From a bacterium (lineage in GTDB: Bacteria; Armatimonadota; Zipacnadia; Zipacnadales; UBA11051), in NCBI GenBank assembly GCA_021372615.1, contig JAJFUB010000131.1:1-64000 (forward strand): a stretch of 64,000 nucleotides of DNA, given 5' to 3'. The notes below the pieces were generated by a model. It saw nothing but the letters and a program-made list of their open reading frames with translations, was not told where the DNA came from and did no database searches. The translations under genes and the position numbers were made by a program. Positions 1 through 64,000 of the stretch are shown piece by piece (the stretch's first letter is position 1; the number at the start of each line of letters is the position of its first letter).

Positions 1-18
1 ACCCGCGCTCCGACGGCG

Positions 19-414
19 TCAGCGCCTCAGGTAGTCTTCCGCCAGCACGACCGCGGCGTAGTCGTCCACCGGCCGGGGCGGGGTCCACATCCCGCGGGGC
101 AGGAGACGCTGCCACCAGCGGGGGGCCTGCTCCTGGAAGTACCGCGCGCGGGCCCGCAGGGTCGAGTGCTCCTCGGGCACCAGCGTCACCGCGAGGTTGG
201 GGACGATCTGGCGGATGGCCGCGACGACGTCGCGCGCGCCCGTCCCCTCCCCGATGATGACCGTCGCCCCGGTCTGCTGCTGGAGCAGGTAGTGGCACGT
301 CAGGCCGATCTCGGCGGTCGGCACGACGGCGCGAAAACGGACGCCCTCGTCGGTGACGAGGGCCAGACCGCACTTGTCCCGACCGGGATCAATCGCCAGA
401 ACGGTCCTGCCCAT
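19..414 (-). CDS. RuvC-like nuclease of the YqgF/RuvX type
   Basis: A 131-residue protein with a ribonuclease H-like fold signature: AIDPGRDKCG at residues 7-16 places the first catalytic Asp at D9, a Glu follows a hydrophobic strand (VIIGEGTG, E56), and the C-terminus has VDDYAAVVLAEDYL with D117/D118. This is the three-acid layout of RuvC/YqgF nucleases, and the length fits YqgF (about 130-150 aa). YqgF/RuvX is known as a pre-16S rRNA processing nuclease; whether this divergent member does that is not shown. The usual VDERLST motif of RuvX is replaced by PEEHSTLRAR. The start overlaps the end of the upstream DUF3084 gene by 26 bp, so it is probably the last gene of the operon. Confidence 0.75.
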   Translation of the reverse strand: MGRTVLAIDPGRDKCGLALVTDEGVRFRAVVPTAEIGLTCHYLLQQQTGATVIIGEGTGARDVVAAIRQIVPNLAVTLVPEEHSTLRARARYFQEQAPRWWQRLLPRGMWTPPRPVDDYAAVVLAEDYLRR

Positions 415-1768
415 TCGTCTCCGCCCCCTCCTCCCCCACCTCGATACGGATGAGCAGCGGGTCGGTGATGTACGTATCGGCGGCCGCCACGACGCGGACG
501 AGCACGGGGCCCTTGTGGGCCGTCACAGCGTCGAGGGCCTCGAAGAGCTGCACGAAGTTCACGCCGCCGTATTCACCGGTCACCGGGTCGGCCAGCAGCC
601 CATTCTCCTTCGCCTCGCGCCGGACGATCTTGGTCACGAGGTTCCACAGTTGCTTGAACACCTCGGGCCGGGGCAGCGAGCCGTCGATCTCGACCTTGTA
701 GACGAGTTGGTTCTCGAGAAACACCCGCACGTAAGGCAGCGCCCACAGCTCCACCCCGACCGGGGCCACTTCGTCGTGGTACATGCGGCGCGCGACCCGC
801 ACCCCGATGACGAAGGTGCGCTTGCCGGCCGCCTGCAGTTGCTTGGAGAAGGCTTCGACGATGGCGGCCTGATCGGGCAGGGCCCCGCCGGGTTGCATGT
901 TGGGCGGCAGGGGGCGGATGAGCCGCACTGCCAGGCCGTTCGGTCCGGGCTCTGCGCCCCGGCCGGCCGCGGCCTGCCCGGCCGTGATCAGCACCCGCAG
1001 CACCCGGTCCTCCGTCTCCGCCAGATCATCCCCCACCTCCACGATGGTGCGCACCAACTCGTGGCCGGTTTCCAGCTCCACCGGGCTGTTGATCAGGCGG
1101 ATGACATCGGCGAAGTCCGACTTGAGGCCATCCACCTGCGCCTGGAGGGCAGTGACCTCCGACCCCTTCACGGTCACCTCATCTTGCCTCTCCGCCAGAC
1201 GCGCCGACGTCTCCGTCAGCCTTTCGTTCAGCGCCGTCAGGCGGTCCTGAAGACCGTCCAGTTGCCCCTGGAGCTTCTCGATCAGACCCCGCAGGCGGCT
1301 GGCGCTGCCGGCGGCCCGCCGCACTTCCTGCTGGGCGGCGCCGAGCTGCCGGTTCGTGGCCGCGACATGCTGCCGGGCCTCGCCCAGGCTGTTCTGGGTG
1401 GTGGTGAGGTAGCCGCGCAACTCCATGGCACGCTGCTCGCTGCGGTGCGCCTGGGCCTCGGTGCGCTGCTGCTGCGCTTCCAGCTCCTGGTTCTGCTGCA
1501 GTAGCTCCGTCTGGCGCTGGCGCAGCTCGTCAATGTGAAACAGGGCGTCCCGGGCTTCGGAGCTGCCGAGCAGGGCCGCCCCGACACCGATGAGCGGCAG
1601 CGCCACGCCCACGGCGATGCCGATGAGCCGCGCCGTCGTGCGTGGGCGCAGGCCGAAGAGGCTGTGGCGGCCCTTGCCGAGGCGATAGCCGATGACGTCG
1701 CCGGCCCAGGCGATGAGACCGCCCAGGATCGGCAACACGATAAGGGCAAACCAGCCGAAGGTGGACAT
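389..1768 (-). CDS. DUF3084 membrane protein with long coiled coil
   Basis: A 459-residue protein. Two hydrophobic segments (about residues 5-27 and 47-70) bracket a basic loop. A heptad-rich, Gln/Glu/Arg-rich coiled coil follows (about 78-240) and then a soluble alpha/beta C-terminal domain (about 255-435). This arrangement is that of DUF3084 proteins, which I know mostly from cyanobacteria. Function is not established; the design suggests an inner-membrane anchor whose coiled coil reaches away from the membrane. It lies directly downstream of the lptF/G permease and upstream of the YqgF-like gene on the same strand, so a cell-envelope role is a reasonable guess but only an inference. Confidence 0.75.
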   Translation of the reverse strand: MSTFGWFALIVLPILGGLIAWAGDVIGYRLGKGRHSLFGLRPRTTARLIGIAVGVALPLIGVGAALLGSSEARDALFHIDELRQRQTELLQQNQELEAQQQRTEAQAHRSEQRAMELRGYLTTTQNSLGEARQHVAATNRQLGAAQQEVRRAAGSASRLRGLIEKLQGQLDGLQDRLTALNERLTETSARLAERQDEVTVKGSEVTALQAQVDGLKSDFADVIRLINSPVELETGHELVRTIVEVGDDLAETEDRVLRVLITAGQAAAGRGAEPGPNGLAVRLIRPLPPNMQPGGALPDQAAIVEAFSKQLQAAGKRTFVIGVRVARRMYHDEVAPVGVELWALPYVRVFLENQLVYKVEIDGSLPRPEVFKQLWNLVTKIVRREAKENGLLADPVTGEYGGVNFVQLFEALDAVTAHKGPVLVRVVAAADTYITDPLLIRIEVGEEGAETNGQDRSGD

Positions 1769-1838
1769 GATGGGGAACCGTCCGGCATTTCGCGGCGATG
1801 GCCGGCGTCACCTGCACGCAGAGCGGAGCCGAGGGCCC

Positions 1839-2921
1839 CTACTGCGCCTTGGCAAACAGCGCGATGCCGGCTCCAAAGAGCACCGTGTTGGGCAGCCACG
1901 CCGCCACCACGCACGGGATCGCGCCCTGCTGCCCGACCAGGACCAGCGAGTAGAACATGACGTAGTAGGCCAGAGCGATGACCAGCGACAGGCCCAACCC
2001 AATGCCGGCAGTGGCCCGGGCGGGCCGCAGGCCCAGGGGAATGCCCACGAAAGCGAAGAACGTGGGCAGCCACGGCAACGCCCAGTGCATGTGGATATAC
2101 TGGATGATCTGCACCTGGTAGGGGCGGAAGGCCATACCCATCCGGCGCCGGTTGGCCAGCTCCCGCCACAGCTCGCGCAGGCTCATCTCATCGAGGATCT
2201 TCGGCTTTTTGGCCAGCTCCTGCGGCGTCTTGCCCAGGTCGTGCACCCGCACGTTGAAGCTGACGCTCGTCTCGCGACCCTCGGCGTCCAGGGTCTTGTA
2301 CTCCACGTTGCTCAGGACCCACTCGTTGTTCTGCCAGGAGGCCTCCTGGGCCTTGAGCGTCTGCCACAAGTCGCCGTTGCGCAGCTCCATGATGACCAGG
2401 TCCTCGAGCCGCATGTGCCGGGGGTCGTAGAGCCGCGCGTACACCAACCGCTGCGGCTTGGCCGGCGGCACCGCGAAGAAGAGGTTCTCGATGGGCTTGC
2501 TGCGTCGGGCGTACTCGCCCTGGATCCTGAAGGCCTCGTCCAGGCACGCCGGCATCAGCGACTCGTTGAAGCCGAGGTTCACCACCGAGATGAGCAGAGA
2601 CATGACGAGGATCGGTGTGGCCACGCGCGGGAGACTCGCGCCGCCGGCCCGCACGGCGATGATCTCCCCGTTGCCCGACATGTTGGCCATGGCCATCAGC
2701 GCGCCGAACACTGTGGCCATCGGGAAGGAGAAGACGAAGACCTGGGGCAGGCGCAGGAAGAAGATGCGCATGACGGCCCCGGCAGGGAAATGGTCGCGCA
2801 CGAGGAGCTTGAGCACCGTGGGGGCGACCTGCATGCCGATCAGAACGACCGTGAAGGCCCCCATGCCAAACAGGAAGGGGCCCAGGAACTCCTTGGTGAT
2901 GTAGCGGTCAAGCAGGCGCAT
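1839..2921 (-). CDS. LptF/LptG-family LPS export permease
   Basis: A 360-residue YjgP/YjgQ-type permease. It has N-terminal transmembrane segments (roughly 15-35, 60-85, 100-120), a periplasmic beta-rich domain (about 125-260) and three C-terminal membrane segments (about 275-358). GNGEIIAVRAGG near residue 83 is the conserved cytoplasmic coupling region of the family. In proteobacteria LptF and LptG form a heterodimer with the LptB ATPase and pull lipopolysaccharide out of the inner membrane. Only one permease gene is here, so either it acts as a homodimer or its partner lies elsewhere. It starts 9 bp after the lptB stop. The lptC-lptA-lptB-lptF/G order supports the assignment; which of LptF or LptG it matches cannot be told by eye. 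Confidence 0.9.
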   Translation of the reverse strand: MRLLDRYITKEFLGPFLFGMGAFTVVLIGMQVAPTVLKLLVRDHFPAGAVMRIFFLRLPQVFVFSFPMATVFGALMAMANMSGNGEIIAVRAGGASLPRVATPILVMSLLISVVNLGFNESLMPACLDEAFRIQGEYARRSKPIENLFFAVPPAKPQRLVYARLYDPRHMRLEDLVIMELRNGDLWQTLKAQEASWQNNEWVLSNVEYKTLDAEGRETSVSFNVRVHDLGKTPQELAKKPKILDEMSLRELWRELANRRRMGMAFRPYQVQIIQYIHMHWALPWLPTFFAFVGIPLGLRPARATAGIGLGLSLVIALAYYVMFYSLVLVGQQGAIPCVVAAWLPNTVLFGAGIALFAKAQ

Positions 2922-2930
2922 GAGGTCTGA

Positions 2931-3650
2931 CTACATCCGGAACTTCTCGCCCAGGTAGTACTTCCGGGCGAGCGGGTCATTGGGGATGTCGGCGGATAGC
3001 CCTTCCACGCGGATTTGGCCCTCAAAGATGATGTACGCGCGCTCCGTGATGCCCAGCGTCTCGCGCACGTTGTGATCGGTGATGAGGATCCCGATGTTGT
3101 CATCCTTCAGGTGCGTGACGATGGCCTGGATCTCTTCGATGGCGATGGGATCCACGCCGGTGAAGGGCTCGTCGAGGAGAATGAAGGAGGGGTTCGTGCA
3201 CAGCGACCGCGCGATCTCGACCCGGCGGCGCTCGCCGCCCGAGAGCAGCACCCCCGCGCGGTTGGCCAGGTGCGTCAGGCCCAGCTTCTCCATGAGGTGA
3301 TCAGCCCGCTCGTGGCGCTGCTGGGCGGTCAGGTTCTGCATCTCCAGGATCAGCAGGAGGTTGTCGCGGACGCTGAGCTTGCGGAAGACCGAGGGCTCCT
3401 GCGCCAGGTAGCCCAGGCCCTCGCGGCAGCGCTGATGCATGGGCAGAGCGGCGAGGTCGCGGCCGTCCAGCAGCACCCGTCCCGCCTCACTCTGGATCAG
3501 CCCGATCATCATGTAGAAGCTCGTGGTCTTGCCCGCCCCGTTGGGACCCAGCAGACCGACGATCTCGCCCCGGTTCACCGAGACGCTGACGCCGTCCACG
3601 ACCCGGCGCCCCCCGTATGACTTGACGAGACCCTCGGCGACTAGAGACAT
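2931..3650 (-). CDS. lptB: LPS export ABC transporter ATPase LptB
   Basis: A 239-residue ABC ATPase with all nucleotide-binding motifs: Walker A GPNGAGKT (35-42), Q-loop Q84, signature LSGGE (136-140), Walker B FILLDE (156-161) and H-loop H193 in ITDHNVRETL. The TDHNVRETL stretch and the short C-terminal extension are typical of LptB, which powers LptFG. The start is the ATG at 3650, preceded by GAGGAA. An in-frame ATG 60 bp further upstream would add residues unlike the family and read through a palindromic intergenic element. It is followed 9 bp later by the permease gene. Confidence 0.95.
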   Translation of the reverse strand: MSLVAEGLVKSYGGRRVVDGVSVSVNRGEIVGLLGPNGAGKTTSFYMMIGLIQSEAGRVLLDGRDLAALPMHQRCREGLGYLAQEPSVFRKLSVRDNLLLILEMQNLTAQQRHERADHLMEKLGLTHLANRAGVLLSGGERRRVEIARSLCTNPSFILLDEPFTGVDPIAIEEIQAIVTHLKDDNIGILITDHNVRETLGITERAYIIFEGQIRVEGLSADIPNDPLARKYYLGEKFRM

Positions 3651-3673
3651 GGTTCCTCGATCGTTGCGGGGGC

Positions 3674-3695
3674 GCGGGCGTGGGGACACGCCCGC
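3674..3695. repeat. palindrome in the lptA-lptB gap
   Basis: Between lptA and lptB sits a 9-bp perfect inverted repeat (arm GCGGGCGTG, loop GGGA). Read on the minus strand it contains GGGCGTGTCCCC, shared in form with the palindrome at 31977-32001 (GTGGGCGCGCGTGTCCCC). The two look like copies of one short interspersed palindrome family; it might also form a hairpin in the operon transcript. Confidence 0.6.
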
Positions 3696-3724
3696 CCACA
3701 CGGCTTCCATGCCCGCCCACGCGG

Positions 3725-4285
3725 CTACTGCGTCTTGGTTTCCACCGTCAGGTTGGCGTTGTCCACGGTCAGCTTGCTGGTCTTCAGGTTCGCCGTGATG
3801 GTCTCGCCGGTGAAGTGGATGGCCTCGGCGCGGGCGAGGCCGCCCTCGGCACCGGCGCCACCTTCACCCTCGACCGGCAGTAGGTCGGCCGTCGCGCCGC
3901 CGATGAGCTTCACGATCTGCGTATCGTCGGTGTAGGTGGCCTGCTGCTTGGCCGAGCCCACGATCTTGCGGCGCTGGCCGCTGGCGTCGGGCTTGGTGGT
4001 GATGGTGAAGTTCACCGGTCCGGCCGCCACGACCGACAGCACGCGGTCGGACTTGGGGCTGAGCTTCACCGCCATGGTCGGCGCGACCATCGTGGCATCA
4101 TAGTTACCCGTCAGCACCAGCTTCGTCCCGCCGGAAAAGTCCACGGTGTTCGCCGCCCAGTCGTACTCCATGGTCTGGGCGGTGACAACGGCGTTCTGCG
4201 CCTTCTTGACCTGCTGGGCCACGGCCACCGCGGTGGCGACCAACATGAGGCCGACGAGGACCGAAACGATCAGCTTTCTGCTCAA
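3725..4285 (-). CDS. LptA/OstA-like periplasmic LPS transport protein
   Basis: A 186-residue protein with an N-terminal signal segment (SRKLIVSVLVGLMLVATAVAVA) and a mature part of repeating beta strands. These include VTAQTMEYDWAANTVDFSGG and ARAEAIHFTGETITANL, the pattern of LptA/OstA jelly-roll proteins, which bridge LPS across the periplasm. Position between lptC and lptB supports this. The start is a TTG at 4285 with AGCGAGG eight bases before it; no ATG lies at the signal peptide start. Sequence similarity to LptA is weak by eye, so the call rests on topology and neighbours. Confidence 0.75.
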   Translation of the reverse strand: MSRKLIVSVLVGLMLVATAVAVAQQVKKAQNAVVTAQTMEYDWAANTVDFSGGTKLVLTGNYDATMVAPTMAVKLSPKSDRVLSVVAAGPVNFTITTKPDASGQRRKIVGSAKQQATYTDDTQIVKLIGGATADLLPVEGEGGAGAEGGLARAEAIHFTGETITANLKTSKLTVDNANLTVETKTQ

Positions 4286-4336
4286 CGCGAACACCTCGCT
4301 GTGATGCGACTTGCCTGCCGGCCCGGGAGCGCGAGG

Positions 4337-4364
4337 GCGGCTCTGGAGAGCCGCGCTCCTACGG
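4337..4364 (-). repeat. REP-like palindrome, leader type GTAGGAGCG
   Basis: In the 86-bp gap between lptC and lptA, the minus strand reads CCGTAGGAGCGCGGCTC then TCCA then GAGCCGC. It has the leader GTAGGAGCG followed by a GCGGCTC/GAGCCGC stem. The same leader and stem occur at 54706-54735. It is a member of the dispersed family described in the findings. Confidence 0.75.
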
Positions 4365-4371
4365 CGCCGGC

Positions 4372-4968
4372 CTAACCGCGGCGCTCGAAGCGCACGCCGC
4401 CGCGCAGGCGCACCTTCTTGGCCTTCGGGTCTACGACGATCTCCCGCGCCGTGGCCACATACTGCCCCTGCACAAACCGGGCGCCGCCGGAGCCCACGAG
4501 CTTCTGGGTACTGAAGTTGTAGACCACGTGGTTGACCTTGAAGGTGGCGCCGCCCTCGGTCATCCGCCCGTACACGCCCTCGTCGAAGGTCAGCACCTTC
4601 GCCGCGTAGTCGGCGTGGAACACGGGGGCCTGCAGGATGCAGGGCATCTTGGCCTTGCTGGTCATCTCGAACTGCACGTTGCGGCCGGTGACGGTCTGCT
4701 GGTCCTTGTCGAACTCCAACTCGCCCCGGGCGATGACCGACCACTCAAGCTGCCCCTGCGGGTCGCGCTGCTCGATCTTCGCCCCCTCGACCGCCAGGCC
4801 CGGCGCAGCCTTGCCCGGCTGCGGCTTGGTCGCCTCCGCCACGGGCGCCGGCGGGCCCGGCGGGGCGGTGTCGGCCGGCTCTTGGGAATGTCTCATGCCG
4901 AGGTAGATCGCGCCCACGGTGATCAGCAGCACCGCCGCGACTACCAACAGGGGAACGTGCTTGGACAT
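4372..4968 (-). CDS. lptC: LPS export protein LptC
   Basis: A 198-residue single-pass protein with membrane anchor at about residues 6-24, a Pro/Ala-rich linker (30-60) and a periplasmic beta domain. The motif LAVEGAKIEQRDPQGQLEWS begins the domain, and VLTFDEGVYGRM and AREIVVDPKAKKVRLRGGVR follow, as in LptC. LptC binds LPS delivered by LptBFG and hands it to LptA. Length matches the family (about 190). It is the first lpt gene of the row, 21 bp downstream of the GT2 glycosyltransferase. Confidence 0.85.
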   Translation of the reverse strand: MSKHVPLLVVAAVLLITVGAIYLGMRHSQEPADTAPPGPPAPVAEATKPQPGKAAPGLAVEGAKIEQRDPQGQLEWSVIARGELEFDKDQQTVTGRNVQFEMTSKAKMPCILQAPVFHADYAAKVLTFDEGVYGRMTEGGATFKVNHVVYNFSTQKLVGSGGARFVQGQYVATAREIVVDPKAKKVRLRGGVRFERRG

Positions 4969-4989
4969 GACGCCTCCGCCTCTGCCGTG

Positions 4990-5727
4990 CTACGACCGGC
5001 AGGGCTTCTGCCGACCCCACCGTGTCCGCCACAGGGCCACGATGGCCCGCCAGCCGTCCTGCCAGCGGATCTTCTTGCCCTCGGCGACGGTGCGGGGGTT
5101 GTAGTGGATCGGTACTTCGACGATCTTCAAGCCGCGGCGCCGCGCCTCCATTTCCAGCTTGGCCGCCGTCTCGAAGTCCAGATCGAAGCCGTTGCAGCAC
5201 AGCTCCAGACTCTGCAACACCTCGCGCGGGGCCATTTTATAGCAAGTGGCGATGTCTGTCAGCTTGCTTTTGAACAGGCGCTGGAAGAACACGTTGACGA
5301 ACTTCCCGCCCACGCGGAACATCGTGCGCTTCATCGCCTCCCCGCGCGCCTCGGCCCCCAACACCCGCGAGCCGAAGGCCGCCAGCACCCCCTCCTGCTG
5401 CATCGTCTCCAGGAGCTTCACCAGGTCATTCGGATCGTACTCCAGGTCCCCGTCCTGGACCACGACGTACTGCCCCTGGGCCAGGGAGATGCCTCGCCGG
5501 ACGGAGTTGCCCTTCATCAGGTTCGAGGGCTGCAGGACCACGCGGACATCGTTGTACTGCAGGCCCTGGAGGATCTCGCGCGTGCCGTCAGTAGAGCAGT
5601 TATCCACCACGATGATCTCTTTGGCTATGGGCAACTCACGGACGCGCCGCAGCACCTCGAGAACCGTGGGCCTCTCGTTATAGACCGGGACGACAATGGA
5701 AAGTTGCGGGTCAGGAATGTCGGTCAT
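4990..5727 (-). CDS. GT2 glycosyltransferase, dolichyl-phosphate mannose synthase-like
   Basis: A 245-residue family 2 glycosyltransferase. LSIVVPVYNERPTV (8-21) is the GT-A nucleotide-binding start, IIVVDNCSTDGT follows, and VVQDGDLEYDP carries the metal-binding DxD. There is no C-terminal membrane domain, as in short DPM1/polyprenyl-phosphate glycosyltransferases. These load a sugar onto a lipid phosphate, which would suit the two GT-C membrane enzymes encoded upstream, as those use lipid-linked donors. That pairing is an inference. The chosen ATG at 5727 lies inside the end of the preceding dehydratase gene (17-bp overlap). Confidence 0.88.
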   Translation of the reverse strand: MTDIPDPQLSIVVPVYNERPTVLEVLRRVRELPIAKEIIVVDNCSTDGTREILQGLQYNDVRVVLQPSNLMKGNSVRRGISLAQGQYVVVQDGDLEYDPNDLVKLLETMQQEGVLAAFGSRVLGAEARGEAMKRTMFRVGGKFVNVFFQRLFKSKLTDIATCYKMAPREVLQSLELCCNGFDLDFETAAKLEMEARRRGLKIVEVPIHYNPRTVAEGKKIRWQDGWRAIVALWRTRWGRQKPCRS

Positions 5728-6694
5728 GGATGCTCTTGTACCATGTGTAGGTGGCGCCAAGGCCCTCGGCGAGCGGCGTTGTGGCCCGCCAACCGATCTC
5801 CTCGGCGGCGCGACGCACGTCGAGGTACTGGTGCACGATCTCGCCGCTGGCGGTGTTCTGCACTTCGGGCGGCAGGTCCACGCCGCTGACAGCGACGATT
5901 TGCTTGACCAGTTCCAACACGGACACGGGAACGCCGGTGCCGATGTTGTACGCTCGCCCGGCCGCCGGCCCCTCGGCCACCGCCTGCGCCAGGGCCAGAT
6001 ATGCGCCGACGGCATCGCGGACGAAGAGGTAGTCGCGCAGCGGCGAGCCATCGCTGCGGATGATCGGCCGCTCGCCTCGCATCAGCGACAGCATCGTGGC
6101 CGGGACGATGCGGGAGGGGCTCGGGTCGCCGGGCCCGTACAGATTGGCGCAGCGCGTGACGGCCACGGGCAGGCCGTAGGTGTGGGCGAACATCCGGGCC
6201 AGCAGGTCCGCGCAGGACTTGGAGGCGTCGTAGGGGTGCAGTCCCAGCAGCGGCGCCTGCTCCTGGTAGGGCAGCTCCGGCTGGTCGCCGTAGGCCTTGT
6301 CGCTGGAGGCCACGACGATAGCCTCCACGAGGCCCCGTTCCCGCAGCTCCCGGCAGGCCTCCAGCAGCGTGTACGTGCCCCGCACGTTTGATTCCAGGGT
6401 GCTGTACGGCGAGCGGTTCGCCAGGCCGACGATGGCCTGGGCCGCCAGGTGGAACACGACCTGCACTTCGTGCTCATTGACGATGCGTCGGCAGGCCTCC
6501 AGGTCGGTGATGTCGCCCTGGACCAGCGCGACGCGCTCTTCCAGCCCGGACAGCTGCAGGTAGCTGTCCACCGGCCGGTCGCGGTAGAGGCCGATGACCG
6601 CGGCGCCACGGGCCAGCAACTCCTCGGCCAGATGCGAGGCCAGAAAGCCGTAGATGCCCGTCACCAGCACGCGGCGGCCCTGCCAATCAGTCAT
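5711..6694 (-). CDS. NAD-dependent sugar-nucleotide dehydratase/epimerase, CDP-glucose 4,6-dehydratase-like
   Basis: An extended short-chain dehydrogenase of 327 residues. It has the dinucleotide motif TGIYGFLASH (12-21), the catalytic pair Y155/K159 in YDASKS, and S131-D132 before KAYGD. The YDASKSCADLLARMFAHTYG stretch is characteristic of CDP-glucose 4,6-dehydratases (RfbG). The next gene downstream in the operon is not of this pathway, but the gene upstream (ending 8 bp inside this start) is an RfbF-like cytidylyltransferase, so the pair would make CDP-4-keto-6-deoxyglucose from glucose-1-phosphate. The first motif TGIYGF differs from the HTGFKG of classical RfbG, so a related substrate is possible. 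Confidence 0.82.
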   Translation of the reverse strand: MTDWQGRRVLVTGIYGFLASHLAEELLARGAAVIGLYRDRPVDSYLQLSGLEERVALVQGDITDLEACRRIVNEHEVQVVFHLAAQAIVGLANRSPYSTLESNVRGTYTLLEACRELRERGLVEAIVVASSDKAYGDQPELPYQEQAPLLGLHPYDASKSCADLLARMFAHTYGLPVAVTRCANLYGPGDPSPSRIVPATMLSLMRGERPIIRSDGSPLRDYLFVRDAVGAYLALAQAVAEGPAAGRAYNIGTGVPVSVLELVKQIVAVSGVDLPPEVQNTASGEIVHQYLDVRRAAEEIGWRATTPLAEGLGATYTWYKSIHDRHS

Positions 6695-7490
6695 CCGATG
6701 CTCCCTCGGTCGCTGCGAGCCGCCGCCACGGCGCCTGCCCGCTCTCCCACAACTCGTTGAGCCGCAGGTTGTCCTTGTAGGTGTCCATACACGCCCAGAA
6801 GCCCTCGTGGCGGTACGCCGCCAGTTGCCCCGCCGCCGCCAGCCGTCTCAGGCAGCCCGTCTCCAGCGGGTCGTTGGGCTCCAGCCAGTCGAAGACCTCG
6901 CGACTGAAGACGAAGAAGCCGCCGTTGATCCAGTCGGGCAAGGACGGGTTCTCCACCATCTCTGTGACCGTGTCGGCGCCGTTGAGCGTCACGTGCCCGA
7001 ACTGCGACCGTGCCCGCACGGCGGTCAGGGTCGCGACCTTGCCGCTGGCGCGGTGGAAGTCGGCGAGCACCCGCAGGTCCAGGTCAATCAGACCGTCCCC
7101 GTAGGTCACCATGAAGCAGTCGTCGTCCTGGACATGGGCCCGGATGCGGCGGATGCGCTCGCCCTTCTCGGAGTCCAGGCCGGTGTGGCACAGCGTCACG
7201 TTCCAGCGGGGCGCCTGCTCCTCCTCGACGAAGTGCCGGTCCACGCCGTTCCCGATCGTCAGGCTCAAGTCCCGCCCCTGGAACGGCAGGCGGTTCACGA
7301 AGTAGTCCACGATCTCGTCGGCCTTGTAGCCCAGCAGCAGCAGGAAGTCCGTCATGCCCGCCGCGGCGTAGATGTTCATGATGTGCCAGATGATCGGCCG
7401 GCCGCCGACCTCAAACAGGGCCTTAGGGTGGGCGGTCTCGCCGCCGAGCAGCCGCGTGCCGCGTCCCCCGGCCAGAATGGCGATCTTCAT
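6687..7490 (-). CDS. glucose-1-phosphate cytidylyltransferase-like nucleotidyltransferase
   Basis: A 267-residue nucleotidyltransferase. It opens with ILAGGRGTRLLGGE and PKALFEVGGRPIIWHIM, the nucleotide- and sugar-phosphate-binding motifs of the family. MVTYGDGLIDLDL contains the metal Asp, and NGGFFVFSREVFDWL and EGFWACMDTYKD are RfbF-like. RfbF makes CDP-glucose from CTP and glucose-1-phosphate. The ATG at 7490 overlaps the TGA of the upstream gene (ATGA), which fixes the start and indicates translational coupling. No further CDP-sugar genes (RfbH, epimerases) occur in the window. Confidence 0.88.
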   Translation of the reverse strand: MKIAILAGGRGTRLLGGETAHPKALFEVGGRPIIWHIMNIYAAAGMTDFLLLLGYKADEIVDYFVNRLPFQGRDLSLTIGNGVDRHFVEEEQAPRWNVTLCHTGLDSEKGERIRRIRAHVQDDDCFMVTYGDGLIDLDLRVLADFHRASGKVATLTAVRARSQFGHVTLNGADTVTEMVENPSLPDWINGGFFVFSREVFDWLEPNDPLETGCLRRLAAAGQLAAYRHEGFWACMDTYKDNLRLNELWESGQAPWRRLAATEGASDD

Positions 7491-8917
7491 CACATGCTCC
7501 CCACGAAGGGTGGCGGGTAGTGCGCCGCCACCAGCGCGCCGTAGCCGCACACGGACCATAGCGCCATGGCCAGCACCACCACCAGCGCTAGCGCCACCGC
7601 CCACTGTCCGGCGCGGCGCCGCCCCACGTCCCACAGTCCCAGTACCGTCAGCAGGGCTAGGGGTCCATTCGCCGTGAATAGGTAGCGGGCCTGCGCCTGG
7701 TAGAACTCGGTGTTGAAGCGCAGGAAGAACACGACGACAACGACGAGCAGGATCCAGGCCAGCGTCCACACCTGCCGGCGCCAGTCAGGCGCTGCGACCG
7801 AAGGGCTCTCCTGGGCACGGCGTGGGCTGCGCTTGCCGCCGGACCTGGCAGGGCTAGGCTCCGGGGAGCCCTCCCCCACCTCCACCGGCCGCACACGCTG
7901 CCGCACCAGCCCGGCCAACACCAGCAACCAAACCAGGAAGCCCAGCAGGTAGTACCACGCGGGGCTCCACACGTTCGCCTGGCCGTAGACGCCCCAGAAG
8001 CTCAGCGCCGTATTCATAACAACCAGGGAGAAGTACGCGCCTCCGCTCAGCCCGAGCTTGAAGAAGTACTCCGGGGTCGCCCGATCCACCTTGAACAGAC
8101 GGTTGAAGACTGCCGCCGCCAGCGGATCGCCATAGATGATCTGGTTGCGCACAAACCACCAGCCGGCGACAACGACGACCACTGCGGCGATGATCGCCAG
8201 CGCCGTCAGCGCCTGCCGCGTGGCCGTGGCGCGCTCCTCATCGCTCTGCTCTCGCCGGGAGACGGCCATCACGACCGCCAGCAGCACGACCGGGGCCAGC
8301 GCCAGCGACGTGCTCTTGGACATGAGCGCGAGCGCCCAGGACAGCCCCAGCCACGCCGCACGGCGCGTCGTGAGCCCCTCCTCCACGATGACAGCACAGA
8401 GCAGGAACGTCAGCAGGCAGAGCGCCTCGGCCAGGCCGTCGTTGGTCACGGCCGACAGTATCAGCGTCCGCCCCGGCCACAGCGCCAGCAGCAGCGCCGG
8501 CGCGAGCGCCAGGAAGCGACTCTGGGCGAATACGCGCCGCCCGAGCAGCCACGCCAGCCAGACGCCAGCCGCCGCGACCAGGACGCTCCAGAGCCGCAGC
8601 GCCACGACCGGCCCATAGGTCGCCTCGGTGGCCGTCTGGCCGCTCAGCAGCTCCTGCACGGCCAGAGACGGCAGCGCCGACAGGTAGTACAGGGGCGGCT
8701 GGTGGGCCTCGTAGTTGTCGTTGGCCGACAGGAACACGGGGAGGGTATGGTGCCGCGCCAGCCAGATGACGTACCCGGCGTGGCAGGCCTCATCGGGCGG
8801 GGTCGGGCGCGGGTCACTGTAGTTCGTCGGCACCACCAGCGCTGCGATGGTCCCGAAGATGACGAACACGGCGACCGGCAGCAGCCCGAGCTTCAGCGGT
8901 GGCCTGGAAGCGGTCAT
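7490..8917 (-). CDS. GT-C membrane glycosyltransferase
   Basis: A 475-residue polytopic protein with about ten membrane segments. PTPPDEACHAGYVIWLA near residues 38-54 carries the acidic DE after the first membrane segment, and NYEAHQPPLYYLSALP follows. Both are hallmarks of GT-C enzymes of the GT39/GT83 (ArnT/PMT, DUF2142) group, which transfer sugars from polyprenyl-phosphate donors outside the membrane. A charged Pro/Ser/Arg loop (about 355-385) separates the last membrane segments. Start ATG overlaps the stop of the upstream gene by 4 bp. Acceptor unknown; LPS or a surface glycan is suggested by the neighbours. Confidence 0.8.
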   Translation of the reverse strand: MTASRPPLKLGLLPVAVFVIFGTIAALVVPTNYSDPRPTPPDEACHAGYVIWLARHHTLPVFLSANDNYEAHQPPLYYLSALPSLAVQELLSGQTATEATYGPVVALRLWSVLVAAAGVWLAWLLGRRVFAQSRFLALAPALLLALWPGRTLILSAVTNDGLAEALCLLTFLLCAVIVEEGLTTRRAAWLGLSWALALMSKSTSLALAPVVLLAVVMAVSRREQSDEERATATRQALTALAIIAAVVVVVAGWWFVRNQIIYGDPLAAAVFNRLFKVDRATPEYFFKLGLSGGAYFSLVVMNTALSFWGVYGQANVWSPAWYYLLGFLVWLLVLAGLVRQRVRPVEVGEGSPEPSPARSGGKRSPRRAQESPSVAAPDWRRQVWTLAWILLVVVVVFFLRFNTEFYQAQARYLFTANGPLALLTVLGLWDVGRRRAGQWAVALALVVVLAMALWSVCGYGALVAAHYPPPFVGSM

Positions 8918-10875
8918 GGGCTACTGCCCCCGACCACGGCGAACAGCATGAACTCCGGGTGGAGCGAGAAGGTCGTCACGGGTTGCAGCAGGTCCGTCTG
9001 GACGGCCTCGCGCAGCAAACTCATGGACTTGTCCTGCGAGTTGGTCAGGTCGGGGAGGTACCGGGCATTCAGCAGCACGTGCGTGATCCCCAGTTCCCGG
9101 TAGCGGGTGATGAGCTGCGACGGCGCGCTCATGCTGTCGTAGGGGATCAGGTCGGAGTGCCCGTACTCGGCCCAGAAGGCATCGCGGTTGAAGTAGAAGG
9201 TGCGCACCTCGCCATAGGTCGCGATGCGCGCGTCAGGCGGGGTGTTCTGGGCGATGTACGCGCTGGGCTCGTAGACATCGAGGGTCTCCAGCAGGTACTG
9301 CTCGCGCGACTGCAGGCCGAACACGACCGGGAGTGCCGGCACCGCCAGCATGGCGACGACACCGAGGGTCGCCACCGACTGGAGCCCGATCGCCGCGATG
9401 ACGAAGTACGAGCCCAGGCGCCCGCCGCGCGTATACCGCACGATCACATATCCCGCCGCCGGCGCGAGGATCGCCAGCATCGGCAGCAGATAGCGCCCGA
9501 GCTGCATGGACACGAACCACCAGAGCCACATCGGGAGGAAGAGCCAGCAGGTCAGCCGGACGGCCGGCGGGCGCGGTCGCAGCAGAAGCAGCAGCGGCAG
9601 CAGCGCCAGCCACAGGGGGCCGATGGAGGTCATCAGCAGGTTCTGCAGCGCCCCCAGGTTCACCTCATACTCCGAGGGCAGGTACGTCAGCCCGAGGGGC
9701 GCAAACAGCCATTTCCAGGGCTCTCTGGGGCCCGCCAGCAGCCGCTTCCAGCGCGGCATGGCGTCCAACTCGGTCTGTGGCGGCAGCTCCCCCAGGCCGA
9801 ACTCGAGCTGGTGCCGCTGGTAGGCCAGTGCCCGGTCGGCCGACCAGTGCTTGCCCCCGAACACCCCGTAGGCGAACGGGTAGAAGGGATTGCCGGTGTT
9901 CACGGCGCTGCGCACATACCAGGGGGCGGCCAGGCACAGGCCGACCATCGTGGCGAAGGCCGTGCGCACCAGGCGTGTCCGGAACGACACGCCCCCATTG
10001 GCGCCCGCGGGCTTCACCAGCAGCGAGGCGGCCATCAGCACCCCGAAGACGGCCAATCCCTGCATCTTCACGGTCATGGAGCAGCCGGCCAGCAACGCGG
10101 CCAGCACCAGGTCCGGCGTCCGCCCGCTCTCGCGCCAGTGCAGGAAGGCCAACACCGCCAGCAGGACGTACGCCAGCAGCGCCAGGTCCACATACGCCAC
10201 GCTGGCCAGCCACACAAACATGGGACAGGTGGCCAGCACCAGCATCCCTGCCGTGCATGTGCGTGACCCCAGGAACCGGCGCCCGATCAGGAACACCGCA
10301 AACAGGGCGATGAGCCCATGGAACCAGTGACAGAGCTTGGCGGCGGTCGCCGAGCCATACAGCAGGCCCAGGCTGTAGAGCATCTGCATGTTCGACGGGA
10401 ACTGCGAGTGGTGGTCATGCCAGAGCGGGACGACTTCGTGGTGGCGGGCGTAGAACGAGGCCTGTGCGAGATGCTCGGCGAGCCCGTCGAAGTCCCGCCC
10501 CGCGGGGGGCTCCAGGGCGGTGATGAGCGAGCCGAGCAGTAGCAGCAGTAGAATCGCCGCCAGGGGCGCGTGGAACTCCGACCGGAAGGCCCGCAGGAAG
10601 CTGCTCAGGACCCGCAGCAGCCCCTCCCACAGCAGGTCCCAGTTCCCCAGTCCGGCCACCGCGAACACGGCCAGCATCACGGCGGCGGACCAGGCGGTCA
10701 GGTGGTGCGCCAGGCCCAGAGCCAGCGTCCCGTAGCCGATGAGCACGGTGCCGACGGCGGCGCCGCTGAGCAGTCGCTCGGGAAGGGCTTCCGGCGCCAG
10801 GCGCGTCAGGCGCAGCAACTGCGCCCCGACGGGCACGGCTACACAGGTGATGATAAGGAAGATCAGGAAGCCCAA
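8914..10875 (-). CDS. large GT-C-type membrane glycosyltransferase
   Basis: A 653-residue membrane protein with roughly 12-13 hydrophobic segments and a soluble C-terminal domain (about 545-653). The stretch EPPAGRDFDGLAEHLAQA near 125 gives the D-x-D motif following a membrane segment, as in GT-C enzymes, and the C-terminal part (IAQNTPPDARIATYGE) resembles the extracellular domain often found in GT39 relatives. The start is TTG at 10875, four bases after the stop of a 42-residue gene, with GGCGGA upstream. It is translationally coupled to the second GT-C enzyme (4-bp overlap). Confidence 0.72.
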   Translation of the reverse strand: MGFLIFLIITCVAVPVGAQLLRLTRLAPEALPERLLSGAAVGTVLIGYGTLALGLAHHLTAWSAAVMLAVFAVAGLGNWDLLWEGLLRVLSSFLRAFRSEFHAPLAAILLLLLLGSLITALEPPAGRDFDGLAEHLAQASFYARHHEVVPLWHDHHSQFPSNMQMLYSLGLLYGSATAAKLCHWFHGLIALFAVFLIGRRFLGSRTCTAGMLVLATCPMFVWLASVAYVDLALLAYVLLAVLAFLHWRESGRTPDLVLAALLAGCSMTVKMQGLAVFGVLMAASLLVKPAGANGGVSFRTRLVRTAFATMVGLCLAAPWYVRSAVNTGNPFYPFAYGVFGGKHWSADRALAYQRHQLEFGLGELPPQTELDAMPRWKRLLAGPREPWKWLFAPLGLTYLPSEYEVNLGALQNLLMTSIGPLWLALLPLLLLLRPRPPAVRLTCWLFLPMWLWWFVSMQLGRYLLPMLAILAPAAGYVIVRYTRGGRLGSYFVIAAIGLQSVATLGVVAMLAVPALPVVFGLQSREQYLLETLDVYEPSAYIAQNTPPDARIATYGEVRTFYFNRDAFWAEYGHSDLIPYDSMSAPSQLITRYRELGITHVLLNARYLPDLTNSQDKSMSLLREAVQTDLLQPVTTFSLHPEFMLFAVVGGSSP

Positions 10876-10879
10876 GACG

Positions 10880-11008
10880 CTATCCGCCCGTGAGGGCCGC
10901 CAGATAGGCGACCATGATCTGGCGGATGAACAGGATCACCGCCAGCAGGCACCAGAGGCCCCCGACGATCTGCACCCACATCGGGAGTTCATCGTTCACT
11001 TTTGACAT
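10880..11008 (-). CDS. 42-residue single-pass membrane protein
   Basis: A small open frame that begins MSKVNDELPMWVQIVGG and continues as one hydrophobic helix (about residues 11-37), ending LTGG. It overlaps the end of holA by 13 bp and ends four bases before the GT-C gene, so it fills the gap between two operon genes exactly. No known family is recognised. A role as a small partner of the following membrane glycosyltransferase is possible but unsupported beyond position. Confidence 0.55.
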   Translation of the reverse strand: MSKVNDELPMWVQIVGGLWCLLAVILFIRQIMVAYLAALTGG

Positions 11009-12033
11009 AACGATACCACCAGACACTCCAACACCGTGCGCTCATCCGCCTTCTGATCGGACATGCCCTTGAGCACCAGGTCGGTCTCATACAGCCGCAC
11101 CATCGCCCGCGCCAGTTGGGGCTCGGTGAAGTTCCGCGCCTGGGCGGCCAGCTTCCCCTGCACGAAGGAATGGGCCGTGGCCAGCGAGGTGTCCTCAGGG
11201 AAGGCGGCCTTGATCTCGTCGGGGAGGCTGTCCAGGGAGCGGCAGAACTTGAGCGCGTAGACGGCCTGCCACAGCAGGCGAACCTGGCGGGCGATCATCC
11301 CCAGAATCCCGATGGCGGCCCCGCGCTTGGTCCCGGCGGGCATGAGCGTACGGACGATGTCAATGGCCGTCGGCGCATCGCGGCGGCCGATGGCGTCCAC
11401 GAGGTCGAACACGCCGCGATCATCACCGGCGGACGAGGCCGCCTGGACATCGGCGATGGTGATGAGCGGCGCCGCCCCCACGTAGACCGCCAGCTTGGCG
11501 ATCTCATTGGCCAGACGATCCACATCGCTGCCGGTCGTGTTCACCAGCGTCTCGACCGCCGCCCGGTCGATCTGCTTGTCGTAGCCGGCGACTTCCTGGG
11601 CCACCCAGCCGGCGATCTGCCGGTCGCCTGGCTCGGCGAGCTGGCGCACCTCCCCCACCTTCTGCGCCAGTTTCAGCAGCTCCGCGGCCAGCGGGGGTTT
11701 CTTCTTGTCCCGATCGCTCTTGGGGGCGGTGGTGATGATGACCGTCGTGCCCGGCGGCGTGTTCTCCAGCGGGCGCGTCAGCAGCTTCTGGTCCTTCGCG
11801 CCCACCGCCTGCAGCTCGTGCACGACAACCACCCGCTCATCCGCCAGCAGCGAGGCCGACGGGATGGCGGCGGCGATGACCTCCAGCTTGTCCTCGCCCG
11901 CCCAGTACTGCTCGAGCGAATACTCCAGGTCTTCCGGCCGCAGTAACTCGCCAACCAGGCGCTGTAGCTCGCGGCGCTTGAGGACATACGAGGCACTGTG
12001 GAGGACGATGAGTGGTCGAGCGGGGTCTGGCAC
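10996..12033 (-). CDS. holA: DNA polymerase III delta subunit
   Basis: A 345-residue HolA-type protein. The N-terminal AAA+-like domain lacks a Walker A motif, as expected for delta. ERVVVVHELQAVGAKDQKLL and PPGTTVIITTAPKSDRDKKK are typical central stretches, and the helical collar domain (about 210-345) includes IGILGMIARQVRLLWQA. Delta opens the beta sliding clamp within the clamp loader. The start is GTG at 12033 with AGGAG six bases upstream. Downstream genes are envelope functions, so the operon joins a replication gene to surface-sugar synthesis. Confidence 0.92.
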   Translation of the reverse strand: MPDPARPLIVLHSASYVLKRRELQRLVGELLRPEDLEYSLEQYWAGEDKLEVIAAAIPSASLLADERVVVVHELQAVGAKDQKLLTRPLENTPPGTTVIITTAPKSDRDKKKPPLAAELLKLAQKVGEVRQLAEPGDRQIAGWVAQEVAGYDKQIDRAAVETLVNTTGSDVDRLANEIAKLAVYVGAAPLITIADVQAASSAGDDRGVFDLVDAIGRRDAPTAIDIVRTLMPAGTKRGAAIGILGMIARQVRLLWQAVYALKFCRSLDSLPDEIKAAFPEDTSLATAHSFVQGKLAAQARNFTEPQLARAMVRLYETDLVLKGMSDQKADERTVLECLVVSLCQK

Positions 12034-12063
12034 GGCGATCTCCTGGCGAAGCGACTGGACCTG

Positions 12064-12092
12064 ATTGTAATGCCGGGGTGGGACGAAGGCAA
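12064..12092 (-). promoter_or_regulatory. sigma70-type promoter of the holA operon
   Basis: On the minus strand TTGCCT, 17 bp, TACAAT, about 30 bp before the holA GTG. Both boxes differ little from consensus and spacing is ideal. It would drive the whole minus-strand cluster down to 19. Confidence 0.6.
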
Positions 12093-12155
12093 GAAGAAGG
12101 AACCCGTCGCGACTGCAGGGAAGACACTCCTATCTGACTGGAGAGGACCCCGATC

Positions 12156-13004
12156 ATGCCTGACGTGCTCATGCACATCAACTACTTCGAGGCTGGCTAC
12201 TCACTTAGCACGCTGTTCGACGAGGCCAAGTTCTACGGCTACGACGGCGTGGAGCTGCGCGGCACGCGCGAGGGCTTGACGCCGGCCAAGTACGTCGCCC
12301 AGGTCAAGAAGGAGATGGCCCGCACCGGCCTCTGCGTCGTCATGGCCTGCCCCTGCAACCTCAACAACCCCAAGGCTGACGAGCGTGCCGCCGCCGTGGA
12401 GCAGTCCACCGACCTGCTCAAGAAGGCCGCGGCCATCGGCGTGAAGCTGTTCAACACCATGGCCGGCTCACTGACCGTCGCCGGCATTCCCTACACCGAG
12501 TTTGACAAGCACGGCTCGGGGGCCGCGACGTGGGAGCAGTGGGCCTGGGCGGTGGAGGGCTTCCAGCAGTTGGGCGCCGTCGCCGAGGAACTCGGCGTCC
12601 GCATGGCCTTCGAGACCCATAACGGCTACATCCACGACCTCGCCAAGCCCACTGCCGAGTTCCTGCGGCGCATCGGCTCGCCCGCGATCGGCGCGAACCT
12701 GGATATGGGCAACATCGTGCTCAACAAGAACGGCGAGCCGCTGCGTGACGCGCTCAGCATCCTGGGCGACAAGGTCTACTACAACCACCTTAAGAACATC
12801 TTCAAGCCCTCGACGGGCGGCTACATCGTCTGCGGGTTGTCCGACGGTGTGATTGACAACCGCGTGTGGGCCCAGACGCTCAAGGACACGGGGAATCGCA
12901 GCCCGATCTGTCTCGAGGCCCCACGCCAGGGCGACCGCGACTTCTTCGCCAAGGCCGACATCGAGTACTTCCGGTGGGTCCTCGAGGGCATCGGCTGGGC
13001 CTAG
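12156..13004 (+). CDS. sugar phosphate isomerase/epimerase-type TIM barrel protein
   Basis: A 282-residue xylose-isomerase-like TIM barrel (AP endonuclease 2 superfamily). Four metal-ligand positions can be read: E in MAFETHNG, D in ANLDMGN, H in YNHLKN and E in CLEAPRQGD. These enzymes isomerise or epimerise free or phosphorylated sugars and related polyols; the substrate cannot be predicted. GAGAGGA precedes the ATG. It is divergent from holA and followed by a cluster of palindromes, so it is probably transcribed on its own or with the glycosyltransferases downstream. Confidence 0.85.
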   Translation: MPDVLMHINYFEAGYSLSTLFDEAKFYGYDGVELRGTREGLTPAKYVAQVKKEMARTGLCVVMACPCNLNNPKADERAAAVEQSTDLLKKAAAIGVKLFNTMAGSLTVAGIPYTEFDKHGSGAATWEQWAWAVEGFQQLGAVAEELGVRMAFETHNGYIHDLAKPTAEFLRRIGSPAIGANLDMGNIVLNKNGEPLRDALSILGDKVYYNHLKNIFKPSTGGYIVCGLSDGVIDNRVWAQTLKDTGNRSPICLEAPRQGDRDFFAKADIEYFRWVLEGIGWA

Positions 13005-13006
13005 TG

Positions 13007-13103
13007 CCGTAGGAGCGCCGGCTTCCAGCCGACAGCCGTAGGAGCGCGGGCGTTCCAGCCCGCGCCGTGCCATCCCAACCGCGGGCTGGAAAGCCCGCGT
13101 TCC
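13007..13103. repeat. cluster of three REP-like palindromes
   Basis: Two head-to-tail copies (13007-13035 and 13036-13067) begin CCGTAGGAGCG and continue into different palindromes around a TTCCAG loop (CCGGC... and CGGGC...). A third copy in the opposite orientation occupies 13079-13103. Copies two and three thus form an inverted pair 11 bp apart. The third copy ends six bases before the ATG of the next gene and occupies the position of its ribosome binding site. Confidence 0.85.
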
Positions 13104-13109
13104 ATTGCC

Positions 13110-14270
13110 ATGAGCTACCTTCTCTTCGCCACCGACTACCCGCCCCAGACCGGCGGCATCCAGCGTTACCACAGCAACCTCGCGCTGGCCCTGCAGGCCC
13201 TGGGGCGGGAGGTGCACGTGGTGGCCACGGAGTCGTCGGGCTGGCAGGAGCATGACGCCGCCGCACAGGTGCCGGTGACCCGCATTCCCGGGGGCCTGAG
13301 CAAGCTGCGGACGACGCAGCGCATGCGCGATCAGGCCCTCGCGCTTGCCAACGGCCTCAGCCGGCCCCTGAGGGGCATCGTCGCGACGAAGTGGTCGCCC
13401 GAAGGGTTGGGGGCCCTGCAGGCGGCGCGGCGGCTGGGCGTGCCGTGGGGCGTGTTCGGCCACGACCGCGAGTTCATCCTGCACGCCGCCAATGTCATCA
13501 AGTGGGCGCTGCAGAGCTACCTACTCACCCGCGCCGACCTCTGCTTCGCCATCAGCAGCTATGCCGCGGACAGCTTCCGCCGGGGCTTTGCCCCCGCGTC
13601 GCACATCCGTATGGTCGGCTGCGGCATCGAGAGTGAGCTATTCCAGCCGGACCCGACCACCGCGGCGCGGCTGCGGGAGCGCTTCGGCCTGCAGGGACGG
13701 CCCGTGCTGCTGACCGTCTCCCGCCTGGTCCCCCGCAAGGGACACCTGACGGTCATGCAGGCCCTGCGGACGGTGAAGCAGCGGTTCCCGGACGTCGCCT
13801 ATCTGATCGTCGGCGAGGGCGAGTTCCGCGCCCGGCTGGAGCAGGGCATCGTCGCGAACGGCTTGCAGGGCCAGGTCATCATGGCCGGCCGTGCCGGTGA
13901 CGACGAGCTGTGCGGCTACTACACGCTCGCCGACGCCATGGTCATGCCCAGCTATGACATCCCCGGCAAGCCGACCGAAGGCTTTGGGCTGACGTATCTG
14001 GAAGCGAACTGCTGCGGGACGCCCGTGATCGGCAGCCGCACCGGCGGCATCCCCGACGCCATCGAGGAGGGGTGCAGCGGGCTGCTGGTACCCCCGCGCG
14101 ATCCGAGGGCCCTCGCGCAGGCGATTGAGCGCCTGCTGGGCGACCCTCAGGCGGCGCGCGCCATGGGTCGCTACGGTCAGGAGCGCGCCCGCACGCAATT
14201 CGCATGGGGGCAAGTGGCGCGGCGCGTGGACGCCGCGTTCGAGGAGCTATGTCAGCCAAGAGCAAGCTGA
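13110..14270 (+). CDS. GT4 glycosyltransferase
   Basis: A 386-residue GT-B enzyme of family 4. The N-terminal domain starts FATDYPPQTGGIQRYHSNLA, the glycine-rich acceptor-side loop. The C-terminal domain has LLTVSRLVPRKGH, IVGEGEFRARLE and the donor-binding EGFGLTYLEANCCGTPVIG with EX7E spacing. GT4 enzymes use NDP-sugars with retention of configuration. No clear Shine-Dalgarno precedes the ATG at 13110 because a palindromic element abuts it. The end overlaps the next glycosyltransferase by 22 bp, so the two are coupled and probably act on the same glycan. Confidence 0.9.
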   Translation: MSYLLFATDYPPQTGGIQRYHSNLALALQALGREVHVVATESSGWQEHDAAAQVPVTRIPGGLSKLRTTQRMRDQALALANGLSRPLRGIVATKWSPEGLGALQAARRLGVPWGVFGHDREFILHAANVIKWALQSYLLTRADLCFAISSYAADSFRRGFAPASHIRMVGCGIESELFQPDPTTAARLRERFGLQGRPVLLTVSRLVPRKGHLTVMQALRTVKQRFPDVAYLIVGEGEFRARLEQGIVANGLQGQVIMAGRAGDDELCGYYTLADAMVMPSYDIPGKPTEGFGLTYLEANCCGTPVIGSRTGGIPDAIEEGCSGLLVPPRDPRALAQAIERLLGDPQAARAMGRYGQERARTQFAWGQVARRVDAAFEELCQPRAS

Positions 14271-15445
14271 GACAGGCGCGGCGCATTGTGTTCGTGGACC
14301 AGGCCGAGGACATCGGCGGGGCCGAGCAGAGTCTGCTCGAGCTGCTGCCGCGCCTGGACCGGCGCCGCTACCAGCCGCTCCTGCTGCACACCGCGGGCGC
14401 GCACTGGGCGGACCGCGTGGAGCTGGCCGATGTCCCCCGTCTCCCGGTCCTCACGCCCTCGCCGCTGCTGGTCGCCAAGCGCGATGAGCTGAAGCCCGGT
14501 GTCATCGCCTCATATGACCACCTGATCGCCTCGCGGCGGCCAGTAGCCGAACTGCGCCGCGCCATCGTCGAGCAGCGGGCGGACCTGGTGCACACCAACG
14601 CCCTCAAGAGCCACCTGCTGGGCGGCTTTGCCGCCACGCTGGCGCGCGTCCCGCTCGTGTGGCATGTGCGCGACATCCTGACCGAACCCCCGGCGCGCAA
14701 GTGGCTGCTGCAGACGGCGCGCTCCTTCAAGCCCTACATCATCGCCATCTCCGAGGCCGTCGCGGAGCAGTTCCACCCCTTGCGCCACCTGCTGCACCTG
14801 CGCGTCATTCAGAACGGCATTCCCCTGGACAAGTTCTGGCCGGGACAGCCGTCGGGCGCGCTGCAGCAGGAGTTGGGGCTCGGCCCTGAGGACGAGGTCG
14901 TTCTAGTGGTGGGGCGCCTCACGCCCTGGAAGGGGCACGAGATGCTGCTGCAGGCAATGCAACTCGTGCGCGAGCAGCGTCCCCGGGCCCGACTCCTGGT
15001 GGTGGGCACGACGACCTTCTGGGAGAAGAGTTACGAGCAGGACCTGCGCGCCAGGGCCGAAGCGCTGTCGCTGGGAGACTGCGTGCAGTGGCTCGGGTTC
15101 CGCACCGACATCGCTGACTTGCTGCGTCTCTGTAATGTCTTCGTGCTGCCCTCCATCAACGAGCCCTTCGGGCGCGCGCTCGTCGAGGCCATGGCGGCGG
15201 CCAAGCCTGTCGTCGCGATGCGCAGCGGGGGCGTGCCGGAAGTGATCCGCGACGGCGTCTGCGGCCTGCTGATCGAGCCCGGCCAGACCCGGCACCTCGC
15301 CGACGCCATCAGCCGCCTGCTGGCCGACCGGCGCTTCGCGCATGAGATGGGGCAGAACGGGTGGCGGCGGGCCAACCGCTACTACGACATTCGGCGCGTC
15401 GCGCGCGAGGTGCAGGAGGTCTACGAGGAGATCCTCGGGCGCTAG
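14249..15445 (+). CDS. GT4 glycosyltransferase
   Basis: A 398-residue GT-B enzyme. The N-terminus has IVFVDQAEDIGGAEQSLLEL, as in lipid- or capsule-directed GT4 enzymes. The C-terminal half has [20 protein letters not shown] and NEPFGRALVEAMAAAKPVVA with the EX7E pair. The start at 14249 is chosen because GAGGAG lies directly before it and homology begins there; an earlier in-frame ATG would add 15 residues that are the other frame of the previous gene. Transcription probably ends at the hairpin at 15467. Confidence 0.9.
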   Translation: MSAKSKLRQARRIVFVDQAEDIGGAEQSLLELLPRLDRRRYQPLLLHTAGAHWADRVELADVPRLPVLTPSPLLVAKRDELKPGVIASYDHLIASRRPVAELRRAIVEQRADLVHTNALKSHLLGGFAATLARVPLVWHVRDILTEPPARKWLLQTARSFKPYIIAISEAVAEQFHPLRHLLHLRVIQNGIPLDKFWPGQPSGALQQELGLGPEDEVVLVVGRLTPWKGHEMLLQAMQLVREQRPRARLLVVGTTTFWEKSYEQDLRARAEALSLGDCVQWLGFRTDIADLLRLCNVFVLPSINEPFGRALVEAMAAAKPVVAMRSGGVPEVIRDGVCGLLIEPGQTRHLADAISRLLADRRFAHEMGQNGWRRANRYYDIRRVAREVQEVYEEILGR

Positions 15446-15466
15446 GACAGGTCTCCAGGAGATGCA

Positions 15467-15497
15467 ACGAGCCGCGACCAGGATGATCGCGGCTCGT
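15467..15497. terminator. bidirectional hairpin terminator
   Basis: An 11-bp perfect stem, ACGAGCCGCGA/TCGCGGCTCGT, with a 9-base loop, lies between the convergent glycosyltransferase and ftsZ genes. On the plus strand it is followed by GTCGTTTCTGTT, a moderate T tract. Confidence 0.75.
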
Positions 15498-15518
15498 GTC
15501 GTTTCTGTTAGCCCACGT

Positions 15519-16679
15519 CTAGCGGCGCCGGAGGAAGGCCGGGATGTCTATGTCGTCCTCGTCGTAGGTCGGCTCTTCCTGGTACGGGGTAGCGCGGCGT
15601 GGCTGGGTCTGTTCGGACGCGGTCTCGGGCTGGGCGGGGGCGGCCGTGGCCGCTGCCGCGGGCGCTGAGGCTGGACTCGAGGCAGCCGCTTCCTTCGTCG
15701 CCGGGGCTTCCGCGGCGGGCTCGCGCTGCTCGAAGCCGGTCGCCAGCACCGTGATCCGCACGGTGCCCTCCATCTTGTCGTCAATCACCGCGCCGAGGGT
15801 CAGGTCCGTCTCATCGCCGTCGCCGCTGGCGGCTTCCTGCACGATGCGCGCGGCGGCATGGATCTCGTCGAGCGTCAGGTCGGGACCGCCCGTGACGTTG
15901 AGCAGGACGGCGCCGGCGCCGGCGATGCTGGTCTCCAGCAGCGGGCTGTTGATCGCGGCCTGCGCGGCGTCGGTGGCCCGGTTCTGGCCGGAGGATTCGC
16001 CAATGCCCATCATGGCCGTCCCGGCGTCCGCCATCACGGCGCGCACGTCAGCGAAGTCGAGGTTGATGAGACCCGGCACAACGATGACTTCGCTGATGCC
16101 CTTGACGCCCTGCTGCAGCACGGTGTCCGCGAAGGCGAAGGCCTCCTTGAGCGTCAGTTCCTTCTCGGCCAGGGACAGCAGGCGATCATTCGGGATGACG
16201 ATGAGGGTGTCCACGTTGGCCTTCAGGCGCGCCAGGCCCTCTTCAGCCAGCTTGGTGCGCTTCTTGCCTTCGACGGAGAAGGGCTTGGTGACGACGGCAA
16301 CCGTGAGGGCGCCCAGCTCCTTGGAGATCTCCGCCACAATGGCGCTGGCGCCCGTGCCGGTGCCGCCGCCCATCCCAGCGGTGATGAACACCATGTCGGC
16401 CCCGTCGAGGGCGATCATGATGTCCTGACGGCTCTCCTCGGCGGCCTTGCGGCCCAGCTCGGGGTTGCCGCCGGTGCCCAGACCGCGGGTCAGCTCGGCG
16501 CCGATCTGCAGCTTGCAGTCCGCCGCCGACAGGTCAAGCACCTGGTTGTCGGTGTTGACCGCCAGGTACTCCACACCCATGAGTCCGGACTCAATCATCC
16601 GGTCCACGGCATTCGAGCCACCGCCGCCGACACCCACCACTCGGATCTTGGCGTATTCCTCCACATTGGGCCTGAGCAT
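15519..16679 (-). CDS. ftsZ: cell division protein FtsZ
   Basis: A 386-residue tubulin homologue that polymerises with GTP to build the division ring. [13 protein letters not shown] (16-28) and the tubulin signature GMGGGTGTG (102-110) are intact, the T7 loop [11 protein letters not shown] carries the catalytic Asp, and an Ala/Pro/Glu-rich linker (about 320-370) leads to the C-terminal peptide [11 protein letters not shown], the docking site for partners such as FtsA or SepF. GGAGG precedes the ATG. It stands apart from a dcw cluster here: its upstream neighbour is an aldolase, and its own consensus promoter lies about 80-105 bp ahead. Confidence 0.98.
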
Positions 16680-16756
16680 GGACTCCGGCGCCTCCTTACT
16701 TGATCAGGGCTTCGGGGACCGACAAGTCACGTGGACCGTGGCAGCGAAGTGAAGCA

Positions 16757-16785
16757 ATTATAGTTGCGGCCTAGAACGGTGTCAA
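16757..16785 (-). promoter_or_regulatory. perfect consensus promoter of ftsZ
   Basis: Minus strand TTGACA, 17 bp, TATAAT: both hexamers match the sigma70 consensus exactly. Transcription would begin near 16750 and leave a leader of about 70 bases before the ftsZ ATG. Confidence 0.88.
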
Positions 16786-16799
16786 CGAAACAAGCCGCC

Positions 16800-16819
16800 A
16801 CGGGCGGGAGATTGCCCGT
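16800..16819 (-). terminator. possible weak terminator after the aldolase gene
   Basis: Read on the minus strand, ACGGGC and GCCCGT form a 6-bp stem with an 8-base loop, followed by GGCGGCTTGTTTCGTT. It would insulate ftsZ from the aldolase gene. The stem is short and the T tract broken. Confidence 0.35.
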
Positions 16820-16879
16820 CGTTGCCATCCACACCTTCATGGTCTGGCAACATTTTGCAGAGCATTCCGCTTCTGCGGA

Positions 16880-17671
16880 TCACCGCCCCATGTCTTTGAG
16901 CAAATCCCGGAAGTCGTCCAGGGTCTTGCGGAAGCCCTGAAACAGGATGCCATAGTCGGAGGCCAGGGCGATGAACTGCGCCCCGCGCTCGATCAGCCAG
17001 CGCGTGTGCTCGGGGTTGAGCCCCGGCGCCCCCCACCACTTGCCCACCGCGCGGCAGGCCTGCCCCACCCGCTCCTGCGCCGCCAGCACCTTCTCATGGC
17101 GGTACTGCTTGGCCACGCCATAGCTCTGCGACAGATCGCCCGGCCCCACCAGAATACCGTCAATGCCGTCCACCCCGATGATCTCCTCGATGACGTCCAC
17201 ACCCTCGTAGTCCTCGATCTGCACCAGGATGAAGGTCTCGCGGTTGAGGCCCGCCAGGTCGTCCTCGTGCAGGCCGAACAGCGTGTCGGCGCCGACGCCA
17301 TCCATGCCCCGCCGGCCCACCGGCGCATACTTGGCGTTGTAGACGGCGAACTCGGCCTCGGCCTTTGTCTTGATGTGCGGGACCATGATGCCGGCGGCGC
17401 CGTCCTCAAGCGGGCGGAAGTAGTCGGCATAGGAGTCCTTGCGGATGCGGACCACCGAGTCGCAGTCACCCGCGCGGGCTGCCAGCGTCATCACCGCTGC
17501 GTCCTGGTAGCTGAAGTCGCGGTGCTCCATGTCCACCCACACGCCATCGAACCCCATCCGGGCGGCCATCTCCGTCAGACGCCACGAGTAGGTGAAGCTG
17601 GGGTTGGTGATGAGGGCGACGCCGCCCCCGCGAATGACCTCGAGTATCTTGCTCCTGCGCATGCGAACCAT
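16880..17671 (-). CDS. HpcH/HpaI-family aldolase
   Basis: A 263-residue class II aldolase of the HpaI group, a TIM barrel that cleaves 4-hydroxy-2-oxo acids to pyruvate and an aldehyde. Family landmarks are FDGVWVDMEHRDFSY (metal/substrate strand), GAAGIMVPHIKTKAEAE, ILVQIEDYEGVD with the metal Glu, and GILVGPGDLSQSYG. Length fits (250-270). Relatives act on 2-keto-3-deoxy sugar acids or aromatic breakdown products; which one is not visible. Two nearby start codons (17671 and 17662) are possible. A short palindrome CTACATAGTAG at 17678-17688 lies just upstream of the start. Confidence 0.88.
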   Translation of the reverse strand: MVRMRRSKILEVIRGGGVALITNPSFTYSWRLTEMAARMGFDGVWVDMEHRDFSYQDAAVMTLAARAGDCDSVVRIRKDSYADYFRPLEDGAAGIMVPHIKTKAEAEFAVYNAKYAPVGRRGMDGVGADTLFGLHEDDLAGLNRETFILVQIEDYEGVDVIEEIIGVDGIDGILVGPGDLSQSYGVAKQYRHEKVLAAQERVGQACRAVGKWWGAPGLNPEHTRWLIERGAQFIALASDYGILFQGFRKTLDDFRDLLKDMGR

Positions 17672-17754
17672 CCTGTGCTACATAGTAGGAGAGGCGTGGC
17701 TCCTTCGAGACGTGGGGCAGGAGGACCTGCCCGCAACGGCGGGTCTCGCGGAAG

Positions 17755-17783
17755 TTGCGTCGAAGCGGTCCGTGCGCTACAAT
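17755..17783 (+). promoter_or_regulatory. promoter of the KimA-like/yvcK operon
   Basis: TTGCGT, 17 bp, TACAAT, about 75 bp before the first transporter ATG. I looked in this leader for a c-di-AMP (ydaO-type) riboswitch, which controls kimA in Bacillus, and saw none of its conserved GGGGUGAA-type core. Confidence 0.65.
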
Positions 17784-17856
17784 TCCGCCTGTTCATCCCC
17801 CGCAAGCCGTCGCAGCGTCCGCGCCCGGGGCGATCTGTTCCCACTGAGGTCAACTC

Positions 17857-19848
17857 ATGCCGTATTCGTTGCGCCGCTTGCTGATCGGATCACCGCTGGC
17901 CACCAGCCGCATGACGCATGAGCGCATCGGCCCCGTGGTCGGGCTTTCCGTGTTCTCCGCTGACGCGCTGTCCTCCGTCGCCTACGGGACCGAGGAGGTG
18001 CTCCTGGCCCTGGCGCTGGCGGGCGTCGCCGGGCTGCAGGTGTCCATCTACCCCGCCATCGCCATCGCCATTCTCATCTGCATCGTGGCTTTCTCGTACC
18101 GCCAGACGATCCTGGCCTACCCCGATGGCGGCGGCGCATACATCGTGGCTCGCGAGAACCTCGGGGTGATGCCCGGTCTCATCGCCGGTGCTGCACTGCT
18201 GGTGGACTACATCCTCACCGTGGCTGTGAGCGTCACTTCGGGGGTCGCGGCCGTCATCTCGGCCTGTCCGGCTCTACTCGAGTACCGTGTGCTGCTCGCG
18301 GTAGTCGTCATTGCGTTCGTCGCCCTGGTCAACCTGCGCGGCACCCGCGAGTCGGGGTTCTTCTTCGCCGTGCCGACGTACGTGTTCATCTTCTCAATTC
18401 TCGCACTCATCGCCGTCGGGCTCGTGCGTACTGCCTACCCACCGGTGCCGGAGGTCATGAACCCGGCGTGGCTGCCCGCGGTGCCGGCGCCGCTGACGCT
18501 CTTTCTAGTGCTCCGGGCGTTCGCCTCCGGCTGCGCGGCCCTGACCGGCATCGAGGCGGTCGCCAACGGCGTGCAGGCTTTCCGCACGCCCTCCGCCCAG
18601 AACGCCGTCAAGGTCATGGTGGCCCTGGCGGCGCTCCTATTCGTGATGTTCATCGGCATCAGTTGGCTCGCACACGTGTATCATGTCACGCCCGATCCCC
18701 ACGCCCGCGAGACGGTCGTGTCACAGATCGCCGAGGCGGTCTTCGGGCGCGGCCCGATCTACATGGTGGTCCAGTTCTCGACGGCCGTCATCCTGTTCCT
18801 GGCGGCCAACACCAGCTTCGCCGGCTTCCCGAGGCTGCTGTCGCTGCTGGCCCGCGATGGCTACGTGCCGCGCCAACTGGCTCACCTCGGCGACCGCCTG
18901 GTCTACAGTAACGGCATCGTCCTGCTGGGAAGCGCGGCCATCGCGCTGGTCATCATTTTCGGCGGGCTGACCCACGCGCTCATTCCGCTGTACGCAGTGG
19001 GCGTCTTCCTGGCCTTTACCCTCTCGCAGACGGGCATGGTGGTCCGCTGGCTGCGCCTGAAGGGACAGCATTGGCAACTGAACCTGATCGTCAACAGCGT
19101 GGGGGCCCTGACCACCTGCCTGGTTCTCTCGATCATTCTGGCTGTCAAGTTCATGGCCGGGGCGTGGATGGTGGCCCTGTTCCTCCCTGTGATGGTCTTC
19201 CAGTTCATCTCCACCCACCGGCACTACGCCGGCGTGGCCGAGCTGCTGCGCCTGGACGTCATCGAGAAGCTGCCGGTGCGCCCCACCCGCGTGATCGTCC
19301 CGGTGGCGGGCCTGCACAAGGGCGTGCTGCGGGCCCTGCGCTTCGCTGTGGGCCTCAATTGCCCCGTGCAGGCGGTGCATGTGGCGACACTGGCGGATGA
19401 GGCGGAGAAGCTGAAGAAACAGTGGGAGAAGCTGCAGGTAGACATCCCCCTTGTCATCCTGGAGTCGCCCTACCGCTCGCTGGCCGCGCCGCTGCTGGAC
19501 TACGTGGACGCGGCCCTCGCAGCCGACCCGGAAGCCTTCGTGGCGGTCGTCATCCCCGAGTTCGTCCCCCAGCACTGGCGCCACGCGGTGCTGCACAACC
19601 AGTCGGCCGTGCTGTTGCAGTTCGCCCTGCGCTCGCGGCCCAACGCGGTCCTCATCTCCATCCGCTACCTGCTCAGTGAGGCTGCGCGCGCCAAGCAGGA
19701 GTCCAACCGCCCCGAGGCCGCCTCAGGGGCGCCGGTCCAGGCGCCTGATACTGCCCCCGCCCCGGCCGCTGCGCCCCCGCCAGGCAGCACAGGGGTCGCG
19801 GCGGCGGGACCTTCGGAGGACGATCCGCCGCCCTCCGCCACCGACTAG
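17857..19848 (+). CDS. KimA-like potassium transporter (APC superfamily), copy 1
   Basis: A 663-residue transporter. The start SLRRLLIGSPLATSR, LSSVAYGTEEVLLAL and the YPDGGGAYIVARENLG stretch match KimA (formerly YdaO) of Bacillus subtilis, a high-affinity proton-coupled potassium importer, as I remember it. About twelve membrane helices span residues 30-455. A cytosolic universal-stress-like domain follows (about 470-610), starting RVIVPVAGLHKGVLRALRFA, the domain that binds c-di-AMP in KimA. The last 50 residues are Pro/Ala-rich tail. GAGGT precedes the ATG. The next gene is a paralogue with the same architecture. Confidence 0.85.
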   Translation: MPYSLRRLLIGSPLATSRMTHERIGPVVGLSVFSADALSSVAYGTEEVLLALALAGVAGLQVSIYPAIAIAILICIVAFSYRQTILAYPDGGGAYIVARENLGVMPGLIAGAALLVDYILTVAVSVTSGVAAVISACPALLEYRVLLAVVVIAFVALVNLRGTRESGFFFAVPTYVFIFSILALIAVGLVRTAYPPVPEVMNPAWLPAVPAPLTLFLVLRAFASGCAALTGIEAVANGVQAFRTPSAQNAVKVMVALAALLFVMFIGISWLAHVYHVTPDPHARETVVSQIAEAVFGRGPIYMVVQFSTAVILFLAANTSFAGFPRLLSLLARDGYVPRQLAHLGDRLVYSNGIVLLGSAAIALVIIFGGLTHALIPLYAVGVFLAFTLSQTGMVVRWLRLKGQHWQLNLIVNSVGALTTCLVLSIILAVKFMAGAWMVALFLPVMVFQFISTHRHYAGVAELLRLDVIEKLPVRPTRVIVPVAGLHKGVLRALRFAVGLNCPVQAVHVATLADEAEKLKKQWEKLQVDIPLVILESPYRSLAAPLLDYVDAALAADPEAFVAVVIPEFVPQHWRHAVLHNQSAVLLQFALRSRPNAVLISIRYLLSEAARAKQESNRPEAASGAPVQAPDTAPAPAAAPPPGSTGVAAAGPSEDDPPPSATD

Positions 19849-19912
19849 CCACAGGGCAATCGCCGTCCCCACTTCCCGTACTGTTGACGCACTCCTGGAG
19901 GAGCAATAGCCG

Positions 19913-21823
19913 ATGCCGCATTCACTGCGCCGCCTGCTGCTGGGCACACCCCTGGCGACTAGTCGGATGATGCACGAACGGATCGGTCCTGCCGTGGGGC
20001 TCTCGGTCTTCTCAGCCGATGCTCTCTCTTCGGTCGCCTATGGCACTGAAGAGGTGCTATTGGCGCTGGTCGTGGCCGGTAGCGCGGGGCTGCAGCTCTC
20101 GATCTACCCGGCCATCGGGATCGCGATCCTCATCACCATCGTCGCCTTCTCCTATCGCCAGACCATCCTGCACTACCCGGACGGCGGCGGAGCGTACATT
20201 GTGGCGAAGGACAACCTGGGCACCCGTGCCGGCCTCGTAGCCGGGGCGGCGCTGCTGGTGGACTATGTCCTGACCGTCGCGGTGAGCGTCACGTCGGGGG
20301 TGGCCGCCGTTGTGTCCGCGGCGCCCGGTCTGGCCGAACACCGGGTCGCCATCGCGCTGGTGATGATCACCTTCGTGGCCCTGGTCAATCTCCGAGGAAC
20401 ACGCGAGTCGGGCGCATTCTTCGCCGTGCCGACGTACCTGTTCATCCTGTCCATGCTGGGCCTGATCGCCGCCGGACTGATCCGCAATCTTCACGGCCCG
20501 ATCCCGGAGGGGGCGCGTTCGGACTGGCTGATGGAGTGGGGCCAGCGCGAGGAACTCCACGCCTTGACCTTCTTCCTCATCCTGCGGGCGTTTGCGTCGG
20601 GCTGCGCCGCTCTCACCGGCATCGAGGCCGTCGCTAACGGCGTGCGGGCCTTCCGGGAACCCGCGGCGCATAACGCCATCAGGGTCATGACGGCGTTGGC
20701 CGCGCTGCTGTTCACGATGTTCATCGGCATCAGTTGGCTGGCACATGCTTACCATATCGTGCCCGACCCGACCCTCAAGGAGACGGTGGTGTCGCAGATC
20801 GCGGCCCTGGTCTTTGGCCGGGGGCTGGTCTACTACGTCATCCAGGCCGCCACCGCCATGATCCTGTTCCTGGCGGTCAACACCAGCTTCGCCGACTTCC
20901 CCCGGCTCAGCTCCCTGCTCGCCCGCGACGGCTTCATGCCGCGCCAGTTTGCTCACCTGGGCGACCGCCTGGTCTTCAGCAATGGCATCATCATCCTGGC
21001 ACTGGCCGCCAGCGTGCTGGTACTGCTCTTCCAGGGCCTGACCCACTACCTCATCCCTCTGTATGCGGTCGGCGTGTTCCTCGCGTTCACCCTGTCGCAG
21101 ACCGGCATGGTGGTCCGCTGGTGGCGGAAGCGCGAGCCCGGCTGGCAGGCGGGCATGGTCATCAACGGCATCGGCGCCGTCACGACCTGTGTCGTCTTGT
21201 GTGTCATTCTGATGGTGAAGTTCACCCATGGCGCGTGGATGGTGGCAGTGCTGCTGCCGCTGCTGGTGCTGGAGTTCCGGGCCATCAAGCAGCACTACGC
21301 CGGGGTGGGGCGCCTGCTGAAGCTGGACAAGATCGAGAAGGTGCCCGTGCGGCCCACAACGGTCATCATCCCCGTGGCCGGCCTGCACAAGGGCGTCATC
21401 CGGGCCCTGCGGTTTGCGGCCGGGCTGCACACCCCTGCCCGGGCCGTGCATATCGCCACCAACCCCGAAGAGGCCGAGAAGCTCAAGCAGCAGTGGGGGC
21501 AGCTTGATCTCGACATCCCGCTGGAGATCGTGGATTCGCCATACCGGTCCCTGAGCGGGCCGCTGCTGGACTATGTGGATGCCCTCCTGGCGGCCGACCC
21601 GCAGTCGTTCGTGGCTGTCATCATCCCGGAGTTCGTCCCGCAGCACTGGCGCCACGCTTTCCTGCACAACCAATCCGCCATCCTTCTCTCCTTCGCCCTG
21701 CGCTCGCGTCCCAACGCGGTTCTCATTACAGTACGCCACGCGCTCGCCGAGGACACGCCGCCTGCCGCGCCGTCGGCAGGACCCGCGCCGGCTGAGGGCG
21801 AACCTAACGATGGTCGTCCATGA
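19913..21823 (+). CDS. KimA-like potassium transporter, copy 2
   Basis: A 636-residue paralogue of the preceding gene, with the same order of helices and C-terminal cytosolic domain. Long stretches are identical or nearly so, for example LSVFSADALSSVAYGTEEVL, TGIEAVANG and IPEFVPQHWRHA. It differs in a charged insert near residue 200 (RSDWLMEWGQREEL) and a shorter tail. GGAGGAGCAATAGCCG precedes the ATG. Two copies in tandem suggest a duplication followed by divergence in affinity or regulation, or a heteromeric transporter; KimA is known to act as a dimer. yvcK follows 21 bp later. Confidence 0.85.
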   Translation: MPHSLRRLLLGTPLATSRMMHERIGPAVGLSVFSADALSSVAYGTEEVLLALVVAGSAGLQLSIYPAIGIAILITIVAFSYRQTILHYPDGGGAYIVAKDNLGTRAGLVAGAALLVDYVLTVAVSVTSGVAAVVSAAPGLAEHRVAIALVMITFVALVNLRGTRESGAFFAVPTYLFILSMLGLIAAGLIRNLHGPIPEGARSDWLMEWGQREELHALTFFLILRAFASGCAALTGIEAVANGVRAFREPAAHNAIRVMTALAALLFTMFIGISWLAHAYHIVPDPTLKETVVSQIAALVFGRGLVYYVIQAATAMILFLAVNTSFADFPRLSSLLARDGFMPRQFAHLGDRLVFSNGIIILALAASVLVLLFQGLTHYLIPLYAVGVFLAFTLSQTGMVVRWWRKREPGWQAGMVINGIGAVTTCVVLCVILMVKFTHGAWMVAVLLPLLVLEFRAIKQHYAGVGRLLKLDKIEKVPVRPTTVIIPVAGLHKGVIRALRFAAGLHTPARAVHIATNPEEAEKLKQQWGQLDLDIPLEIVDSPYRSLSGPLLDYVDALLAADPQSFVAVIIPEFVPQHWRHAFLHNQSAILLSFALRSRPNAVLITVRHALAEDTPPAAPSAGPAPAEGEPNDGRP

Positions 21824-21844
21824 AGGCGTTGTGATCGGAGATCC

Positions 21845-23107
21845 ATGAGCAGCTTCCGTCGCGCCCTTCGCTGGCTGCAGCCCGGTCTCGGCGTCAAACG
21901 CTGGGTCCTGCTGCTCATCCTCGGCCTGGTGTTGGTGGGCCTGGGGGCCCTGCTGAGCTTCAACCTGCTGCTTGGCGAGCTGATCGCCAGCATCGGCAGC
22001 ACCGATCAGGCGGCGCGGGTCGGGCTGCTGGTGCTGCTGGTCGGGCTCATCGTCGTCGCGGTGTCGTTCGTGGCCGTAGTGCGCAACATCGCCCGGGCGC
22101 TTTTGCCTGACGAGACGCAACTGGTGGACCGCATGTGGCAGCAGCGGCGCCTGGGCAGCGGCCTGAAGATCGTGGCCCTGGGTGGTGGGACCGGCCTGTC
22201 GTCCCTCCTGCGCGGCCTCAAGGCCTTCACAACCAACCTCACGGCGATCGTCGTGGTCTCCGACGACGGTGGCAGTTCCGGCCGCCTGCGCAAGGAGATG
22301 CCTTCGCTCACGCTGGCTCCCGGCGACATCCGCAACTGCCTGGCCGCCCTGGCCGATGAAGAGCCCCTGATGACGCAGATGCTCCAGTACCGCTTCGATG
22401 AGCGGGCCCCGGAGCTGGGCGGGCACAGCCTGGGCAACCTGCTCATCGCCGCCCTGGAGCACATCACCGGCGATTTTGAGGCGGCCATTCTCGAGACCAG
22501 CCGCGTCCTGGCCATTCGCGGCAAGGTGCTCCCCCCCACCCTCGACAGCGTGCGGCTGTGCGCGCGCCTGCAGGACGGGCAGCAGCTCCGGGGTGAGAGC
22601 AGCATCAGCCAGTCGCCCTGCGCCATTGACTATGTGTACCTGGATCCGCCGGATCCGGAGCCGCTGCCCGAGGTGCTGGAGGCCATCGCGGCCGCCGACC
22701 TGATCGTCATTGGCCCCGGCAGCCTGTACACCAGTCTGGTGCCGAACCTGCTTGTGCCCCGGCTGGCGCAGACCATTGCTGCTTCCAGCGCCGCCCGGGT
22801 CTATGTGTGCAACATCATGACCCAGCCCGGCGAGACCGACCACATGACCGCTGTGGACCACGCCCAGGCTCTGCGGCGGCATGTGGACGTCCCCATCTTC
22901 GAGTATGTGGTGCTCAACGAACAGCGGCCGCGCCGGGAAGTGATGGAGCGCTACGCGGCGTCAGGCGCCGAGTTCATCGTGCCGGATGTGCGGCAGATCG
23001 CCAAACTCGGGTACATCCCGATCACGGCTTCGCTGCTCCAGGAGGACGGGTTCGTCCGCCACGATCCGCAGCGACTGGCGCGGCTGCTCGTAGACCTGGC
23101 GCAGTAG
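21845..23107 (+). CDS. YvcK/GlmR-family protein with N-terminal membrane anchor
   Basis: A 420-residue protein of the CofD-like YvcK family. The family domain begins LKIVALGGGTGLSSLLRGLK (about residue 107) with the nucleotide-sugar-binding glycine loop, then VVVVSDDGGSSGRLRKE, APGDIRNCLAALAD and LIVIGPGSLYTSLVPNLLVP. In Firmicutes YvcK (GlmR) binds UDP-GlcNAc and steers carbon into cell-wall precursors. This version has two added N-terminal membrane helices (about 20-42 and 55-77) that the Bacillus protein lacks. Its position after two potassium transporters is notable, as both are linked to c-di-AMP and wall homeostasis in other bacteria. Confidence 0.9.
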   Translation: MSSFRRALRWLQPGLGVKRWVLLLILGLVLVGLGALLSFNLLLGELIASIGSTDQAARVGLLVLLVGLIVVAVSFVAVVRNIARALLPDETQLVDRMWQQRRLGSGLKIVALGGGTGLSSLLRGLKAFTTNLTAIVVVSDDGGSSGRLRKEMPSLTLAPGDIRNCLAALADEEPLMTQMLQYRFDERAPELGGHSLGNLLIAALEHITGDFEAAILETSRVLAIRGKVLPPTLDSVRLCARLQDGQQLRGESSISQSPCAIDYVYLDPPDPEPLPEVLEAIAAADLIVIGPGSLYTSLVPNLLVPRLAQTIAASSAARVYVCNIMTQPGETDHMTAVDHAQALRRHVDVPIFEYVVLNEQRPRREVMERYAASGAEFIVPDVRQIAKLGYIPITASLLQEDGFVRHDPQRLARLLVDLAQ

Positions 23108-23150
23108 CGCCATGGGCGTTCTGCACGGCTGACGTGGTTGCAGAGAGCGG

Positions 23151-23178
23151 TTGACAGTGGGTTGGCAAACAGTATAAT
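23151..23178 (+). promoter_or_regulatory. promoter of the gap operon
   Basis: TTGACA, 16 bp, TATAAT about 107 bp ahead of the gap start codon. Both hexamers are perfect. The -10 box is embedded in the inverted repeat described next, so binding there would block RNA polymerase. Confidence 0.85.
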
Positions 23179-23190
23179 GACATACTGTTT
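23167..23190. promoter_or_regulatory. palindromic operator over the gap promoter
   Basis: A perfect 9-bp inverted repeat, AAACAGTAT and ATACTGTTT separated by six bases, covers the -10 box and the likely transcription start. The AT-rich palindrome stands out in a GC-rich region and is the form expected of a dimeric repressor site. No regulator gene lies next to it; in Firmicutes the gap operon is controlled by CggR, which is not present here. Confidence 0.75.
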
Positions 23191-23192
23191 GA

Positions 23193-24338
<1,146 letters not shown>

Positions 24339-24356
24339 ACCCACGCGACGAATGAT

Positions 24357-24384
24357 ACGGCGGAGTCGGCAACGACTCCGCCGT
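24357..24384 (+). terminator. intrinsic terminator after gap
   Basis: A perfect 12-bp stem (ACGGCGGAGTCG/CGACTCCGCCGT) with loop GCAA, followed by TTTCGT. It would end or attenuate transcription between gap and pgk, letting gap be made in excess. Confidence 0.82.
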
Positions 24385-24415
24385 TTTCGTGCGAGGCTGA
24401 AGGCGAGGCCCTGCC

Positions 24416-24520
24416 ATGTTGGGGCGCATGATTCGCAACCTGATCCTGATAGGCATCTCGGCGACAGTGGCCCTGCATCTGTTACAGGCCTTTGTCTTCA
24501 GCAAGATGATGCACCACTAA
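24416..24520 (+). CDS. 34-residue single-pass membrane peptide
   Basis: A small open frame between gap and pgk reading MLGRMIRNLILIGISAT and then VALHLLQAFVFSKMMHH. It has one hydrophobic helix flanked by Arg and a His/Met-rich end. A second ATG four codons in is also possible. AGGCGAGG stands upstream. No family recognised; coding capacity by chance cannot be excluded in so short a frame, but the hydrophobic pattern is not typical of random GC-rich frames. Confidence 0.4.
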   Translation: MLGRMIRNLILIGISATVALHLLQAFVFSKMMHH

Positions 24521-24591
24521 CCGTCGCGGGCCGGAGGCCTCGGGCCTCCGTGGGCCTGCCCCATTCTCGGTTCAGGCTGGAGGAATGGCAC

Positions 24592-25779
24592 ATGAACAAG
24601 CAGACCATCAAGGACGTGGACCTGAGCGGACAGGTCGTGCTGGTCCGCGTGGATTTCAACGTGCCGCTGGACAGCGGCCGCATCACCGATGACACGCGCA
24701 TCAGCGCTGCCCTCCCTACCCTCAAGGCGCTGTCGAGCAGCAAGCTGGTGCTGTGCTCGCACCTGGGGCGCCCCGAGGGCAAGCGCAACCCCGAGGAGAG
24801 CCTGGCGCCCTGTGCCGCGAGGCTGGCCGAGCTGCTCGGCAAGAACGTCCCCTTCGTGGACGATTGCATCGGCCCCAAGGTCGCCGACGCGGTTGCCAAG
24901 ATGCAGCCGGGCGATGTCATCCTCCTGGAAAACACCCGCTTCTACCCCGGCGAGGAGAGCAAGGACAAGGAGCAGATGCTCGCCTTCGCCAAGGAGTTGG
25001 CGGCGCCCGCCCAGGCGTTCGTCAACGACGCCTTCGGCAGCTCGCACCGCAAGCACGCCAGCGTCTACGGCGTCACGCAGTTCCTGTCGCCGAACGTGGC
25101 GGGACTGCTGGTCGAGCTCGAGGTCTCCAAGCTGGAGCAGCTCTACAACGCCCCCGGTGAAGGCTTCGTGGTGGTGCTGGGCGGCAAGAAGGTCAAGGAC
25201 AAGATCGGGGTCATCACGAGCCTGCTGCCGCGCTGCGAGAAGATGCTCATCGGCGGCGCGATGACGTGGGCGTTCTTCAAGGCCCGCGGCCTGGAGGTCG
25301 GTGCGAGCTACTGCCCCGACGATGCCGTCGAGCAGGCTAAGCAGATTGACGTGGACATGAAGGACTACCTCGGCAAGATGATCCTGCCGGTGGATGTCAA
25401 CATGCAGAACGTGGCCGGCGACCACAGCAGCAAGTTCGCCGCGGCCGACCAGATCGAGCCGGGCTGGGATGCCCAGGATATCGGCCCGAAGTCTGCCACG
25501 ATGTTCGCCGACATCGTCCGCGCCGCCCAGACCGTCTTCTGGAATGGCCCGATGGGCCACTTCGAGGTCAAGCCCTTCGATGCGGGGACGCTGGAAGTGG
25601 CGAAGGCCATGGGCGACTGCCCGGGCTTCAACGTCATCGGTGGCGGCGACTCGGTCGCGGCCGTCACGCAGATGGGCCTGGAAGACAAGATTGATCACGT
25701 CTCGACCGGCGGCGGCGCCTCCCTCGAGTTCCTCGAGAAGGGCAGCCTGCCGGGCGTGGACGCGCTGGACGACAAGTAG
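24592..25779 (+). CDS. pgk: phosphoglycerate kinase
   Basis: A 395-residue monomeric kinase of glycolysis that forms ATP from 1,3-bisphosphoglycerate. VLVRVDFNVPL (16-26) and DDTRISAALPTL begin the substrate-binding domain, HLGRPEG and NDAFGSSHRKHAS follow. FVVVLGGKKVKDKIGVI opens the nucleotide domain, and NGPMGHFE and the phosphate loop GGGDSVAAV close it. The ATG at 24592 has GGAGGAATGG before it and matches the family N-terminus; the frame is open further upstream but without homology. Length fits (390-400). Confidence 0.98.
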   Translation: MNKQTIKDVDLSGQVVLVRVDFNVPLDSGRITDDTRISAALPTLKALSSSKLVLCSHLGRPEGKRNPEESLAPCAARLAELLGKNVPFVDDCIGPKVADAVAKMQPGDVILLENTRFYPGEESKDKEQMLAFAKELAAPAQAFVNDAFGSSHRKHASVYGVTQFLSPNVAGLLVELEVSKLEQLYNAPGEGFVVVLGGKKVKDKIGVITSLLPRCEKMLIGGAMTWAFFKARGLEVGASYCPDDAVEQAKQIDVDMKDYLGKMILPVDVNMQNVAGDHSSKFAAADQIEPGWDAQDIGPKSATMFADIVRAAQTVFWNGPMGHFEVKPFDAGTLEVAKAMGDCPGFNVIGGGDSVAAVTQMGLEDKIDHVSTGGGASLEFLEKGSLPGVDALDDK

Positions 25780-25793
25780 GGGGAGCACCGGAG

Positions 25794-25898
25794 CCGTTGG
25801 AGGGGCCGGCTATCAGCCGGCCCGCCGTCTGCTCCGCTAGCCACATCGCAACTGATGTCACCAACGACGGGCCGGCTGCTAGCCGGCCCCTCCAACGG
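25794..25898. repeat. inverted pair of REP-like palindromes between pgk and tpi
   Basis: Copy one (25794-25823) begins CCGTTGGAGGGGCCGGCT and copy two (25869-25898) is its reverse complement over 30 bases with a single mismatch; 45 bp lie between. Each copy also holds an internal palindrome around GCCGGCT-AGCCGGC. The transcript could fold either as two small hairpins or one long one ahead of tpi. The second copy ends in the ribosome binding site region (AACGGAGGAAG). Confidence 0.88.
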
Positions 25899-25909
25899 AG
25901 GAAGACGAT

Positions 25910-26722
25910 ATGCGCAAGCCAATCATGGCCGGAAACTGGAAGATGAACTGCGACAACGCGGAAGCGTGCAAGCTCGCCTGTGGCGTCGTGGAGAACATGG
26001 GCTGTCCCGGGCAGGCCGAAGTCGTGCTGGGCGTGCCCGCCACCGCCCTGACCACCGTCGTCAACTGCACGAAGGACTCGCCGGTCGAGGTCGCGGCCCA
26101 GAACATGTTCTGGGCGGACAAGGGCGCCTACACGGGTGAGATCTCGGCCGCCATGATCCTGTCCACCGGCGCCCAGTGGGTCATCATCGGCCACTCCGAG
26201 CGCCGCGGCCGCTTCGGCAAGCTCGAAGACGGCTGGACCGACGCCCATGTCGCCTACTTCGCCGACAGCGACGTGACCGTCAACGCCAAGACCAAGCAGG
26301 CACTCAAGGCTGGGCTCAAGCCCATCGTGTGCTGCGGCGAGCTGCTGAGCGAGCGCCAGGCCGGGCAGGCTGATGCCGTCGTCGCCGGGCAGGTCAAGGC
26401 CATGCTCGACGGCCTCGCCCCCGAGGACGTCGCCAAGATGGTCATCGCCTACGAGCCGGTGTGGGCCATCGGCACGGGCGAGGTCTGCGACGCGGACGAG
26501 GCCGACCGCATCTGCGGCATCGTCCGCGCCACGGTCGCCGCGGTCGCGGGCCAGACTGTCGCCGACGGCCTCCGCGTCCTGTACGGCGGCAGCGTCAAGG
26601 CCGACAACGTCGAGGGCCTCATGGCCAAGCCGAACATTGACGGCGGGCTGGTGGGCGGGGCCTCGCTGAAGGTGGACGGCTTCGTGCCGCTGATCGCGGC
26701 CGCCAAGGCGTCCGTGGAGTAG
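25910..26722 (+). CDS. tpiA: triosephosphate isomerase
   Basis: A 270-residue TIM that interconverts dihydroxyacetone phosphate and glyceraldehyde-3-phosphate. N9 and K11 lie in MAGNWKMN, the catalytic His in IIGHSERRGRF, the catalytic Glu in AYEPVWAIGTG, and the phosphate loop in YGGSVKADN. About 20 residues longer than usual, with extra residues in the C-terminal half (EVCDADEADR). GGAGGAAGACGAT precedes the ATG. Third gene of the gap-pgk-tpi set. Confidence 0.97.
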   Translation: MRKPIMAGNWKMNCDNAEACKLACGVVENMGCPGQAEVVLGVPATALTTVVNCTKDSPVEVAAQNMFWADKGAYTGEISAAMILSTGAQWVIIGHSERRGRFGKLEDGWTDAHVAYFADSDVTVNAKTKQALKAGLKPIVCCGELLSERQAGQADAVVAGQVKAMLDGLAPEDVAKMVIAYEPVWAIGTGEVCDADEADRICGIVRATVAAVAGQTVADGLRVLYGGSVKADNVEGLMAKPNIDGGLVGGASLKVDGFVPLIAAAKASVE

Positions 26723-26746
26723 GCCGGATCTACCACCCAGAACATG

Positions 26747-26774
26747 ACCAGGCCCGGCAGTTGCCGGGCCTGGT
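26747..26774. terminator. hairpin terminator after tpiA
   Basis: A perfect 13-bp stem, ACCAGGCCCGGCA/TGCCGGGCCTGGT, with a 2-base gap at the tip. It lies between the convergent tpiA and pilin-like genes and is symmetrical, so it can serve both. Confidence 0.75.
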
Positions 26775-26803
26775 TCGCGAGTCCGGGAGCGTCTGGGCCG
26801 CCG

Positions 26804-27424
26804 CTAGTTCGTGTGGAAGAACCGTATGGCTACCTGCGAATCGCCCGTGATCGTGGTCCACGACAGCCACTTGCAGTGGCCGTCGAAGAAGGCCATGTTG
26901 GCGCCTCCGTTGTGCCGGTTGGAGATGGATTGGGTGAGGTCGGGGCTGTTGATGGGGCAGTAGGTGTACATCCAGTTCCAGCCGGCGGTCGGGTAGGCGT
27001 CACAGAACATGTTGACCTCGGCCGGGTACTTGAAAACGGCCAGCGAGATCGATCCGCCCGGCTGCCGGTACGGCAGATGATGCTGGCACCGACCGTAGTC
27101 CGTGATGGTGCCGGCCACCGAATTCGCACTGGGGCACTTGAGCGCCTGGGTGTTCTTCATGTAGGGCTGGATGACCATGAACCAGTATGCGGTGATCGGC
27201 ATGGAGCCGAGCGCCGGGTCCCAGTTCTGCGCGTACGGCAGCATCTCGTCATAGTCCTCGATGTACATCATCTGCGCCAGCGCGACCTGCTTGAGGTTGC
27301 TCAGGCACGACGTCTGACGCGCCTTCTCCCGGGCCTTGGCAAAGACCGGGAACAGGATCGCTGCCAGAATGGCGATGATGGCGATGACGACGAGCAGCTC
27401 GATGAGTGTGAAACCTCTCTTCAT
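26804..27424 (-). CDS. type IV pilin-like/DUF1559-type protein
   Basis: A 206-residue protein with a class III-type prepilin leader: MKRG, then [20 protein letters not shown] with E at +5, cut by prepilin peptidase after G4. [21 protein letters not shown] follows, and the C-terminus has [19 protein letters not shown], the H-x9-DG motif. Such proteins exist in dozens of copies per genome in Armatimonadota and Planctomycetes; they are thought to be pseudopilins or surface fibres, but roles are largely unknown. AAGGAG precedes the ATG. Divergent from a MarR-type regulator with a promoter of its own. Confidence 0.9.
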
Positions 27425-27466
27425 GCTTGTGCCTTCTCCTTGTATCTGGATTGCAGGTCAGGCGGC

Positions 27467-27495
27467 AGGATATCCGGAATAGAGTGCTTCGTCAA
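27467..27495 (-). promoter_or_regulatory. promoter of the pilin-like gene
   Basis: Minus strand TTGACG, 17 bp, TATCCT, 43 bp ahead of the start codon. Confidence 0.55.
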
Positions 27496-27531
27496 GTCAC
27501 TATCTGGCTGCGATGCGGCATGGGTATGCCT

Positions 27532-27567
27532 TTGCGCCGGGTATGTGACTGTGTTATACTCACCCGG
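27532..27567 (+). promoter_or_regulatory. promoter and possible operator of the MarR-type gene
   Basis: TTGCGC, 17 bp, TATACT (27532-27560). A 6-bp inverted repeat, CCGGGT at 27537 and ACCCGG at 27562, frames the -10 box, and GTGA/TCAC half-sites lie inside it. Autorepression by the MarR-type product is plausible; the operator is a weak inference. Confidence 0.55.
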
Positions 27568-27597
27568 TCTGACAATCCCACGAACGGACGACCTGCC

Positions 27598-28161
27598 ATG
27601 GCCAGCAGAGGCTCCGGCCCCAGCCGCATCCCCTTCAACAAGCTCTGCGACATCTTCGTGAACGTCATCGAGCGCGTGCTGACCGAGCGTGCCCTGGAGG
27701 GCGCGCCCTGCTTCGACCTGTCGGACTCGCAGTGGCAGGGCCTCCTGTTCATCCAGCGCCATCAGAAGTGCTCCATCCGGCACCTCGCCGAGGGGCTCGC
27801 AGTCAGTCACCCGGCGGCCGTCAAGCTGGTGGAGCGTCTGGTCCGCAAGGACCTCATCGAGCGCCACGAGAGTGAGAGCGACCGGCGCGTGGTGGAACTG
27901 CAGCTCAGTGCAACCGGCCGGCGTTGCGCGGACTTCGTGCGCGACCAGCGTGCCCGCGGCCTCGAACGCATCATGAGCCGCCTGGAGAGCGACGACGCCG
28001 ACGACCTGCGACGCGGGCTCCACGCCTTCGTCGAGGCAGCTCTCGACCACGAGCAGGTCGTCTCGAAGGTCTGCCTGCGCTGCGGCGTGGAGCATGTCGG
28101 CGAGTGCCTCGTCAGCCAGGCGCGCGACGAACTCAGCCCGGCGGCCGCCTCGGAAGTCTGA
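27598..28161 (+). CDS. MarR-family regulator with C-terminal Cys/His cluster
   Basis: A 187-residue winged-helix protein. The MarR core spans about residues 15-135: SDSQWQGLLFIQRHQKCSIRHLAEGLAV leads into the recognition helix SHPAAVKLVERLVRKDLIERH, and the wing holds SESDRRVVELQLSATGR. After the dimerisation helices comes an extension with C159-x2-C162-x3-H166-x3-C170 (CLRCGVEHVGEC), a possible metal- or iron-sulfur-binding or redox-sensing site not present in ordinary MarR proteins. The start at 27598 has no strong ribosome binding site. wrbA follows after 99 bp, so control of a flavoprotein quinone reductase by a redox-sensing MarR is a sensible hypothesis. Confidence 0.85.
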   Translation: MASRGSGPSRIPFNKLCDIFVNVIERVLTERALEGAPCFDLSDSQWQGLLFIQRHQKCSIRHLAEGLAVSHPAAVKLVERLVRKDLIERHESESDRRVVELQLSATGRRCADFVRDQRARGLERIMSRLESDDADDLRRGLHAFVEAALDHEQVVSKVCLRCGVEHVGECLVSQARDELSPAAASEV

Positions 28162-28195
28162 TCCCTCCCCCCCTGCCCGCAGGACTCCACGCACC

Positions 28196-28234
28196 GCCGG
28201 CGAACTCTTTCGCCGGCCGCGTTCATTCGCGGCC
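28196..28234 (+). other. two hairpins between the MarR-type gene and wrbA
   Basis: Stem GCCGGCGAA/TTCGCCGGC with a 4-base loop (28196-28217) is followed at once by GGCCGCG/CGCGGCC with a 6-base loop (28215-28234). The two share GGC, so they exclude each other in part. No T tract follows; they may be a terminator, an RNA-stabilising element or an attenuator. Confidence 0.45.
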
Positions 28235-28260
28235 CTCTCCCCTCCCTGGAGGTCGGCCAC

Positions 28261-28881
28261 ATGGCAACCATCTACGTCCCCTTCTACAGTCGCTACGGCA
28301 ATGTCGAGCAGATGGCGTTGGCGGTGGCCGAGGGGGTGCGCCAGGGCGGCGGCGAGCCGACCGTGGCCTTCGTCGGCGACCCGATCACCCCGACGGAAGT
28401 CATCGCCGCCGACGCGCGGTGGCAGCAGAACCTCGACCGGCTGCGGGAGCAGTACCCGGCCGCCACGGTGGACGAGCTTGGTGCCGCCGACGGCGCGATC
28501 TTCGGTGCCCCCACCCGCTATGGCAACATGGCCGCCCAGATGAAGGCCTTCTTTGACCAGACGGGGAAGCTCTGGCTGTCTGGCGCGACGATCAACAAGC
28601 CGGCCGCCTTCTTCACCTCGACCTCCACCTTGCACGGCGGCCAGGAGATGACGATCGTCGCCAGCTATGCACCGCTGATCCACCTCGGCTACGTCGTGGC
28701 CGGGGTGCCCTACTCGGTGACACAGCTCTTCACTACCACCATGGGGGGAACCCCCTACGGGCCCAGCCACGTGGCCGGCCCGAACTCCGACCAGCCCCTG
28801 ACCGAGGACGAGCGCGCCATCTGCTTGGCCCTCGGGGATCGCGTGGCGAGGCTGGCCGAGGCCCTCAAAGGAGTCCGTTGA
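28261..28881 (+). CDS. wrbA: NAD(P)H:quinone oxidoreductase WrbA
   Basis: A 206-residue flavodoxin-like protein. FYSRYGNVEQMALAVAEGV is the FMN phosphate loop, and GAPTRYGNMAAQMKAFFDQT and FTSTSTLHGGQEMT are WrbA signatures. WrbA reduces quinones by two electrons and protects against redox cycling. CTGGAGG precedes the ATG. The next gene begins at its stop codon, which suggests one transcript. Confidence 0.93.
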   Translation: MATIYVPFYSRYGNVEQMALAVAEGVRQGGGEPTVAFVGDPITPTEVIAADARWQQNLDRLREQYPAATVDELGAADGAIFGAPTRYGNMAAQMKAFFDQTGKLWLSGATINKPAAFFTSTSTLHGGQEMTIVASYAPLIHLGYVVAGVPYSVTQLFTTTMGGTPYGPSHVAGPNSDQPLTEDERAICLALGDRVARLAEALKGVR

Positions 28882-28883
28882 CG

Positions 28884-30080
28884 ATGCCTGAAGCTCTCGA
28901 TGTCGCCGCGCCGCTGGTCCGCCTGTCCCCCACCGGGGGGCAGTTCTTCTTCGGCTACTATGATCTCCCCGCGGCCGACGCCCGGGGCCGGCACTTGTGC
29001 CTGCAGGTGCCGTTCCGCGACCACTTCCCCACCCCGGAGGACAAGGCGCTGCTCGGGTGGCTGCCGCTGCCGACGGCAGGCGGCTTAGCCGCCGAGCCGC
29101 ACCTCGACGTCTTCGGCGAGACCGTCGCCTGGAACTTCCAGCAAAGCTGCATGTTGCAGTGGCTCCCGCAGCCCGACGTCTGCCTGTACAACACCTTCGG
29201 CGACGGCGCCTTCGGCTGCTGCATCCACAACCTCGCCACCGGCGCGCAGCGTCATCTACCCCGCGCGGTGACCAACGTCGCGCAGGACGGCACCAAGGCC
29301 GTGTGTGTCAACATGCCGCGCATCTACGACTTCCGCCCCGGCTATGGCTATGAGGAGATCAAGGACCCCTTCACGGACATCGCCGCCCCCGCCGACGATG
29401 GCGTGTACTTGATGGACCTGGCCACTGGCGACAGCCGCATGATCCTGTCGCTGGCCGAGGCCGTGGACTTCCTGGCCGCCCACGGCGAGGAGATCGTCGG
29501 CCGCAAGGTCGTCATCAACCACATCACCTTCAACCCCTCCGCCGATCGCTACCTGTTCCTGCTGCGCAACTTCCCCGAGCCCGCCGGGCGCTGGGACACG
29601 TGGCTGGTCACGGCCGACAGCAACGGCGGCGACCTGCGCTACCACAACTGCCACGGCATGGCGTCCCATTACCACTGGCGCGATGACCGCACGATGCTCT
29701 TCTACATGATGGCCGGCCCGAAGGACCCGCAACTCATCCTCGTGGACGACGTGACGGGCGAGCACCAGCTCATCAACGCCGAGCTGTTCCGCGCCGACGG
29801 CCACTGCTCGTACTCGCCGAACCTGAAGTGGATGCTCTACGACAGTTACCCGGACTCGTCCCCGGATCACCTGCGGACGCTCTACGTGTACTCCGTGGAG
29901 CGCGATGAGCTGATCACGCTGGGCCGCTTCCGCGCTGAGGCCTACACGCGCGAAAACGTGGACCTGCGCTGCGACCTGCACCCGCGCTGGATGCCCGACG
30001 GCAAGTCGGTCAGCTTCGACAGCATCCACGAGGGCTTCCGCGGCGTGTACTGGATGGACTTGAGCGGGATCGTGGACTAA
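28884..30080 (+). CDS. beta-propeller protein of unknown function
   Basis: A 398-residue protein without signal peptide. Repeated blocks end in D-x-D or G-x-x-R turns (for example GVYLMDLATGDSRMIL, YLFLLRNFPEP, TLYVYSVERDELITLG, HPRWMPDGKSVSFDS), the pattern of six- or seven-bladed TolB/oligogalacturonide-lyase-type propellers. FFFGYYDLPAADARGRH at the start is shared with a set of uncharacterised propellers as far as I recall. An alternative TTG start at 28878 overlaps the wrbA stop; AAAGGAG stands upstream of both. Possible roles include a polysaccharide lyase, but no catalytic residues can be named. Confidence 0.6.
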   Translation: MPEALDVAAPLVRLSPTGGQFFFGYYDLPAADARGRHLCLQVPFRDHFPTPEDKALLGWLPLPTAGGLAAEPHLDVFGETVAWNFQQSCMLQWLPQPDVCLYNTFGDGAFGCCIHNLATGAQRHLPRAVTNVAQDGTKAVCVNMPRIYDFRPGYGYEEIKDPFTDIAAPADDGVYLMDLATGDSRMILSLAEAVDFLAAHGEEIVGRKVVINHITFNPSADRYLFLLRNFPEPAGRWDTWLVTADSNGGDLRYHNCHGMASHYHWRDDRTMLFYMMAGPKDPQLILVDDVTGEHQLINAELFRADGHCSYSPNLKWMLYDSYPDSSPDHLRTLYVYSVERDELITLGRFRAEAYTRENVDLRCDLHPRWMPDGKSVSFDSIHEGFRGVYWMDLSGIVD

Positions 30081-30090
30081 CCGCTGGGGT

Positions 30091-30183
30091 CTGTCCCCGC
30101 AGCGACGGCGCAGCCGATTGGCAGGGGGCTGACCCCACCAGCGTAGACGGGGACAGCCCCGGATACGGCTCGGGACAGTCCCC
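30091..30183. repeat. cluster of CTGTCCCC/GGGGACAG palindromes
   Basis: CTGTCCCCG (30091-30099) pairs with CGGGGACAG (30148-30156), GGGGGCTGACCCC lies between them, and GGGACAGTCCCC (30172-30183) follows. The long hairpin at 54744-54817 has similar arms (CTCTGTCCCTC). The elements lie in the leader of the fhs gene, just before its promoter. Confidence 0.65.
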
Positions 30184-30189
30184 TCCGCC

Positions 30190-30219
30190 TTGCGCCCCAG
30201 GCCGCCCCTATCGTACAAT
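30190..30219 (+). promoter_or_regulatory. promoter of fhs
   Basis: TTGCGC, 18 bp, TACAAT, 46 bp before the ATG. The -35 box has the TTGCG form seen at four other genes in this window. Confidence 0.58.
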
Positions 30220-30265
30220 CGCGACCGCGTCAGACCGACGCGAGACTACAACAGAGGTTCTGTCT

Positions 30266-31963
30266 ATGCTCAGCGACCTGGAAATCGCCCAACAGGCCAC
30301 CATCAAGCCCGTTGCCGAGGTGGCCGCCGGCATCGGCCTGCAGGACGACGAACTCGAGTTCTACGGCCGCTACAAAGCCAAGGTCCACCTATCGGTCCTG
30401 GACCGCCTGGCGGATCGCCCGGATGGCAAGCTCGTACTCGTGACAGCCGTCACGCCCACGCCACTGGGCGAGGGCAAGACAGTCACGACCCTCGGCCTGA
30501 CCCAGGGGCTGCGCCACATCGGCGAGCGGGCGATCTCGACCATCCGCCAACCGAGCATGGGCCCGGTCTTCGGCATCAAGGGCGGCGCGGCCGGGGGCGG
30601 ATATGCGCAGGTCATCCCCATGGAGGACCTCAACCTGCACTTCACGGGCGACATTCACGCCGTGGCTGCGGCGACGAACCTGCTGGCCGCCGGCATTGAC
30701 GCCAGCATCTGGCATAGCAACCCGCTCAACATTGACCCGTACTCCATCAGTTGGCGGCGGGTCATTGACATGAACGACAACTTCCTGCGCAACATCGTCG
30801 GCGGCCTGGGGACGAAGAACGACGGCCGGCCTCGCCAGACAGGCTTCGACATTGCCGTGGCGTCGGAAGTCATGGCGATCCTGGCGCTGTCGAGCGACCT
30901 GCAGGACCTTCGCCGGCGTCTCGGGCGGATCCAGGTGGCCTCCACCACCGACGGCGAGCCGGTCACGGCCGATGATCTGGGCTTCGGCGGGGCGATGACA
31001 GTGCTGATGAAGGACGCCCTGATGCCCAACCTCATCCAGGGGCTAGACAACGGCGCCTGCTTTGTCCACGCGGGGCCCTTCGCCAACATCGCCATCGGCA
31101 CCAACTCCATCGTCGCCGACCGCATCGCACTGAAGCTGGGCGACTACTGCGTCACCGAGGCCGGCTTCGGCGCGGACATGGGCGCGGAGAAGTTCCTGGA
31201 CATCAAGTGCCGCGTGGGGCACATGCAGCCGAGCTGCGTGGTCATCGTGGCGACCATCAAGGCCATGAAGCTGCACGGCGGGGCCTTCAAGTTCCCGCCC
31301 GGCAAGAAGCCCCCGACCCAGGAGATCGAGACCCCCAACCCGGCGGCGGTGGAAAAGGGTGTGCAGAACCTGGTGAAGCACGTGGAGAACATGGTGGGGT
31401 TCGGCCTGCCCGTGGTCGTCGCCATCAACCGCTTCCCCTACGACACGCCCGAGGAGATCGAGATTGTGGCCCGCGCGGCCAGGCAGGCCGGAGCGCTCGC
31501 GGCTGTGGAGAGCTTCGTGCACGGTCGCGGTGGAGAGGGTGGAGCGGACCTGGCCCATGCGGTCAAGGCAGCCTGCCAGGCGCCGTCGGACTTCCGCTAT
31601 CTGTACGAGCTGGATGAGCCGATCAAGGCCAAGATCGAGAAGATCGCCACGAGCATCTACGGCGCGGCGGGCGTGGACTACGAGCCGGAGGCCGAGAAGA
31701 AGATTAAGGCTTTCGAGGAGCAGGGCCTGGGCAACCTGCCCATCTGCATGGCCAAGACTCACCTGTCGTTGAGCCACGACCCGAACGTGAAGGGCCGCCC
31801 GACCGGATACCGCCTGCCGATCCGCGACGTGCGCCCCTCCGTGGGCGCGGGGTTCCTGTACCCGCTGTGCGGCACGATGAGCACCATGCCCGGCCTGCCC
31901 ACGCGCCCGGCGGCGGTGGACGTGGGAATTGACGAGGCAGGGAACATCGTCGGGCTCTTCTAG
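30266..31963 (+). CDS. fhs: formate-tetrahydrofolate ligase
   Basis: A 565-residue enzyme that makes 10-formyl-tetrahydrofolate from formate, ATP and tetrahydrofolate. The P-loop is TPLGEGKT (65-72); IRQPSMGPVFGIKGGAAGGG, NLHFTGDIHAV and GLPVVVAINRFPYDTPEEIE are all family signatures, and the C-terminus SVGAGFLYPLCGTMSTMPGL is intact. Length matches (about 555-560). It feeds purine synthesis and one-carbon metabolism, and in acetogens the methyl branch of the Wood-Ljungdahl pathway; no other pathway gene lies nearby. Confidence 0.97.
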   Translation: MLSDLEIAQQATIKPVAEVAAGIGLQDDELEFYGRYKAKVHLSVLDRLADRPDGKLVLVTAVTPTPLGEGKTVTTLGLTQGLRHIGERAISTIRQPSMGPVFGIKGGAAGGGYAQVIPMEDLNLHFTGDIHAVAAATNLLAAGIDASIWHSNPLNIDPYSISWRRVIDMNDNFLRNIVGGLGTKNDGRPRQTGFDIAVASEVMAILALSSDLQDLRRRLGRIQVASTTDGEPVTADDLGFGGAMTVLMKDALMPNLIQGLDNGACFVHAGPFANIAIGTNSIVADRIALKLGDYCVTEAGFGADMGAEKFLDIKCRVGHMQPSCVVIVATIKAMKLHGGAFKFPPGKKPPTQEIETPNPAAVEKGVQNLVKHVENMVGFGLPVVVAINRFPYDTPEEIEIVARAARQAGALAAVESFVHGRGGEGGADLAHAVKAACQAPSDFRYLYELDEPIKAKIEKIATSIYGAAGVDYEPEAEKKIKAFEEQGLGNLPICMAKTHLSLSHDPNVKGRPTGYRLPIRDVRPSVGAGFLYPLCGTMSTMPGLPTRPAAVDVGIDEAGNIVGLF

Positions 31964-31976
31964 GCGTAGCAGGCGC

Positions 31977-32040
31977 GTGGGCGCGCGTGTCCCCGCGCGC
32001 GCAGTGGTTCGAGGGCCGGACGGCTGCTGCCCGTCCGGCC
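31977..32040 (+). terminator. palindrome and hairpin terminator after fhs
   Basis: A GC palindrome with GTGGGCGCGCGTGTCCCC (31977-32001), relative of the one at 3674, is followed by a 10-bp perfect stem GGCCGGACGG/CCGTCCGGCC with a 7-base loop (32014-32040). There is no long T tract. Confidence 0.55.
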
Positions 32041-32066
32041 CCATTGGCATAGCACGGAGGGGGACG

Positions 32067-32990
32067 ATGAGTACGCCGGGGCGACGCGCGTGGTTCGTTG
32101 CCGCGCTGGTGTTCTTCAGCACACCCGTCTGGGCCAACTATTCCTGGGGGCAGATGGGGCAGTTCCGCCCGGGTATCCAGGCCGCCATCGTCGTGCTGGT
32201 GCTGGCGGTCGAGTGGCTCGTCATCTGGCTGATGACGCGCATGTCCTGGCTGGCCGCTCTCATCACCACCGTTGGGGCGAACGCTCTGTCGGGCCTGATC
32301 GGCTACGCCGTCGTCGGGGCGATGCAGCTCACCGACCCCCAACAGCTCTTCGTCCTGGTCATCCCCAGTGTCATCATCGAGACCTCGGTGGTGCTGCCGT
32401 GCGCTCGGAGCTCCAGTGAACGGCCTTCCCACCGCGCCCACTGGGCGTTCATCGCGGTCATTGTCGCCAACGTCCTGAGCGCCGCCGTGAGCTTTGGCTT
32501 TCTGCAACTGAACTACGGCTCGGAGCCCCAACCCATCTTCGGGCGCGAGGGCTGGATGCTCGCGGGCGGAGCGTACTTCCTGCGGAGCACCGCACCGAAG
32601 CATGGTGGGAGCATCCGGAGCGCCGTCACCGACACCTCAAGCACACCCATGATGTTCAGAGCTGCGGTCGGCTCGCGCGGGAAAGCCCTCCTGGATGTCG
32701 CTCCCCCCTGGTTACCGTGGTCGCGGCGTGCGTGGGTGGCGCCCTACCAAGTCGGAGGAGTTCCAGACAGGTTGGCGCCGGATGGTCAGGGCCAGCCGAT
32801 GCTGTGGACCGGGGGACCATACCTCCAGGGCCGCCGCGGCGTGGTCTTCACCGATGGCAGCTTCCGACTCATGTCCGAACGTGAGTTCTGCAAGCTGGGC
32901 GCCGTGCCGCACCCGCCACCGGACTGGCTCGTCCAGGCTGTGGAGCGGTCCCCTACTCAATCCCACCCAACCGGAACACCTCGTCCATGA
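32067..32990 (+). CDS. membrane protein with pseudopilin-like C-terminal end
   Basis: A 307-residue protein. It has a signal peptide (RRAWFVAALVFFSTPVWA), then about four membrane helices up to residue 160, as in small uncharacterised membrane proteins. From about residue 175 the character changes to a soluble stretch ending MLWTGGPYLQGRRGVVFTDG and SFRLMSEREF. That resembles the x-DG-x end of DUF1559 pseudopilins. The change, together with Arg/Ser-rich junction sequence near residue 175-215, suggests a fusion of two genes or a frame-altered end. CGGAGGGGG precedes the ATG. The end overlaps the convergent oxidoreductase gene by 38 bp. Confidence 0.55.
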   Translation: MSTPGRRAWFVAALVFFSTPVWANYSWGQMGQFRPGIQAAIVVLVLAVEWLVIWLMTRMSWLAALITTVGANALSGLIGYAVVGAMQLTDPQQLFVLVIPSVIIETSVVLPCARSSSERPSHRAHWAFIAVIVANVLSAAVSFGFLQLNYGSEPQPIFGREGWMLAGGAYFLRSTAPKHGGSIRSAVTDTSSTPMMFRAAVGSRGKALLDVAPPWLPWSRRAWVAPYQVGGVPDRLAPDGQGQPMLWTGGPYLQGRRGVVFTDGSFRLMSEREFCKLGAVPHPPPDWLVQAVERSPTQSHPTGTPRP

Positions 32991-33885
32991 CCTCATGGAC
33001 CCGCAGCAGGCTCCTGGCCGAGCCGCGCGGCTCCTGCCGGCTCAGCACGCAGTCCAGGAAGTGCGCCAACGCGTCCCGGAAGCCCAGCAGCTCCGCTGTG
33101 CTGAAGAGCATCTTCACGCGCCCGACGTGGCTCTCGCCGACCTGCTGACCACTCTCGTACAACTCCACGGTGTCGGGGCTCAGGATGTTGGCGCTGCGCG
33201 CCTCGGCGTGAAGCAGGAAGCGCTCCACCCATGTGCCGCTGTCCACGTGCTGCACGAGGTTGGCTGCCCCGCCGGAGCCCAGACGGAACTGCACGGCCAG
33301 CAGTCGCTGCGGCACATGCACGACGCTCCGCACCTCGGCCACGTCGCCGGCCAACCATATCAGCGGCGACATGACATGCAGGCCGTCGTCCAGCAGATAG
33401 GCGGCGTCGGTGCGGCGGATGGTCTTGCTCTTCTCGACATGCGCGAAGTCCACGGGCCGGTCGCCCAGGAACTCCTTGGCGCGTACGAGGGCGGTCATGA
33501 AGAGGCGGTTCTGGCCGACCTGGTAGACACACTGCTTCCGCTCGGCCAGCGCCACCAACTCCCGCGCGTGGACCAGCTCGGGCGTGTCCGGCTTCTCCGT
33601 GTAGACGTCCACCCCGGCCTCCAGGAGCGGGCCGATGAGACCGTAGTGCGTGGCTGCCGGGGTGAGCACCAGGGCGGCGTCGGGCCGCACGGCGCTGAGC
33701 ATCTCCTGGAGGCTCGTGCAGCCCCGCTCGAAGGCATACGTGCCCAGCGCGGCCGCGCGCTTCTGCTCGTCGGGCTCGACGAGTGCCGTCAGCTTGACGC
33801 GATCGGCGAAGTGATGGAGCAGCGGACAGTACGTGTTGGCCGACATGTGCCCGTAGCCGATGATGGCCAGGCGTGTGTATCCCAT
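32953..33885 (-). CDS. Gfo/Idh/MocA-family oxidoreductase
   Basis: A 310-residue NAD(P)-dependent oxidoreductase. The Rossmann start is RLAIIGYGHMSANTYCPLL, and GVDVYTEKPDTPELVHA holds the EKP motif whose Lys is catalytic in the family. The C-terminal alpha/beta domain is present. Family members oxidise sugars, inositols or sugar derivatives; substrate unknown. The dinucleotide loop GYGHMS lacks the usual third Gly. The gene is divergent from a truncated hydrolase remnant. Confidence 0.88.
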   Translation of the reverse strand: MGYTRLAIIGYGHMSANTYCPLLHHFADRVKLTALVEPDEQKRAAALGTYAFERGCTSLQEMLSAVRPDAALVLTPAATHYGLIGPLLEAGVDVYTEKPDTPELVHARELVALAERKQCVYQVGQNRLFMTALVRAKEFLGDRPVDFAHVEKSKTIRRTDAAYLLDDGLHVMSPLIWLAGDVAEVRSVVHVPQRLLAVQFRLGSGGAANLVQHVDSGTWVERFLLHAEARSANILSPDTVELYESGQQVGESHVGRVKMLFSTAELLGFRDALAHFLDCVLSRQEPRGSARSLLRVHEVMDEVFRLGGIE

Positions 33886-33971
33886 GGGTGACCCTCCCGA
33901 ACGGGCATGGTTCGCGGCGTCGAGGCACTTACCTCCCCGGCGGCAGGTCTGCGCACGCCCCGAGGCGAAAA

Positions 33972-34244
33972 CTGCGGTTCATCTCGACTAAGCCCAGCCC
34001 GGCGCGCTGGCCATACTGGGACAAGTTCCAGGACGCGAACCGGCGTCTGCAGCGGATGTGCTCGCGCGACCCGCGCCTGGCCTATGTGGACATCTCGCCC
34101 ACGCTGCTCGACGCCCAGGGCCAAGTGCGCCCCGAGTGCTTCCTGCCCGACAAGCTGCACCTGAAGGCGGAGATGTACGCGCAGTGGACGAAGCTGGTCC
34201 GCCCCGTGGTGGAGCGGCTGTGGGGGCAGATCACAGCAGACTGA
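33972..34244 (+). pseudogene. 5'-truncated SGNH/GDSL hydrolase remnant
   Basis: The conserved piece starts at LRFISTKPSPARWPYWDKFQ and ends with DKLHLKAEMYAQWTKLVRPV, which is the C-terminal third of SGNH hydrolases with the catalytic D-x-x-H (DKLH). The N-terminal blocks with the nucleophile Ser (GDSI) and the oxyanion Gly and Asn are absent. The frame is open upstream to 33873, but those 33 residues are Arg/Gly-rich, overlap the start of the divergent oxidoreductase, and look non-coding. A deletion that brought in the oxidoreductase is a likely cause. Confidence 0.7.
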
Positions 34245-34261
34245 AGAAGGCGACACTGAGT

Positions 34262-35038
34262 ATGGACTTGCAGCGCACGACGGAGATCATCATTGGCGTG
34301 GCCCGCGAGGCCGGCGACCATGCGCGGACCGGCTTCGGCGCGGCCACATGCACGCACAAGCACGACGGCACCCTCGTCACCTGCTTCGACAGCCAGTGCG
34401 AGCAGCTCATCCGGGCCCACCTGCGGCACCACTGGCCCGACCACACGATCTACGGCGAGGAAATGGGCCTCGAAGGGCCCCCGGACAACGAGTGGGTCTG
34501 GTACCTCGACCCGATTGACGGCACCAGCAACTTCGTCTTCGGCCTGCCGATCTGGGGGGCGTCCATCGGCCTGGCGCACCGCGGGCAGCCGGTGGCCGGG
34601 GTCTTCTACATGCCCCTGACCGACGAGACGTGGTGGGCCTGGCGCGGCGGGGGGGCGTATCACAACGGGCAGCGCCTGCAGGCGTATGACCCCGAGGACA
34701 TGAACCGCACGGACCTCGTGTGCCTGTCGAGCAGCATCCTCGAGCGCTACCACTTCAGCTTCCCGCAGAAGGTGCGCTGCTACGGTAGCGCGGCCCACGC
34801 GCTGGCCATGATGGCCGGCGGAACCTTCGCCGCCGTCATTCACGACCACTGGTATGTCCATGACATTGCGGCGGCGCTGCTGATGTGCCAGGAGGCGGGG
34901 GCGGTCGTGACGCAGACCGACGGCAGCGACTTCGCGAGCTTCGAGGGCCTCGACCCGAAGGCCAAGGTGCCGGCGTTGGTGGTCACCGGGGGCCAGATCC
35001 ACGAGAGGATGCTCGCGGCGGTGACGCCGAAGGCGTGA
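34262..35038 (+). CDS. inositol monophosphatase-family phosphatase
   Basis: A 258-residue lithium-sensitive-type phosphatase. YGEEMG gives the metal Glu pair (E66, E67), and WYLDPIDGTSNF the DPIDGT motif (83-88) that binds two metals. The third Asp is in HDIAAALLMCQEAGAVV, where the usual WD is HD. Substrates of the family include inositol phosphates, fructose-1,6-bisphosphate, histidinol phosphate and 3'-phosphoadenosine phosphates; the sequence does not decide. The start ATG 17 bp after the remnant hydrolase stop has GAAGAAGG before it. Confidence 0.9.
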   Translation: MDLQRTTEIIIGVAREAGDHARTGFGAATCTHKHDGTLVTCFDSQCEQLIRAHLRHHWPDHTIYGEEMGLEGPPDNEWVWYLDPIDGTSNFVFGLPIWGASIGLAHRGQPVAGVFYMPLTDETWWAWRGGGAYHNGQRLQAYDPEDMNRTDLVCLSSSILERYHFSFPQKVRCYGSAAHALAMMAGGTFAAVIHDHWYVHDIAAALLMCQEAGAVVTQTDGSDFASFEGLDPKAKVPALVVTGGQIHERMLAAVTPKA

Positions 35039-35090
35039 GGCGTGGCCGGTCGGGGTCGGTGACCCCTCCCACACCCCACGTTAGCCCAGG

Positions 35091-35170
35091 CTGTAGGAGC
35101 GGTCACCGACCGCAATGCCGTGGGAGCGGTCACCGACCGCGATGCCGTGGCAGCGGTCACCGACCGCGAC
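35091..35170. repeat. three tandem REP-like units of 27 bp
   Basis: Three consecutive units start with leader TGTAGGAGCG, CCGTGGGAGCG and CCGTGGCAGCG and continue GGTCACCGACCGC plus four bases. The stem GCGGTC/GACCGC is identical in all three; only the leader and linker vary. The block fills most of the 140-bp gap between the phosphatase and the GspF-like gene. Confidence 0.88.
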
Positions 35171-35178
35171 CCTCCCCC

Positions 35179-35751
35179 CTACCTCTTCTTCCTCCCCACC
35201 GCAAACACGATCACGCCGAGGAACATGATGATCGAGACGAGGATCAGGACGTTCGGCAGCGGCTCGCCGACGACCGCGCGCAGGACCGTGGCATAGTAGA
35301 TGAGCCCCGCGCCCAGCAGGCAGAAGGCCGTGAGGGCGGTGGCCCAGATGAAGAGCCACTGGAAGGAGCGCGCGGCGGCTTCCCAGTCATAGCTCGGGGC
35401 CTCCAGCCGCTTGGTGTCGGGCGTGGCCTCCAGGCGCGTGGCATAGTGCTCGGCCAGCTCGCCCATGGACTTGTCCAGCTCGCCTTCCAGCTCCCCCTGC
35501 CGCACCATGCTGATGAAGAACGGCGAGAACACGTTCGGATAGCGGCTGAAGGCCGTGGCGAGGGTCCGCCCGTTCTCCACATCGGCCCGCACCGAGTCGA
35601 CGATCTCGCGCAGGAGCGGGTTGGCGCTCTGCTCCCGCAGGGCCTCGAAGATGTCGAGGATGTTGAGCTGGGCGTGGGTCAGGCTGGAGAACTGCTGGCA
35701 GAAGGCAGCGATTTCGGCGTTAGTGATCTGCGGAGGCTCGGTAGGCATCAT
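35179..35751 (-). CDS. half-size GspF/PilC-like membrane protein
   Basis: A 190-residue protein with one T2SSF domain (about residues 10-125): AAFCQQFSSLTHAQLNILDI, then NGRTLATAFSRYPNVFSPFF and ISMVRQGELEGELDKSMGEL. Two membrane helices follow (about 133-155 and 163-184) and a basic end GRKKR. GspF and PilC, the inner-membrane platform proteins of type II secretion and type IV pili, carry two such domains in about 400 residues, so this is half of one. No ATPase or secretin gene is near. It might pair as a dimer or have another task. Confidence 0.72.
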   Translation of the reverse strand: MMPTEPPQITNAEIAAFCQQFSSLTHAQLNILDIFEALREQSANPLLREIVDSVRADVENGRTLATAFSRYPNVFSPFFISMVRQGELEGELDKSMGELAEHYATRLEATPDTKRLEAPSYDWEAAARSFQWLFIWATALTAFCLLGAGLIYYATVLRAVVGEPLPNVLILVSIIMFLGVIVFAVGRKKR

Positions 35752-35790
35752 GCACCTCGCAACAGGAAGGCTGTGTGCGGCACGAGTCGT

Positions 35791-36912
35791 CTACGACTTC
35801 GTCTTCGTCTCGCCGTCCACCTGCGGCGCCGCACCGCTGATTTGCTCGATGGCCCTGGCGGCGGAGGTCTGCACGCTCGGGCGCGCGTCGTGCACGGCCT
35901 TCTCCAGCCCGGGGAGCGCCTCCACAGCGCCCAGCTTCCCCAGCGCGACGCACGCGGACTGCCGGACGCCCATGTCCCGGTCCTCTAGGGCCAACAGCAG
36001 CGCCGGCAGCGCCATCGGGTTCTCCAGCTTGCCCGCGGCGACCACCGCGGCGCGGCGCACCGCAGTGTCTTTGTCCTCGGTCGCGGCCTGGGCCAGGGCG
36101 GGCACGGCCTCGGGCAGGTTGAGCTTCCCGAGCGCCACGGCCGCCGCGCGCCGGTTCGCCGGCCGCTTGGACTGCAAGGCGGCCAGCAGCTCCGGACCGA
36201 CGGTCTTCTCGCCCAGTTGCCCCAGGAGTTCGATGATGTGCTTGCCTCCGGCCTCGTCGCGCGCTCTGTCCAGTTGGTCGGCCAGGGCGGACACGATGTC
36301 CGGCAGGTGCGTCCGCGCTTCCTCCGCCGTCAGCTTCTGGGGCTGGCGCGCCGCGCGCCAGGCCTGCTTGCGCCGCCCCAGCGGCGCGTACTGCTCGCGC
36401 GCCATCGTTGCGGCGCAGGCGTAGTCGTCGCGCGTGAGTCCCTTCTGGCGCAACACCAACCGCGTCACGACCGCCCACAGCGTTGCGGTGAACGCAGTGG
36501 CGATCACCAATGGGAGAGCATAGACCATCAGGCCGCTGCCTTCGAGGGTCGGCGGGCGTGGGAACACCAGCGCCAGCGCCAGAATGACCCCGAGGGGCAG
36601 ACCGAGGATCCACCCGGCCTCCTGGAAGCGCAGGGGCTCGGCGTCGCTCTGTTCCTCCAGCAACGCCGCCCCGCCGATGACGGAGGCCAGGGCCAGGCTA
36701 CCGACGACGAAGCCGATGGCGGCAGCGGCCTCCAGAAAGAGGCGCGGCTGGGAGGGCACCGGCCGGGCGATCAGCAGCCACACGAAGGCGACCAGGCAGG
36801 CTGCCGTCGCCAGGGCGGGCACGCCGATCCAGAAATGAGCCAGGGCGCCGGCTCGGGGGGGACGAGCAGGGGTATCTTTCCTCACAAGGCCAAGGTTCGA
36901 CCTCGACGGCAC
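35791..36912 (-). CDS. membrane protein with C-terminal HEAT repeats
   Basis: A 373-residue protein: four membrane helices (about 28-50, 58-82, 100-122, 130-158), a charged linker, then about five HEAT/PBS-lyase-type repeats (about 215-360) of the form GPELLAALQSKRPANRRAAA, VPALAQAATEDKDTAVRRAA, LPALLLALEDRDMGVRQSAC. Such repeats form a curved scaffold for protein binding. The start is GTG at 36912 with GGGAGG six bases ahead. It lies 39 bp upstream of the GspF-like gene in the same direction, so both may be one operon. Function unknown. Confidence 0.7.
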   Translation of the reverse strand: MPSRSNLGLVRKDTPARPPRAGALAHFWIGVPALATAACLVAFVWLLIARPVPSQPRLFLEAAAAIGFVVGSLALASVIGGAALLEEQSDAEPLRFQEAGWILGLPLGVILALALVFPRPPTLEGSGLMVYALPLVIATAFTATLWAVVTRLVLRQKGLTRDDYACAATMAREQYAPLGRRKQAWRAARQPQKLTAEEARTHLPDIVSALADQLDRARDEAGGKHIIELLGQLGEKTVGPELLAALQSKRPANRRAAAVALGKLNLPEAVPALAQAATEDKDTAVRRAAVVAAGKLENPMALPALLLALEDRDMGVRQSACVALGKLGAVEALPGLEKAVHDARPSVQTSAARAIEQISGAAPQVDGETKTKS

Positions 36913-36995
36913 GGCTACCTCCCGCCGCCAGTGCGGACAGGAGTGTCGCACCCCCGCAACGAAGTGACTCCCAACGCACGCACCAGGTGATCGCC

Positions 36996-38366
36996 ATGAC
37001 TGCCGCCGAGCAACGCCGCCGCCTGCAGAACCTCGCCGATATCAGCGCCGCCCTGGGCGACGCGCCCGGGCACTTCGTCTCCGACTACCTGGCCGGCCAA
37101 GTCGTCTACAACCTGAGCGAGTACCCGGCCCCCACGCCCCTCGCGCCTACTCCGTATGATGAGGAGCTACTGGCCAGCCTGGCGGCGGCGGGGGTGAAGC
37201 TGGTCCAGATCCACGAGGACTTCAACGACTCTCAGCGCCTGCTGGGGGCCGACAAGTTCAGCAGCTACGACGCCGAGGGCCTCCAGCAGTTCGTGGACCT
37301 CGTGCACAGCCTGGGCATGAAGATCATCCCCTACATCTCCAGCGGCTACTTCGATGTGCGCGACCCGGACTTCCGGGAGTGCTGGTATGATCCGCACCGC
37401 GACCGCCTGCAGGAGCTGTACTTCGACTATGCCCACTGCTCGCCTGCCAGCCCGGAGTGGCGGGCGTACCTGCTCGACAAGGTCGAGCGCCTGCTCGACC
37501 GCCACGGCTTCGACGGGCTCTACAACGACATGGGCTACGACCGCCGTGGCGACGCGGAGGCCCTGCCCGAGGGGCAGGTGCGTCCCGGCCCGCAGCCCCA
37601 TGCCGCCGTGGACGACCTGCTCGAGCAGCTCTACAGCCTCGCCCACCGGCGCGGGGGTGTCGTCAAGGTGCATGGCCTCCCGCCGCAGATCGCCGGCCGT
37701 GCGCAGGTGTACGACTACCTCTGGGTCGGCGAAGCGGTGGCGTCGCTGGATAGGCTGCGCCATGACAGCAAGGACCTGCCGCCGTACGTGGTCCCCTGTC
37801 CCGACATGAGCCGCGCCCAGGTCACCGATGAGCACGACCTGTACCTGCATACGGTGCCGTACATGCAGTTCCCGCTGCGGGTGGACGGACGCCCGGTGAC
37901 GGGCGAGCGGGCGTCCGTGCCCGGCGTGTCCTACCAGCCCGAGGAGCGCTGCTTCTGGACCCGCCACATGCGCGCCATCGGGCGCCACTTCCGCCAGTGC
38001 CCGGAGGGGCCGCACACGTACGGTTGGTGGGATAGCTGCCCCGGGCGGGCCGAGGCGCGCCAGACGTGGATGGACACCTTCGCGCTCTACCAGCCCATGG
38101 TGACGCCCGGCAGCCGCGTCTGGACGGACGTCCCGCCCAACCCGCTCCTCGACTGGCGCCTGCCGCCGGAGGTCGTGGCGAGCTTCTTCGTCAATGTCGA
38201 GACCTATCTCGTCCTGGCCAACTACGGCGAGAACCCGGCGACAGTAACGTCGCCGTGGCAGTGGTCGTTAGTGGGACCGCGGGCCTCCAGCCCGCAGCCG
38301 TCCCAGCGCCTCACACTGCAACCAGGCCAACTACTGTTTCTGCGGAGGATTCACGAGCATGTCTGA
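36996..38366 (+). CDS. glycosidase-like TIM barrel protein
   Basis: A 456-residue cytosolic protein. VKLVQIHEDFNDSQRLLG, VDLVHSLGMKIIPYISSGYF and LLDRHGFDGLYNDMGYDRRG are strand-acid patterns of alpha-amylase or alpha-galactosidase-like barrels. The Asp in YNDMGYD is a good candidate nucleophile. The C-terminal beta domain ends LTLQPGQLLFLRR. I cannot name the family. A palindromic element is embedded in frame near the end (residues about 426-437, VGPRASSPQPSQ). AGGTGA precedes the ATG. The stop overlaps the phosphodiesterase start by 8 bp, so the two are translated together. Confidence 0.6.
   Translation: MTAAEQRRRLQNLADISAALGDAPGHFVSDYLAGQVVYNLSEYPAPTPLAPTPYDEELLASLAAAGVKLVQIHEDFNDSQRLLGADKFSSYDAEGLQQFVDLVHSLGMKIIPYISSGYFDVRDPDFRECWYDPHRDRLQELYFDYAHCSPASPEWRAYLLDKVERLLDRHGFDGLYNDMGYDRRGDAEALPEGQVRPGPQPHAAVDDLLEQLYSLAHRRGGVVKVHGLPPQIAGRAQVYDYLWVGEAVASLDRLRHDSKDLPPYVVPCPDMSRAQVTDEHDLYLHTVPYMQFPLRVDGRPVTGERASVPGVSYQPEERCFWTRHMRAIGRHFRQCPEGPHTYGWWDSCPGRAEARQTWMDTFALYQPMVTPGSRVWTDVPPNPLLDWRLPPEVVASFFVNVETYLVLANYGENPATVTSPWQWSLVGPRASSPQPSQRLTLQPGQLLFLRRIHEHV
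38271..38300 (+). repeat. REP-like palindrome inside a coding region
   Basis: Bases read GTGGGACCGCGGGC, CTCCAG, CCCGCAGCCG, aligning with the copy at 13036 (GTAGGAGCGCGGGC, GTTCCAG, CCCGCGCCG). It encodes VGPRASSPQP in frame, 66 bp before the stop codon of the glycosidase-like gene. Confidence 0.75.
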
Positions 38367-39153
38367 GTACTCACTGACGCAGCTGGCGCCGACGATCGCG
38401 GCCGTCTTGGGGTTGCCGGCGCCGAACGGCTGCCGGCAGGATGCCGGCGCTTCTGTGGCTGGCGCTCCAAAGGCGATCCCCGAGATCGTCGCCGACTTGC
38501 AGGGGGCGGAGCGACTGGCCGTCCTGGCCCCGGACGCGCTGGGGATGCACCCGTTCACCCTATGGCGACACGAGATGCCGTTCCTGGACGGACTGCACCG
38601 GCAGCACAGCCTGGTGCTGCGGGCCGTCATGCCCACGATCACTCCTGTGAACTTCTCGACGATGGTCACGGGGGCGGAGTTGGATGTGCATGGCATGCAG
38701 AGCCGGGAGAGCGACTTCCAGTGTGAGACGCTCTTCGACACCGTCCGGGCACATGGCGGCCGCAGCGCCGGGGTGGGCCGAGTCGGCTACACCGGCTCGA
38801 TGATCCTCGCCCGCTTCGCCGACCTGCAGGGCACTGCGGAGAGCAATACCGACGCCGAGGTGGAGCAGATCACCCTTGGCTTCGCGCGCGAGCAGCTACC
38901 CGAGTTCGTCATCGTGCAGCTCGGCAGCACCGACGACGTATTCCACCAGCACGGGCCGTCCTCGCCCGAGGCCCTGCCTGTCGTGCGCGAAACGGATGAG
39001 CGATTGGGGCGGATGGTGGAGGAGTTGGTGGGCCTCGGCTACGCGGTCATCGTCACTGCCGACCACGGCCAGCACGATTGCGACCGGGGCGGCACGCACG
39101 GCAGCGAGTCCGACGAGGATGCGCTGGTGCCGTGCACATGGTTGGCCCCGTAG
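38359..39153 (+). CDS. alkaline phosphatase-superfamily phosphodiesterase
   Basis: A 264-residue metal enzyme. Metal Asp D59 is in LAPDALG, the nucleophile Thr is T101 in TPVNFSTMVTG (compare PNHYTIVTG of nucleotide pyrophosphatases), ADHGQHD gives the second metal Asp-His, and GTHGSE the third His. No signal peptide, so it acts in the cytosol. It is shorter than classical members (350-450). An in-frame palindromic insert codes for GCRQDAGASV near residues 24-33. Translation is coupled to the glycosidase-like gene; the pair may act on a phosphorylated or glycosylated metabolite. Confidence 0.78.
   Translation: MSEYSLTQLAPTIAAVLGLPAPNGCRQDAGASVAGAPKAIPEIVADLQGAERLAVLAPDALGMHPFTLWRHEMPFLDGLHRQHSLVLRAVMPTITPVNFSTMVTGAELDVHGMQSRESDFQCETLFDTVRAHGGRSAGVGRVGYTGSMILARFADLQGTAESNTDAEVEQITLGFAREQLPEFVIVQLGSTDDVFHQHGPSSPEALPVVRETDERLGRMVEELVGLGYAVIVTADHGQHDCDRGGTHGSESDEDALVPCTWLAP
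38427..38456 (-). repeat. REP-like palindrome inside a coding region, opposite orientation
   Basis: On the minus strand the sequence reads ACAGAAGCGCCGGC, ATCCT, GCCGGCAGCCG, aligning with the copy at 13007 (GTAGGAGCGCCGGC, TTCCA, GCCGACAG). With the copy at 38271 it forms an inverted pair around the junction of the two overlapping genes. Confidence 0.75.
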
Positions 39154-39167
39154 GCGGCAGCGGGTGC

Positions 39168-39282
39168 CACGGCGAGCCCCGCTCGCCGTGCGTGGAGGCG
39201 TAGCACGGCAGGTCCCGCCGCCTCCCCCTTCTGTGGCGCCGGCCGTGGGTCCCCTCGCGCATGACGCGACACCCACGGCCGG
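39168..39282. terminator. two hairpins between convergent genes
   Basis: CACGGCGAG/CTCGCCGTG with a 5-base loop (39168-39190) and CCGGCCGTGGGT/ACCCACGGCCGG with a 20-base loop (39239-39282), both perfect. They separate the phosphodiesterase gene from the convergent purL and probably terminate both. Confidence 0.7.
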
Positions 39283-39291
39283 TTGCGTCGT

Positions 39292-41655
39292 CTATCTCAA
39301 CACCTTCACCAGCCCGTTCGTCCACGCCTCACGGGCCTCGTCGAGGCCGAATTCGACGTCACCATCGGCCATCTCGATCTCGATCTCCGGCTCGTCCTCG
39401 ACCTCACCCAACTCGGTCAACCCCAGCCCCTTCTCCGCGAAGATCGCGCGCAGGGCGTCGTCGTGACCGGCGCGGCATTCCATCACGAAGCCGCTGGACT
39501 CGCTGAACAGGAAGACATCCGGCCGCAGGTTCGTCTCGATCTCATCGAGCTTGATCTCGAAGCCAAGCTGGCCCTTGGCGTGCCCGCCGATGGCCATCTC
39601 GCACAGGGCGGTGATGAGGCCGCCATCCGAGATGTCGGTGCAGGCCGCGACGTGACCGGCGTCAATCGCTTCGATGACGCCGTAGATCATGTTGCGCTCC
39701 TGTTCCCAGTCAAGCTGCGGGACATTGGCGCCCAGGCCGAAGCCCATGGCCTGGTAGAAGGCGCTGCCGCCGAGCTCGTTCTTGCGCGGGCCGACCAGGA
39801 ACAGCTTGTCGCCGGCGTGCTTGAACTGCATCGTCACAGCCTTCGAGTAGTCGGGCATGACGCCGACGCAGGCGATGATCGCCGAGGGTGAGACGGCGCT
39901 GCCGGCCGCCGACTCGTTGTACAGGCTCACATTGCCCGAGATGATGGGCACCGGCGTGTTGTCGTAGCCCTTCAGCCACAGGTTCTTGGCGGCGTCAGCC
40001 AGGCCGCGCACACCGTCACGGAACTCCCAGAACTGCTCGGGCACCTCGGGGTTGCCGAAGTTCAGGCAGTCCGTCAGCGCCGCCGGCGTCGCGCCCACGG
40101 AAGCTACGTTGCGCATGGCCTCGGCCACGGCATTGGCCCCGCCCCAGTACGGCGAGATGTCGCCATAGTAGGGGTTGCCGTCCACGGACAGCGCGCAGCC
40201 GGCCGTGCTGCCCTCCAGCGGCGCGCACACGCCCGCGCCGGCCTCGCCGGGGCGGATGACCGCGTTGCCCTGCACTTCGGTGTCGTACGCGCTGTAGATG
40301 TACCGCCGCGAGCACACGTTGTCATGGGCCAGGACCTTGAGGATCGCTTCCTGGAGCTTGACCATCGGGAAGACCGGCTCCTGACCGGAGTAGGTCTTCG
40401 GGCTCTCCTCACGCTGATACTGGATGCCGGAGGTGACCTTCTCGATCGGCGCGTCGCAGACGATCTTCCCGTCCATGATGAGCCGGTAGCGCCGGTCCGT
40501 GACGATCTTGCCGATGACCTTCGCGCACGCGCCCTCGTACACGTTGGGCAGGTCCCAGTCCTCGTTGTAGATGCGCAGGACCTCGGGCGTGAACGTCTCG
40601 GGCACGGCCAGCAGATAGCGCTCCTGGGTCTCCGCGCAGCAGACGGTCTCGGGCAGCATGTCCGGCAGGGCCATGTGGACATCGTCGAGGTTGATATCCA
40701 CGCCGAAGCCGCCGGCCTCGACGATCTCGGACGTGCCGCAAGCCAGCCCACCGCCGCCGATGTCCTTCATCCCGATGGGGATGCTCAATTCCTTGGCCCG
40801 CTGTCGCACGGCCTCATTGGCCTTGCGCATGGCCAGCACGTTCTTGAGGAACGGGTCGGGCACCTGGACCGCCCCCCGGTTCTCCTCCTGCTCCTCCTCG
40901 CTGATGATCTTGGAGGCGAAGGCGCTGCCGCCAAAGCCGGAATCGTCAGTCGGCTTGCCGATCAGGATGAGGTCATAGGGCACGTCGGCCGCTTCCCTGG
41001 GCACGCGCGAGTGGATGATGTCCTCCTCGGCCACGAGGCCCAGCGACACGACATTGACCAGGCAGTTGTCGTCATACGTCGGCGAGAAGTACACGTCGCC
41101 GCCCAGGCAGGGCACGCCGAGAGCGTTACCGTACTGCCAGATGCCGTCCACCACGCCGCCGACGATCCACTTGGTGCGGTCGGACCACTTGCCCTCCGGG
41201 TCGCCGAAGCGTAGCGGGTCGGCGGTGGCGATGACGCGCGCGCCCATGCAGTCCACATCGCGCACGATGCCGCCGATGCCCGTCGCCGCGCCTTCATTGG
41301 GCAGGACCTGCGAGGGGTGGTTGTGGCTTTCGTGGGCCATGACAATCCCGTAGCGCTTGCCGTCGAGCCAGGCGAACTCGACGATGCCAGCGTCCTCTTC
41401 AGGGCCGAGGATGACGTTGGGGCCGGTGGTGTGCAGGAACTCCTTGAGGGTCGAGCGGCTGGACTTGTACGAGCAGTGCTCGCTCCACTCGGAGTTGAAG
41501 ATGTACATCTCGACGACGGTCGGGTCGCGGCCCAGGAAGCCGGCGATCTGCTTGGCCTCCTCCACGGTCAGGCCAACGCCATGCCCATCCATGAACTTGC
41601 GCAATCCTGCATCATCAAGCTGCGATACCGGCAAACGTCGTTCGTCGAGTTGCAT
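39292..41655 (-). CDS. purL: phosphoribosylformylglycinamidine synthase, PurL large subunit
   Basis: A 787-residue FGAM synthase of the small-PurL type that needs PurS and PurQ. MYIFNSEWSEHCSYKSS and GPEEDAGIVEF open the first ATP-grasp-like domain, MAHESHNHPSQVLPNEGAAT holds the catalytic His, and MKDIGGGGLACGTSEI and CVGVMPDYSKAVTMQFK mark the second half. It is about 40 residues longer than many bacterial PurL. Fourth step of purine synthesis. purS and purQ are not in the window. GAGGAACGAT precedes the ATG. Confidence 0.97.
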   Translation of the reverse strand: MQLDERRLPVSQLDDAGLRKFMDGHGVGLTVEEAKQIAGFLGRDPTVVEMYIFNSEWSEHCSYKSSRSTLKEFLHTTGPNVILGPEEDAGIVEFAWLDGKRYGIVMAHESHNHPSQVLPNEGAATGIGGIVRDVDCMGARVIATADPLRFGDPEGKWSDRTKWIVGGVVDGIWQYGNALGVPCLGGDVYFSPTYDDNCLVNVVSLGLVAEEDIIHSRVPREAADVPYDLILIGKPTDDSGFGGSAFASKIISEEEQEENRGAVQVPDPFLKNVLAMRKANEAVRQRAKELSIPIGMKDIGGGGLACGTSEIVEAGGFGVDINLDDVHMALPDMLPETVCCAETQERYLLAVPETFTPEVLRIYNEDWDLPNVYEGACAKVIGKIVTDRRYRLIMDGKIVCDAPIEKVTSGIQYQREESPKTYSGQEPVFPMVKLQEAILKVLAHDNVCSRRYIYSAYDTEVQGNAVIRPGEAGAGVCAPLEGSTAGCALSVDGNPYYGDISPYWGGANAVAEAMRNVASVGATPAALTDCLNFGNPEVPEQFWEFRDGVRGLADAAKNLWLKGYDNTPVPIISGNVSLYNESAAGSAVSPSAIIACVGVMPDYSKAVTMQFKHAGDKLFLVGPRKNELGGSAFYQAMGFGLGANVPQLDWEQERNMIYGVIEAIDAGHVAACTDISDGGLITALCEMAIGGHAKGQLGFEIKLDEIETNLRPDVFLFSESSGFVMECRAGHDDALRAIFAEKGLGLTELGEVEDEPEIEIEMADGDVEFGLDEAREAWTNGLVKVLR

Positions 41656-41697
41656 TCAGGGATCGTTCCTCTCGAGCACAAACCTGGGGGTGCCTCT

Positions 41698-41726
41698 AAT
41701 ATAGCCCGCCGCGCGCTTTGGCGCAA
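41698..41726 (-). promoter_or_regulatory. promoter of purL
   Basis: Minus strand TTGCGC, 17 bp, TATATT, giving a leader of about 35 bases before the purL ATG. No PurR-type box or purine riboswitch fits in that leader. Confidence 0.65.
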
Positions 41727-41758
41727 CCCGTCGCCGCCGGGAGCGACTGGCGGTTGGC

Positions 41759-42448
41759 TCAGACCGCCCCGGCCCGCCGCAGGTACGCCAGCGTGTACGG
41801 GCAGTTGGCCAGGCAGATGCCACAGACGGTCGGCGTGACCCCCCGCTCGGTCGCCACGCGCTTGAGGCCCTCGACACACGCGCGCGGGTCCCAGAAGTCT
41901 TCGCGCGCCATGCCGTCCTGCCACACGCGGCCCGAGGCGGCATGGCCCGGGCACACGTCCATGCACACCTGGCAGTCGCCGCAGCGCGCCTCCAGCGGCG
42001 CCGGACCCGTCGGCAGTGGCGCATCGGTCAGCACCGTGTTCCAGCGGACTGCCGAGCCATAGTCCGGGTTGATGAGCAGGGCGCACTTGCCGATCCAGCC
42101 CAGGCCGGCCAGGCGGGCCGATGTCTTGTGCTGGAAGGGCGCCGACAGCGTGGCCATCGAGATGCCCCCCGTGGCCGTCAGGGGCGTCGCCTCGAAGCCC
42201 GCCGCCTCCAGGACGCTCGCCGCCCGCTCGGCCAGCCTGTCCAGCAGCGCATTGGTGCGCGTGTACTCGGCAAAGTACTCTGGTGTGGGGCCCTCGCGCA
42301 CTGCCGCGATGATGCCGGGGTCCAGGGCCACACCCATGGCGACGGCCCGGGGGAAGCCCTGCCTGACCTCTTCCGGCACCGAAGACAGATCGGCATAGCC
42401 GACGAGAGTTGCGCCCTGTTCCGTCAGTTGGTTGGTGAGTGTCTCCAT
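41759..42448 (-). CDS. QueG-like double [4Fe-4S] cluster protein
   Basis: A 229-residue protein. The C-terminal half has two clusters of cysteines: C156, C159, C162, C166 (CGDCQVCMDVCP) and C209, C212, C216 (CGICLANCP) with C191 in between, the ligand set for two [4Fe-4S] clusters. LAGLGWIGKCALLINPDYGS is shared with epoxyqueuosine reductase QueG. QueG is over 300 residues and binds cobalamin; this protein is shorter and lacks HEAT repeats, so it is better called a relative. Start ATG 14 bp after the heparinase-like gene, with AGGAC nearby. Confidence 0.78.
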   Translation of the reverse strand: METLTNQLTEQGATLVGYADLSSVPEEVRQGFPRAVAMGVALDPGIIAAVREGPTPEYFAEYTRTNALLDRLAERAASVLEAAGFEATPLTATGGISMATLSAPFQHKTSARLAGLGWIGKCALLINPDYGSAVRWNTVLTDAPLPTGPAPLEARCGDCQVCMDVCPGHAASGRVWQDGMAREDFWDPRACVEGLKRVATERGVTPTVCGICLANCPYTLAYLRRAGAV

Positions 42449-42462
42449 GTGTCCTGCGTTCC

Positions 42463-44985
42463 CTAGGGTAGCTCGACTCGCATGGCCGCGCTTGTCTGGT
42501 CGCCCTGTCGCCGCGTGATGAGCAGGCGGGGCTTGTCCCCCAGCTTGATCTCGTCCACTCTCTCCCCCACCTTCACAGCCAACCCGCCCGGGATCGCCGT
42601 CACCACCGGCAGCGCCTTCACGCCCGGCTTCAGCGGGAAGAACACGTAGGCGATCTGCGACGGGGCGGTCGCCCGCCACGTGTATGTCGCCACCGGGATC
42701 GGCTCGCACTCCAGGCCGCTCTTGAGCGTCCAGCCCAGCAGGAACGGCTCCTTCTGGCCCTGGACGACCTGGGCGGTTAGCGCGTCCGGGACGTCCGCGC
42801 CCACGCGGACCGGGAGGATCGCCAGGTTCGCCTTGTCGCCGTTGTCGGTCACGATGTTCTGCGTCCCCGGAACAACGGACGCCGCCGCCGGCCGCAGGTG
42901 GAAGTATGCCGTGTAGTCGTGCGCCTGCGCGTCGGCTGACGTCAGCGTGTCAATCACCAGCCAGTAGTCGGGCTTGACGAAGACGACCTCGCGCCGCTGG
43001 GTCGCCAGGCGCTCCTTGTCCTTGCCGAAGCCCTCGTCATACGTCCCCACGGCGTAGTCGAGCCCCTCCGTCGTGAACCACGGGTTCGTCTGGGCCTGCT
43101 TGTTCACGAAGGTCTCGCGGGGGGCGCCGCGCCGCACCTGGCCCTTCCCATCGACGAACACTGTGCTGTGTGCCGTGGCCCCCAGCACATAGCGCCGCCA
43201 GTCCGAGGCGTCGTACGTGTAGACGCCGGTGTCTATGGCCAGCCGGCTGCCATACGCGCTCATGACGAAGCCGAGCTTGTCCTCGTGCTGGTGGCCGTAG
43301 CCGAACGGCCCCGCCTCGAATACGCACCACAGGTCATCGGGGCCCCAGCCGCTGCGCATGATGTACTGTCCGGCCCACGGGCAGGCGTGGGAGGTCCCGG
43401 CGGGCGGCTTGCCCTCGGCGCCCCGCGTGGTGGTCCATTTCCAGTCCTCGCGCCCGGGGAAGTGCTTCAGCCCGTCGTTCAGCGTTCGCCTCAGGTCGGT
43501 CGGTCCGGAGTCATTGAACGCCGGGGAGGCGCCGTCGGGCCCCATCAGCCACATGTTGTACTCCCACATGCGCTCCAGCTTGCCCAGGTAGTCGGCCGGC
43601 AGCGTCTGCCCCGTGAGTTGGGCCACCTGCACCAGCCCCAGGAAGTTGTAGAGCGACACCTGGTGGTAGCCCGGCGCCAACTCGATCTGCGCGCCATCGG
43701 GATAGACCTGCACGTCGAGGTCCTTGTGCAAGCGCGCGACAGCCGTGTCCCGCCACGAGGCAGCTTCTTGGAACTCCGGGAACAGCGCCCCCACATGGTA
43801 CAGGCCGTTGCACTCCATGGTCAGCCAGTTGCCGGTGGTCGGGTAGAGCGCCAGGTAGCGCGCGTGCTCCACCATGGACTTGACCATGTCAATGATCGCG
43901 TCGTCGGTGAAGCTGGGCGACGACAGGAAGTAGAAGAAGGAGTTAGGCCACGAGCCGGCCATGCGGATGCCGCACTCGATGGTGCGCCAGCGCGAGCCCG
44001 CCCCGTTGTCCACCCGCCCCGCGGGCACCGGGCAGTCATGGATCCAGTCTTCGAGCTGCCAGACGAACTCCTTGGCGTACTTCTCGTCTAGCGTGTCCCA
44101 GTAGGCGCGGCCCAACGTCGTCCAGAAGCCGTGGCGGCTGAACTGCCAGACCCACTCGTTGTTCACGGGGTTGGTCGGGTTGACGGTCCAGTCAATGTCC
44201 CCGCCCTTGAAGTCGTAGGGTACGCTACAGACCACGAACCGCCGGGCCATCGCCTCATCGGCGCTGCGCGTGTTCGGCCTGGCCTGCGGCTGGGTGGGCC
44301 TGCTCTTCCAGTCGAAGTTCCACGGGTGCGGCAGGGACTTGAGGTACGCCACGTACTCGCGGCGCGCGGCGGCCCAGTCGCCTGTGGCCGTTGCCGCCTT
44401 GACCTTCGCCAGCCCCGGCGTGTCGAAGTTCAGCGCGCCGAAGAACTCCTCGTCGGTGAGCCGGGGGCCGACCACCGGCCCCTGTGTCTCCAGCCGGACA
44501 TCGTCCACGTAGACCACCGCTTCCTTGTTGAGCTGCTGGTCCCAGCCGCTGGCGGTGAAGGCCAGGCTGTCAATCTGATCCCACCCGCGCGGCGAGCGGT
44601 TGATGCCCAGGTCCTCCTTGAGCCGCAGGGACACACGCTGCCAGTCGCCCGGCTTGACCTTGACGTGCGCCGAGTAGTAGTCCGCGCCCTCCTTGGCCGG
44701 GTCCTCGGAGGTGATGATGAGCATCCACGAGGCCCCCTCCGGGGTGTCGGTGCGCAGCCACATGGTCAGCGTGTCCCAGGGGGTCCAGTCACGGGGGACC
44801 TGCGCGAGGCTCATCCGCGCGTTCGCGCCGTGCTTCCACTCCAGGCACTGCTGCCCGCTGTGGGGCTGCGTCGTGACGGCGCTGGCGCCGGCAGCCGGCT
44901 CGTTCTCCGCGTAGATGACCTGCGGGGGCGCCGCGGAGCCTACAGAGACCAGCAGAGCACAGCACAGGGCAACCAGGACACGCAT
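42463..44985 (-). CDS. secreted heparinase II/III-like polysaccharide lyase
   Basis: An 840-residue exported enzyme. It has a signal peptide (1-18), a carbohydrate-binding beta-sandwich (about 22-165, VIYAENEPAAGASAVTTQPH...VYVDDVRLET), an alpha/alpha-toroid domain (about 180-520, with WLTMECNGLYHVGALFPE and ELAPGYHQVSLYNFLG), and a heparinase II/III beta-sandwich (about 545-830) with FGYGHQHEDKLGFVMSAYG and DTGVYTYD. The YHQ and GHQHEDK stretches match catalytic Tyr/His positions of PL12/15/17/21 lyases, which cleave uronic-acid polymers by beta-elimination. Substrate unknown (alginate or glycosaminoglycan-like). AAGGAGGG precedes the ATG. Confidence 0.85.
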   Translation of the reverse strand: MRVLVALCCALLVSVGSAAPPQVIYAENEPAAGASAVTTQPHSGQQCLEWKHGANARMSLAQVPRDWTPWDTLTMWLRTDTPEGASWMLIITSEDPAKEGADYYSAHVKVKPGDWQRVSLRLKEDLGINRSPRGWDQIDSLAFTASGWDQQLNKEAVVYVDDVRLETQGPVVGPRLTDEEFFGALNFDTPGLAKVKAATATGDWAAARREYVAYLKSLPHPWNFDWKSRPTQPQARPNTRSADEAMARRFVVCSVPYDFKGGDIDWTVNPTNPVNNEWVWQFSRHGFWTTLGRAYWDTLDEKYAKEFVWQLEDWIHDCPVPAGRVDNGAGSRWRTIECGIRMAGSWPNSFFYFLSSPSFTDDAIIDMVKSMVEHARYLALYPTTGNWLTMECNGLYHVGALFPEFQEAASWRDTAVARLHKDLDVQVYPDGAQIELAPGYHQVSLYNFLGLVQVAQLTGQTLPADYLGKLERMWEYNMWLMGPDGASPAFNDSGPTDLRRTLNDGLKHFPGREDWKWTTTRGAEGKPPAGTSHACPWAGQYIMRSGWGPDDLWCVFEAGPFGYGHQHEDKLGFVMSAYGSRLAIDTGVYTYDASDWRRYVLGATAHSTVFVDGKGQVRRGAPRETFVNKQAQTNPWFTTEGLDYAVGTYDEGFGKDKERLATQRREVVFVKPDYWLVIDTLTSADAQAHDYTAYFHLRPAAASVVPGTQNIVTDNGDKANLAILPVRVGADVPDALTAQVVQGQKEPFLLGWTLKSGLECEPIPVATYTWRATAPSQIAYVFFPLKPGVKALPVVTAIPGGLAVKVGERVDEIKLGDKPRLLITRRQGDQTSAAMRVELP

Positions 44986-45228
44986 CTTGCCCTCCTTGGG
45001 GAGCGGGGATCTCTACACAGTGACCGGCATCCCGGCGACCGCGCGGAACGACACCGTGGGGGTCAACCGAGCGACACTGACGGACGGCACAAAGCAGACG
45101 GGGTGTCCGGCCTCTCGGCGCCGGGCACCCCGCGATGGTCTCTGATCAGGCAAGCGGCCTCGGATCGTCATGTGCCAACTCGCCGAACTGCGTGGGCACA
45201 CCCGCTGGGGCGCCACGTCCCGCCGACG

Positions 45229-46320
45229 TCAGTCAAACGGTCCCGGCGGCTTATCCAGGCCGGCAACGGTCACGGTGTAGAAGTCTGTCGCGGTGGTCGC
45301 GCCGCTGCCGTCGGTGACGATGACCTGGATGCTGTAGCGCTGTGCCTCCTGCACGCCGTCAGCGTCGTAGGCGTTGGTGTTGCCGGGCAAGATCAGCCAG
45401 TGCCCGGTCTCGCCCTCGCTATCCTGTACCTCGGGCAGCCAGTAGGTGCCTGCGGTGCGCGTGTCGAGCTCCATGATGACGGTCTCGATGGTTGAGTCGG
45501 GCTTGTATACTCGCGCGACCACCTGCGCGATGCCGTCGCCATCCCGGGCAGCCACAGTGATGTTCACCTTGCCGCCAGTCGCTTCCAGTTCCTCGGGGGT
45601 CAGGGAGAAGAACGTGATGACCGGGGCACGGGGGGCCGTGACGGTGATGTTGGACGAGGCGCGGGCCGTGCCGCACGCCGCGACGAGCGTCCCGGCTCCG
45701 GCCTGAGTGGCGGTGAACACGCCGCTCCTGTTCACCACACCGATCCCGCCGGTGACGTAGTAGCTGGGCGACACATCCAGCGCCCCCGTGGACCCGGTCA
45801 CGCTGCTGGTGAAGGTCAGCTCGCCGTGCAGGTCCGTCTCGGCCTCGGCCGGTGTGATGCTCAGGCCCGTGGGCGTGGCCGACGTGCCTGGCAGCACGGT
45901 GATCGTCAGTCGCACATCATCGCCCTTGTTCAGTTGCAGCCCAGTGATGCTCTGGGAGCCGTAGCTGGCCTCTTCCGGGGTCTCGACGAGGATGCTCACG
46001 GTGCCGACGGGGATGTTGCGCAGGACGAAGTTGCCCCCGGAGTCGGTGGTGGTCTGGGCCACCACTGTGCTGGCCGCCGGGCTGACACCGGCGGCAACCA
46101 CAGGCTGCAGAGCCTGAACCGTCGCTCCACCCAGGCCCATGGCCACATTGTCCGCTTCGACGACCGTGCCCCGCACCGTGGCGGTGTCCACCACGGGCTC
46201 AGGCGTCCCGCCGCCACCGTCGCCACCCCCACCGCAGCCGCAGAGCAAGCACAGCACCGCGAGAGCGGCGAATAGGGCGCTGACTTCACTGCGCGAACGC
46301 CTGGCGAGCAATCGGGTCAT
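45229..46320 (-). CDS. lipoprotein with carboxypeptidase-regulatory and Ig-like domains
   Basis: A 363-residue exported protein. The signal ends in CLLCGCGGGGDGGGG with C29 as probable lipidation site, followed by a Gly-rich linker. Residues about 45-135 (TVRGTVVEADNVAMGLGGAT... GNFVLRNIPVGTVSILVETP) form a carboxypeptidase-regulatory-like domain, about 145-225 a bacterial Ig-like domain (VFTATQAGAGTLVAAC), and the rest one more beta-sandwich (ITFFSLTPEELEATGGKVNI). No catalytic residues. It lies 99 bp downstream of the subtilase gene in the same direction and may be its partner or an adhesin. The 243 bp beyond its stop (44986-45228) show no gene; they hold an imperfect GGTGTCCGG/CCGGGCACC hairpin. 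Confidence 0.72.
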   Translation of the reverse strand: MTRLLARRSRSEVSALFAALAVLCLLCGCGGGGDGGGGTPEPVVDTATVRGTVVEADNVAMGLGGATVQALQPVVAAGVSPAASTVVAQTTTDSGGNFVLRNIPVGTVSILVETPEEASYGSQSITGLQLNKGDDVRLTITVLPGTSATPTGLSITPAEAETDLHGELTFTSSVTGSTGALDVSPSYYVTGGIGVVNRSGVFTATQAGAGTLVAACGTARASSNITVTAPRAPVITFFSLTPEELEATGGKVNITVAARDGDGIAQVVARVYKPDSTIETVIMELDTRTAGTYWLPEVQDSEGETGHWLILPGNTNAYDADGVQEAQRYSIQVIVTDGSGATTATDFYTVTVAGLDKPPGPFD

Positions 46321-46419
46321 GGATGGTTGATCCCTTCTGGCTGTGTCTGCACAGGTGCCTGCGGCCGGCGCCGGGATGTACCGTACCGCGGCAGCCGGGC
46401 CCGGGATGGCCGTCCACCG

Positions 46420-49400
46420 TCAGCGCTGCACATGGAGCGTGCCCATCGCCTGCACGCTCTCACCCGACGTTCCGTTCGCGGTTACCCGCACCAAGTACGT
46501 GCCCGCCGGCACCAGCGTCCCGGCGGTGCTGCGCCCGTCCCACAACACACTGTTGTTCCCCGCGGCCCGCACCTTTTCCTGCTCGACGATACGGACGATC
46601 CGGCCCGCGATGTTCATGACTGACACCGAGCACGTGGCCGCGTTCGACAGCGTGAAACTCACCGTGGCCCCGCCCGACCGCACAGTCTGCGCGCTGAGGG
46701 CCTGCACCGTCAGCATCCCGGACGACCTGGGCGACACGGTCAGCCGCAGGCTTCGGCTCGTCTCCCCCGAGGCCGGCGTGAATGAGTACTGGCTCACGGT
46801 CCGCAGGTACACCGTGCGGCCCGTCGCCAGGTCCTCCAGCAACGCCACCGAGTCACGCGGCAACGCCGACAGGTCCGGTGTCGTGACGACCACCGCCTGC
46901 CCCTCGTGAAGGTTCTCCACCCTCATGTTCCAGATTATATTCGTCTGGCCGGACTGTGCAAGGGAAACCGCATAATTGCCTGTCCCCGCCGTGCCGGCGG
47001 CAGCGAGACTCAGCCGCGGTGCGTCCGCGATGGCCGGAGGCCGGGCCCCCGTCATCTTGTGCGAGGCCGTGCCGATGTAGCACGCGCTGTCGCTGACGCC
47101 CGCCGAGCTCACCCGCACCGGCACTGACCAGTTGACCTGCCAATCCGCCGTCCGCACCGCCTTGGTGCGCACGGCCGAGGCCGTCGTCGCGCTGACGCTG
47201 GCGTTCTCCACCGGTCGAGCCAGGGTCAGGGTGCAGTCCTTGTATACGAGCACCCAGGCGCCCTGCCAGGGCGCCAATACCGTCGTCGTGCTGCTCAACT
47301 GCGGGTAAGCCAGCACGTACGCCCCCTCAGCCCGGTCGTACACCCAGGCGTAGGCGGCCATGATCCCGGAGCTATCGGCGCTCTCCAGGTCCATGGCAGC
47401 CCCGTTGTACGTCACGGTTGCCTCGGACAGGTTGGTCGTGGAGAAGAAGGGGTTACCGATCTGATGCCAGCCCGGCGTCAGGGCCAGGTCGAAATCGCCC
47501 GCCGGGGCGGACACGCCGTTGGGCATGACGCTGACGTCCTGCGGCAGCTTCACCCAGAACCCGCCCCCCACCTCGACCTTCAGCCCGTCTGCCAGCGGCC
47601 TGGCCCCGGCATCATACAGATACACGCCGGTGCTCGGCGACCAGCGCGCATAGGCGAAGGAACCTGCCGCCATACCAAACAGCGTGGCCGGGTCGCCGTC
47701 GGTGGGTGCCGCCGGGGTCGCCATGAAGTACGTTCCCGCCGCGAAGCTCACTGGCGTGTTCGGGTAGGCCTCCACGGGCCCATAGCTCGTCAGGCTCTTG
47801 GTCTCATTGCCCGCCGTGTCCCGGACGCCGACGGCGTAGTAGTAGTCCACCCCGTCACCCACCGTCGCGTCCACATGCGACACGGCGCTCGGGTCGGCCA
47901 GCATCGCCACGGGCGTCATACCGCTCACGCTGGTGAAGCTGTGGGTGCTGCGGTAGACCACGAAGGCGTAGAAGTCAGCCGGCGCGACATAGGGATTCCA
48001 CGACACGACGATGGCCCCACCGCTGTCGTCCTCGCGGTCCACCGCCATGACGTTGCTGACGGTCGGCGGGGGGCTATCGTTGAGCGGCTGCACCGGCCCG
48101 ACCACGCTCGTCTCGCTCGTCAGTGTCCCGTCGGTGACGCTCACCTTGTAGTAGTAGCTCAGGCCGGTGGTCACGTCCGTGTCCACGTACCCTTCGCTGC
48201 CCCTGGGCAGCGTGGCAATCTGGGTGAAGCTTCCCGTGCTCCCCTGGCGGCGCCACACCCCGTACCCCGTTACCGTGTCCGAGCCGCCGCCGTCGTCGTT
48301 GGACCTCTTCCACGTCAGGGTGACGCTGCCCCCCTCGTCATCGGGCGTGTCCTCGGCCGTGAAGTTCGTCGGCGCGGACGGCGCCACCGACACGCCGAGC
48401 GCCCCGGCACAGTTGGCGCGCCCCGCCCCCAGCATGCCGACATACCCGGGGTTCGCGGCGTCTATGTTGTCGGCGCCGGTGCAGATGGCGTCTATCAGGT
48501 CAGCCGGCGTCGCTGTGGGCCGCTGACTCTTGACCAGCGCCGCCAGACCTGCCATCATCGGCGATGAGAACGACGTCCCGCTCATGGTGCCGAAGTAGCT
48601 GCCGAAGCCCGAGACCGTCGGGAAGTACACGAAGGTCCCGTAGATCGCGTCGCCCGGCGCCATCACATCAATGAAATGGGCCGAGCTGCTGTCAAAGTTG
48701 CTGTAGTAGGACTTGACGTCGTAGCGGTCCGTCGCCCCGACACCCAGGATGTGGTTCTGCGAGTACACGTCGGTGCCGTCGTTGCACACCGGCGATTCCC
48801 AGGTCGCCGAGGAGTCCGTCAGCTCCGTGCTCTCGTTCCCTCCGGCGCACACCACCAGGACCCCGGCATCGTAGGCGTCCGTGACGGGCGCGGTGAAGAT
48901 GCTGGTGTACGCCGTGCCGATGCTCAGGTTGATGATGTTGGCCCCGTTCTCGATGGCGTAGTACATCGCCTCGATCACGGCGCTCAGATACGCGCTCCCG
49001 TCATCGGGAAAGACCTGCAGGGCCATGATCCTGGCGCCCCAGTCCACGCCGGCCACGCCGTAGGCGTTGTTGCCCACGGCGGCCGCCGTGCCGGCTACCA
49101 GAGTCCCATGGTTCACGTTATCGTCGGCGCCATACTTCCCGTCTTCATCAATGCCGTTGGGTACGGGACTCGGGTCGTTGTCCTCGTAGCGGAAGTCCCA
49201 CCCCCGCCAGTCGTCCACGAAGCCGTTGCCATCGTCGTCCTTGTGGTTGCCGGCGATCTCGTCGCTGTTGTACCAGGTCTTGGCGGCCAGGTCCGGGTGG
49301 TCCTGGTCCACGCCCGAGTCGATGATGGCGATCACGACGCTGCTGCTGCCCGTGGTCACGTCCCAGGCTGCCGGCGCGGCGATCAGCGGCAGATGGTACT

Positions 49401-49830
49401 GGCTGCTGTAGTTCGGATCGTCCGGGACGAGCGCCGGGTACACTAGCAGGTCCGGCTCCGCCGCTGTTACCCCCGTCTGCGCCCGTAGGGCGGCCGCGGC
49501 CGCCACCACGTCGGCGCCGGTCGGCAACTCGATGATCTGCGTCCTGCGGCCCACGCGCCTGCCGACGTTGCCGTTCACCCGGGCCACCGCCGCCTGGGCC
49601 GCGCCAGCCTGCACGCTGGGTGCCCACTGCACCACGATCCGGTCCGCCACCGCTTCCTGAGCGCGCAGGATGATCCCGTGCGGAGTGTGCACGGTCCGCA
49701 CCGGGCCCACCATCACCGTCTTCAGCCGTACCGGAGCGGCCCACGTCGCCGTGGCCAGGGCCCACACAAGCAACACGCCGAACACCGCCCACGGCGGCGT
49801 TCGGCGCAGTCTGCGTTCATGCGTCATCAT
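46420..49830 (-). CDS. secreted subtilisin-family (S8) protease with FN3 and FlgD-like domains
   Basis: A 1136-residue exported protease. Signal peptide (about 12-31), inhibitor-like propeptide (about 60-130), then the S8 domain with catalytic D171 (IAIIDSGVD), H241 (NHGTLVAG) and S420 (GTSFSSPM). Two fibronectin type III domains follow (about 484-575 and 575-670), then a beta domain with FWVKLPQ and PGWHQIGNPF, a second beta region with DLSALPRDSVALLEDLATGR, and a FlgD-like Ig domain ending VLWDGRSTAGTLVPAGTYLV. The start is the ATG-ATG pair at 49830, seven bases after the upstream protease gene. The C-terminal half is shared in order and motif with that neighbour. Confidence 0.92.
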   Translation of the reverse strand: MMTHERRLRRTPPWAVFGVLLVWALATATWAAPVRLKTVMVGPVRTVHTPHGIILRAQEAVADRIVVQWAPSVQAGAAQAAVARVNGNVGRRVGRRTQIIELPTGADVVAAAAALRAQTGVTAAEPDLLVYPALVPDDPNYSSQYHLPLIAAPAAWDVTTGSSSVVIAIIDSGVDQDHPDLAAKTWYNSDEIAGNHKDDDGNGFVDDWRGWDFRYEDNDPSPVPNGIDEDGKYGADDNVNHGTLVAGTAAAVGNNAYGVAGVDWGARIMALQVFPDDGSAYLSAVIEAMYYAIENGANIINLSIGTAYTSIFTAPVTDAYDAGVLVVCAGGNESTELTDSSATWESPVCNDGTDVYSQNHILGVGATDRYDVKSYYSNFDSSSAHFIDVMAPGDAIYGTFVYFPTVSGFGSYFGTMSGTSFSSPMMAGLAALVKSQRPTATPADLIDAICTGADNIDAANPGYVGMLGAGRANCAGALGVSVAPSAPTNFTAEDTPDDEGGSVTLTWKRSNDDGGGSDTVTGYGVWRRQGSTGSFTQIATLPRGSEGYVDTDVTTGLSYYYKVSVTDGTLTSETSVVGPVQPLNDSPPPTVSNVMAVDREDDSGGAIVVSWNPYVAPADFYAFVVYRSTHSFTSVSGMTPVAMLADPSAVSHVDATVGDGVDYYYAVGVRDTAGNETKSLTSYGPVEAYPNTPVSFAAGTYFMATPAAPTDGDPATLFGMAAGSFAYARWSPSTGVYLYDAGARPLADGLKVEVGGGFWVKLPQDVSVMPNGVSAPAGDFDLALTPGWHQIGNPFFSTTNLSEATVTYNGAAMDLESADSSGIMAAYAWVYDRAEGAYVLAYPQLSSTTTVLAPWQGAWVLVYKDCTLTLARPVENASVSATTASAVRTKAVRTADWQVNWSVPVRVSSAGVSDSACYIGTASHKMTGARPPAIADAPRLSLAAAGTAGTGNYAVSLAQSGQTNIIWNMRVENLHEGQAVVVTTPDLSALPRDSVALLEDLATGRTVYLRTVSQYSFTPASGETSRSLRLTVSPRSSGMLTVQALSAQTVRSGGATVSFTLSNAATCSVSVMNIAGRIVRIVEQEKVRAAGNNSVLWDGRSTAGTLVPAGTYLVRVTANGTSGESVQAMGTLHVQR

Positions 49831-49837
49831 TGTCTCG

Positions 49838-52800
49838 CTAGCGGCGCACCTGCACCGTCTGGATCGCGCGGACAACCTGTCCGTCCTCGGCAGTGCCGGT
49901 GACGCACACCAGGTACTGGCCGGCCGGCACCCTCTGCCCGCTGGCTGAGGTGCAGTTCCACAGGATCTCGCTGCTGCCAGCGGGGCTGACGGAACTGCCG
50001 CCCAACTGCCGCACCAGTCGCCCCGCCACATTGCGGACCTCGACACCCACCGTCGCCGGGGTGGTGAGGGTATAGGCAACGCGCACGTTGCCCGAAGCGC
50101 CCTGGGTGCAGGTGCTCCGGAGGACAAGTGCGCTCCCCGCGCCAGCGCCGATTGTGATGTTGAGCCGTCGGCTGGTTTCGCTCGACGCCAGTGTGAAGAC
50201 ATAGCTGCTCACGGTTCGCATGTAGATACTGCGGCCAGTCACCGTGTCGGTGAGGACAGGCCGCACGTCTCTGGGCAAAGCTGACAGGTCGGGCCAGGTC
50301 AGCTTGATGGCTGCCTCAGGTCGGGCGCAGGCGACGTCCACCGTCCAGGTGTGTCCCGCGCCCAGGCTCTCCACATAGTCGGTTGCGGTGCGTCCACCGC
50401 TGCCCGAGAAGTACAGGTCAGGGCCGTCCCCCGCGGCGGGCGGGCTGACAACGTTCGTCAGGGCCGCCGCCCGGCTGCTCACGCCCAGGAAGTTGTCTGT
50501 GTCCGCCGCCCCGTCAATCGCCGCTGCCAGGCGCAGGGACCACTCATCGGCCGGCGCCTGGGTGCTTGTCGTCGCGACCGCGGCGGCGCTCGCTGCGTCC
50601 GGCTTCTTGAGGACCAGTTGCCCGGCCCGCTGGGACAGGAAGAAGAACCCCGCGCCCTTCTTGATGACCTTGGTGGCCAGGGTCATGTTCGGGCTGACCA
50701 GCTTGTAGCTGTTGGCCGAAGTGTCATAGATCCAGAAGAAGTCGCGGGTGTACTTCCGCTCGTTCGACTCCGTCAGCGTGTAAAACGTTCCGCCGATGCG
50801 CACGCCAGTGCCCTCGGCGGACACATCCACATCGCTGACGTAAGGGTTACCCAGTTGGTTCCAGCCCACGCTGAAGTCCACGCGCACGTCGCTCGTGGCC
50901 GCCGAGCCGCTGAGGCTCAGGGCCACCGGACTGGTGCCGCGCATCCAGAACCCACGCCCCGGCGACACACGCAGGAAGCTGTCCGTTGAGCCGGACGTGT
51001 AGACCACATACTGCCCGTCCGTCCCCAGCGCCGGGTTCCAGCGTGCGAACTGCAGGCCGGTGCTCAGGTCGAAGACGTCGCTAAGCTGGTTGTTCTGCAG
51101 CGTCAGGCCGATCCCGATGAGGGAGAGGCCTGAGGGGAAGGAGAAGCCGTAGTTCGGGTTGGAGCGTGCCGGCCCGGCGGCCTCCACGGCCGTCCGCTCG
51201 TTGCCTGGGATGGACGTGTCCACACAGGTGACGGCGTAGTAGTAGTCCTTGTCATCCTCGGTGGTCGCGTCCAGACAGCCCTTCGTACCGGCGCTGGTGA
51301 ACGTCTTCAGCAGCGTCACACCGTCGGCCGTGACGTTCTCGAAGTCACTCTCCGACCGGTAGACACGATACTGCAGGAAGTCCGCCGGCGGCGCGTAGCT
51401 GCTCCAGGAGATGGTGATCGAGCCCCCGTCGTCGGTCGGCGTGTCCGCCGCCGTGCAGGTCACCGCATCAGGCGCGATGTCGTCGCGCGCCTGTGCCGCC
51501 GATGTGACCTTCGAGGGAGTCTTGTTCACCGCATCGCAGGCGAAGATCTTGTAGTAGTAATCCACGTAGTTCGCCGGCACCAGGTCCACATACGTCCGCC
51601 CGCCCACGAGCACGTCGCCCAGGTACTCGAAGGTCCCGTCGGCCGCAGTGCTGCGCCACACCTCGTACTTCACCACATCGTTGTACCCGCGCCCGTCGTC
51701 GGTGGACTTGCTCCACGACACGGTGATGCTGCCGCCGCTGTCACCAGCGGTATCGGCGGCAATGGGTGAACGAGGCGCCCCCGGCGCGGGGTCGCTGATG
51801 TCCAGGTCAGCGGTCATGACGGTGCCCGAGGAGCTGATGTTGCGGACCCCAATGAGGCTATCGAGGCTCTCGTACGTGTTCGAGTTCGGCGTGGTCAGGG
51901 GACCAAACCCCGTGATGCTGTCGTGATAGGGGTCGCCGCTATCCCCGAAACTGTAGTAATGCTCCAGTTCCCAGAGCCCGTCCGCCTGTTCGAGCGCCAC
52001 CAGGTAGTGCCCCAGGAGCGCGTTCAGCCCCGGGTACCACTGGGTGTCGTTGTCCGGCATGTCCTCGTCTATGTGCCAGATCAGCAGGCCGCTGCTCGGG
52101 AGCGAGACGTCAAAGCCCACCTGCTGTCGGTTCTCGACGAGCCAGTACTCGTTGGTCGGGGTGCCGCACCACAGCTTGTAGATGACCCCGCTTGACGACC
52201 CGACGGGGTTCCCCTCGATTTGCGGGAAGGACACGTTGATCTGCGAGCTCGTCGGCACGACGGGGTCCACCCACCCCAACTCCACGCGGCAGAACGCATC
52301 CAACTGCGTCGGCAGCGCTCCGCCGCCGCCCCATGACCCGAACGCCATCAGGCTCCAGTCGCCGACGCCCGTCGAATCGTAGCCATAGTCGTACAGGTCG
52401 GGGAGCCCGAGTACATGCCCGAACTCATGGGCGAACACGCCTACGAGACCGTTCTCCGGCTCGATGCTGTAGACGCTCAGCGTCTTGCCATCGAGGACCG
52501 GCTGGGTGTAGGTCTGCCACTTGTGCGACCAGATGTCCGTCGCGTCGCCCGACTCCTCCTGCCCCATCCCCGCGTGCACCACGAACAGCGCGTTGATGTA
52601 GTCGCTGCCGTCATTGGCGTACTGCGAGAAGTCCACATCCGGGTCCGCCAGGGCGGCCACGTCTTCCACGAGCTTCTGGCTGTTCTGTGGGTACGTGCCC
52701 AGGCCAGCATTGTTGTTCACGTAGTAGGCATTCGTCTGGGGGGCGCGGTACCAACCGGCAGTGCCGCCTACGGCGCTGCCGTTGAGCGTGAAGGCCTGGC

Positions 52801-53353
52801 GGGAGACCTCCCTGTAGTAGTCCTGCAGGCTATTGGTATACGCGGGGCTATCGAACAGCATGGAGTTGAAGTGCGTCGCGCCCGCCGTGCCCGGGTAGAG
52901 CGTCGGCGTCTTGTCAGAGAAGTCCACGAGCAGGACCAACGCGCGCCATGTCCCCGCCACCGGTTGCGCGCCGGCCGCCAGGGGATGCAGTCGATCTGCG
53001 GCACCGGGGCCCCAACCGGGCGCCTCCAGCCCCGGCTTCTTGACCAGCCGACGGTACGTAGCCAGAGCCCGGGTGCCCACCGCTCCATCTCGCAGCAACC
53101 GCGGGTGGGGCGGCATGAGCTCCGGCCCTCCCCCACGACCGGCGTTTGCCATGGCATACGCCGTCAAGCCGCTCATGTCCACCTGGCGCAACTGCCGGGT
53201 GCCCGGATCATAGACATCCACCAGGACTCGCTCCCCTGCCTGCGCGTGGCTGGCGATCTGGGTGAGCAGGCCGTCCTGGCTGGGCCGGGCGAGCACAGGG
53301 GGTAGACAGAGTGCAACGAGCAGGAGGCACATCAGCGGCAAACAGTGACGCAT
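49838..53353 (-). CDS. secreted M6-family metalloprotease with FN3 and FlgD-like domains
   Basis: A 1171-residue exported metalloprotease. Signal peptide (1-22), propeptide, catalytic domain with zinc ligands H309, H313 and D319 and base E310 in HEFGHVLGLPDLYD, as in immune inhibitor A. Two FN3 domains follow (about 540-730; SITVSWSKSTDDGRGYNDVV, SITISWSSYAPPADFLQY), then a domain with GFWMRG and VGWNQLGNPY, then DLSALPRDVRPVLTDTVTGR and a FlgD-like end (ILWNCTSASGQRVPAGQYLV). The start ATG at 53353 is chosen because GGGGAG lies six bases before it; an ATG two codons earlier sits inside that site. First gene of a probable three-gene operon. Confidence 0.9.
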   Translation of the reverse strand: MRHCLPLMCLLLVALCLPPVLARPSQDGLLTQIASHAQAGERVLVDVYDPGTRQLRQVDMSGLTAYAMANAGRGGGPELMPPHPRLLRDGAVGTRALATYRRLVKKPGLEAPGWGPGAADRLHPLAAGAQPVAGTWRALVLLVDFSDKTPTLYPGTAGATHFNSMLFDSPAYTNSLQDYYREVSRQAFTLNGSAVGGTAGWYRAPQTNAYYVNNNAGLGTYPQNSQKLVEDVAALADPDVDFSQYANDGSDYINALFVVHAGMGQEESGDATDIWSHKWQTYTQPVLDGKTLSVYSIEPENGLVGVFAHEFGHVLGLPDLYDYGYDSTGVGDWSLMAFGSWGGGGALPTQLDAFCRVELGWVDPVVPTSSQINVSFPQIEGNPVGSSSGVIYKLWCGTPTNEYWLVENRQQVGFDVSLPSSGLLIWHIDEDMPDNDTQWYPGLNALLGHYLVALEQADGLWELEHYYSFGDSGDPYHDSITGFGPLTTPNSNTYESLDSLIGVRNISSSGTVMTADLDISDPAPGAPRSPIAADTAGDSGGSITVSWSKSTDDGRGYNDVVKYEVWRSTAADGTFEYLGDVLVGGRTYVDLVPANYVDYYYKIFACDAVNKTPSKVTSAAQARDDIAPDAVTCTAADTPTDDGGSITISWSSYAPPADFLQYRVYRSESDFENVTADGVTLLKTFTSAGTKGCLDATTEDDKDYYYAVTCVDTSIPGNERTAVEAAGPARSNPNYGFSFPSGLSLIGIGLTLQNNQLSDVFDLSTGLQFARWNPALGTDGQYVVYTSGSTDSFLRVSPGRGFWMRGTSPVALSLSGSAATSDVRVDFSVGWNQLGNPYVSDVDVSAEGTGVRIGGTFYTLTESNERKYTRDFFWIYDTSANSYKLVSPNMTLATKVIKKGAGFFFLSQRAGQLVLKKPDAASAAAVATTSTQAPADEWSLRLAAAIDGAADTDNFLGVSSRAAALTNVVSPPAAGDGPDLYFSGSGGRTATDYVESLGAGHTWTVDVACARPEAAIKLTWPDLSALPRDVRPVLTDTVTGRSIYMRTVSSYVFTLASSETSRRLNITIGAGAGSALVLRSTCTQGASGNVRVAYTLTTPATVGVEVRNVAGRLVRQLGGSSVSPAGSSEILWNCTSASGQRVPAGQYLVCVTGTAEDGQVVRAIQTVQVRR

Positions 53354-53663
53354 GGTCATCTCCCCAACTCCGGCATGGGCGCTGCCGGGGCGTCAGTTCG
53401 GCTGCACGCGTTGGCTCCCCGACCACGAGACGCCATGGCGGGAAGCGCATTGAAACCAAGGTGATGATACCAGAGGTCACATACAAACGCAAGGTGCACC
53501 AGTCGTGCCGTGGCGGCATGTTTGGGGCACAGTGGCCCGTGAGCCGCAGGTGCTCCCGAACCGCGGTTGACAGGCCAGCCCTCACCCGAGGGCCGCCACA
53601 GGCAGGAGCCCGCCAAACGGCGGCGAACCTCCGCCCATTCCGGCGACCAAGGAGCCAACTGCC
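53354..53663. other. divergent intergenic region, M6 protease and GH172
   Basis: 310 bp without a gene I can support. The minus-strand promoter at 53464-53492 belongs to the proteases. On the plus strand a TTGACA occurs at 53567 but no -10 box follows at the right distance. AAGGAGCCAACTGCC precedes the GH172 ATG. Confidence 0.6.
53464..53492 (-). promoter_or_regulatory. promoter of the protease operon
   Basis: Minus strand TTGCGT, 17 bp, TATCAT, about 110 bp before the M6 protease start codon. The surrounding 30 bp are clearly more AT-rich than average. Confidence 0.6.
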
Positions 53664-54713
53664 ATGTCCTGGCTACCCTTCAACTGCGGGCTCGGCGCGG
53701 TCTACATGTTGCACCCGGGCAAGACCCGGTCCATCTCGGCGGAGAATCCCGCTGGCGCCCCCGGGGCCGGGGCCCAGGCCATCCCCGACGGGGGCGCTGC
53801 CGCAGCCCTCGGCCAGGGCTGGAAGGTCCGCCCGTGCATCACCGTCAAGGCCGGCGAGACCGTGACTTTGGCCGACATCGCCGGCCCGGGTGTGATCCAG
53901 CACATCTGGATCACCGTCAGCGAGAAGGCCTATCGCGACTGCCTGCTGCGCATGTACTGGGACGGAGAGGACACCCCCTCGGTCGAAATCCCCCTGGGCG
54001 ACCTGTTCTGCTGCGGCCACAGCCTGCGGGCGAAGGTCAACTCCCTCCCCATCGCCGTGAACCCCTCGGGCGGGATGAACAGCTACTGGCCCATGCCCTT
54101 CGGCCGGGGCGCGCGCGTCACGGTCGAGAACCAGCGCTGGGAGGACATCGGGGGCTTCTTCTACCAGATCACGTGGGCCGAGACGCCCGTGCCCGATGAG
54201 GCCGCGACCTTCCACGCCCAGTGGCGCCGCTCCATGGGCACGCGCGAGGTCCCCGAGCATGTCATCCTCGACGGCATCCGCGGCCGGGGGCAGTATGTCG
54301 GCACATATCTGGCCTGGACGCAGCTTTCCGACGGGTGGTGGGGCGAGGGGGAGATCAAGTTCTATCTCGATGGCGACACGCAGTTCCCGACGATCTGCGG
54401 TACCGGCACGGAGGACTACTTCGGGGGAGCCTGGGGCTTCGGGGACACCTTCAGCACGGCCTTCCTGGGCTACCCGCTGTGGCAGAAGGAGCCGGGACGG
54501 GTCCCCAAGCATGGCCTGTACCGCTGGCACGTCATGGACCCGATCCGCTTCGACGAGGACCTGAAGGTCACGATGCAGGAGCTGGGCTGGTGGCCCAACG
54601 GGCAGTTCCAGCCGCTGACCGATGACATCGCCTCGGTACGATACTGGTACCAGTCCGAGCCGCACGCGGCCTTCCCGGCCATGCCGCCGCCACCGGCGCG
54701 CTGGAGCCGTTAG
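53664..54713 (+). CDS. GH172 (DUF2961) family glycoside hydrolase
   Basis: A 349-residue protein without signal peptide. FNCGLGAVYMLHPGKTRSIS opens a DUF2961 double beta-jelly-roll; GPGVIQHIWITVS, YWDGEDTPSVEIPLGDLFC and ICGTGTEDYFGGAWGF are the family landmarks, the last with the probable catalytic Glu. GH172 members include difructose-anhydride synthase and alpha-arabinofuranosidases that act on furanose sugars. The stop codon TAG lies inside a REP-like element (GTTAGGAGCG), so the original C-terminus may have been shortened. Confidence 0.88.
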   Translation: MSWLPFNCGLGAVYMLHPGKTRSISAENPAGAPGAGAQAIPDGGAAAALGQGWKVRPCITVKAGETVTLADIAGPGVIQHIWITVSEKAYRDCLLRMYWDGEDTPSVEIPLGDLFCCGHSLRAKVNSLPIAVNPSGGMNSYWPMPFGRGARVTVENQRWEDIGGFFYQITWAETPVPDEAATFHAQWRRSMGTREVPEHVILDGIRGRGQYVGTYLAWTQLSDGWWGEGEIKFYLDGDTQFPTICGTGTEDYFGGAWGFGDTFSTAFLGYPLWQKEPGRVPKHGLYRWHVMDPIRFDEDLKVTMQELGWWPNGQFQPLTDDIASVRYWYQSEPHAAFPAMPPPPARWSR

Positions 54714-54735
54714 GAGCGCGGCTCGCCAGAGCCGC
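54706..54735 (+). repeat. REP-like palindrome that supplies the GH172 stop codon
   Basis: GCCGTTAGGAGCG followed by CGGCTC, GCCA, GAGCCG. Leader and stem match the minus-strand copy at 4337-4364. The TAG at 54711-54713 in the leader ends the GH172 reading frame. Confidence 0.8.
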
Positions 54736-54743
54736 AAACGAAT

Positions 54744-54841
54744 GAGGGGCAGAGACACTTCCCGTGACGAACGTCGGCTGACGTCCGCACCAGGCCGCCG
54801 GGAAGGCTCTGTCCCTCGTCCCCATTTTACTCCCAAATGGG
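54744..54841. terminator. long hairpin and short hairpin between GH172 and translin genes
   Basis: GAGGGGCAGAG (54744-54754) pairs with CTCTGTCCCTC (54807-54817) with one mismatch, and CTTCCCG with CGGGAAG inside it. A second stem CCCATTT/AAATGGG (54821-54841) abuts the translin stop. They lie between convergent genes and can end both transcripts. The arms resemble the palindromes at 30091. Confidence 0.6.
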
Positions 54842-54843
54842 CA

Positions 54844-55479
54844 CTATTGTTCCAGCTTTTCCTGCAATTCCCTCATCCGGCGCTCAAGCCTGCTGCCCCG
54901 TAGGGCGTTCGTCAGGTCCCCGCGCGTGCGCTCGATCAGCCCCCGCGCCGCGTCCGACCGACCCCGCAATCCCTGTGAGATCGCGTTCGGGTAGTCGAAG
55001 CTCATGATCGTCTGATAGATGCTGTCCATGGCCTCGAGGTACCGCTCGGCCTCCTCGACACGGTCCATGCGGACCAGATCGAGCACGTGCCGTCGCAGCT
55101 CCCCCACGACTTCGGCCAGGCCGTTGATCCAGGCCACGGGGTAGACGCCCAACTCCTCGGGCGTCGGCAGCGCCTCATCACTCAGCGCCGCCAGCACCAT
55201 GGCCGCCTCGCAGTACTCCTTCTCCGAGTCGTGGACGAAGCCGCCGAAACGCAACTCCGGCGAGTCGGCCACGGCGGCGAGCATCTCATGGGTCAGCTTC
55301 CGCGCCTCGGCGAGCTGCTCGCGCGCCTGCGGCATCTCCTGCCGGTGGGCGTGCTTGATGGCCACTGACGATGCCCGCACCACTTGCCGCGACAGCACAT
55401 AGGCCTGCTCGCGCGCATGGTCCAGGGCATCGCAGTACTCGCGCAGCCCGTCAACAATCTCGTCCAGTCGTGATAGCAT
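54844..55479 (-). CDS. translin-family protein
   Basis: A 211-residue, all-helical protein. AREQAYVLSRQVVRASSVAI, then GGFVHDSEKEYCEAAMVLA, then WINGLAEVVGELRRHVLDLV and AERYLEAMDSIYQTIMSFDY and RSDAARGLIERTRGDLTNAL are the successive blocks of the translin/TRAX superfamily. In eukaryotes translin with TRAX forms the C3PO ribonuclease; the KEYCEA block corresponds to the QEYxEA acidic site of TRAX. Archaeal homologues exist, and bacterial ones are uncommon as far as I know. ATG at 55479 is chosen; GAGGTG lies just upstream. It follows the korDABG genes on the same strand after 74 bp. Confidence 0.85.
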   Translation of the reverse strand: MLSRLDEIVDGLREYCDALDHAREQAYVLSRQVVRASSVAIKHAHRQEMPQAREQLAEARKLTHEMLAAVADSPELRFGGFVHDSEKEYCEAAMVLAALSDEALPTPEELGVYPVAWINGLAEVVGELRRHVLDLVRMDRVEEAERYLEAMDSIYQTIMSFDYPNAISQGLRGRSDAARGLIERTRGDLTNALRGSRLERRMRELQEKLEQ

Positions 55480-55553
55480 GTCCACCTCGTAGCGGCGCGG
55501 TTCATCGCGCCCGGTCCAGTGTGGCCCAACGTCCAGCGCGATGAATCGCGCCC

Positions 55554-56093
55554 CTACCGGGCCAGCTCAGCACCCAGGCGAATGGCCTGAACATTCAGCG
55601 GCAGGTACTTGTGGTGGCGTTCCGGGAGCACGGTGCTCAGGGCTCGCTCCAGGGCCTCGACCGGCACCATCCCGGAGGCCGCCACGTAGGCCCCCAGCAT
55701 CACCATGTTGGCGATGCGCTCGTTGCCGATCTCGATCGCCTTGTCAGTGGCCGGAATCCACACGGCGTGCACATCCTCACGCGGCACCTGGCGCACCAGC
55801 GTCGCGTTGAGGACCACCAGCCCACCGTCCTTCAGCCGGGCCAGGTTCCCATCCACCGAGAGCTGGTCCATCAGCAGCATGGAGGCCGGGCGGCCCGAGA
55901 TCGGGCTGCCGACCACGCCGTCGGAGGCCACGACCGTGCAGGTTGTCGAGCCCCCACGCACCTCGGGGCTGTAGATCGGGAAGTACGACACCTGCAGGCC
56001 TTGCTCGCTGGCGGCCTGCACCAGAAGCTGGCCGATGAGCAGGACGCCCTGCCCGCCGGTGCCCGCCATGAAGACCTCATTGCGCATGGCCAT
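55554..56093 (-). CDS. korC: 2-oxoacid:ferredoxin oxidoreductase, gamma subunit
   Basis: A 179-residue subunit. VFMAGTGGQGVLLIGQLLVQ is the family start; YFPIYSPEVRGGSTTCTVVA and RIANMVMLGAYVA are typical. It couples the alpha and beta subunits of KOR/VOR-type enzymes, which decarboxylate 2-oxoacids (probably 2-oxoglutarate) to acyl-CoA with ferredoxin reduction. Start overlaps the end of the beta gene by 17 bp; two ATGs (56093, 56087) are possible. Last gene of the D-A-B-C order. Confidence 0.9.
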   Translation of the reverse strand: MAMRNEVFMAGTGGQGVLLIGQLLVQAASEQGLQVSYFPIYSPEVRGGSTTCTVVASDGVVGSPISGRPASMLLMDQLSVDGNLARLKDGGLVVLNATLVRQVPREDVHAVWIPATDKAIEIGNERIANMVMLGAYVAASGMVPVEALERALSTVLPERHHKYLPLNVQAIRLGAELAR

Positions 56094-56859
56094 CCCCCTC
56101 TCCCCAGTCCTTGAAGACGCCCGGCGGATAGACCGGCAGCATGTGGTCGCGCAGCCATTCCATCGCCTCGAGCGGCGGCTTCTGCCACCAGGTCGGGCAG
56201 GTGCTGACCAACTCGACCAGGGAGAAGCCCTTGCCCGCCACCTGCGTCTCGAAGCCCCGCCGGATGCGCCGCTTGGCGTTGCGGATGGCCTTCGGATCAA
56301 TCATCGTGGCCCGCGCCAGGTAGCTCACCCCCGGCAGCGTCCGCAGGAGTTCGCAGATCTGCATGGGCAGGCCGTCCACCTGCGGCGTGCGGCCCAGCGG
56401 CGTGGTCGTGGTTTTCATGCCCAGCAGCGTCGTCGGCGCCATCTGCCCCTGGGTCATGCCGAACACGGCGTTGTTGATGAAGATGACCGTGATGTTCTCA
56501 CTGCGGCTGGCGGCGTGGATCAGTTCCCCCATCCCGATGGCGGCCAGGTCGCCGTCGCCCTGGTAGGTGAACACGATCGTGTCCGGCCGCACCCGCTTGA
56601 TCCCCGTGGCGACCGCCGGGGAGCGGCCGTGGGAGGCCTGCACGGAATCCAGGTTGAAGTACTCGTAGCCGAACACCGAGCAGCCGACGCTGGCAATGGC
56701 CACCGTCCGGTCGCCCAGGCCCAACTCGTCTATCACCTCGGCCACCAGCCGGTGGGCGATGGGATGGGTGCACCCGGGGCAGTAGCGCATCTGGACATCG
56801 CACAGACTGCTCGGACGCTCGTAGATCACCTGCGCGTCTGCGGCATATGTTGTGCTCAT
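56077..56859 (-). CDS. korB: 2-oxoacid:ferredoxin oxidoreductase, beta subunit
   Basis: A 260-residue thiamine-diphosphate subunit. RYCPGCTHPIAHRLVAEVID, IASVGCSVFGYEYFNLDSVQ, and the thiamine/Mg site YQGDGDLAAIG (GDGD at 101-104) with FINNAVFGMTQGQ 30 residues later. It binds the thiamine cofactor at the interface with the alpha subunit. Start 30 bp after the alpha stop. Confidence 0.94.
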   Translation of the reverse strand: MSTTYAADAQVIYERPSSLCDVQMRYCPGCTHPIAHRLVAEVIDELGLGDRTVAIASVGCSVFGYEYFNLDSVQASHGRSPAVATGIKRVRPDTIVFTYQGDGDLAAIGMGELIHAASRSENITVIFINNAVFGMTQGQMAPTTLLGMKTTTTPLGRTPQVDGLPMQICELLRTLPGVSYLARATMIDPKAIRNAKRRIRRGFETQVAGKGFSLVELVSTCPTWWQKPPLEAMEWLRDHMLPVYPPGVFKDWGEGDGHAQ

Positions 56860-56889
56860 CGCGTAGTTCCTGTCAGCGGCATGGGTCTG

Positions 56890-57945
56890 TTACTGCAGCA
56901 GCGCCTGTATCTTCGCCAGCACTTCCTCGGGCGTCAGGAAGTTCCCCCCGGTGCGGGACACCAGCTCGACCGGGCAGCGGCCCTCCACCACCAGTTGCAC
57001 GTCCTGGATGAACTGGCCCATGGACATTTCGGCCACCAGGATCATCTTGACGCGCTCGGACCACGCCCGCAGGGGAGCCGCGGGGAACGGGTAGAGGCTG
57101 ACGGGGCGCAGCAAGCGGGCCTTCAGACCGACCTCGCCGGCCCAGTCAGCGGCCGTTTCGCACACGCGGGCGCTGATCCCATACGCGCACAGCAAGATGT
57201 CCGGCTCGTCGTGCCCGTACTCTTCCCACACCGTCTCGCGCGCGGCGGCCTCGCGGTAGCGCTCGAAGATGGTCAGGTTCTTGGCTTCCATCTCGTCGGG
57301 CACGGTGTAGAGCGAGTTGATGATGTTCCGTGGCCGGTCGCCCCGGACCCCACCCACGCACCAGTCGGCCTCGACCGGCGGCGGGTCGCCCCAGGGCGCC
57401 CGGGTGCAGGGCTCCTGCATCTGGCCCAGGATGGCGTCGGCCAGGATCGTGACCGGGGTGCGGTAGCGGAAGGCGATGTCGAACGCCTTGCCGGTCCAGT
57501 CGTGCAGTTCCTGCACGCTGTAGGGTGCGAAGCTGAGGCCCGAGCCATCGCCATGGCCGCAGCCGCGGGTGGTCAGGAAGTAGTCTGACTGGGCCGGAGC
57601 GATGTTCCCCAGGCCCGGACCGCCGCGGACCACGTTCACGATCACGCACGGTAGCTCGGACCCGATCATGTACGAGAGGCCCTCCTGCATCAGCGAGATG
57701 CCGGGGCTGGAGGAACTCGTCATGACCCGCGCCCCGGCCGCCGCGGCCCCATACACCATGTTGATGGCCGCCAACTCGCTCTCGGCCTGCAGGTACACAC
57801 CACCGACCTCGGGCATGTGCCGGGCCATGAACTCGGGGATCTGGTTCTGGGGGGTGATGGGATAGCCGAAAAAGTGGCGGCAGCCGCCGGCGATGGCGCC
57901 CCAGGCGCACGCCTCGTTGCCGTTCATGATGACACGCTCGCTCAC
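56890..57945 (-). CDS. korA: 2-oxoacid:ferredoxin oxidoreductase, alpha subunit
   Basis: A 351-residue subunit with the pyrimidine-binding domain (FFGYPITPQNQIPEF, LQAESELAAINMVYGAAAAG, TSSSSPGISLMQEGLSY, VNVVRGGPGLGNI) and a C-terminal domain II (LLRPVSLYPFPAAPLRAWSE, ILVAEMSMGQFIQDVQLVVE). The start is GTG at 57945 with GGAGGTG five bases before it; the GTGA overlaps the ferredoxin subunit stop. There is no fused gamma domain. Confidence 0.94.
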   Translation of the reverse strand: MSERVIMNGNEACAWGAIAGGCRHFFGYPITPQNQIPEFMARHMPEVGGVYLQAESELAAINMVYGAAAAGARVMTSSSSPGISLMQEGLSYMIGSELPCVIVNVVRGGPGLGNIAPAQSDYFLTTRGCGHGDGSGLSFAPYSVQELHDWTGKAFDIAFRYRTPVTILADAILGQMQEPCTRAPWGDPPPVEADWCVGGVRGDRPRNIINSLYTVPDEMEAKNLTIFERYREAAARETVWEEYGHDEPDILLCAYGISARVCETAADWAGEVGLKARLLRPVSLYPFPAAPLRAWSERVKMILVAEMSMGQFIQDVQLVVEGRCPVELVSRTGGNFLTPEEVLAKIQALLQ

Positions 57946-58193
57946 GGGCGCACCTCCGCCGCCGGCCGGGCCTCGCCCGCCGCTTCCTTCGCCCGGACGA
58001 TCGTGAAACACACATCGGGACACATCAGGGCGCAGATGGCGCACCCGGTGCACGCCTCGGGCTCCTTTTGCACGGTCGGGTGGTACCCGGCTTCGTTGAG
58101 CGCCGGGGAGGGCTCCAGCAGCTTCTTGGGGCAGTGAGCGATGCACAGCCCGCAGGCCTTGCAGCGCTCACTGTTGATGGTAAGCTTGTTCAT
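57942..58193 (-). CDS. korD: 2-oxoacid:ferredoxin oxidoreductase, ferredoxin-type delta subunit
   Basis: An 83-residue protein with two [4Fe-4S] motifs: C11, C14, C17, C21 (CKACGLCIAHCP) and C48, C51, C54, C58 (CTGCAICALMCP). It transfers electrons from the thiamine site to ferredoxin. The Ala/Pro-rich tail extends beyond the domain. First of korDABC; the leader of 65 bp downstream of recN shows no promoter of its own. Confidence 0.93.
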   Translation of the reverse strand: MNKLTINSERCKACGLCIAHCPKKLLEPSPALNEAGYHPTVQKEPEACTGCAICALMCPDVCFTIVRAKEAAGEARPAAEVRP

Positions 58194-58258
58194 GGGCGTC
58201 CTTTACAGCAGGAGGCGAGGGACAGGAGACGAGACGTGACGCTCGGGCGAGGACGGGC

Positions 58259-59986
58259 TCAGCCGGCCCGACGGCCCGCGGCCTCCTGCAGCAGCTTGCG
58301 GGCGTGCTTCTGCGCCGTGGCGTCGTCACCAGCGGACCCGAACATCCGCGCCAACTCCTCCACGCGCTCACTGGCCGCCAACTCGGCGACCGCCACGGTC
58401 GTGCGCCCGTCGCTGACAACCTTCTCCACGTGCAGGTGCTGGTCGGCCAGGCCGGCGATCTGCGGGAGGTGCGTGACGCACAGCACCTGGGCGTGCCGCG
58501 CCAACTCAGCCAGCCGTTCCCCCACCCGGTGGGCGGTCTGACCGCCGATTCCGGCGTCCACCTCGTCGAAAATGATCGTGGGGATCTCCGCCCCGCGCGA
58601 GCACAACGACTTGAAGGCCAGCATGATGCGCGATAGCTCGCCGCCGGAGGCCACCTTGGCCAGCGGCCGCACTTCCTCGCCCTGGTTGGCGCAGAAGAGA
58701 AAACGCACTTCGTCCAGACCGCGCGCCGTGGCCGCCACCGGACCGTCCGGCGTCGGCAGCCCCTCGGGGTCGCTCTGGCTCTGCAGTTCGACCTCGAACT
58801 GCGCCGCCGGCATCCCCAGGGACGCTAGGCTCTCCGCCATGGCCCGCGCCAGCGCCCGGCCCAGCTTCTGCCGGGCTGCGGACAGCCGCAACCCCGCCTG
58901 CGCCGCCGCTTCGGCGGCCTGGCGCACGGCCCGCGTCAGCTCCGCTTCCTGTTCCTCAAAGTTCTCAATCGCCGCCAGTTCTCGTTCCGCCTGCTCCAGA
59001 TAGGATAGCACATCCCCGAGTCGTTCGCCATACTTGCGTTTGAGGCGGCTGATGAGGTCCAGGCGCTGCTCGATCTGCTCGAGACGGTGCGGATCGGCGT
59101 CGAGGGCTTCCACGTAGCCCCGCAGGACGTGCTCGGCCTCGGCGGCGGCGGTGGCCGCCCCGGCCAGTTCGTCGGCGTGGGGCCGCAGCGACGGGTCAAT
59201 GTCCGCCAGGCGCTCCACGTTCCCCGCCACCTGCGCCAGCGCCGCGCCGACGCCCGCCGCGCCATCGTCGCCGCCCAGCAGCGCCAGCGCCTCCCCGGCC
59301 AGCTCCTCCAGCTTCTCGACGGAGTTCAGCCGCCGGCGCTCGGCCTGGAGTTCGTCCTCCTCGTCGGCCCGTAGCTCCGCCTGGGCAATCTCCTGCACCT
59401 GGAAACGCAGCATGTCCAGCCGCTGCTCGCGTTCCCGGCTGTGGCTCCGCAGGGCCGTCAGCGCCGCCCGCGCCTCGCCCAGGGCCGCATACCGGCTTTC
59501 ATACTCCCGCCGCAGCGCCAGGTGCTCCTCCCCGCCCGTGTGGTCGAGGAACTCCAGGTGGTTCTCCTCGTGGATCAGCGCCTGGTGCTCGTGCTGGCCG
59601 TGGACATCCACCAGGTGGCGGCTGATCTCCTGCAGCGTCGCCAGCGTCACCGGCCGGCCGTTGGCACGACACTGGCTGCGCCCGCCCGAGATCTGCCGCG
59701 ACAGCACGATCAGACCGTCCTCCCCGGCGGCCACCCCCGCTTCCTCCAGCGCCGCCAGCGCCCGGGCGCACTCCCGGGCCGCGAAAGCGGCATCCACGGT
59801 CGCCGTGGCGGCGCCGCTGCGGATGACCTCGGCGGAGACACGCTCGCCCAGGGCGGCGCTGAGGGCGTCAATGAGAATGGACTTGCCGGCCCCCGTCTCG
59901 CCGGTCAGCACGGACAGGCCCGGCCGGAAGGACACCGTGAGGTCGTCAATGAGGGCAAAGCTGTTGATGGTGAGTTCGACCAGCAC
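58259..59986 (-). CDS. recN: DNA repair protein RecN
   Basis: A 575-residue SMC-like ATPase. Walker A GETGAGKS (29-36) follows INSFALIDDLTVSFRPGLSV. A central coiled coil (about 160-365) and the C-terminal ABC signature ASGGELSRIMLAF with Walker B IIFDEVDAGIGGQTA follow. RecN tethers DNA ends at double-strand breaks. The start is GTG at 59986 with CGGAG seven bases upstream. Its place next to nadK and near dxs is the common order dxs-nadK-recN in many bacteria. Confidence 0.96.
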   Translation of the reverse strand: MLVELTINSFALIDDLTVSFRPGLSVLTGETGAGKSILIDALSAALGERVSAEVIRSGAATATVDAAFAARECARALAALEEAGVAAGEDGLIVLSRQISGGRSQCRANGRPVTLATLQEISRHLVDVHGQHEHQALIHEENHLEFLDHTGGEEHLALRREYESRYAALGEARAALTALRSHSREREQRLDMLRFQVQEIAQAELRADEEDELQAERRRLNSVEKLEELAGEALALLGGDDGAAGVGAALAQVAGNVERLADIDPSLRPHADELAGAATAAAEAEHVLRGYVEALDADPHRLEQIEQRLDLISRLKRKYGERLGDVLSYLEQAERELAAIENFEEQEAELTRAVRQAAEAAAQAGLRLSAARQKLGRALARAMAESLASLGMPAAQFEVELQSQSDPEGLPTPDGPVAATARGLDEVRFLFCANQGEEVRPLAKVASGGELSRIMLAFKSLCSRGAEIPTIIFDEVDAGIGGQTAHRVGERLAELARHAQVLCVTHLPQIAGLADQHLHVEKVVSDGRTTVAVAELAASERVEELARMFGSAGDDATAQKHARKLLQEAAGRRAG

Positions 59987-60015
59987 GGTGTGGCTCCGAC
60001 TGTGGGGCGGGGGCG

Positions 60016-60888
60016 CTACCGCTCCGTCCCCCACCTGAGCTTCTCGCGCAGGCGGCCGTAGAACCGCGACTCCCCCAGCCGCACCAGCAGGGCGTCGCGC
60101 TCGGCCCGGGTGACGTGCACCTCATCCCCCTCGCTGAGGCTGCACAGCTCCTGCCCGTCCACGAACACCACGGCCTCCGGCCGCTCCTTGCCATCCCCCG
60201 CCAGTTGCATCGTCACCTGCACCTCCGCCGGCACCAGCAGGGGGCGCGAGTAGAGCGTGTGGGGGCAGATGGGCGTCAGGATCATCGCCGCCATGCGGGC
60301 ATCCACGATGGGCCCGCCGGCGGACAGGTTGAAGGCCGTCGAGCCGGTGGCGGTCGCCACGATCAGGCCATCGGCGGGGAAAGTAGCGATGTGGTCGCCG
60401 TCGAGACTCGTCCGGATGCGCGCCATGCGGCCATAGAGGGGCTTGCCGACCACGACATCGTTCAGCGCCCAGCGGAACTCGCCGCCCGGCGCCTGGGCGC
60501 GGAGCATGATCCGGCGCTCGACCGCGAACTGCCCGGCCAGCAGCCGATCCAGGTCCCCCAGAAGCTGCTCGGGCGCCTCGGCGGCCAGGAAGCCGAAGCT
60601 CCCCATGTCCACGCCCAGCAGCGGCGTCCCACGCGGGGCGGCCTCGCGAGCTGCCGCCAGCAGCGTCCCGTCGCCACCCAGCACGATCACCAGGTCGCTG
60701 ACCGCACACTGCGCCGCCGAGCCGAGTTCCACCCCCGGCGGGCAGTCTCCCGCCATCTCCTCATCCACGATGCACTCGCGCCCACGGGCCTGCAGCTCGC
60801 CGCAGAGCTGGCGCGCCAGATCGGCCGCACCGGGTCGGTGCGAGGCAATGACGATGCCCACGCGACTGATTGTGGTGCTCTCAGGCAT
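60016..60888 (-). CDS. nadK: NAD kinase
   Basis: A 290-residue kinase that phosphorylates NAD to NADP. GGDGT at 71-75 is the ATP-binding signature, GVDMGSFGFLA and ALNDVVVGK follow, and ADGLIVATATGSTAFNLSAGG is the NAD-binding loop. Length fits (about 290). It follows the TPR gene after six bases, with recN 29 bp on. Confidence 0.97.
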   Translation of the reverse strand: MPESTTISRVGIVIASHRPGAADLARQLCGELQARGRECIVDEEMAGDCPPGVELGSAAQCAVSDLVIVLGGDGTLLAAAREAAPRGTPLLGVDMGSFGFLAAEAPEQLLGDLDRLLAGQFAVERRIMLRAQAPGGEFRWALNDVVVGKPLYGRMARIRTSLDGDHIATFPADGLIVATATGSTAFNLSAGGPIVDARMAAMILTPICPHTLYSRPLLVPAEVQVTMQLAGDGKERPEAVVFVDGQELCSLSEGDEVHVTRAERDALLVRLGESRFYGRLREKLRWGTER

Positions 60889-60894
60889 GGGCCT

Positions 60895-62358
60895 CTATCC
60901 TACCGCCTGTTCTCCCGGCCTGCTGCTCGACCCCAGCCGCTTGAGGTTCTCCTGGGCCGGCTGGCACTGCGGGTCAATCTCCAGGGCCTTGCGGTACTGC
61001 GCCTTGGCGTCCTCGAGTTTGCCCATCCGCTCCAGCGTCACGCCCAGGTTGTTCGCCGCCTGCGCGAAGCGCGGGTTCGCCTTCAGCGCGCTGCGGAAGT
61101 GGGCTGCGGCCATGTCCAGGTTGCCCTGGGTCAGGTAGATGAGGCCCACGTTGTTCTCTGCCTGCGGGTTGCCCGGCTCCAACTCCAGGCTGCGCAGATA
61201 CGCTGCCAGGGCCAGGGGGTACTGTTTGCGCTCGTAGTAGGCATTGCCCAGGCCGCTGTGGGCCGCCGCCTCCTCGGGGAAGCGCTGGGCCGCGGTCTGC
61301 CACTGCTCGAAGGCCTCGTCCTTGCGCCCGGCCCCCTCCAGCGCCAGCGCCAGGTTCACCCGTGCCACCGCCAGCGTGCCATCCGCCTTGACGGCCCGCC
61401 CGAACAGGTCCACGGCTTCCGCCACGCGGCTTTGCTGGAAGACCACGCCCCCCAGATTGTTCAGGCACATGGCGTCATCGGGCTGCAGCTCCAGGGCCTT
61501 CCGGTACGCCTCTTCGGCTGTCTTGACGTCTCCGACGGTCGCGTACACGAGCCCCTGGTTGTACTTGGCCGCGAAGCTGCGGGGGTCGAGGGTCTCGGCC
61601 TTCTTCAGGGCCGCCAGCGCCTCCTGCGGCTGCTTGAGGTGGTGCAGCGCGATGCCCAGGCCCAGGTTGGCTTCGGCGCTGTCGGGTGCGCGCTTCAGCG
61701 CCTCCTCGTACCGGGCTTTGGCGTCGTCGAAGCGGTCCACCTTCAGGTACATGGCCCCCAGCGTGACCAGAATCCGGTTGTCATCGGCCCGCAGCCGGCG
61801 CGCCGCCTCGTACTGCTCGATGGCTTTGCCGACCTCGCCGACCTTCTGCAGGGCCACGCCGAAGTTCAGGTGGGCCTCGAAGTCGTTCGGGTTGATCTTC
61901 AGCGCCCGGGTGTACTCGTTCCAGGCCTTCGCGTCACGCCCCTGGCGCAGATACAGGTTCGCCAGGTTATAGTGGGCGTCGAAGTAGTTGCTGTCCAGGT
62001 CCTCCGCGCGCTTGTAGGCGGCCTCGGCCTCCGTCAGCCGCCCCTGCGCCAGGTAGACGTTGCCCAGGTTGTTGTGGCCGACGGCATAGCGGGGCTCAGC
62101 GGCGAGGCACTGCTTGAGGTAGTTCTCCGCCTGCGGAAGCTGTCCGAGCTGCAGGTACGTCGAGCCGATCCAGCACAGCAGGACCGCGTGGCCCGGCTGG
62201 CTCTGCAACGCAGCCAGGAAGTGCTCCAGCGCCTCCTGCATCTTGCCGGCCGCATACGCCTGCTGCCCCAACTCGGCGCGGTTCACCGGCGCCTGGGCCT
62301 GCCCCACCGAGGCGATCACGAACGCCAGGAGCAGGAGTGCGGTTGTCCGTGCTGTCAT
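60895..62358 (-). CDS. secreted TPR-repeat protein
   Basis: A 487-residue exported protein. Signal peptide (ALLLLAFVIASVGQAQA), then about 12 tetratricopeptide repeats in an unbroken array (for example YAVGHNNLGNVYLAQGRLTE, NPRFAQAANNLGVTLERMGK), 34 residues each. TPR arrays bind protein partners; the protein is probably periplasmic. The start is the ATG at 62358, at the signal peptide, with GGAG eight bases upstream. It stands between dxs and nadK, positions usually held by rRNA methylase or other small genes, so it is an insertion into that common order. Confidence 0.9.
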   Translation of the reverse strand: MTARTTALLLLAFVIASVGQAQAPVNRAELGQQAYAAGKMQEALEHFLAALQSQPGHAVLLCWIGSTYLQLGQLPQAENYLKQCLAAEPRYAVGHNNLGNVYLAQGRLTEAEAAYKRAEDLDSNYFDAHYNLANLYLRQGRDAKAWNEYTRALKINPNDFEAHLNFGVALQKVGEVGKAIEQYEAARRLRADDNRILVTLGAMYLKVDRFDDAKARYEEALKRAPDSAEANLGLGIALHHLKQPQEALAALKKAETLDPRSFAAKYNQGLVYATVGDVKTAEEAYRKALELQPDDAMCLNNLGGVVFQQSRVAEAVDLFGRAVKADGTLAVARVNLALALEGAGRKDEAFEQWQTAAQRFPEEAAAHSGLGNAYYERKQYPLALAAYLRSLELEPGNPQAENNVGLIYLTQGNLDMAAAHFRSALKANPRFAQAANNLGVTLERMGKLEDAKAQYRKALEIDPQCQPAQENLKRLGSSSRPGEQAVG

Positions 62359-62396
62359 GGCACCAACTCCGAGAGATGTCATGCGGCCGACACAGT

Positions 62397-64000
62397 TCAG
62401 GCGAGGCTGCGCGCCGCGGCGGCGATGCCGTCCGCATCGAGGCCCAGTTCCGCCCACAGCCGCGCCTTGTTGCCGTGGCTGATGAAGCGATCCGGGATCC
62501 CCAGCCGCCGTATGCGGGTACAAACACCCCGGTCCTGCAGCAGTTCCACCACCCCGGCGCCGAAGCCCCCGGCCAGGACGTTCTCCTCGACCGTCACGAT
62601 CGGCCCCCGCGCCGCCTGCTGCAGGATCAACTCCTCGTCCAGCGGCTTGGCGAAGCGCGCGTCCACCACTGTCGCCTCCAGCCCCTCGTCCGCCAGCAGC
62701 TCCGCCGCCGCCAGCGCAGCCCTCACCATCGAACCGATGGCCAGGAGTGTGAGGGCTTCCCCCTCACGGACGACTCTTCCCCGACCCGTGGGCAGCACCT
62801 GCATCGCGCCGCTGATGTCGGCGCCCGTTCCCTGGCCGCGCGGATAGCGGAGGGCCACCGGTGCGTCGAGGCTCAGGGCCGTCCGCAGCATGTCCCGCAG
62901 CTCCGCCTCGTCCGATGGCGCCATGATCGTCAGCCCGGGGATGCTCCGCAGGAAACTGAGGTCGAATACGCCATGGTGGGTCGGGCCGTCGTCTCCCACC
63001 AGGCCGGCTCGGTCCAGCGCCAGCACCACCGGCAGGCCCTGCAGGCACACGTCGTGCAGTATCTGGTCGTAGGATCGTTGTAAGAAAGTGCTGTATATGG
63101 CGACGACGGGCCGCATCCCGTCTGCCGCCATCGCCCCGGCGAAGGTCACGGCGTGTTCCTCGGCCATGCCGACATCGAAGCAACGGTCGGGGAAGCGGCG
63201 CCGAAAGCCCTGCAGACCCGTGCCGGCGATCATGGCCGCCGAGACGGCGACGATCCGCTTGTCGGCCTCGGCCAGGTCGCTCAGCGCCTGCCCAAACACC
63301 TGGCTGTAGGTCGGCGGTCCCTCACGCGGCTCCTCATGACCGTTGCTCAGGTCGAAGGGGCGCGTCCCGTGGAAGGCCTGCGGGTCGCACTCCGCCGGGT
63401 CGTAGCCCTTGCCCTTGGTAGTCAGCACGTGCAGCAACACCGGCCCCGGCAGGCGCTTGGCCTGCTCCAGCATGGCCAGAAGCTGCACCATGTCGTGGCC
63501 GTCAATGGGTCCCAGGTAGGTGATGCCCAGGTGCTCAAAGAGCATCCCTGGCACGACCAGTTCCTTCATGCCTTCGCGCACCCGGTCGGCGAACAGGACC
63601 ATGGCGTCGCCGCCGGGCATGGGTCGCAGCAGCCGCTCCAGATCGCGCCGGAAGCGCCGTATGGCGGGCTCCACCTCGGCCCGGACCCGTGACAGCGACG
63701 CCGCCAGGGCTCCCACGCTGCGCCCGATGCTCATCTCGTTGTCGTTGAGCACCACCAGCATGTCCACGTTCTGCTGCCCGGCCTGGTTCAGCGCCTCGAA
63801 GGCCATGCCGCCGGTGAGAGAGCCGTCGCCGATGATGGCCACCACGCGTTCATCGCCGCCGCGCAGGTTCCGCGCCACCGCGAAGCCCAGGGCGGCCGAG
63901 ATGGAGGTGCTGCCGTGGCCCGCGCCCCAGGCGTCGTGCTCCGATTCGCTCCGGCGCGGGAAGCCCGACGGCCCGCCATCCTGCCGGATGCGGTCGAACT
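62397..64000 (-). CDS. dxs: 1-deoxy-D-xylulose-5-phosphate synthase (5' end beyond the window)
   Basis: The C-terminal 534 or so residues of DXS, first enzyme of the MEP isoprenoid pathway, which joins pyruvate and glyceraldehyde-3-phosphate with thiamine diphosphate. At the right edge the frame reads FDRIRQDGGPSGFPRRSESE then HDAWGAGHGSTSISAALG, continuous with IIGDGSLTGGMAFEALN, the thiamine motif. The transketolase pyrimidine domain (MAEEHAVTFAGAMAADGMRP) and C-terminal domain are complete. About 100 N-terminal residues lie outside. The frame is open through the edge, so the internal GTG at 63878 is not a start. Confidence 0.96.
   Translation of the reverse strand, partial: FDRIRQDGGPSGFPRRSESEHDAWGAGHGSTSISAALGFAVARNLRGGDERVVAIIGDGSLTGGMAFEALNQAGQQNVDMLVVLNDNEMSIGRSVGALAASLSRVRAEVEPAIRRFRRDLERLLRPMPGGDAMVLFADRVREGMKELVVPGMLFEHLGITYLGPIDGHDMVQLLAMLEQAKRLPGPVLLHVLTTKGKGYDPAECDPQAFHGTRPFDLSNGHEEPREGPPTYSQVFGQALSDLAEADKRIVAVSAAMIAGTGLQGFRRRFPDRCFDVGMAEEHAVTFAGAMAADGMRPVVAIYSTFLQRSYDQILHDVCLQGLPVVLALDRAGLVGDDGPTHHGVFDLSFLRSIPGLTIMAPSDEAELRDMLRTALSLDAPVALRYPRGQGTGADISGAMQVLPTGRGRVVREGEALTLLAIGSMVRAALAAAELLADEGLEATVVDARFAKPLDEELILQQAARGPIVTVEENVLAGGFGAGVVELLQDRGVCTRIRRLGIPDRFISHGNKARLWAELGLDADGIAAAARSLA

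Follow-up and report, generated by a model that had tools for sequence, protein, structure and literature searches.

Repetitive extragenic palindromes (REPs) that carry a GTAG tag, exist as complementary stem variants, form inverted dimers and are found with flanking REP-associated tyrosine transposases (RAYTs) have already been described, as the GTAG-1 and GTAG-2 families (Di Nocera et al. 2013, PMC3733652) and as the REPs of Pseudomonas and Xanthomonas (Nunvar et al. 2010, PMC2817692). A GA spacer has been reported for the Pseudomonas/Xanthomonas REP types (PMC3733652, PMC2817692), and a Pseudomonas/Xanthomonas RAYT subclass, 2.5, is listed in the subclass motif table of PMC6006769.

The window, a stretch of 64 kb from a MAG of Candidatus Zipacnadia, contains dispersed elements in which a leader is followed by a palindrome, and those listed in an earlier note on this DNA were found where it had placed them. 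The PurL protein encoded in the window is 81% identical to that of the MAG Armatimonadetes bacterium Ch33 and ∼66-70% identical to those of many MAGs of Candidatus Zipacnadia, a class of Armatimonadota. The elements are very probably REPs of the GTAG superfamily, i.e. non-autonomous mobile hairpins of single-stranded DNA that are multiplied by RAYTs (Y1 HUH enzymes). We base this reading on their copy number and its controls, on stem covariation, on the flanks of a RAYT gene located on contig C34 and of its homologues, and on the match between the presence of this RAYT clade and the abundance of the elements.

As in the GTAG superfamily, GT(A/G)G stands at the base of a hairpin of 5-13 bp, the elements are dispersed in high copy number, and inverted dimers and clusters are formed. 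The similarity to GTAG-1 and GTAG-2 extends to the unpaired GA before the stem, a stem of 5-9 bp, a short loop, a short conserved tail (GA in type II, defined below) and alternative complementary stem residues between subfamilies. In contrast to the GTAG REPs, the type I spacer is GAGC (4 nt) and the type I loop (T)TCC, and the host belongs to Armatimonadota (Candidatus Zipacnadia), which is absent from the GTAG host list in PMC3733652. In the open-access literature that we searched, no paper tied RAYTs or REP sequences to Armatimonadota. The REP/RAYT kind is itself known; what is new here is the host class and a series of elements in which the leader is constant and the stem varies.

Architecture and location of the elements

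Two main architectures share the leader GTRGGA. Type I elements begin with GTRGGAGC, followed by a 7-bp stem that starts with GC (GCCGGCT, GCCAGCT, GCCAGCA, GCCGGCA, GCGGGCT or GCGGCTC) and a TCC, TTCC or TCCA loop. In type II elements GTRGGA is followed by GCGGTC-ACC-GACCGC or GGGGTC-ACC-GACCCC and then by GA, so the spacer between the GT(A/G)G head and the stem is 2 nt in type II and 4 nt in type I. The following elements were identified in the window:

4337-4362 (-): type I REP; leader GTAGGAGC, stem GCGGCTC/GAGCCGC
13009-13033 (+): type I REP; leader GTAGGAGC, stem GCCGGCT/AGCCGAC with one mismatch, loop TCC
13038-13063 (+): type I REP; leader GTAGGAGC, stem GCGGGCG/AGCCCGC with one mismatch, loop TTCC
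13080-13104 (-): type I REP; degenerate leader TGGAAC, stem CGCGGGCT/AGCCCGCG; inverted pair with 13038
25796-25823 (+): related element; leader GTTGGAG, stem GGGCCGGCT/AGCCGGCCC, loop ATC
25869-25896 (-): inverted partner of the 25796 element; same leader and stem, different loop
35052-35072 (-): type II REP; leader GTGGGA, stem GGGGTC/GACCCC
35093-35113 (+): type II REP; GTAGGA followed by GCGGTC-ACC-GACCGC; first unit of a 27-bp tandem array
35120-35140 (+): type II REP; second unit of the 27-bp tandem array
35147-35167 (+): type II REP; third unit of the 27-bp tandem array, leader GTGGCA
38271-38295 (+): type I REP; degenerate leader GTGGGACC, stem GCGGGCC/AGCCCGC with one mismatch
38432-38456 (-): type I REP; decayed leader, stem GCCGGCA/TGCCGGC, loop TCC
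54709-54735 (+): type I REP; degenerate leader GTTAGGAGC, stem GCGGCTC/GAGCCGC

The type II element at 35052-35072(-), the recognition of 13038(+)/13080(-) and 25796(+)/25869(-) as inverted pairs, and that of 35093/35120/35147 as a tandem array are additions to the earlier list. The leader, which had been described as constant, is degenerate at 13080-13104(-), 38271, 38432-38456(-) and 54709; the stem of the 38432 element recurs with an intact leader at C92:70340-70364. The stem contains one mismatched pair at 13009 (GCCGGCT-TCC-AGCCGAC) and in a few others. The GTTGGAG leader with GGGCCGGCT-NNN-AGCCGGCCC represents a third leader variant, present in ∼6 copies in 1.6 Mb and with no adjoining RAYT.

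According to the gene calls for the window, the intergenic placement of three clusters is clear. The hairpins 13009(+), 13038(+) and 13080(-) fill the 105-bp gap (13005-13109) that separates the genes for a TIM-barrel protein (12156-13004) and a glycosyltransferase (13110-14270), the 25796/25869 pair is located between the phosphoglycerate kinase (PGK) and triosephosphate isomerase (TIM) genes (25780-25909), and the type II cluster (35052-35167) lies downstream of an inositol phosphatase ORF that ends at 35038. At 54709, the leader overlaps the stop codon of the ORF 53664-54713.

Copy number and stem pairing

As the earlier note proposed, copies were counted genome-wide and a covariance model was used. 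The count gave 213 exact 21-bp copies of the type II unit GTRGGAGCGGTCACCGACCGC, and the model matched type I elements at least 151 times. The reversed type II pattern had 0 copies, and 40 further genomes of the order had no copy of the exact unit. The pattern GTRGGAGCGN{3,14}TTCCAGCC gave 36 exact matches genome-wide and its reversed form 0. Sequence was sampled directly in tiles amounting to 1.61 Mb (25% of the genome), and the remainder was queried by pattern and model. Among 134 sampled elements, 21 pairs had the leaders outside and 2 had them inside, and there were 22 tandem neighbours and 58 singletons. Inverted pairing is shared with REPINs/BIMEs (Bertels and Rainey 2011, PMC3116915), from which the elements differ in the 58/134 singletons and in the frequent tandem neighbours. 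Type II tandem arrays with ∼27-bp spacing were also observed at G000:C21:7902-8241 and C73:16-171 (G000 is the genome of the window).

The leader alone is unremarkable in the window (5 matches versus 2.2 expected; 6 of 100 shuffles reach 5), and leader counts alone do not discriminate, the reversed pattern being even commoner than the leader in one count. The stems that follow the leader do discriminate. Of 60 leader sites in 439 kb of genome sequence, 22 were followed by a stem of ≥6 bp, compared with 0-2 for 15 permuted leaders. In the 1.61 Mb, 133 stems of ≥6 bp followed GTNGGAG versus 5-37 for permuted leaders, with the exception of GTGNGAG, which scored high and matches the same elements. 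Sites were also chosen by leader and loop, with no requirement for pairing. Of 32 such sites of type I, 28 formed at least 6 of 7 pairs, and of 98 of type II, 80 formed at least 5 of 6; in permuted controls of this selection 0 were paired at those thresholds.

The proposal that the stems change and still pair is borne out by compensatory changes, as five of the seven type I pairs are altered on both sides. In an alignment of type I elements from the genome and from the RAYT flanks of its relatives, 95.5% of cells are paired, versus 75.0% after shuffling of the 3′ letters and 25-47% for slid structures. The own-genome rows of this alignment were found by pairing and those of the relatives as gene-flanking repeats, which makes the selection by leader and loop the fairer test of pairing. 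Since the stem variants fall into few discrete subfamilies, the independent stem-change events are few. Stem pairing can also persist through quasi-palindrome correction during replication, without selection.

A RAYT gene flanked by type I elements

As the earlier note stated, there is no transposase gene in the window. The genome contains seven Y1 genes, one of which is a RAYT gene at a contig end (C34:112831-113346(-)). Downstream of it lies an inverted pair of the type I element GTAGGAGC-GCCAGCT-TCC-AGCTGGC, and upstream the same pair is cut by the end of the contig. The suggested RAYT/REP reading thus gains support from outside the window, and the suggestion of a Y1 gene flanked by the same elements holds for type I; type II, the most numerous subfamily, is without a RAYT in this assembly.

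The C34 protein scored 81.8 bits against the NCBIfam model NF047646 (REP-associated tyrosine transposase; cut-off 80). Its closest PDB match is E. coli TnpA-REP (4er8), both by sequence (E 8.5e-6) and by predicted fold (E 7.7e-7; model pLDDT 75.9). The two have in common the Y1 HUH fold, the NHVH and Y...NP motifs and the presence of their own REPs on the flanks of the gene, whereas their sequence identity is low. Residues H142, H144, Y202, N206 and P207 (HUH, catalytic Tyr and NP) are invariant across 12 RAYTs of the class, and the C34 clade has ∼30 aa more than the other class RAYTs in the stretch from the first strand to the HUH motif. The motifs of the clade (NHVH, W[DQH] and Y[TI]E[MW]NP) do not correspond to those of subclass 2.5 (DH[LF]H, WQ and YI[VI]ANP; PMC6006769), although the REP heads are similar, and the motif comparison gave no assignment of the clade to any published RAYT subclass.

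Homologous RAYTs and abundance of the elements in the class

The four closest homologues of the C34 RAYT in the class (L210-L213, from genomes G009, G042, G014 and G026) are 51-57% identical to it. All four have hairpins on both sides that are led by CTGGGA[GC]C (CTGGGAGC; in G014 CTGGGACC), with CTGG in place of the GTRG of GTAG REPs. Their stems (GCGGGCT/G, GCAGGCA/T, GCCGCCG and GCGGGCG; those of L210 from G009 with one mismatch) are unlike that of the C34 flanks.

Type I matches with E ≤ 0.001 numbered 134 in the genome of the window, 96 in G009, 50 in G042 and 8 each in G014 and G026. In 41 genomes without the C34 clade, G022 had 11 and the others 0 or 1. At least 8 matches were therefore present in 5 of 5 genomes with the clade versus 1 of 41 without it (one-sided Fisher 4.4e-6), in a test that is not fully independent because its model (R1) includes elements that flank C34-clade RAYTs, while the dispersed copies still count, and whose genomes are related and so are not independent samples. 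In G022, which is 86% complete, a C34-clade RAYT was not found, and the pattern possibly reflects loss of the RAYT or an assembly gap.

Across the class, GT[AG]G hairpins without a spacer were found within 500 bp of the RAYT at 14 of 29 loci, compared with 0 of 25 PurL loci and 22 of 300 random 1-kb stretches of the window's own genome. Many of the loci L214-L238 have such hairpins, for example GTAG-GACAGGCT-TTCC-AGCCTGTC, with variable stems and a recurrent TCC, TTCC or TCT loop.

Type II elements and other Y1 genes

Type II elements adjoin none of the seven Y1 loci of this assembly. In G001, a sister genus, the RAYT L249 (P0001; C130, 2256-2726 (-)) has elements of the GTAGGA-GCGCTC-ACCA-GAGCGC-GA type on both sides, and this is the only type II-flanked RAYT among the Y1 loci of G001. 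The HUH motif of L249 reads DHLR, with Arg in place of the second HUH histidine, so this copy may be inactive or may contain a sequence error. Its nearest homologue in the genome of the window is only 36% identical and is surrounded by other palindromes. G001 also contains dispersed elements of the GCGGTC-ACCA-GACCGC and GGGGTC-TCT-GACCCC types. In the genome of the window many contigs end within type II units; because of this, the assembly breaks probably fall at type II repeats, and a type II RAYT could be located in the gaps.

Other Y1 genes of this genome have palindromes of their own around them: CAGTGCCGGCG-TCT-CGCCGGC at G000:C146 (L048 9021-9948), GGCGGGGGC-GGAA-GCCCCCGTC at G000:C40 (L044 9142-10313), GTAG-CCGTGGGC-GGCA-GCCCACGG at G000:C56 (L043 5822-6582) and a long GC-rich repeat at G000:C160 (L047 15437, 16177). 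With each of these genes having its own palindromes, several REP-like systems coexist in the genome.

Alternative explanations

The hairpins might instead be kept for a role of RNA or DNA structure in the host (termination, protection of mRNA 3′ ends, or binding of gyrase or other proteins) and owe their spread to recombination and not to a transposase. We regard this as improbable. The intergenic position of the three clearest clusters in the window would fit such a role, and REPs elsewhere do have host functions of this kind (PMC3733652). Yet a T-run (at least 5 T in the next 8 nt, either strand) follows 0 of the 134 hairpins, and no Rfam match was obtained; the identities of transcription terminator and known Rfam RNA family were rejected on these grounds. 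A host function also leaves unexplained both the flanking of the RAYT gene and an amplification so limited to one species that the 213 exact copies face 0 in the 40 genomes of the order. It could be a secondary role of the elements.

It is highly improbable that the elements are remnants of the ends of insertion sequences, of the IS200/IS605 type or another (degraded IS or MITEs). The ends of IS200/IS605 are likewise hairpins that Y1 transposases read, and some Y1 genes of the genome look more IS-like (C125, with TTTTGGGGACACCATACTT-type ends). The elements, however, occur as single units of 25 nt, as inverted pairs or in tandem arrays and not as left and right IS ends, the C34 protein scores as a REP-associated tyrosine transposase and not as IS200, and its gene and those of the four close homologues occur in single to few copies per genome, flanked by guide and hairpin units of REP type. 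A multi-copy Y1 unit between end hairpins, as in IS200/IS605, was not found for the C34-type gene, which has one full match in the genome, while the hairpins alone are present in hundreds of copies.

Proposed mechanism and implications

For REPs multiplied by RAYTs, the mobility of the elements is inferred from their anatomy and from work on TnpA-REP (reviewed in PMC6006769). By analogy with TnpA-REP biochemistry, the RAYT would bind single-stranded DNA at the GTRG guide and the hairpin, its tyrosine would cut near the guide, and the copies would be re-inserted, often as inverted pairs. We propose that recognition rests on the guide, the loop and the shape of the helix more than on the stem sequence, so that the stem would be free to drift if both arms change together, and each RAYT lineage would give rise to its own stem subfamilies. 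Type II would represent a second REP lineage, whose transposase may have been lost or may be absent from the assembly; the C34 RAYT might mobilise type II in trans. The more specific idea that the C34 enzyme depends chiefly on the GTRGGAG guide and the helix shape for recognition, and mobilises in trans the subfamily on its flanks as well as the orphan type II elements, is tentative and rather unlikely. If one RAYT did serve several stems, the diversity of stems within the genome would reflect relaxed stem specificity and not one enzyme per stem.

These results place REP/RAYT systems in Candidatus Zipacnadia, an uncultured class of Armatimonadota. The five homologous RAYTs, whose elements have a nearly constant leader and loop and differ in their stems, form a natural series for the question of what a RAYT reads.
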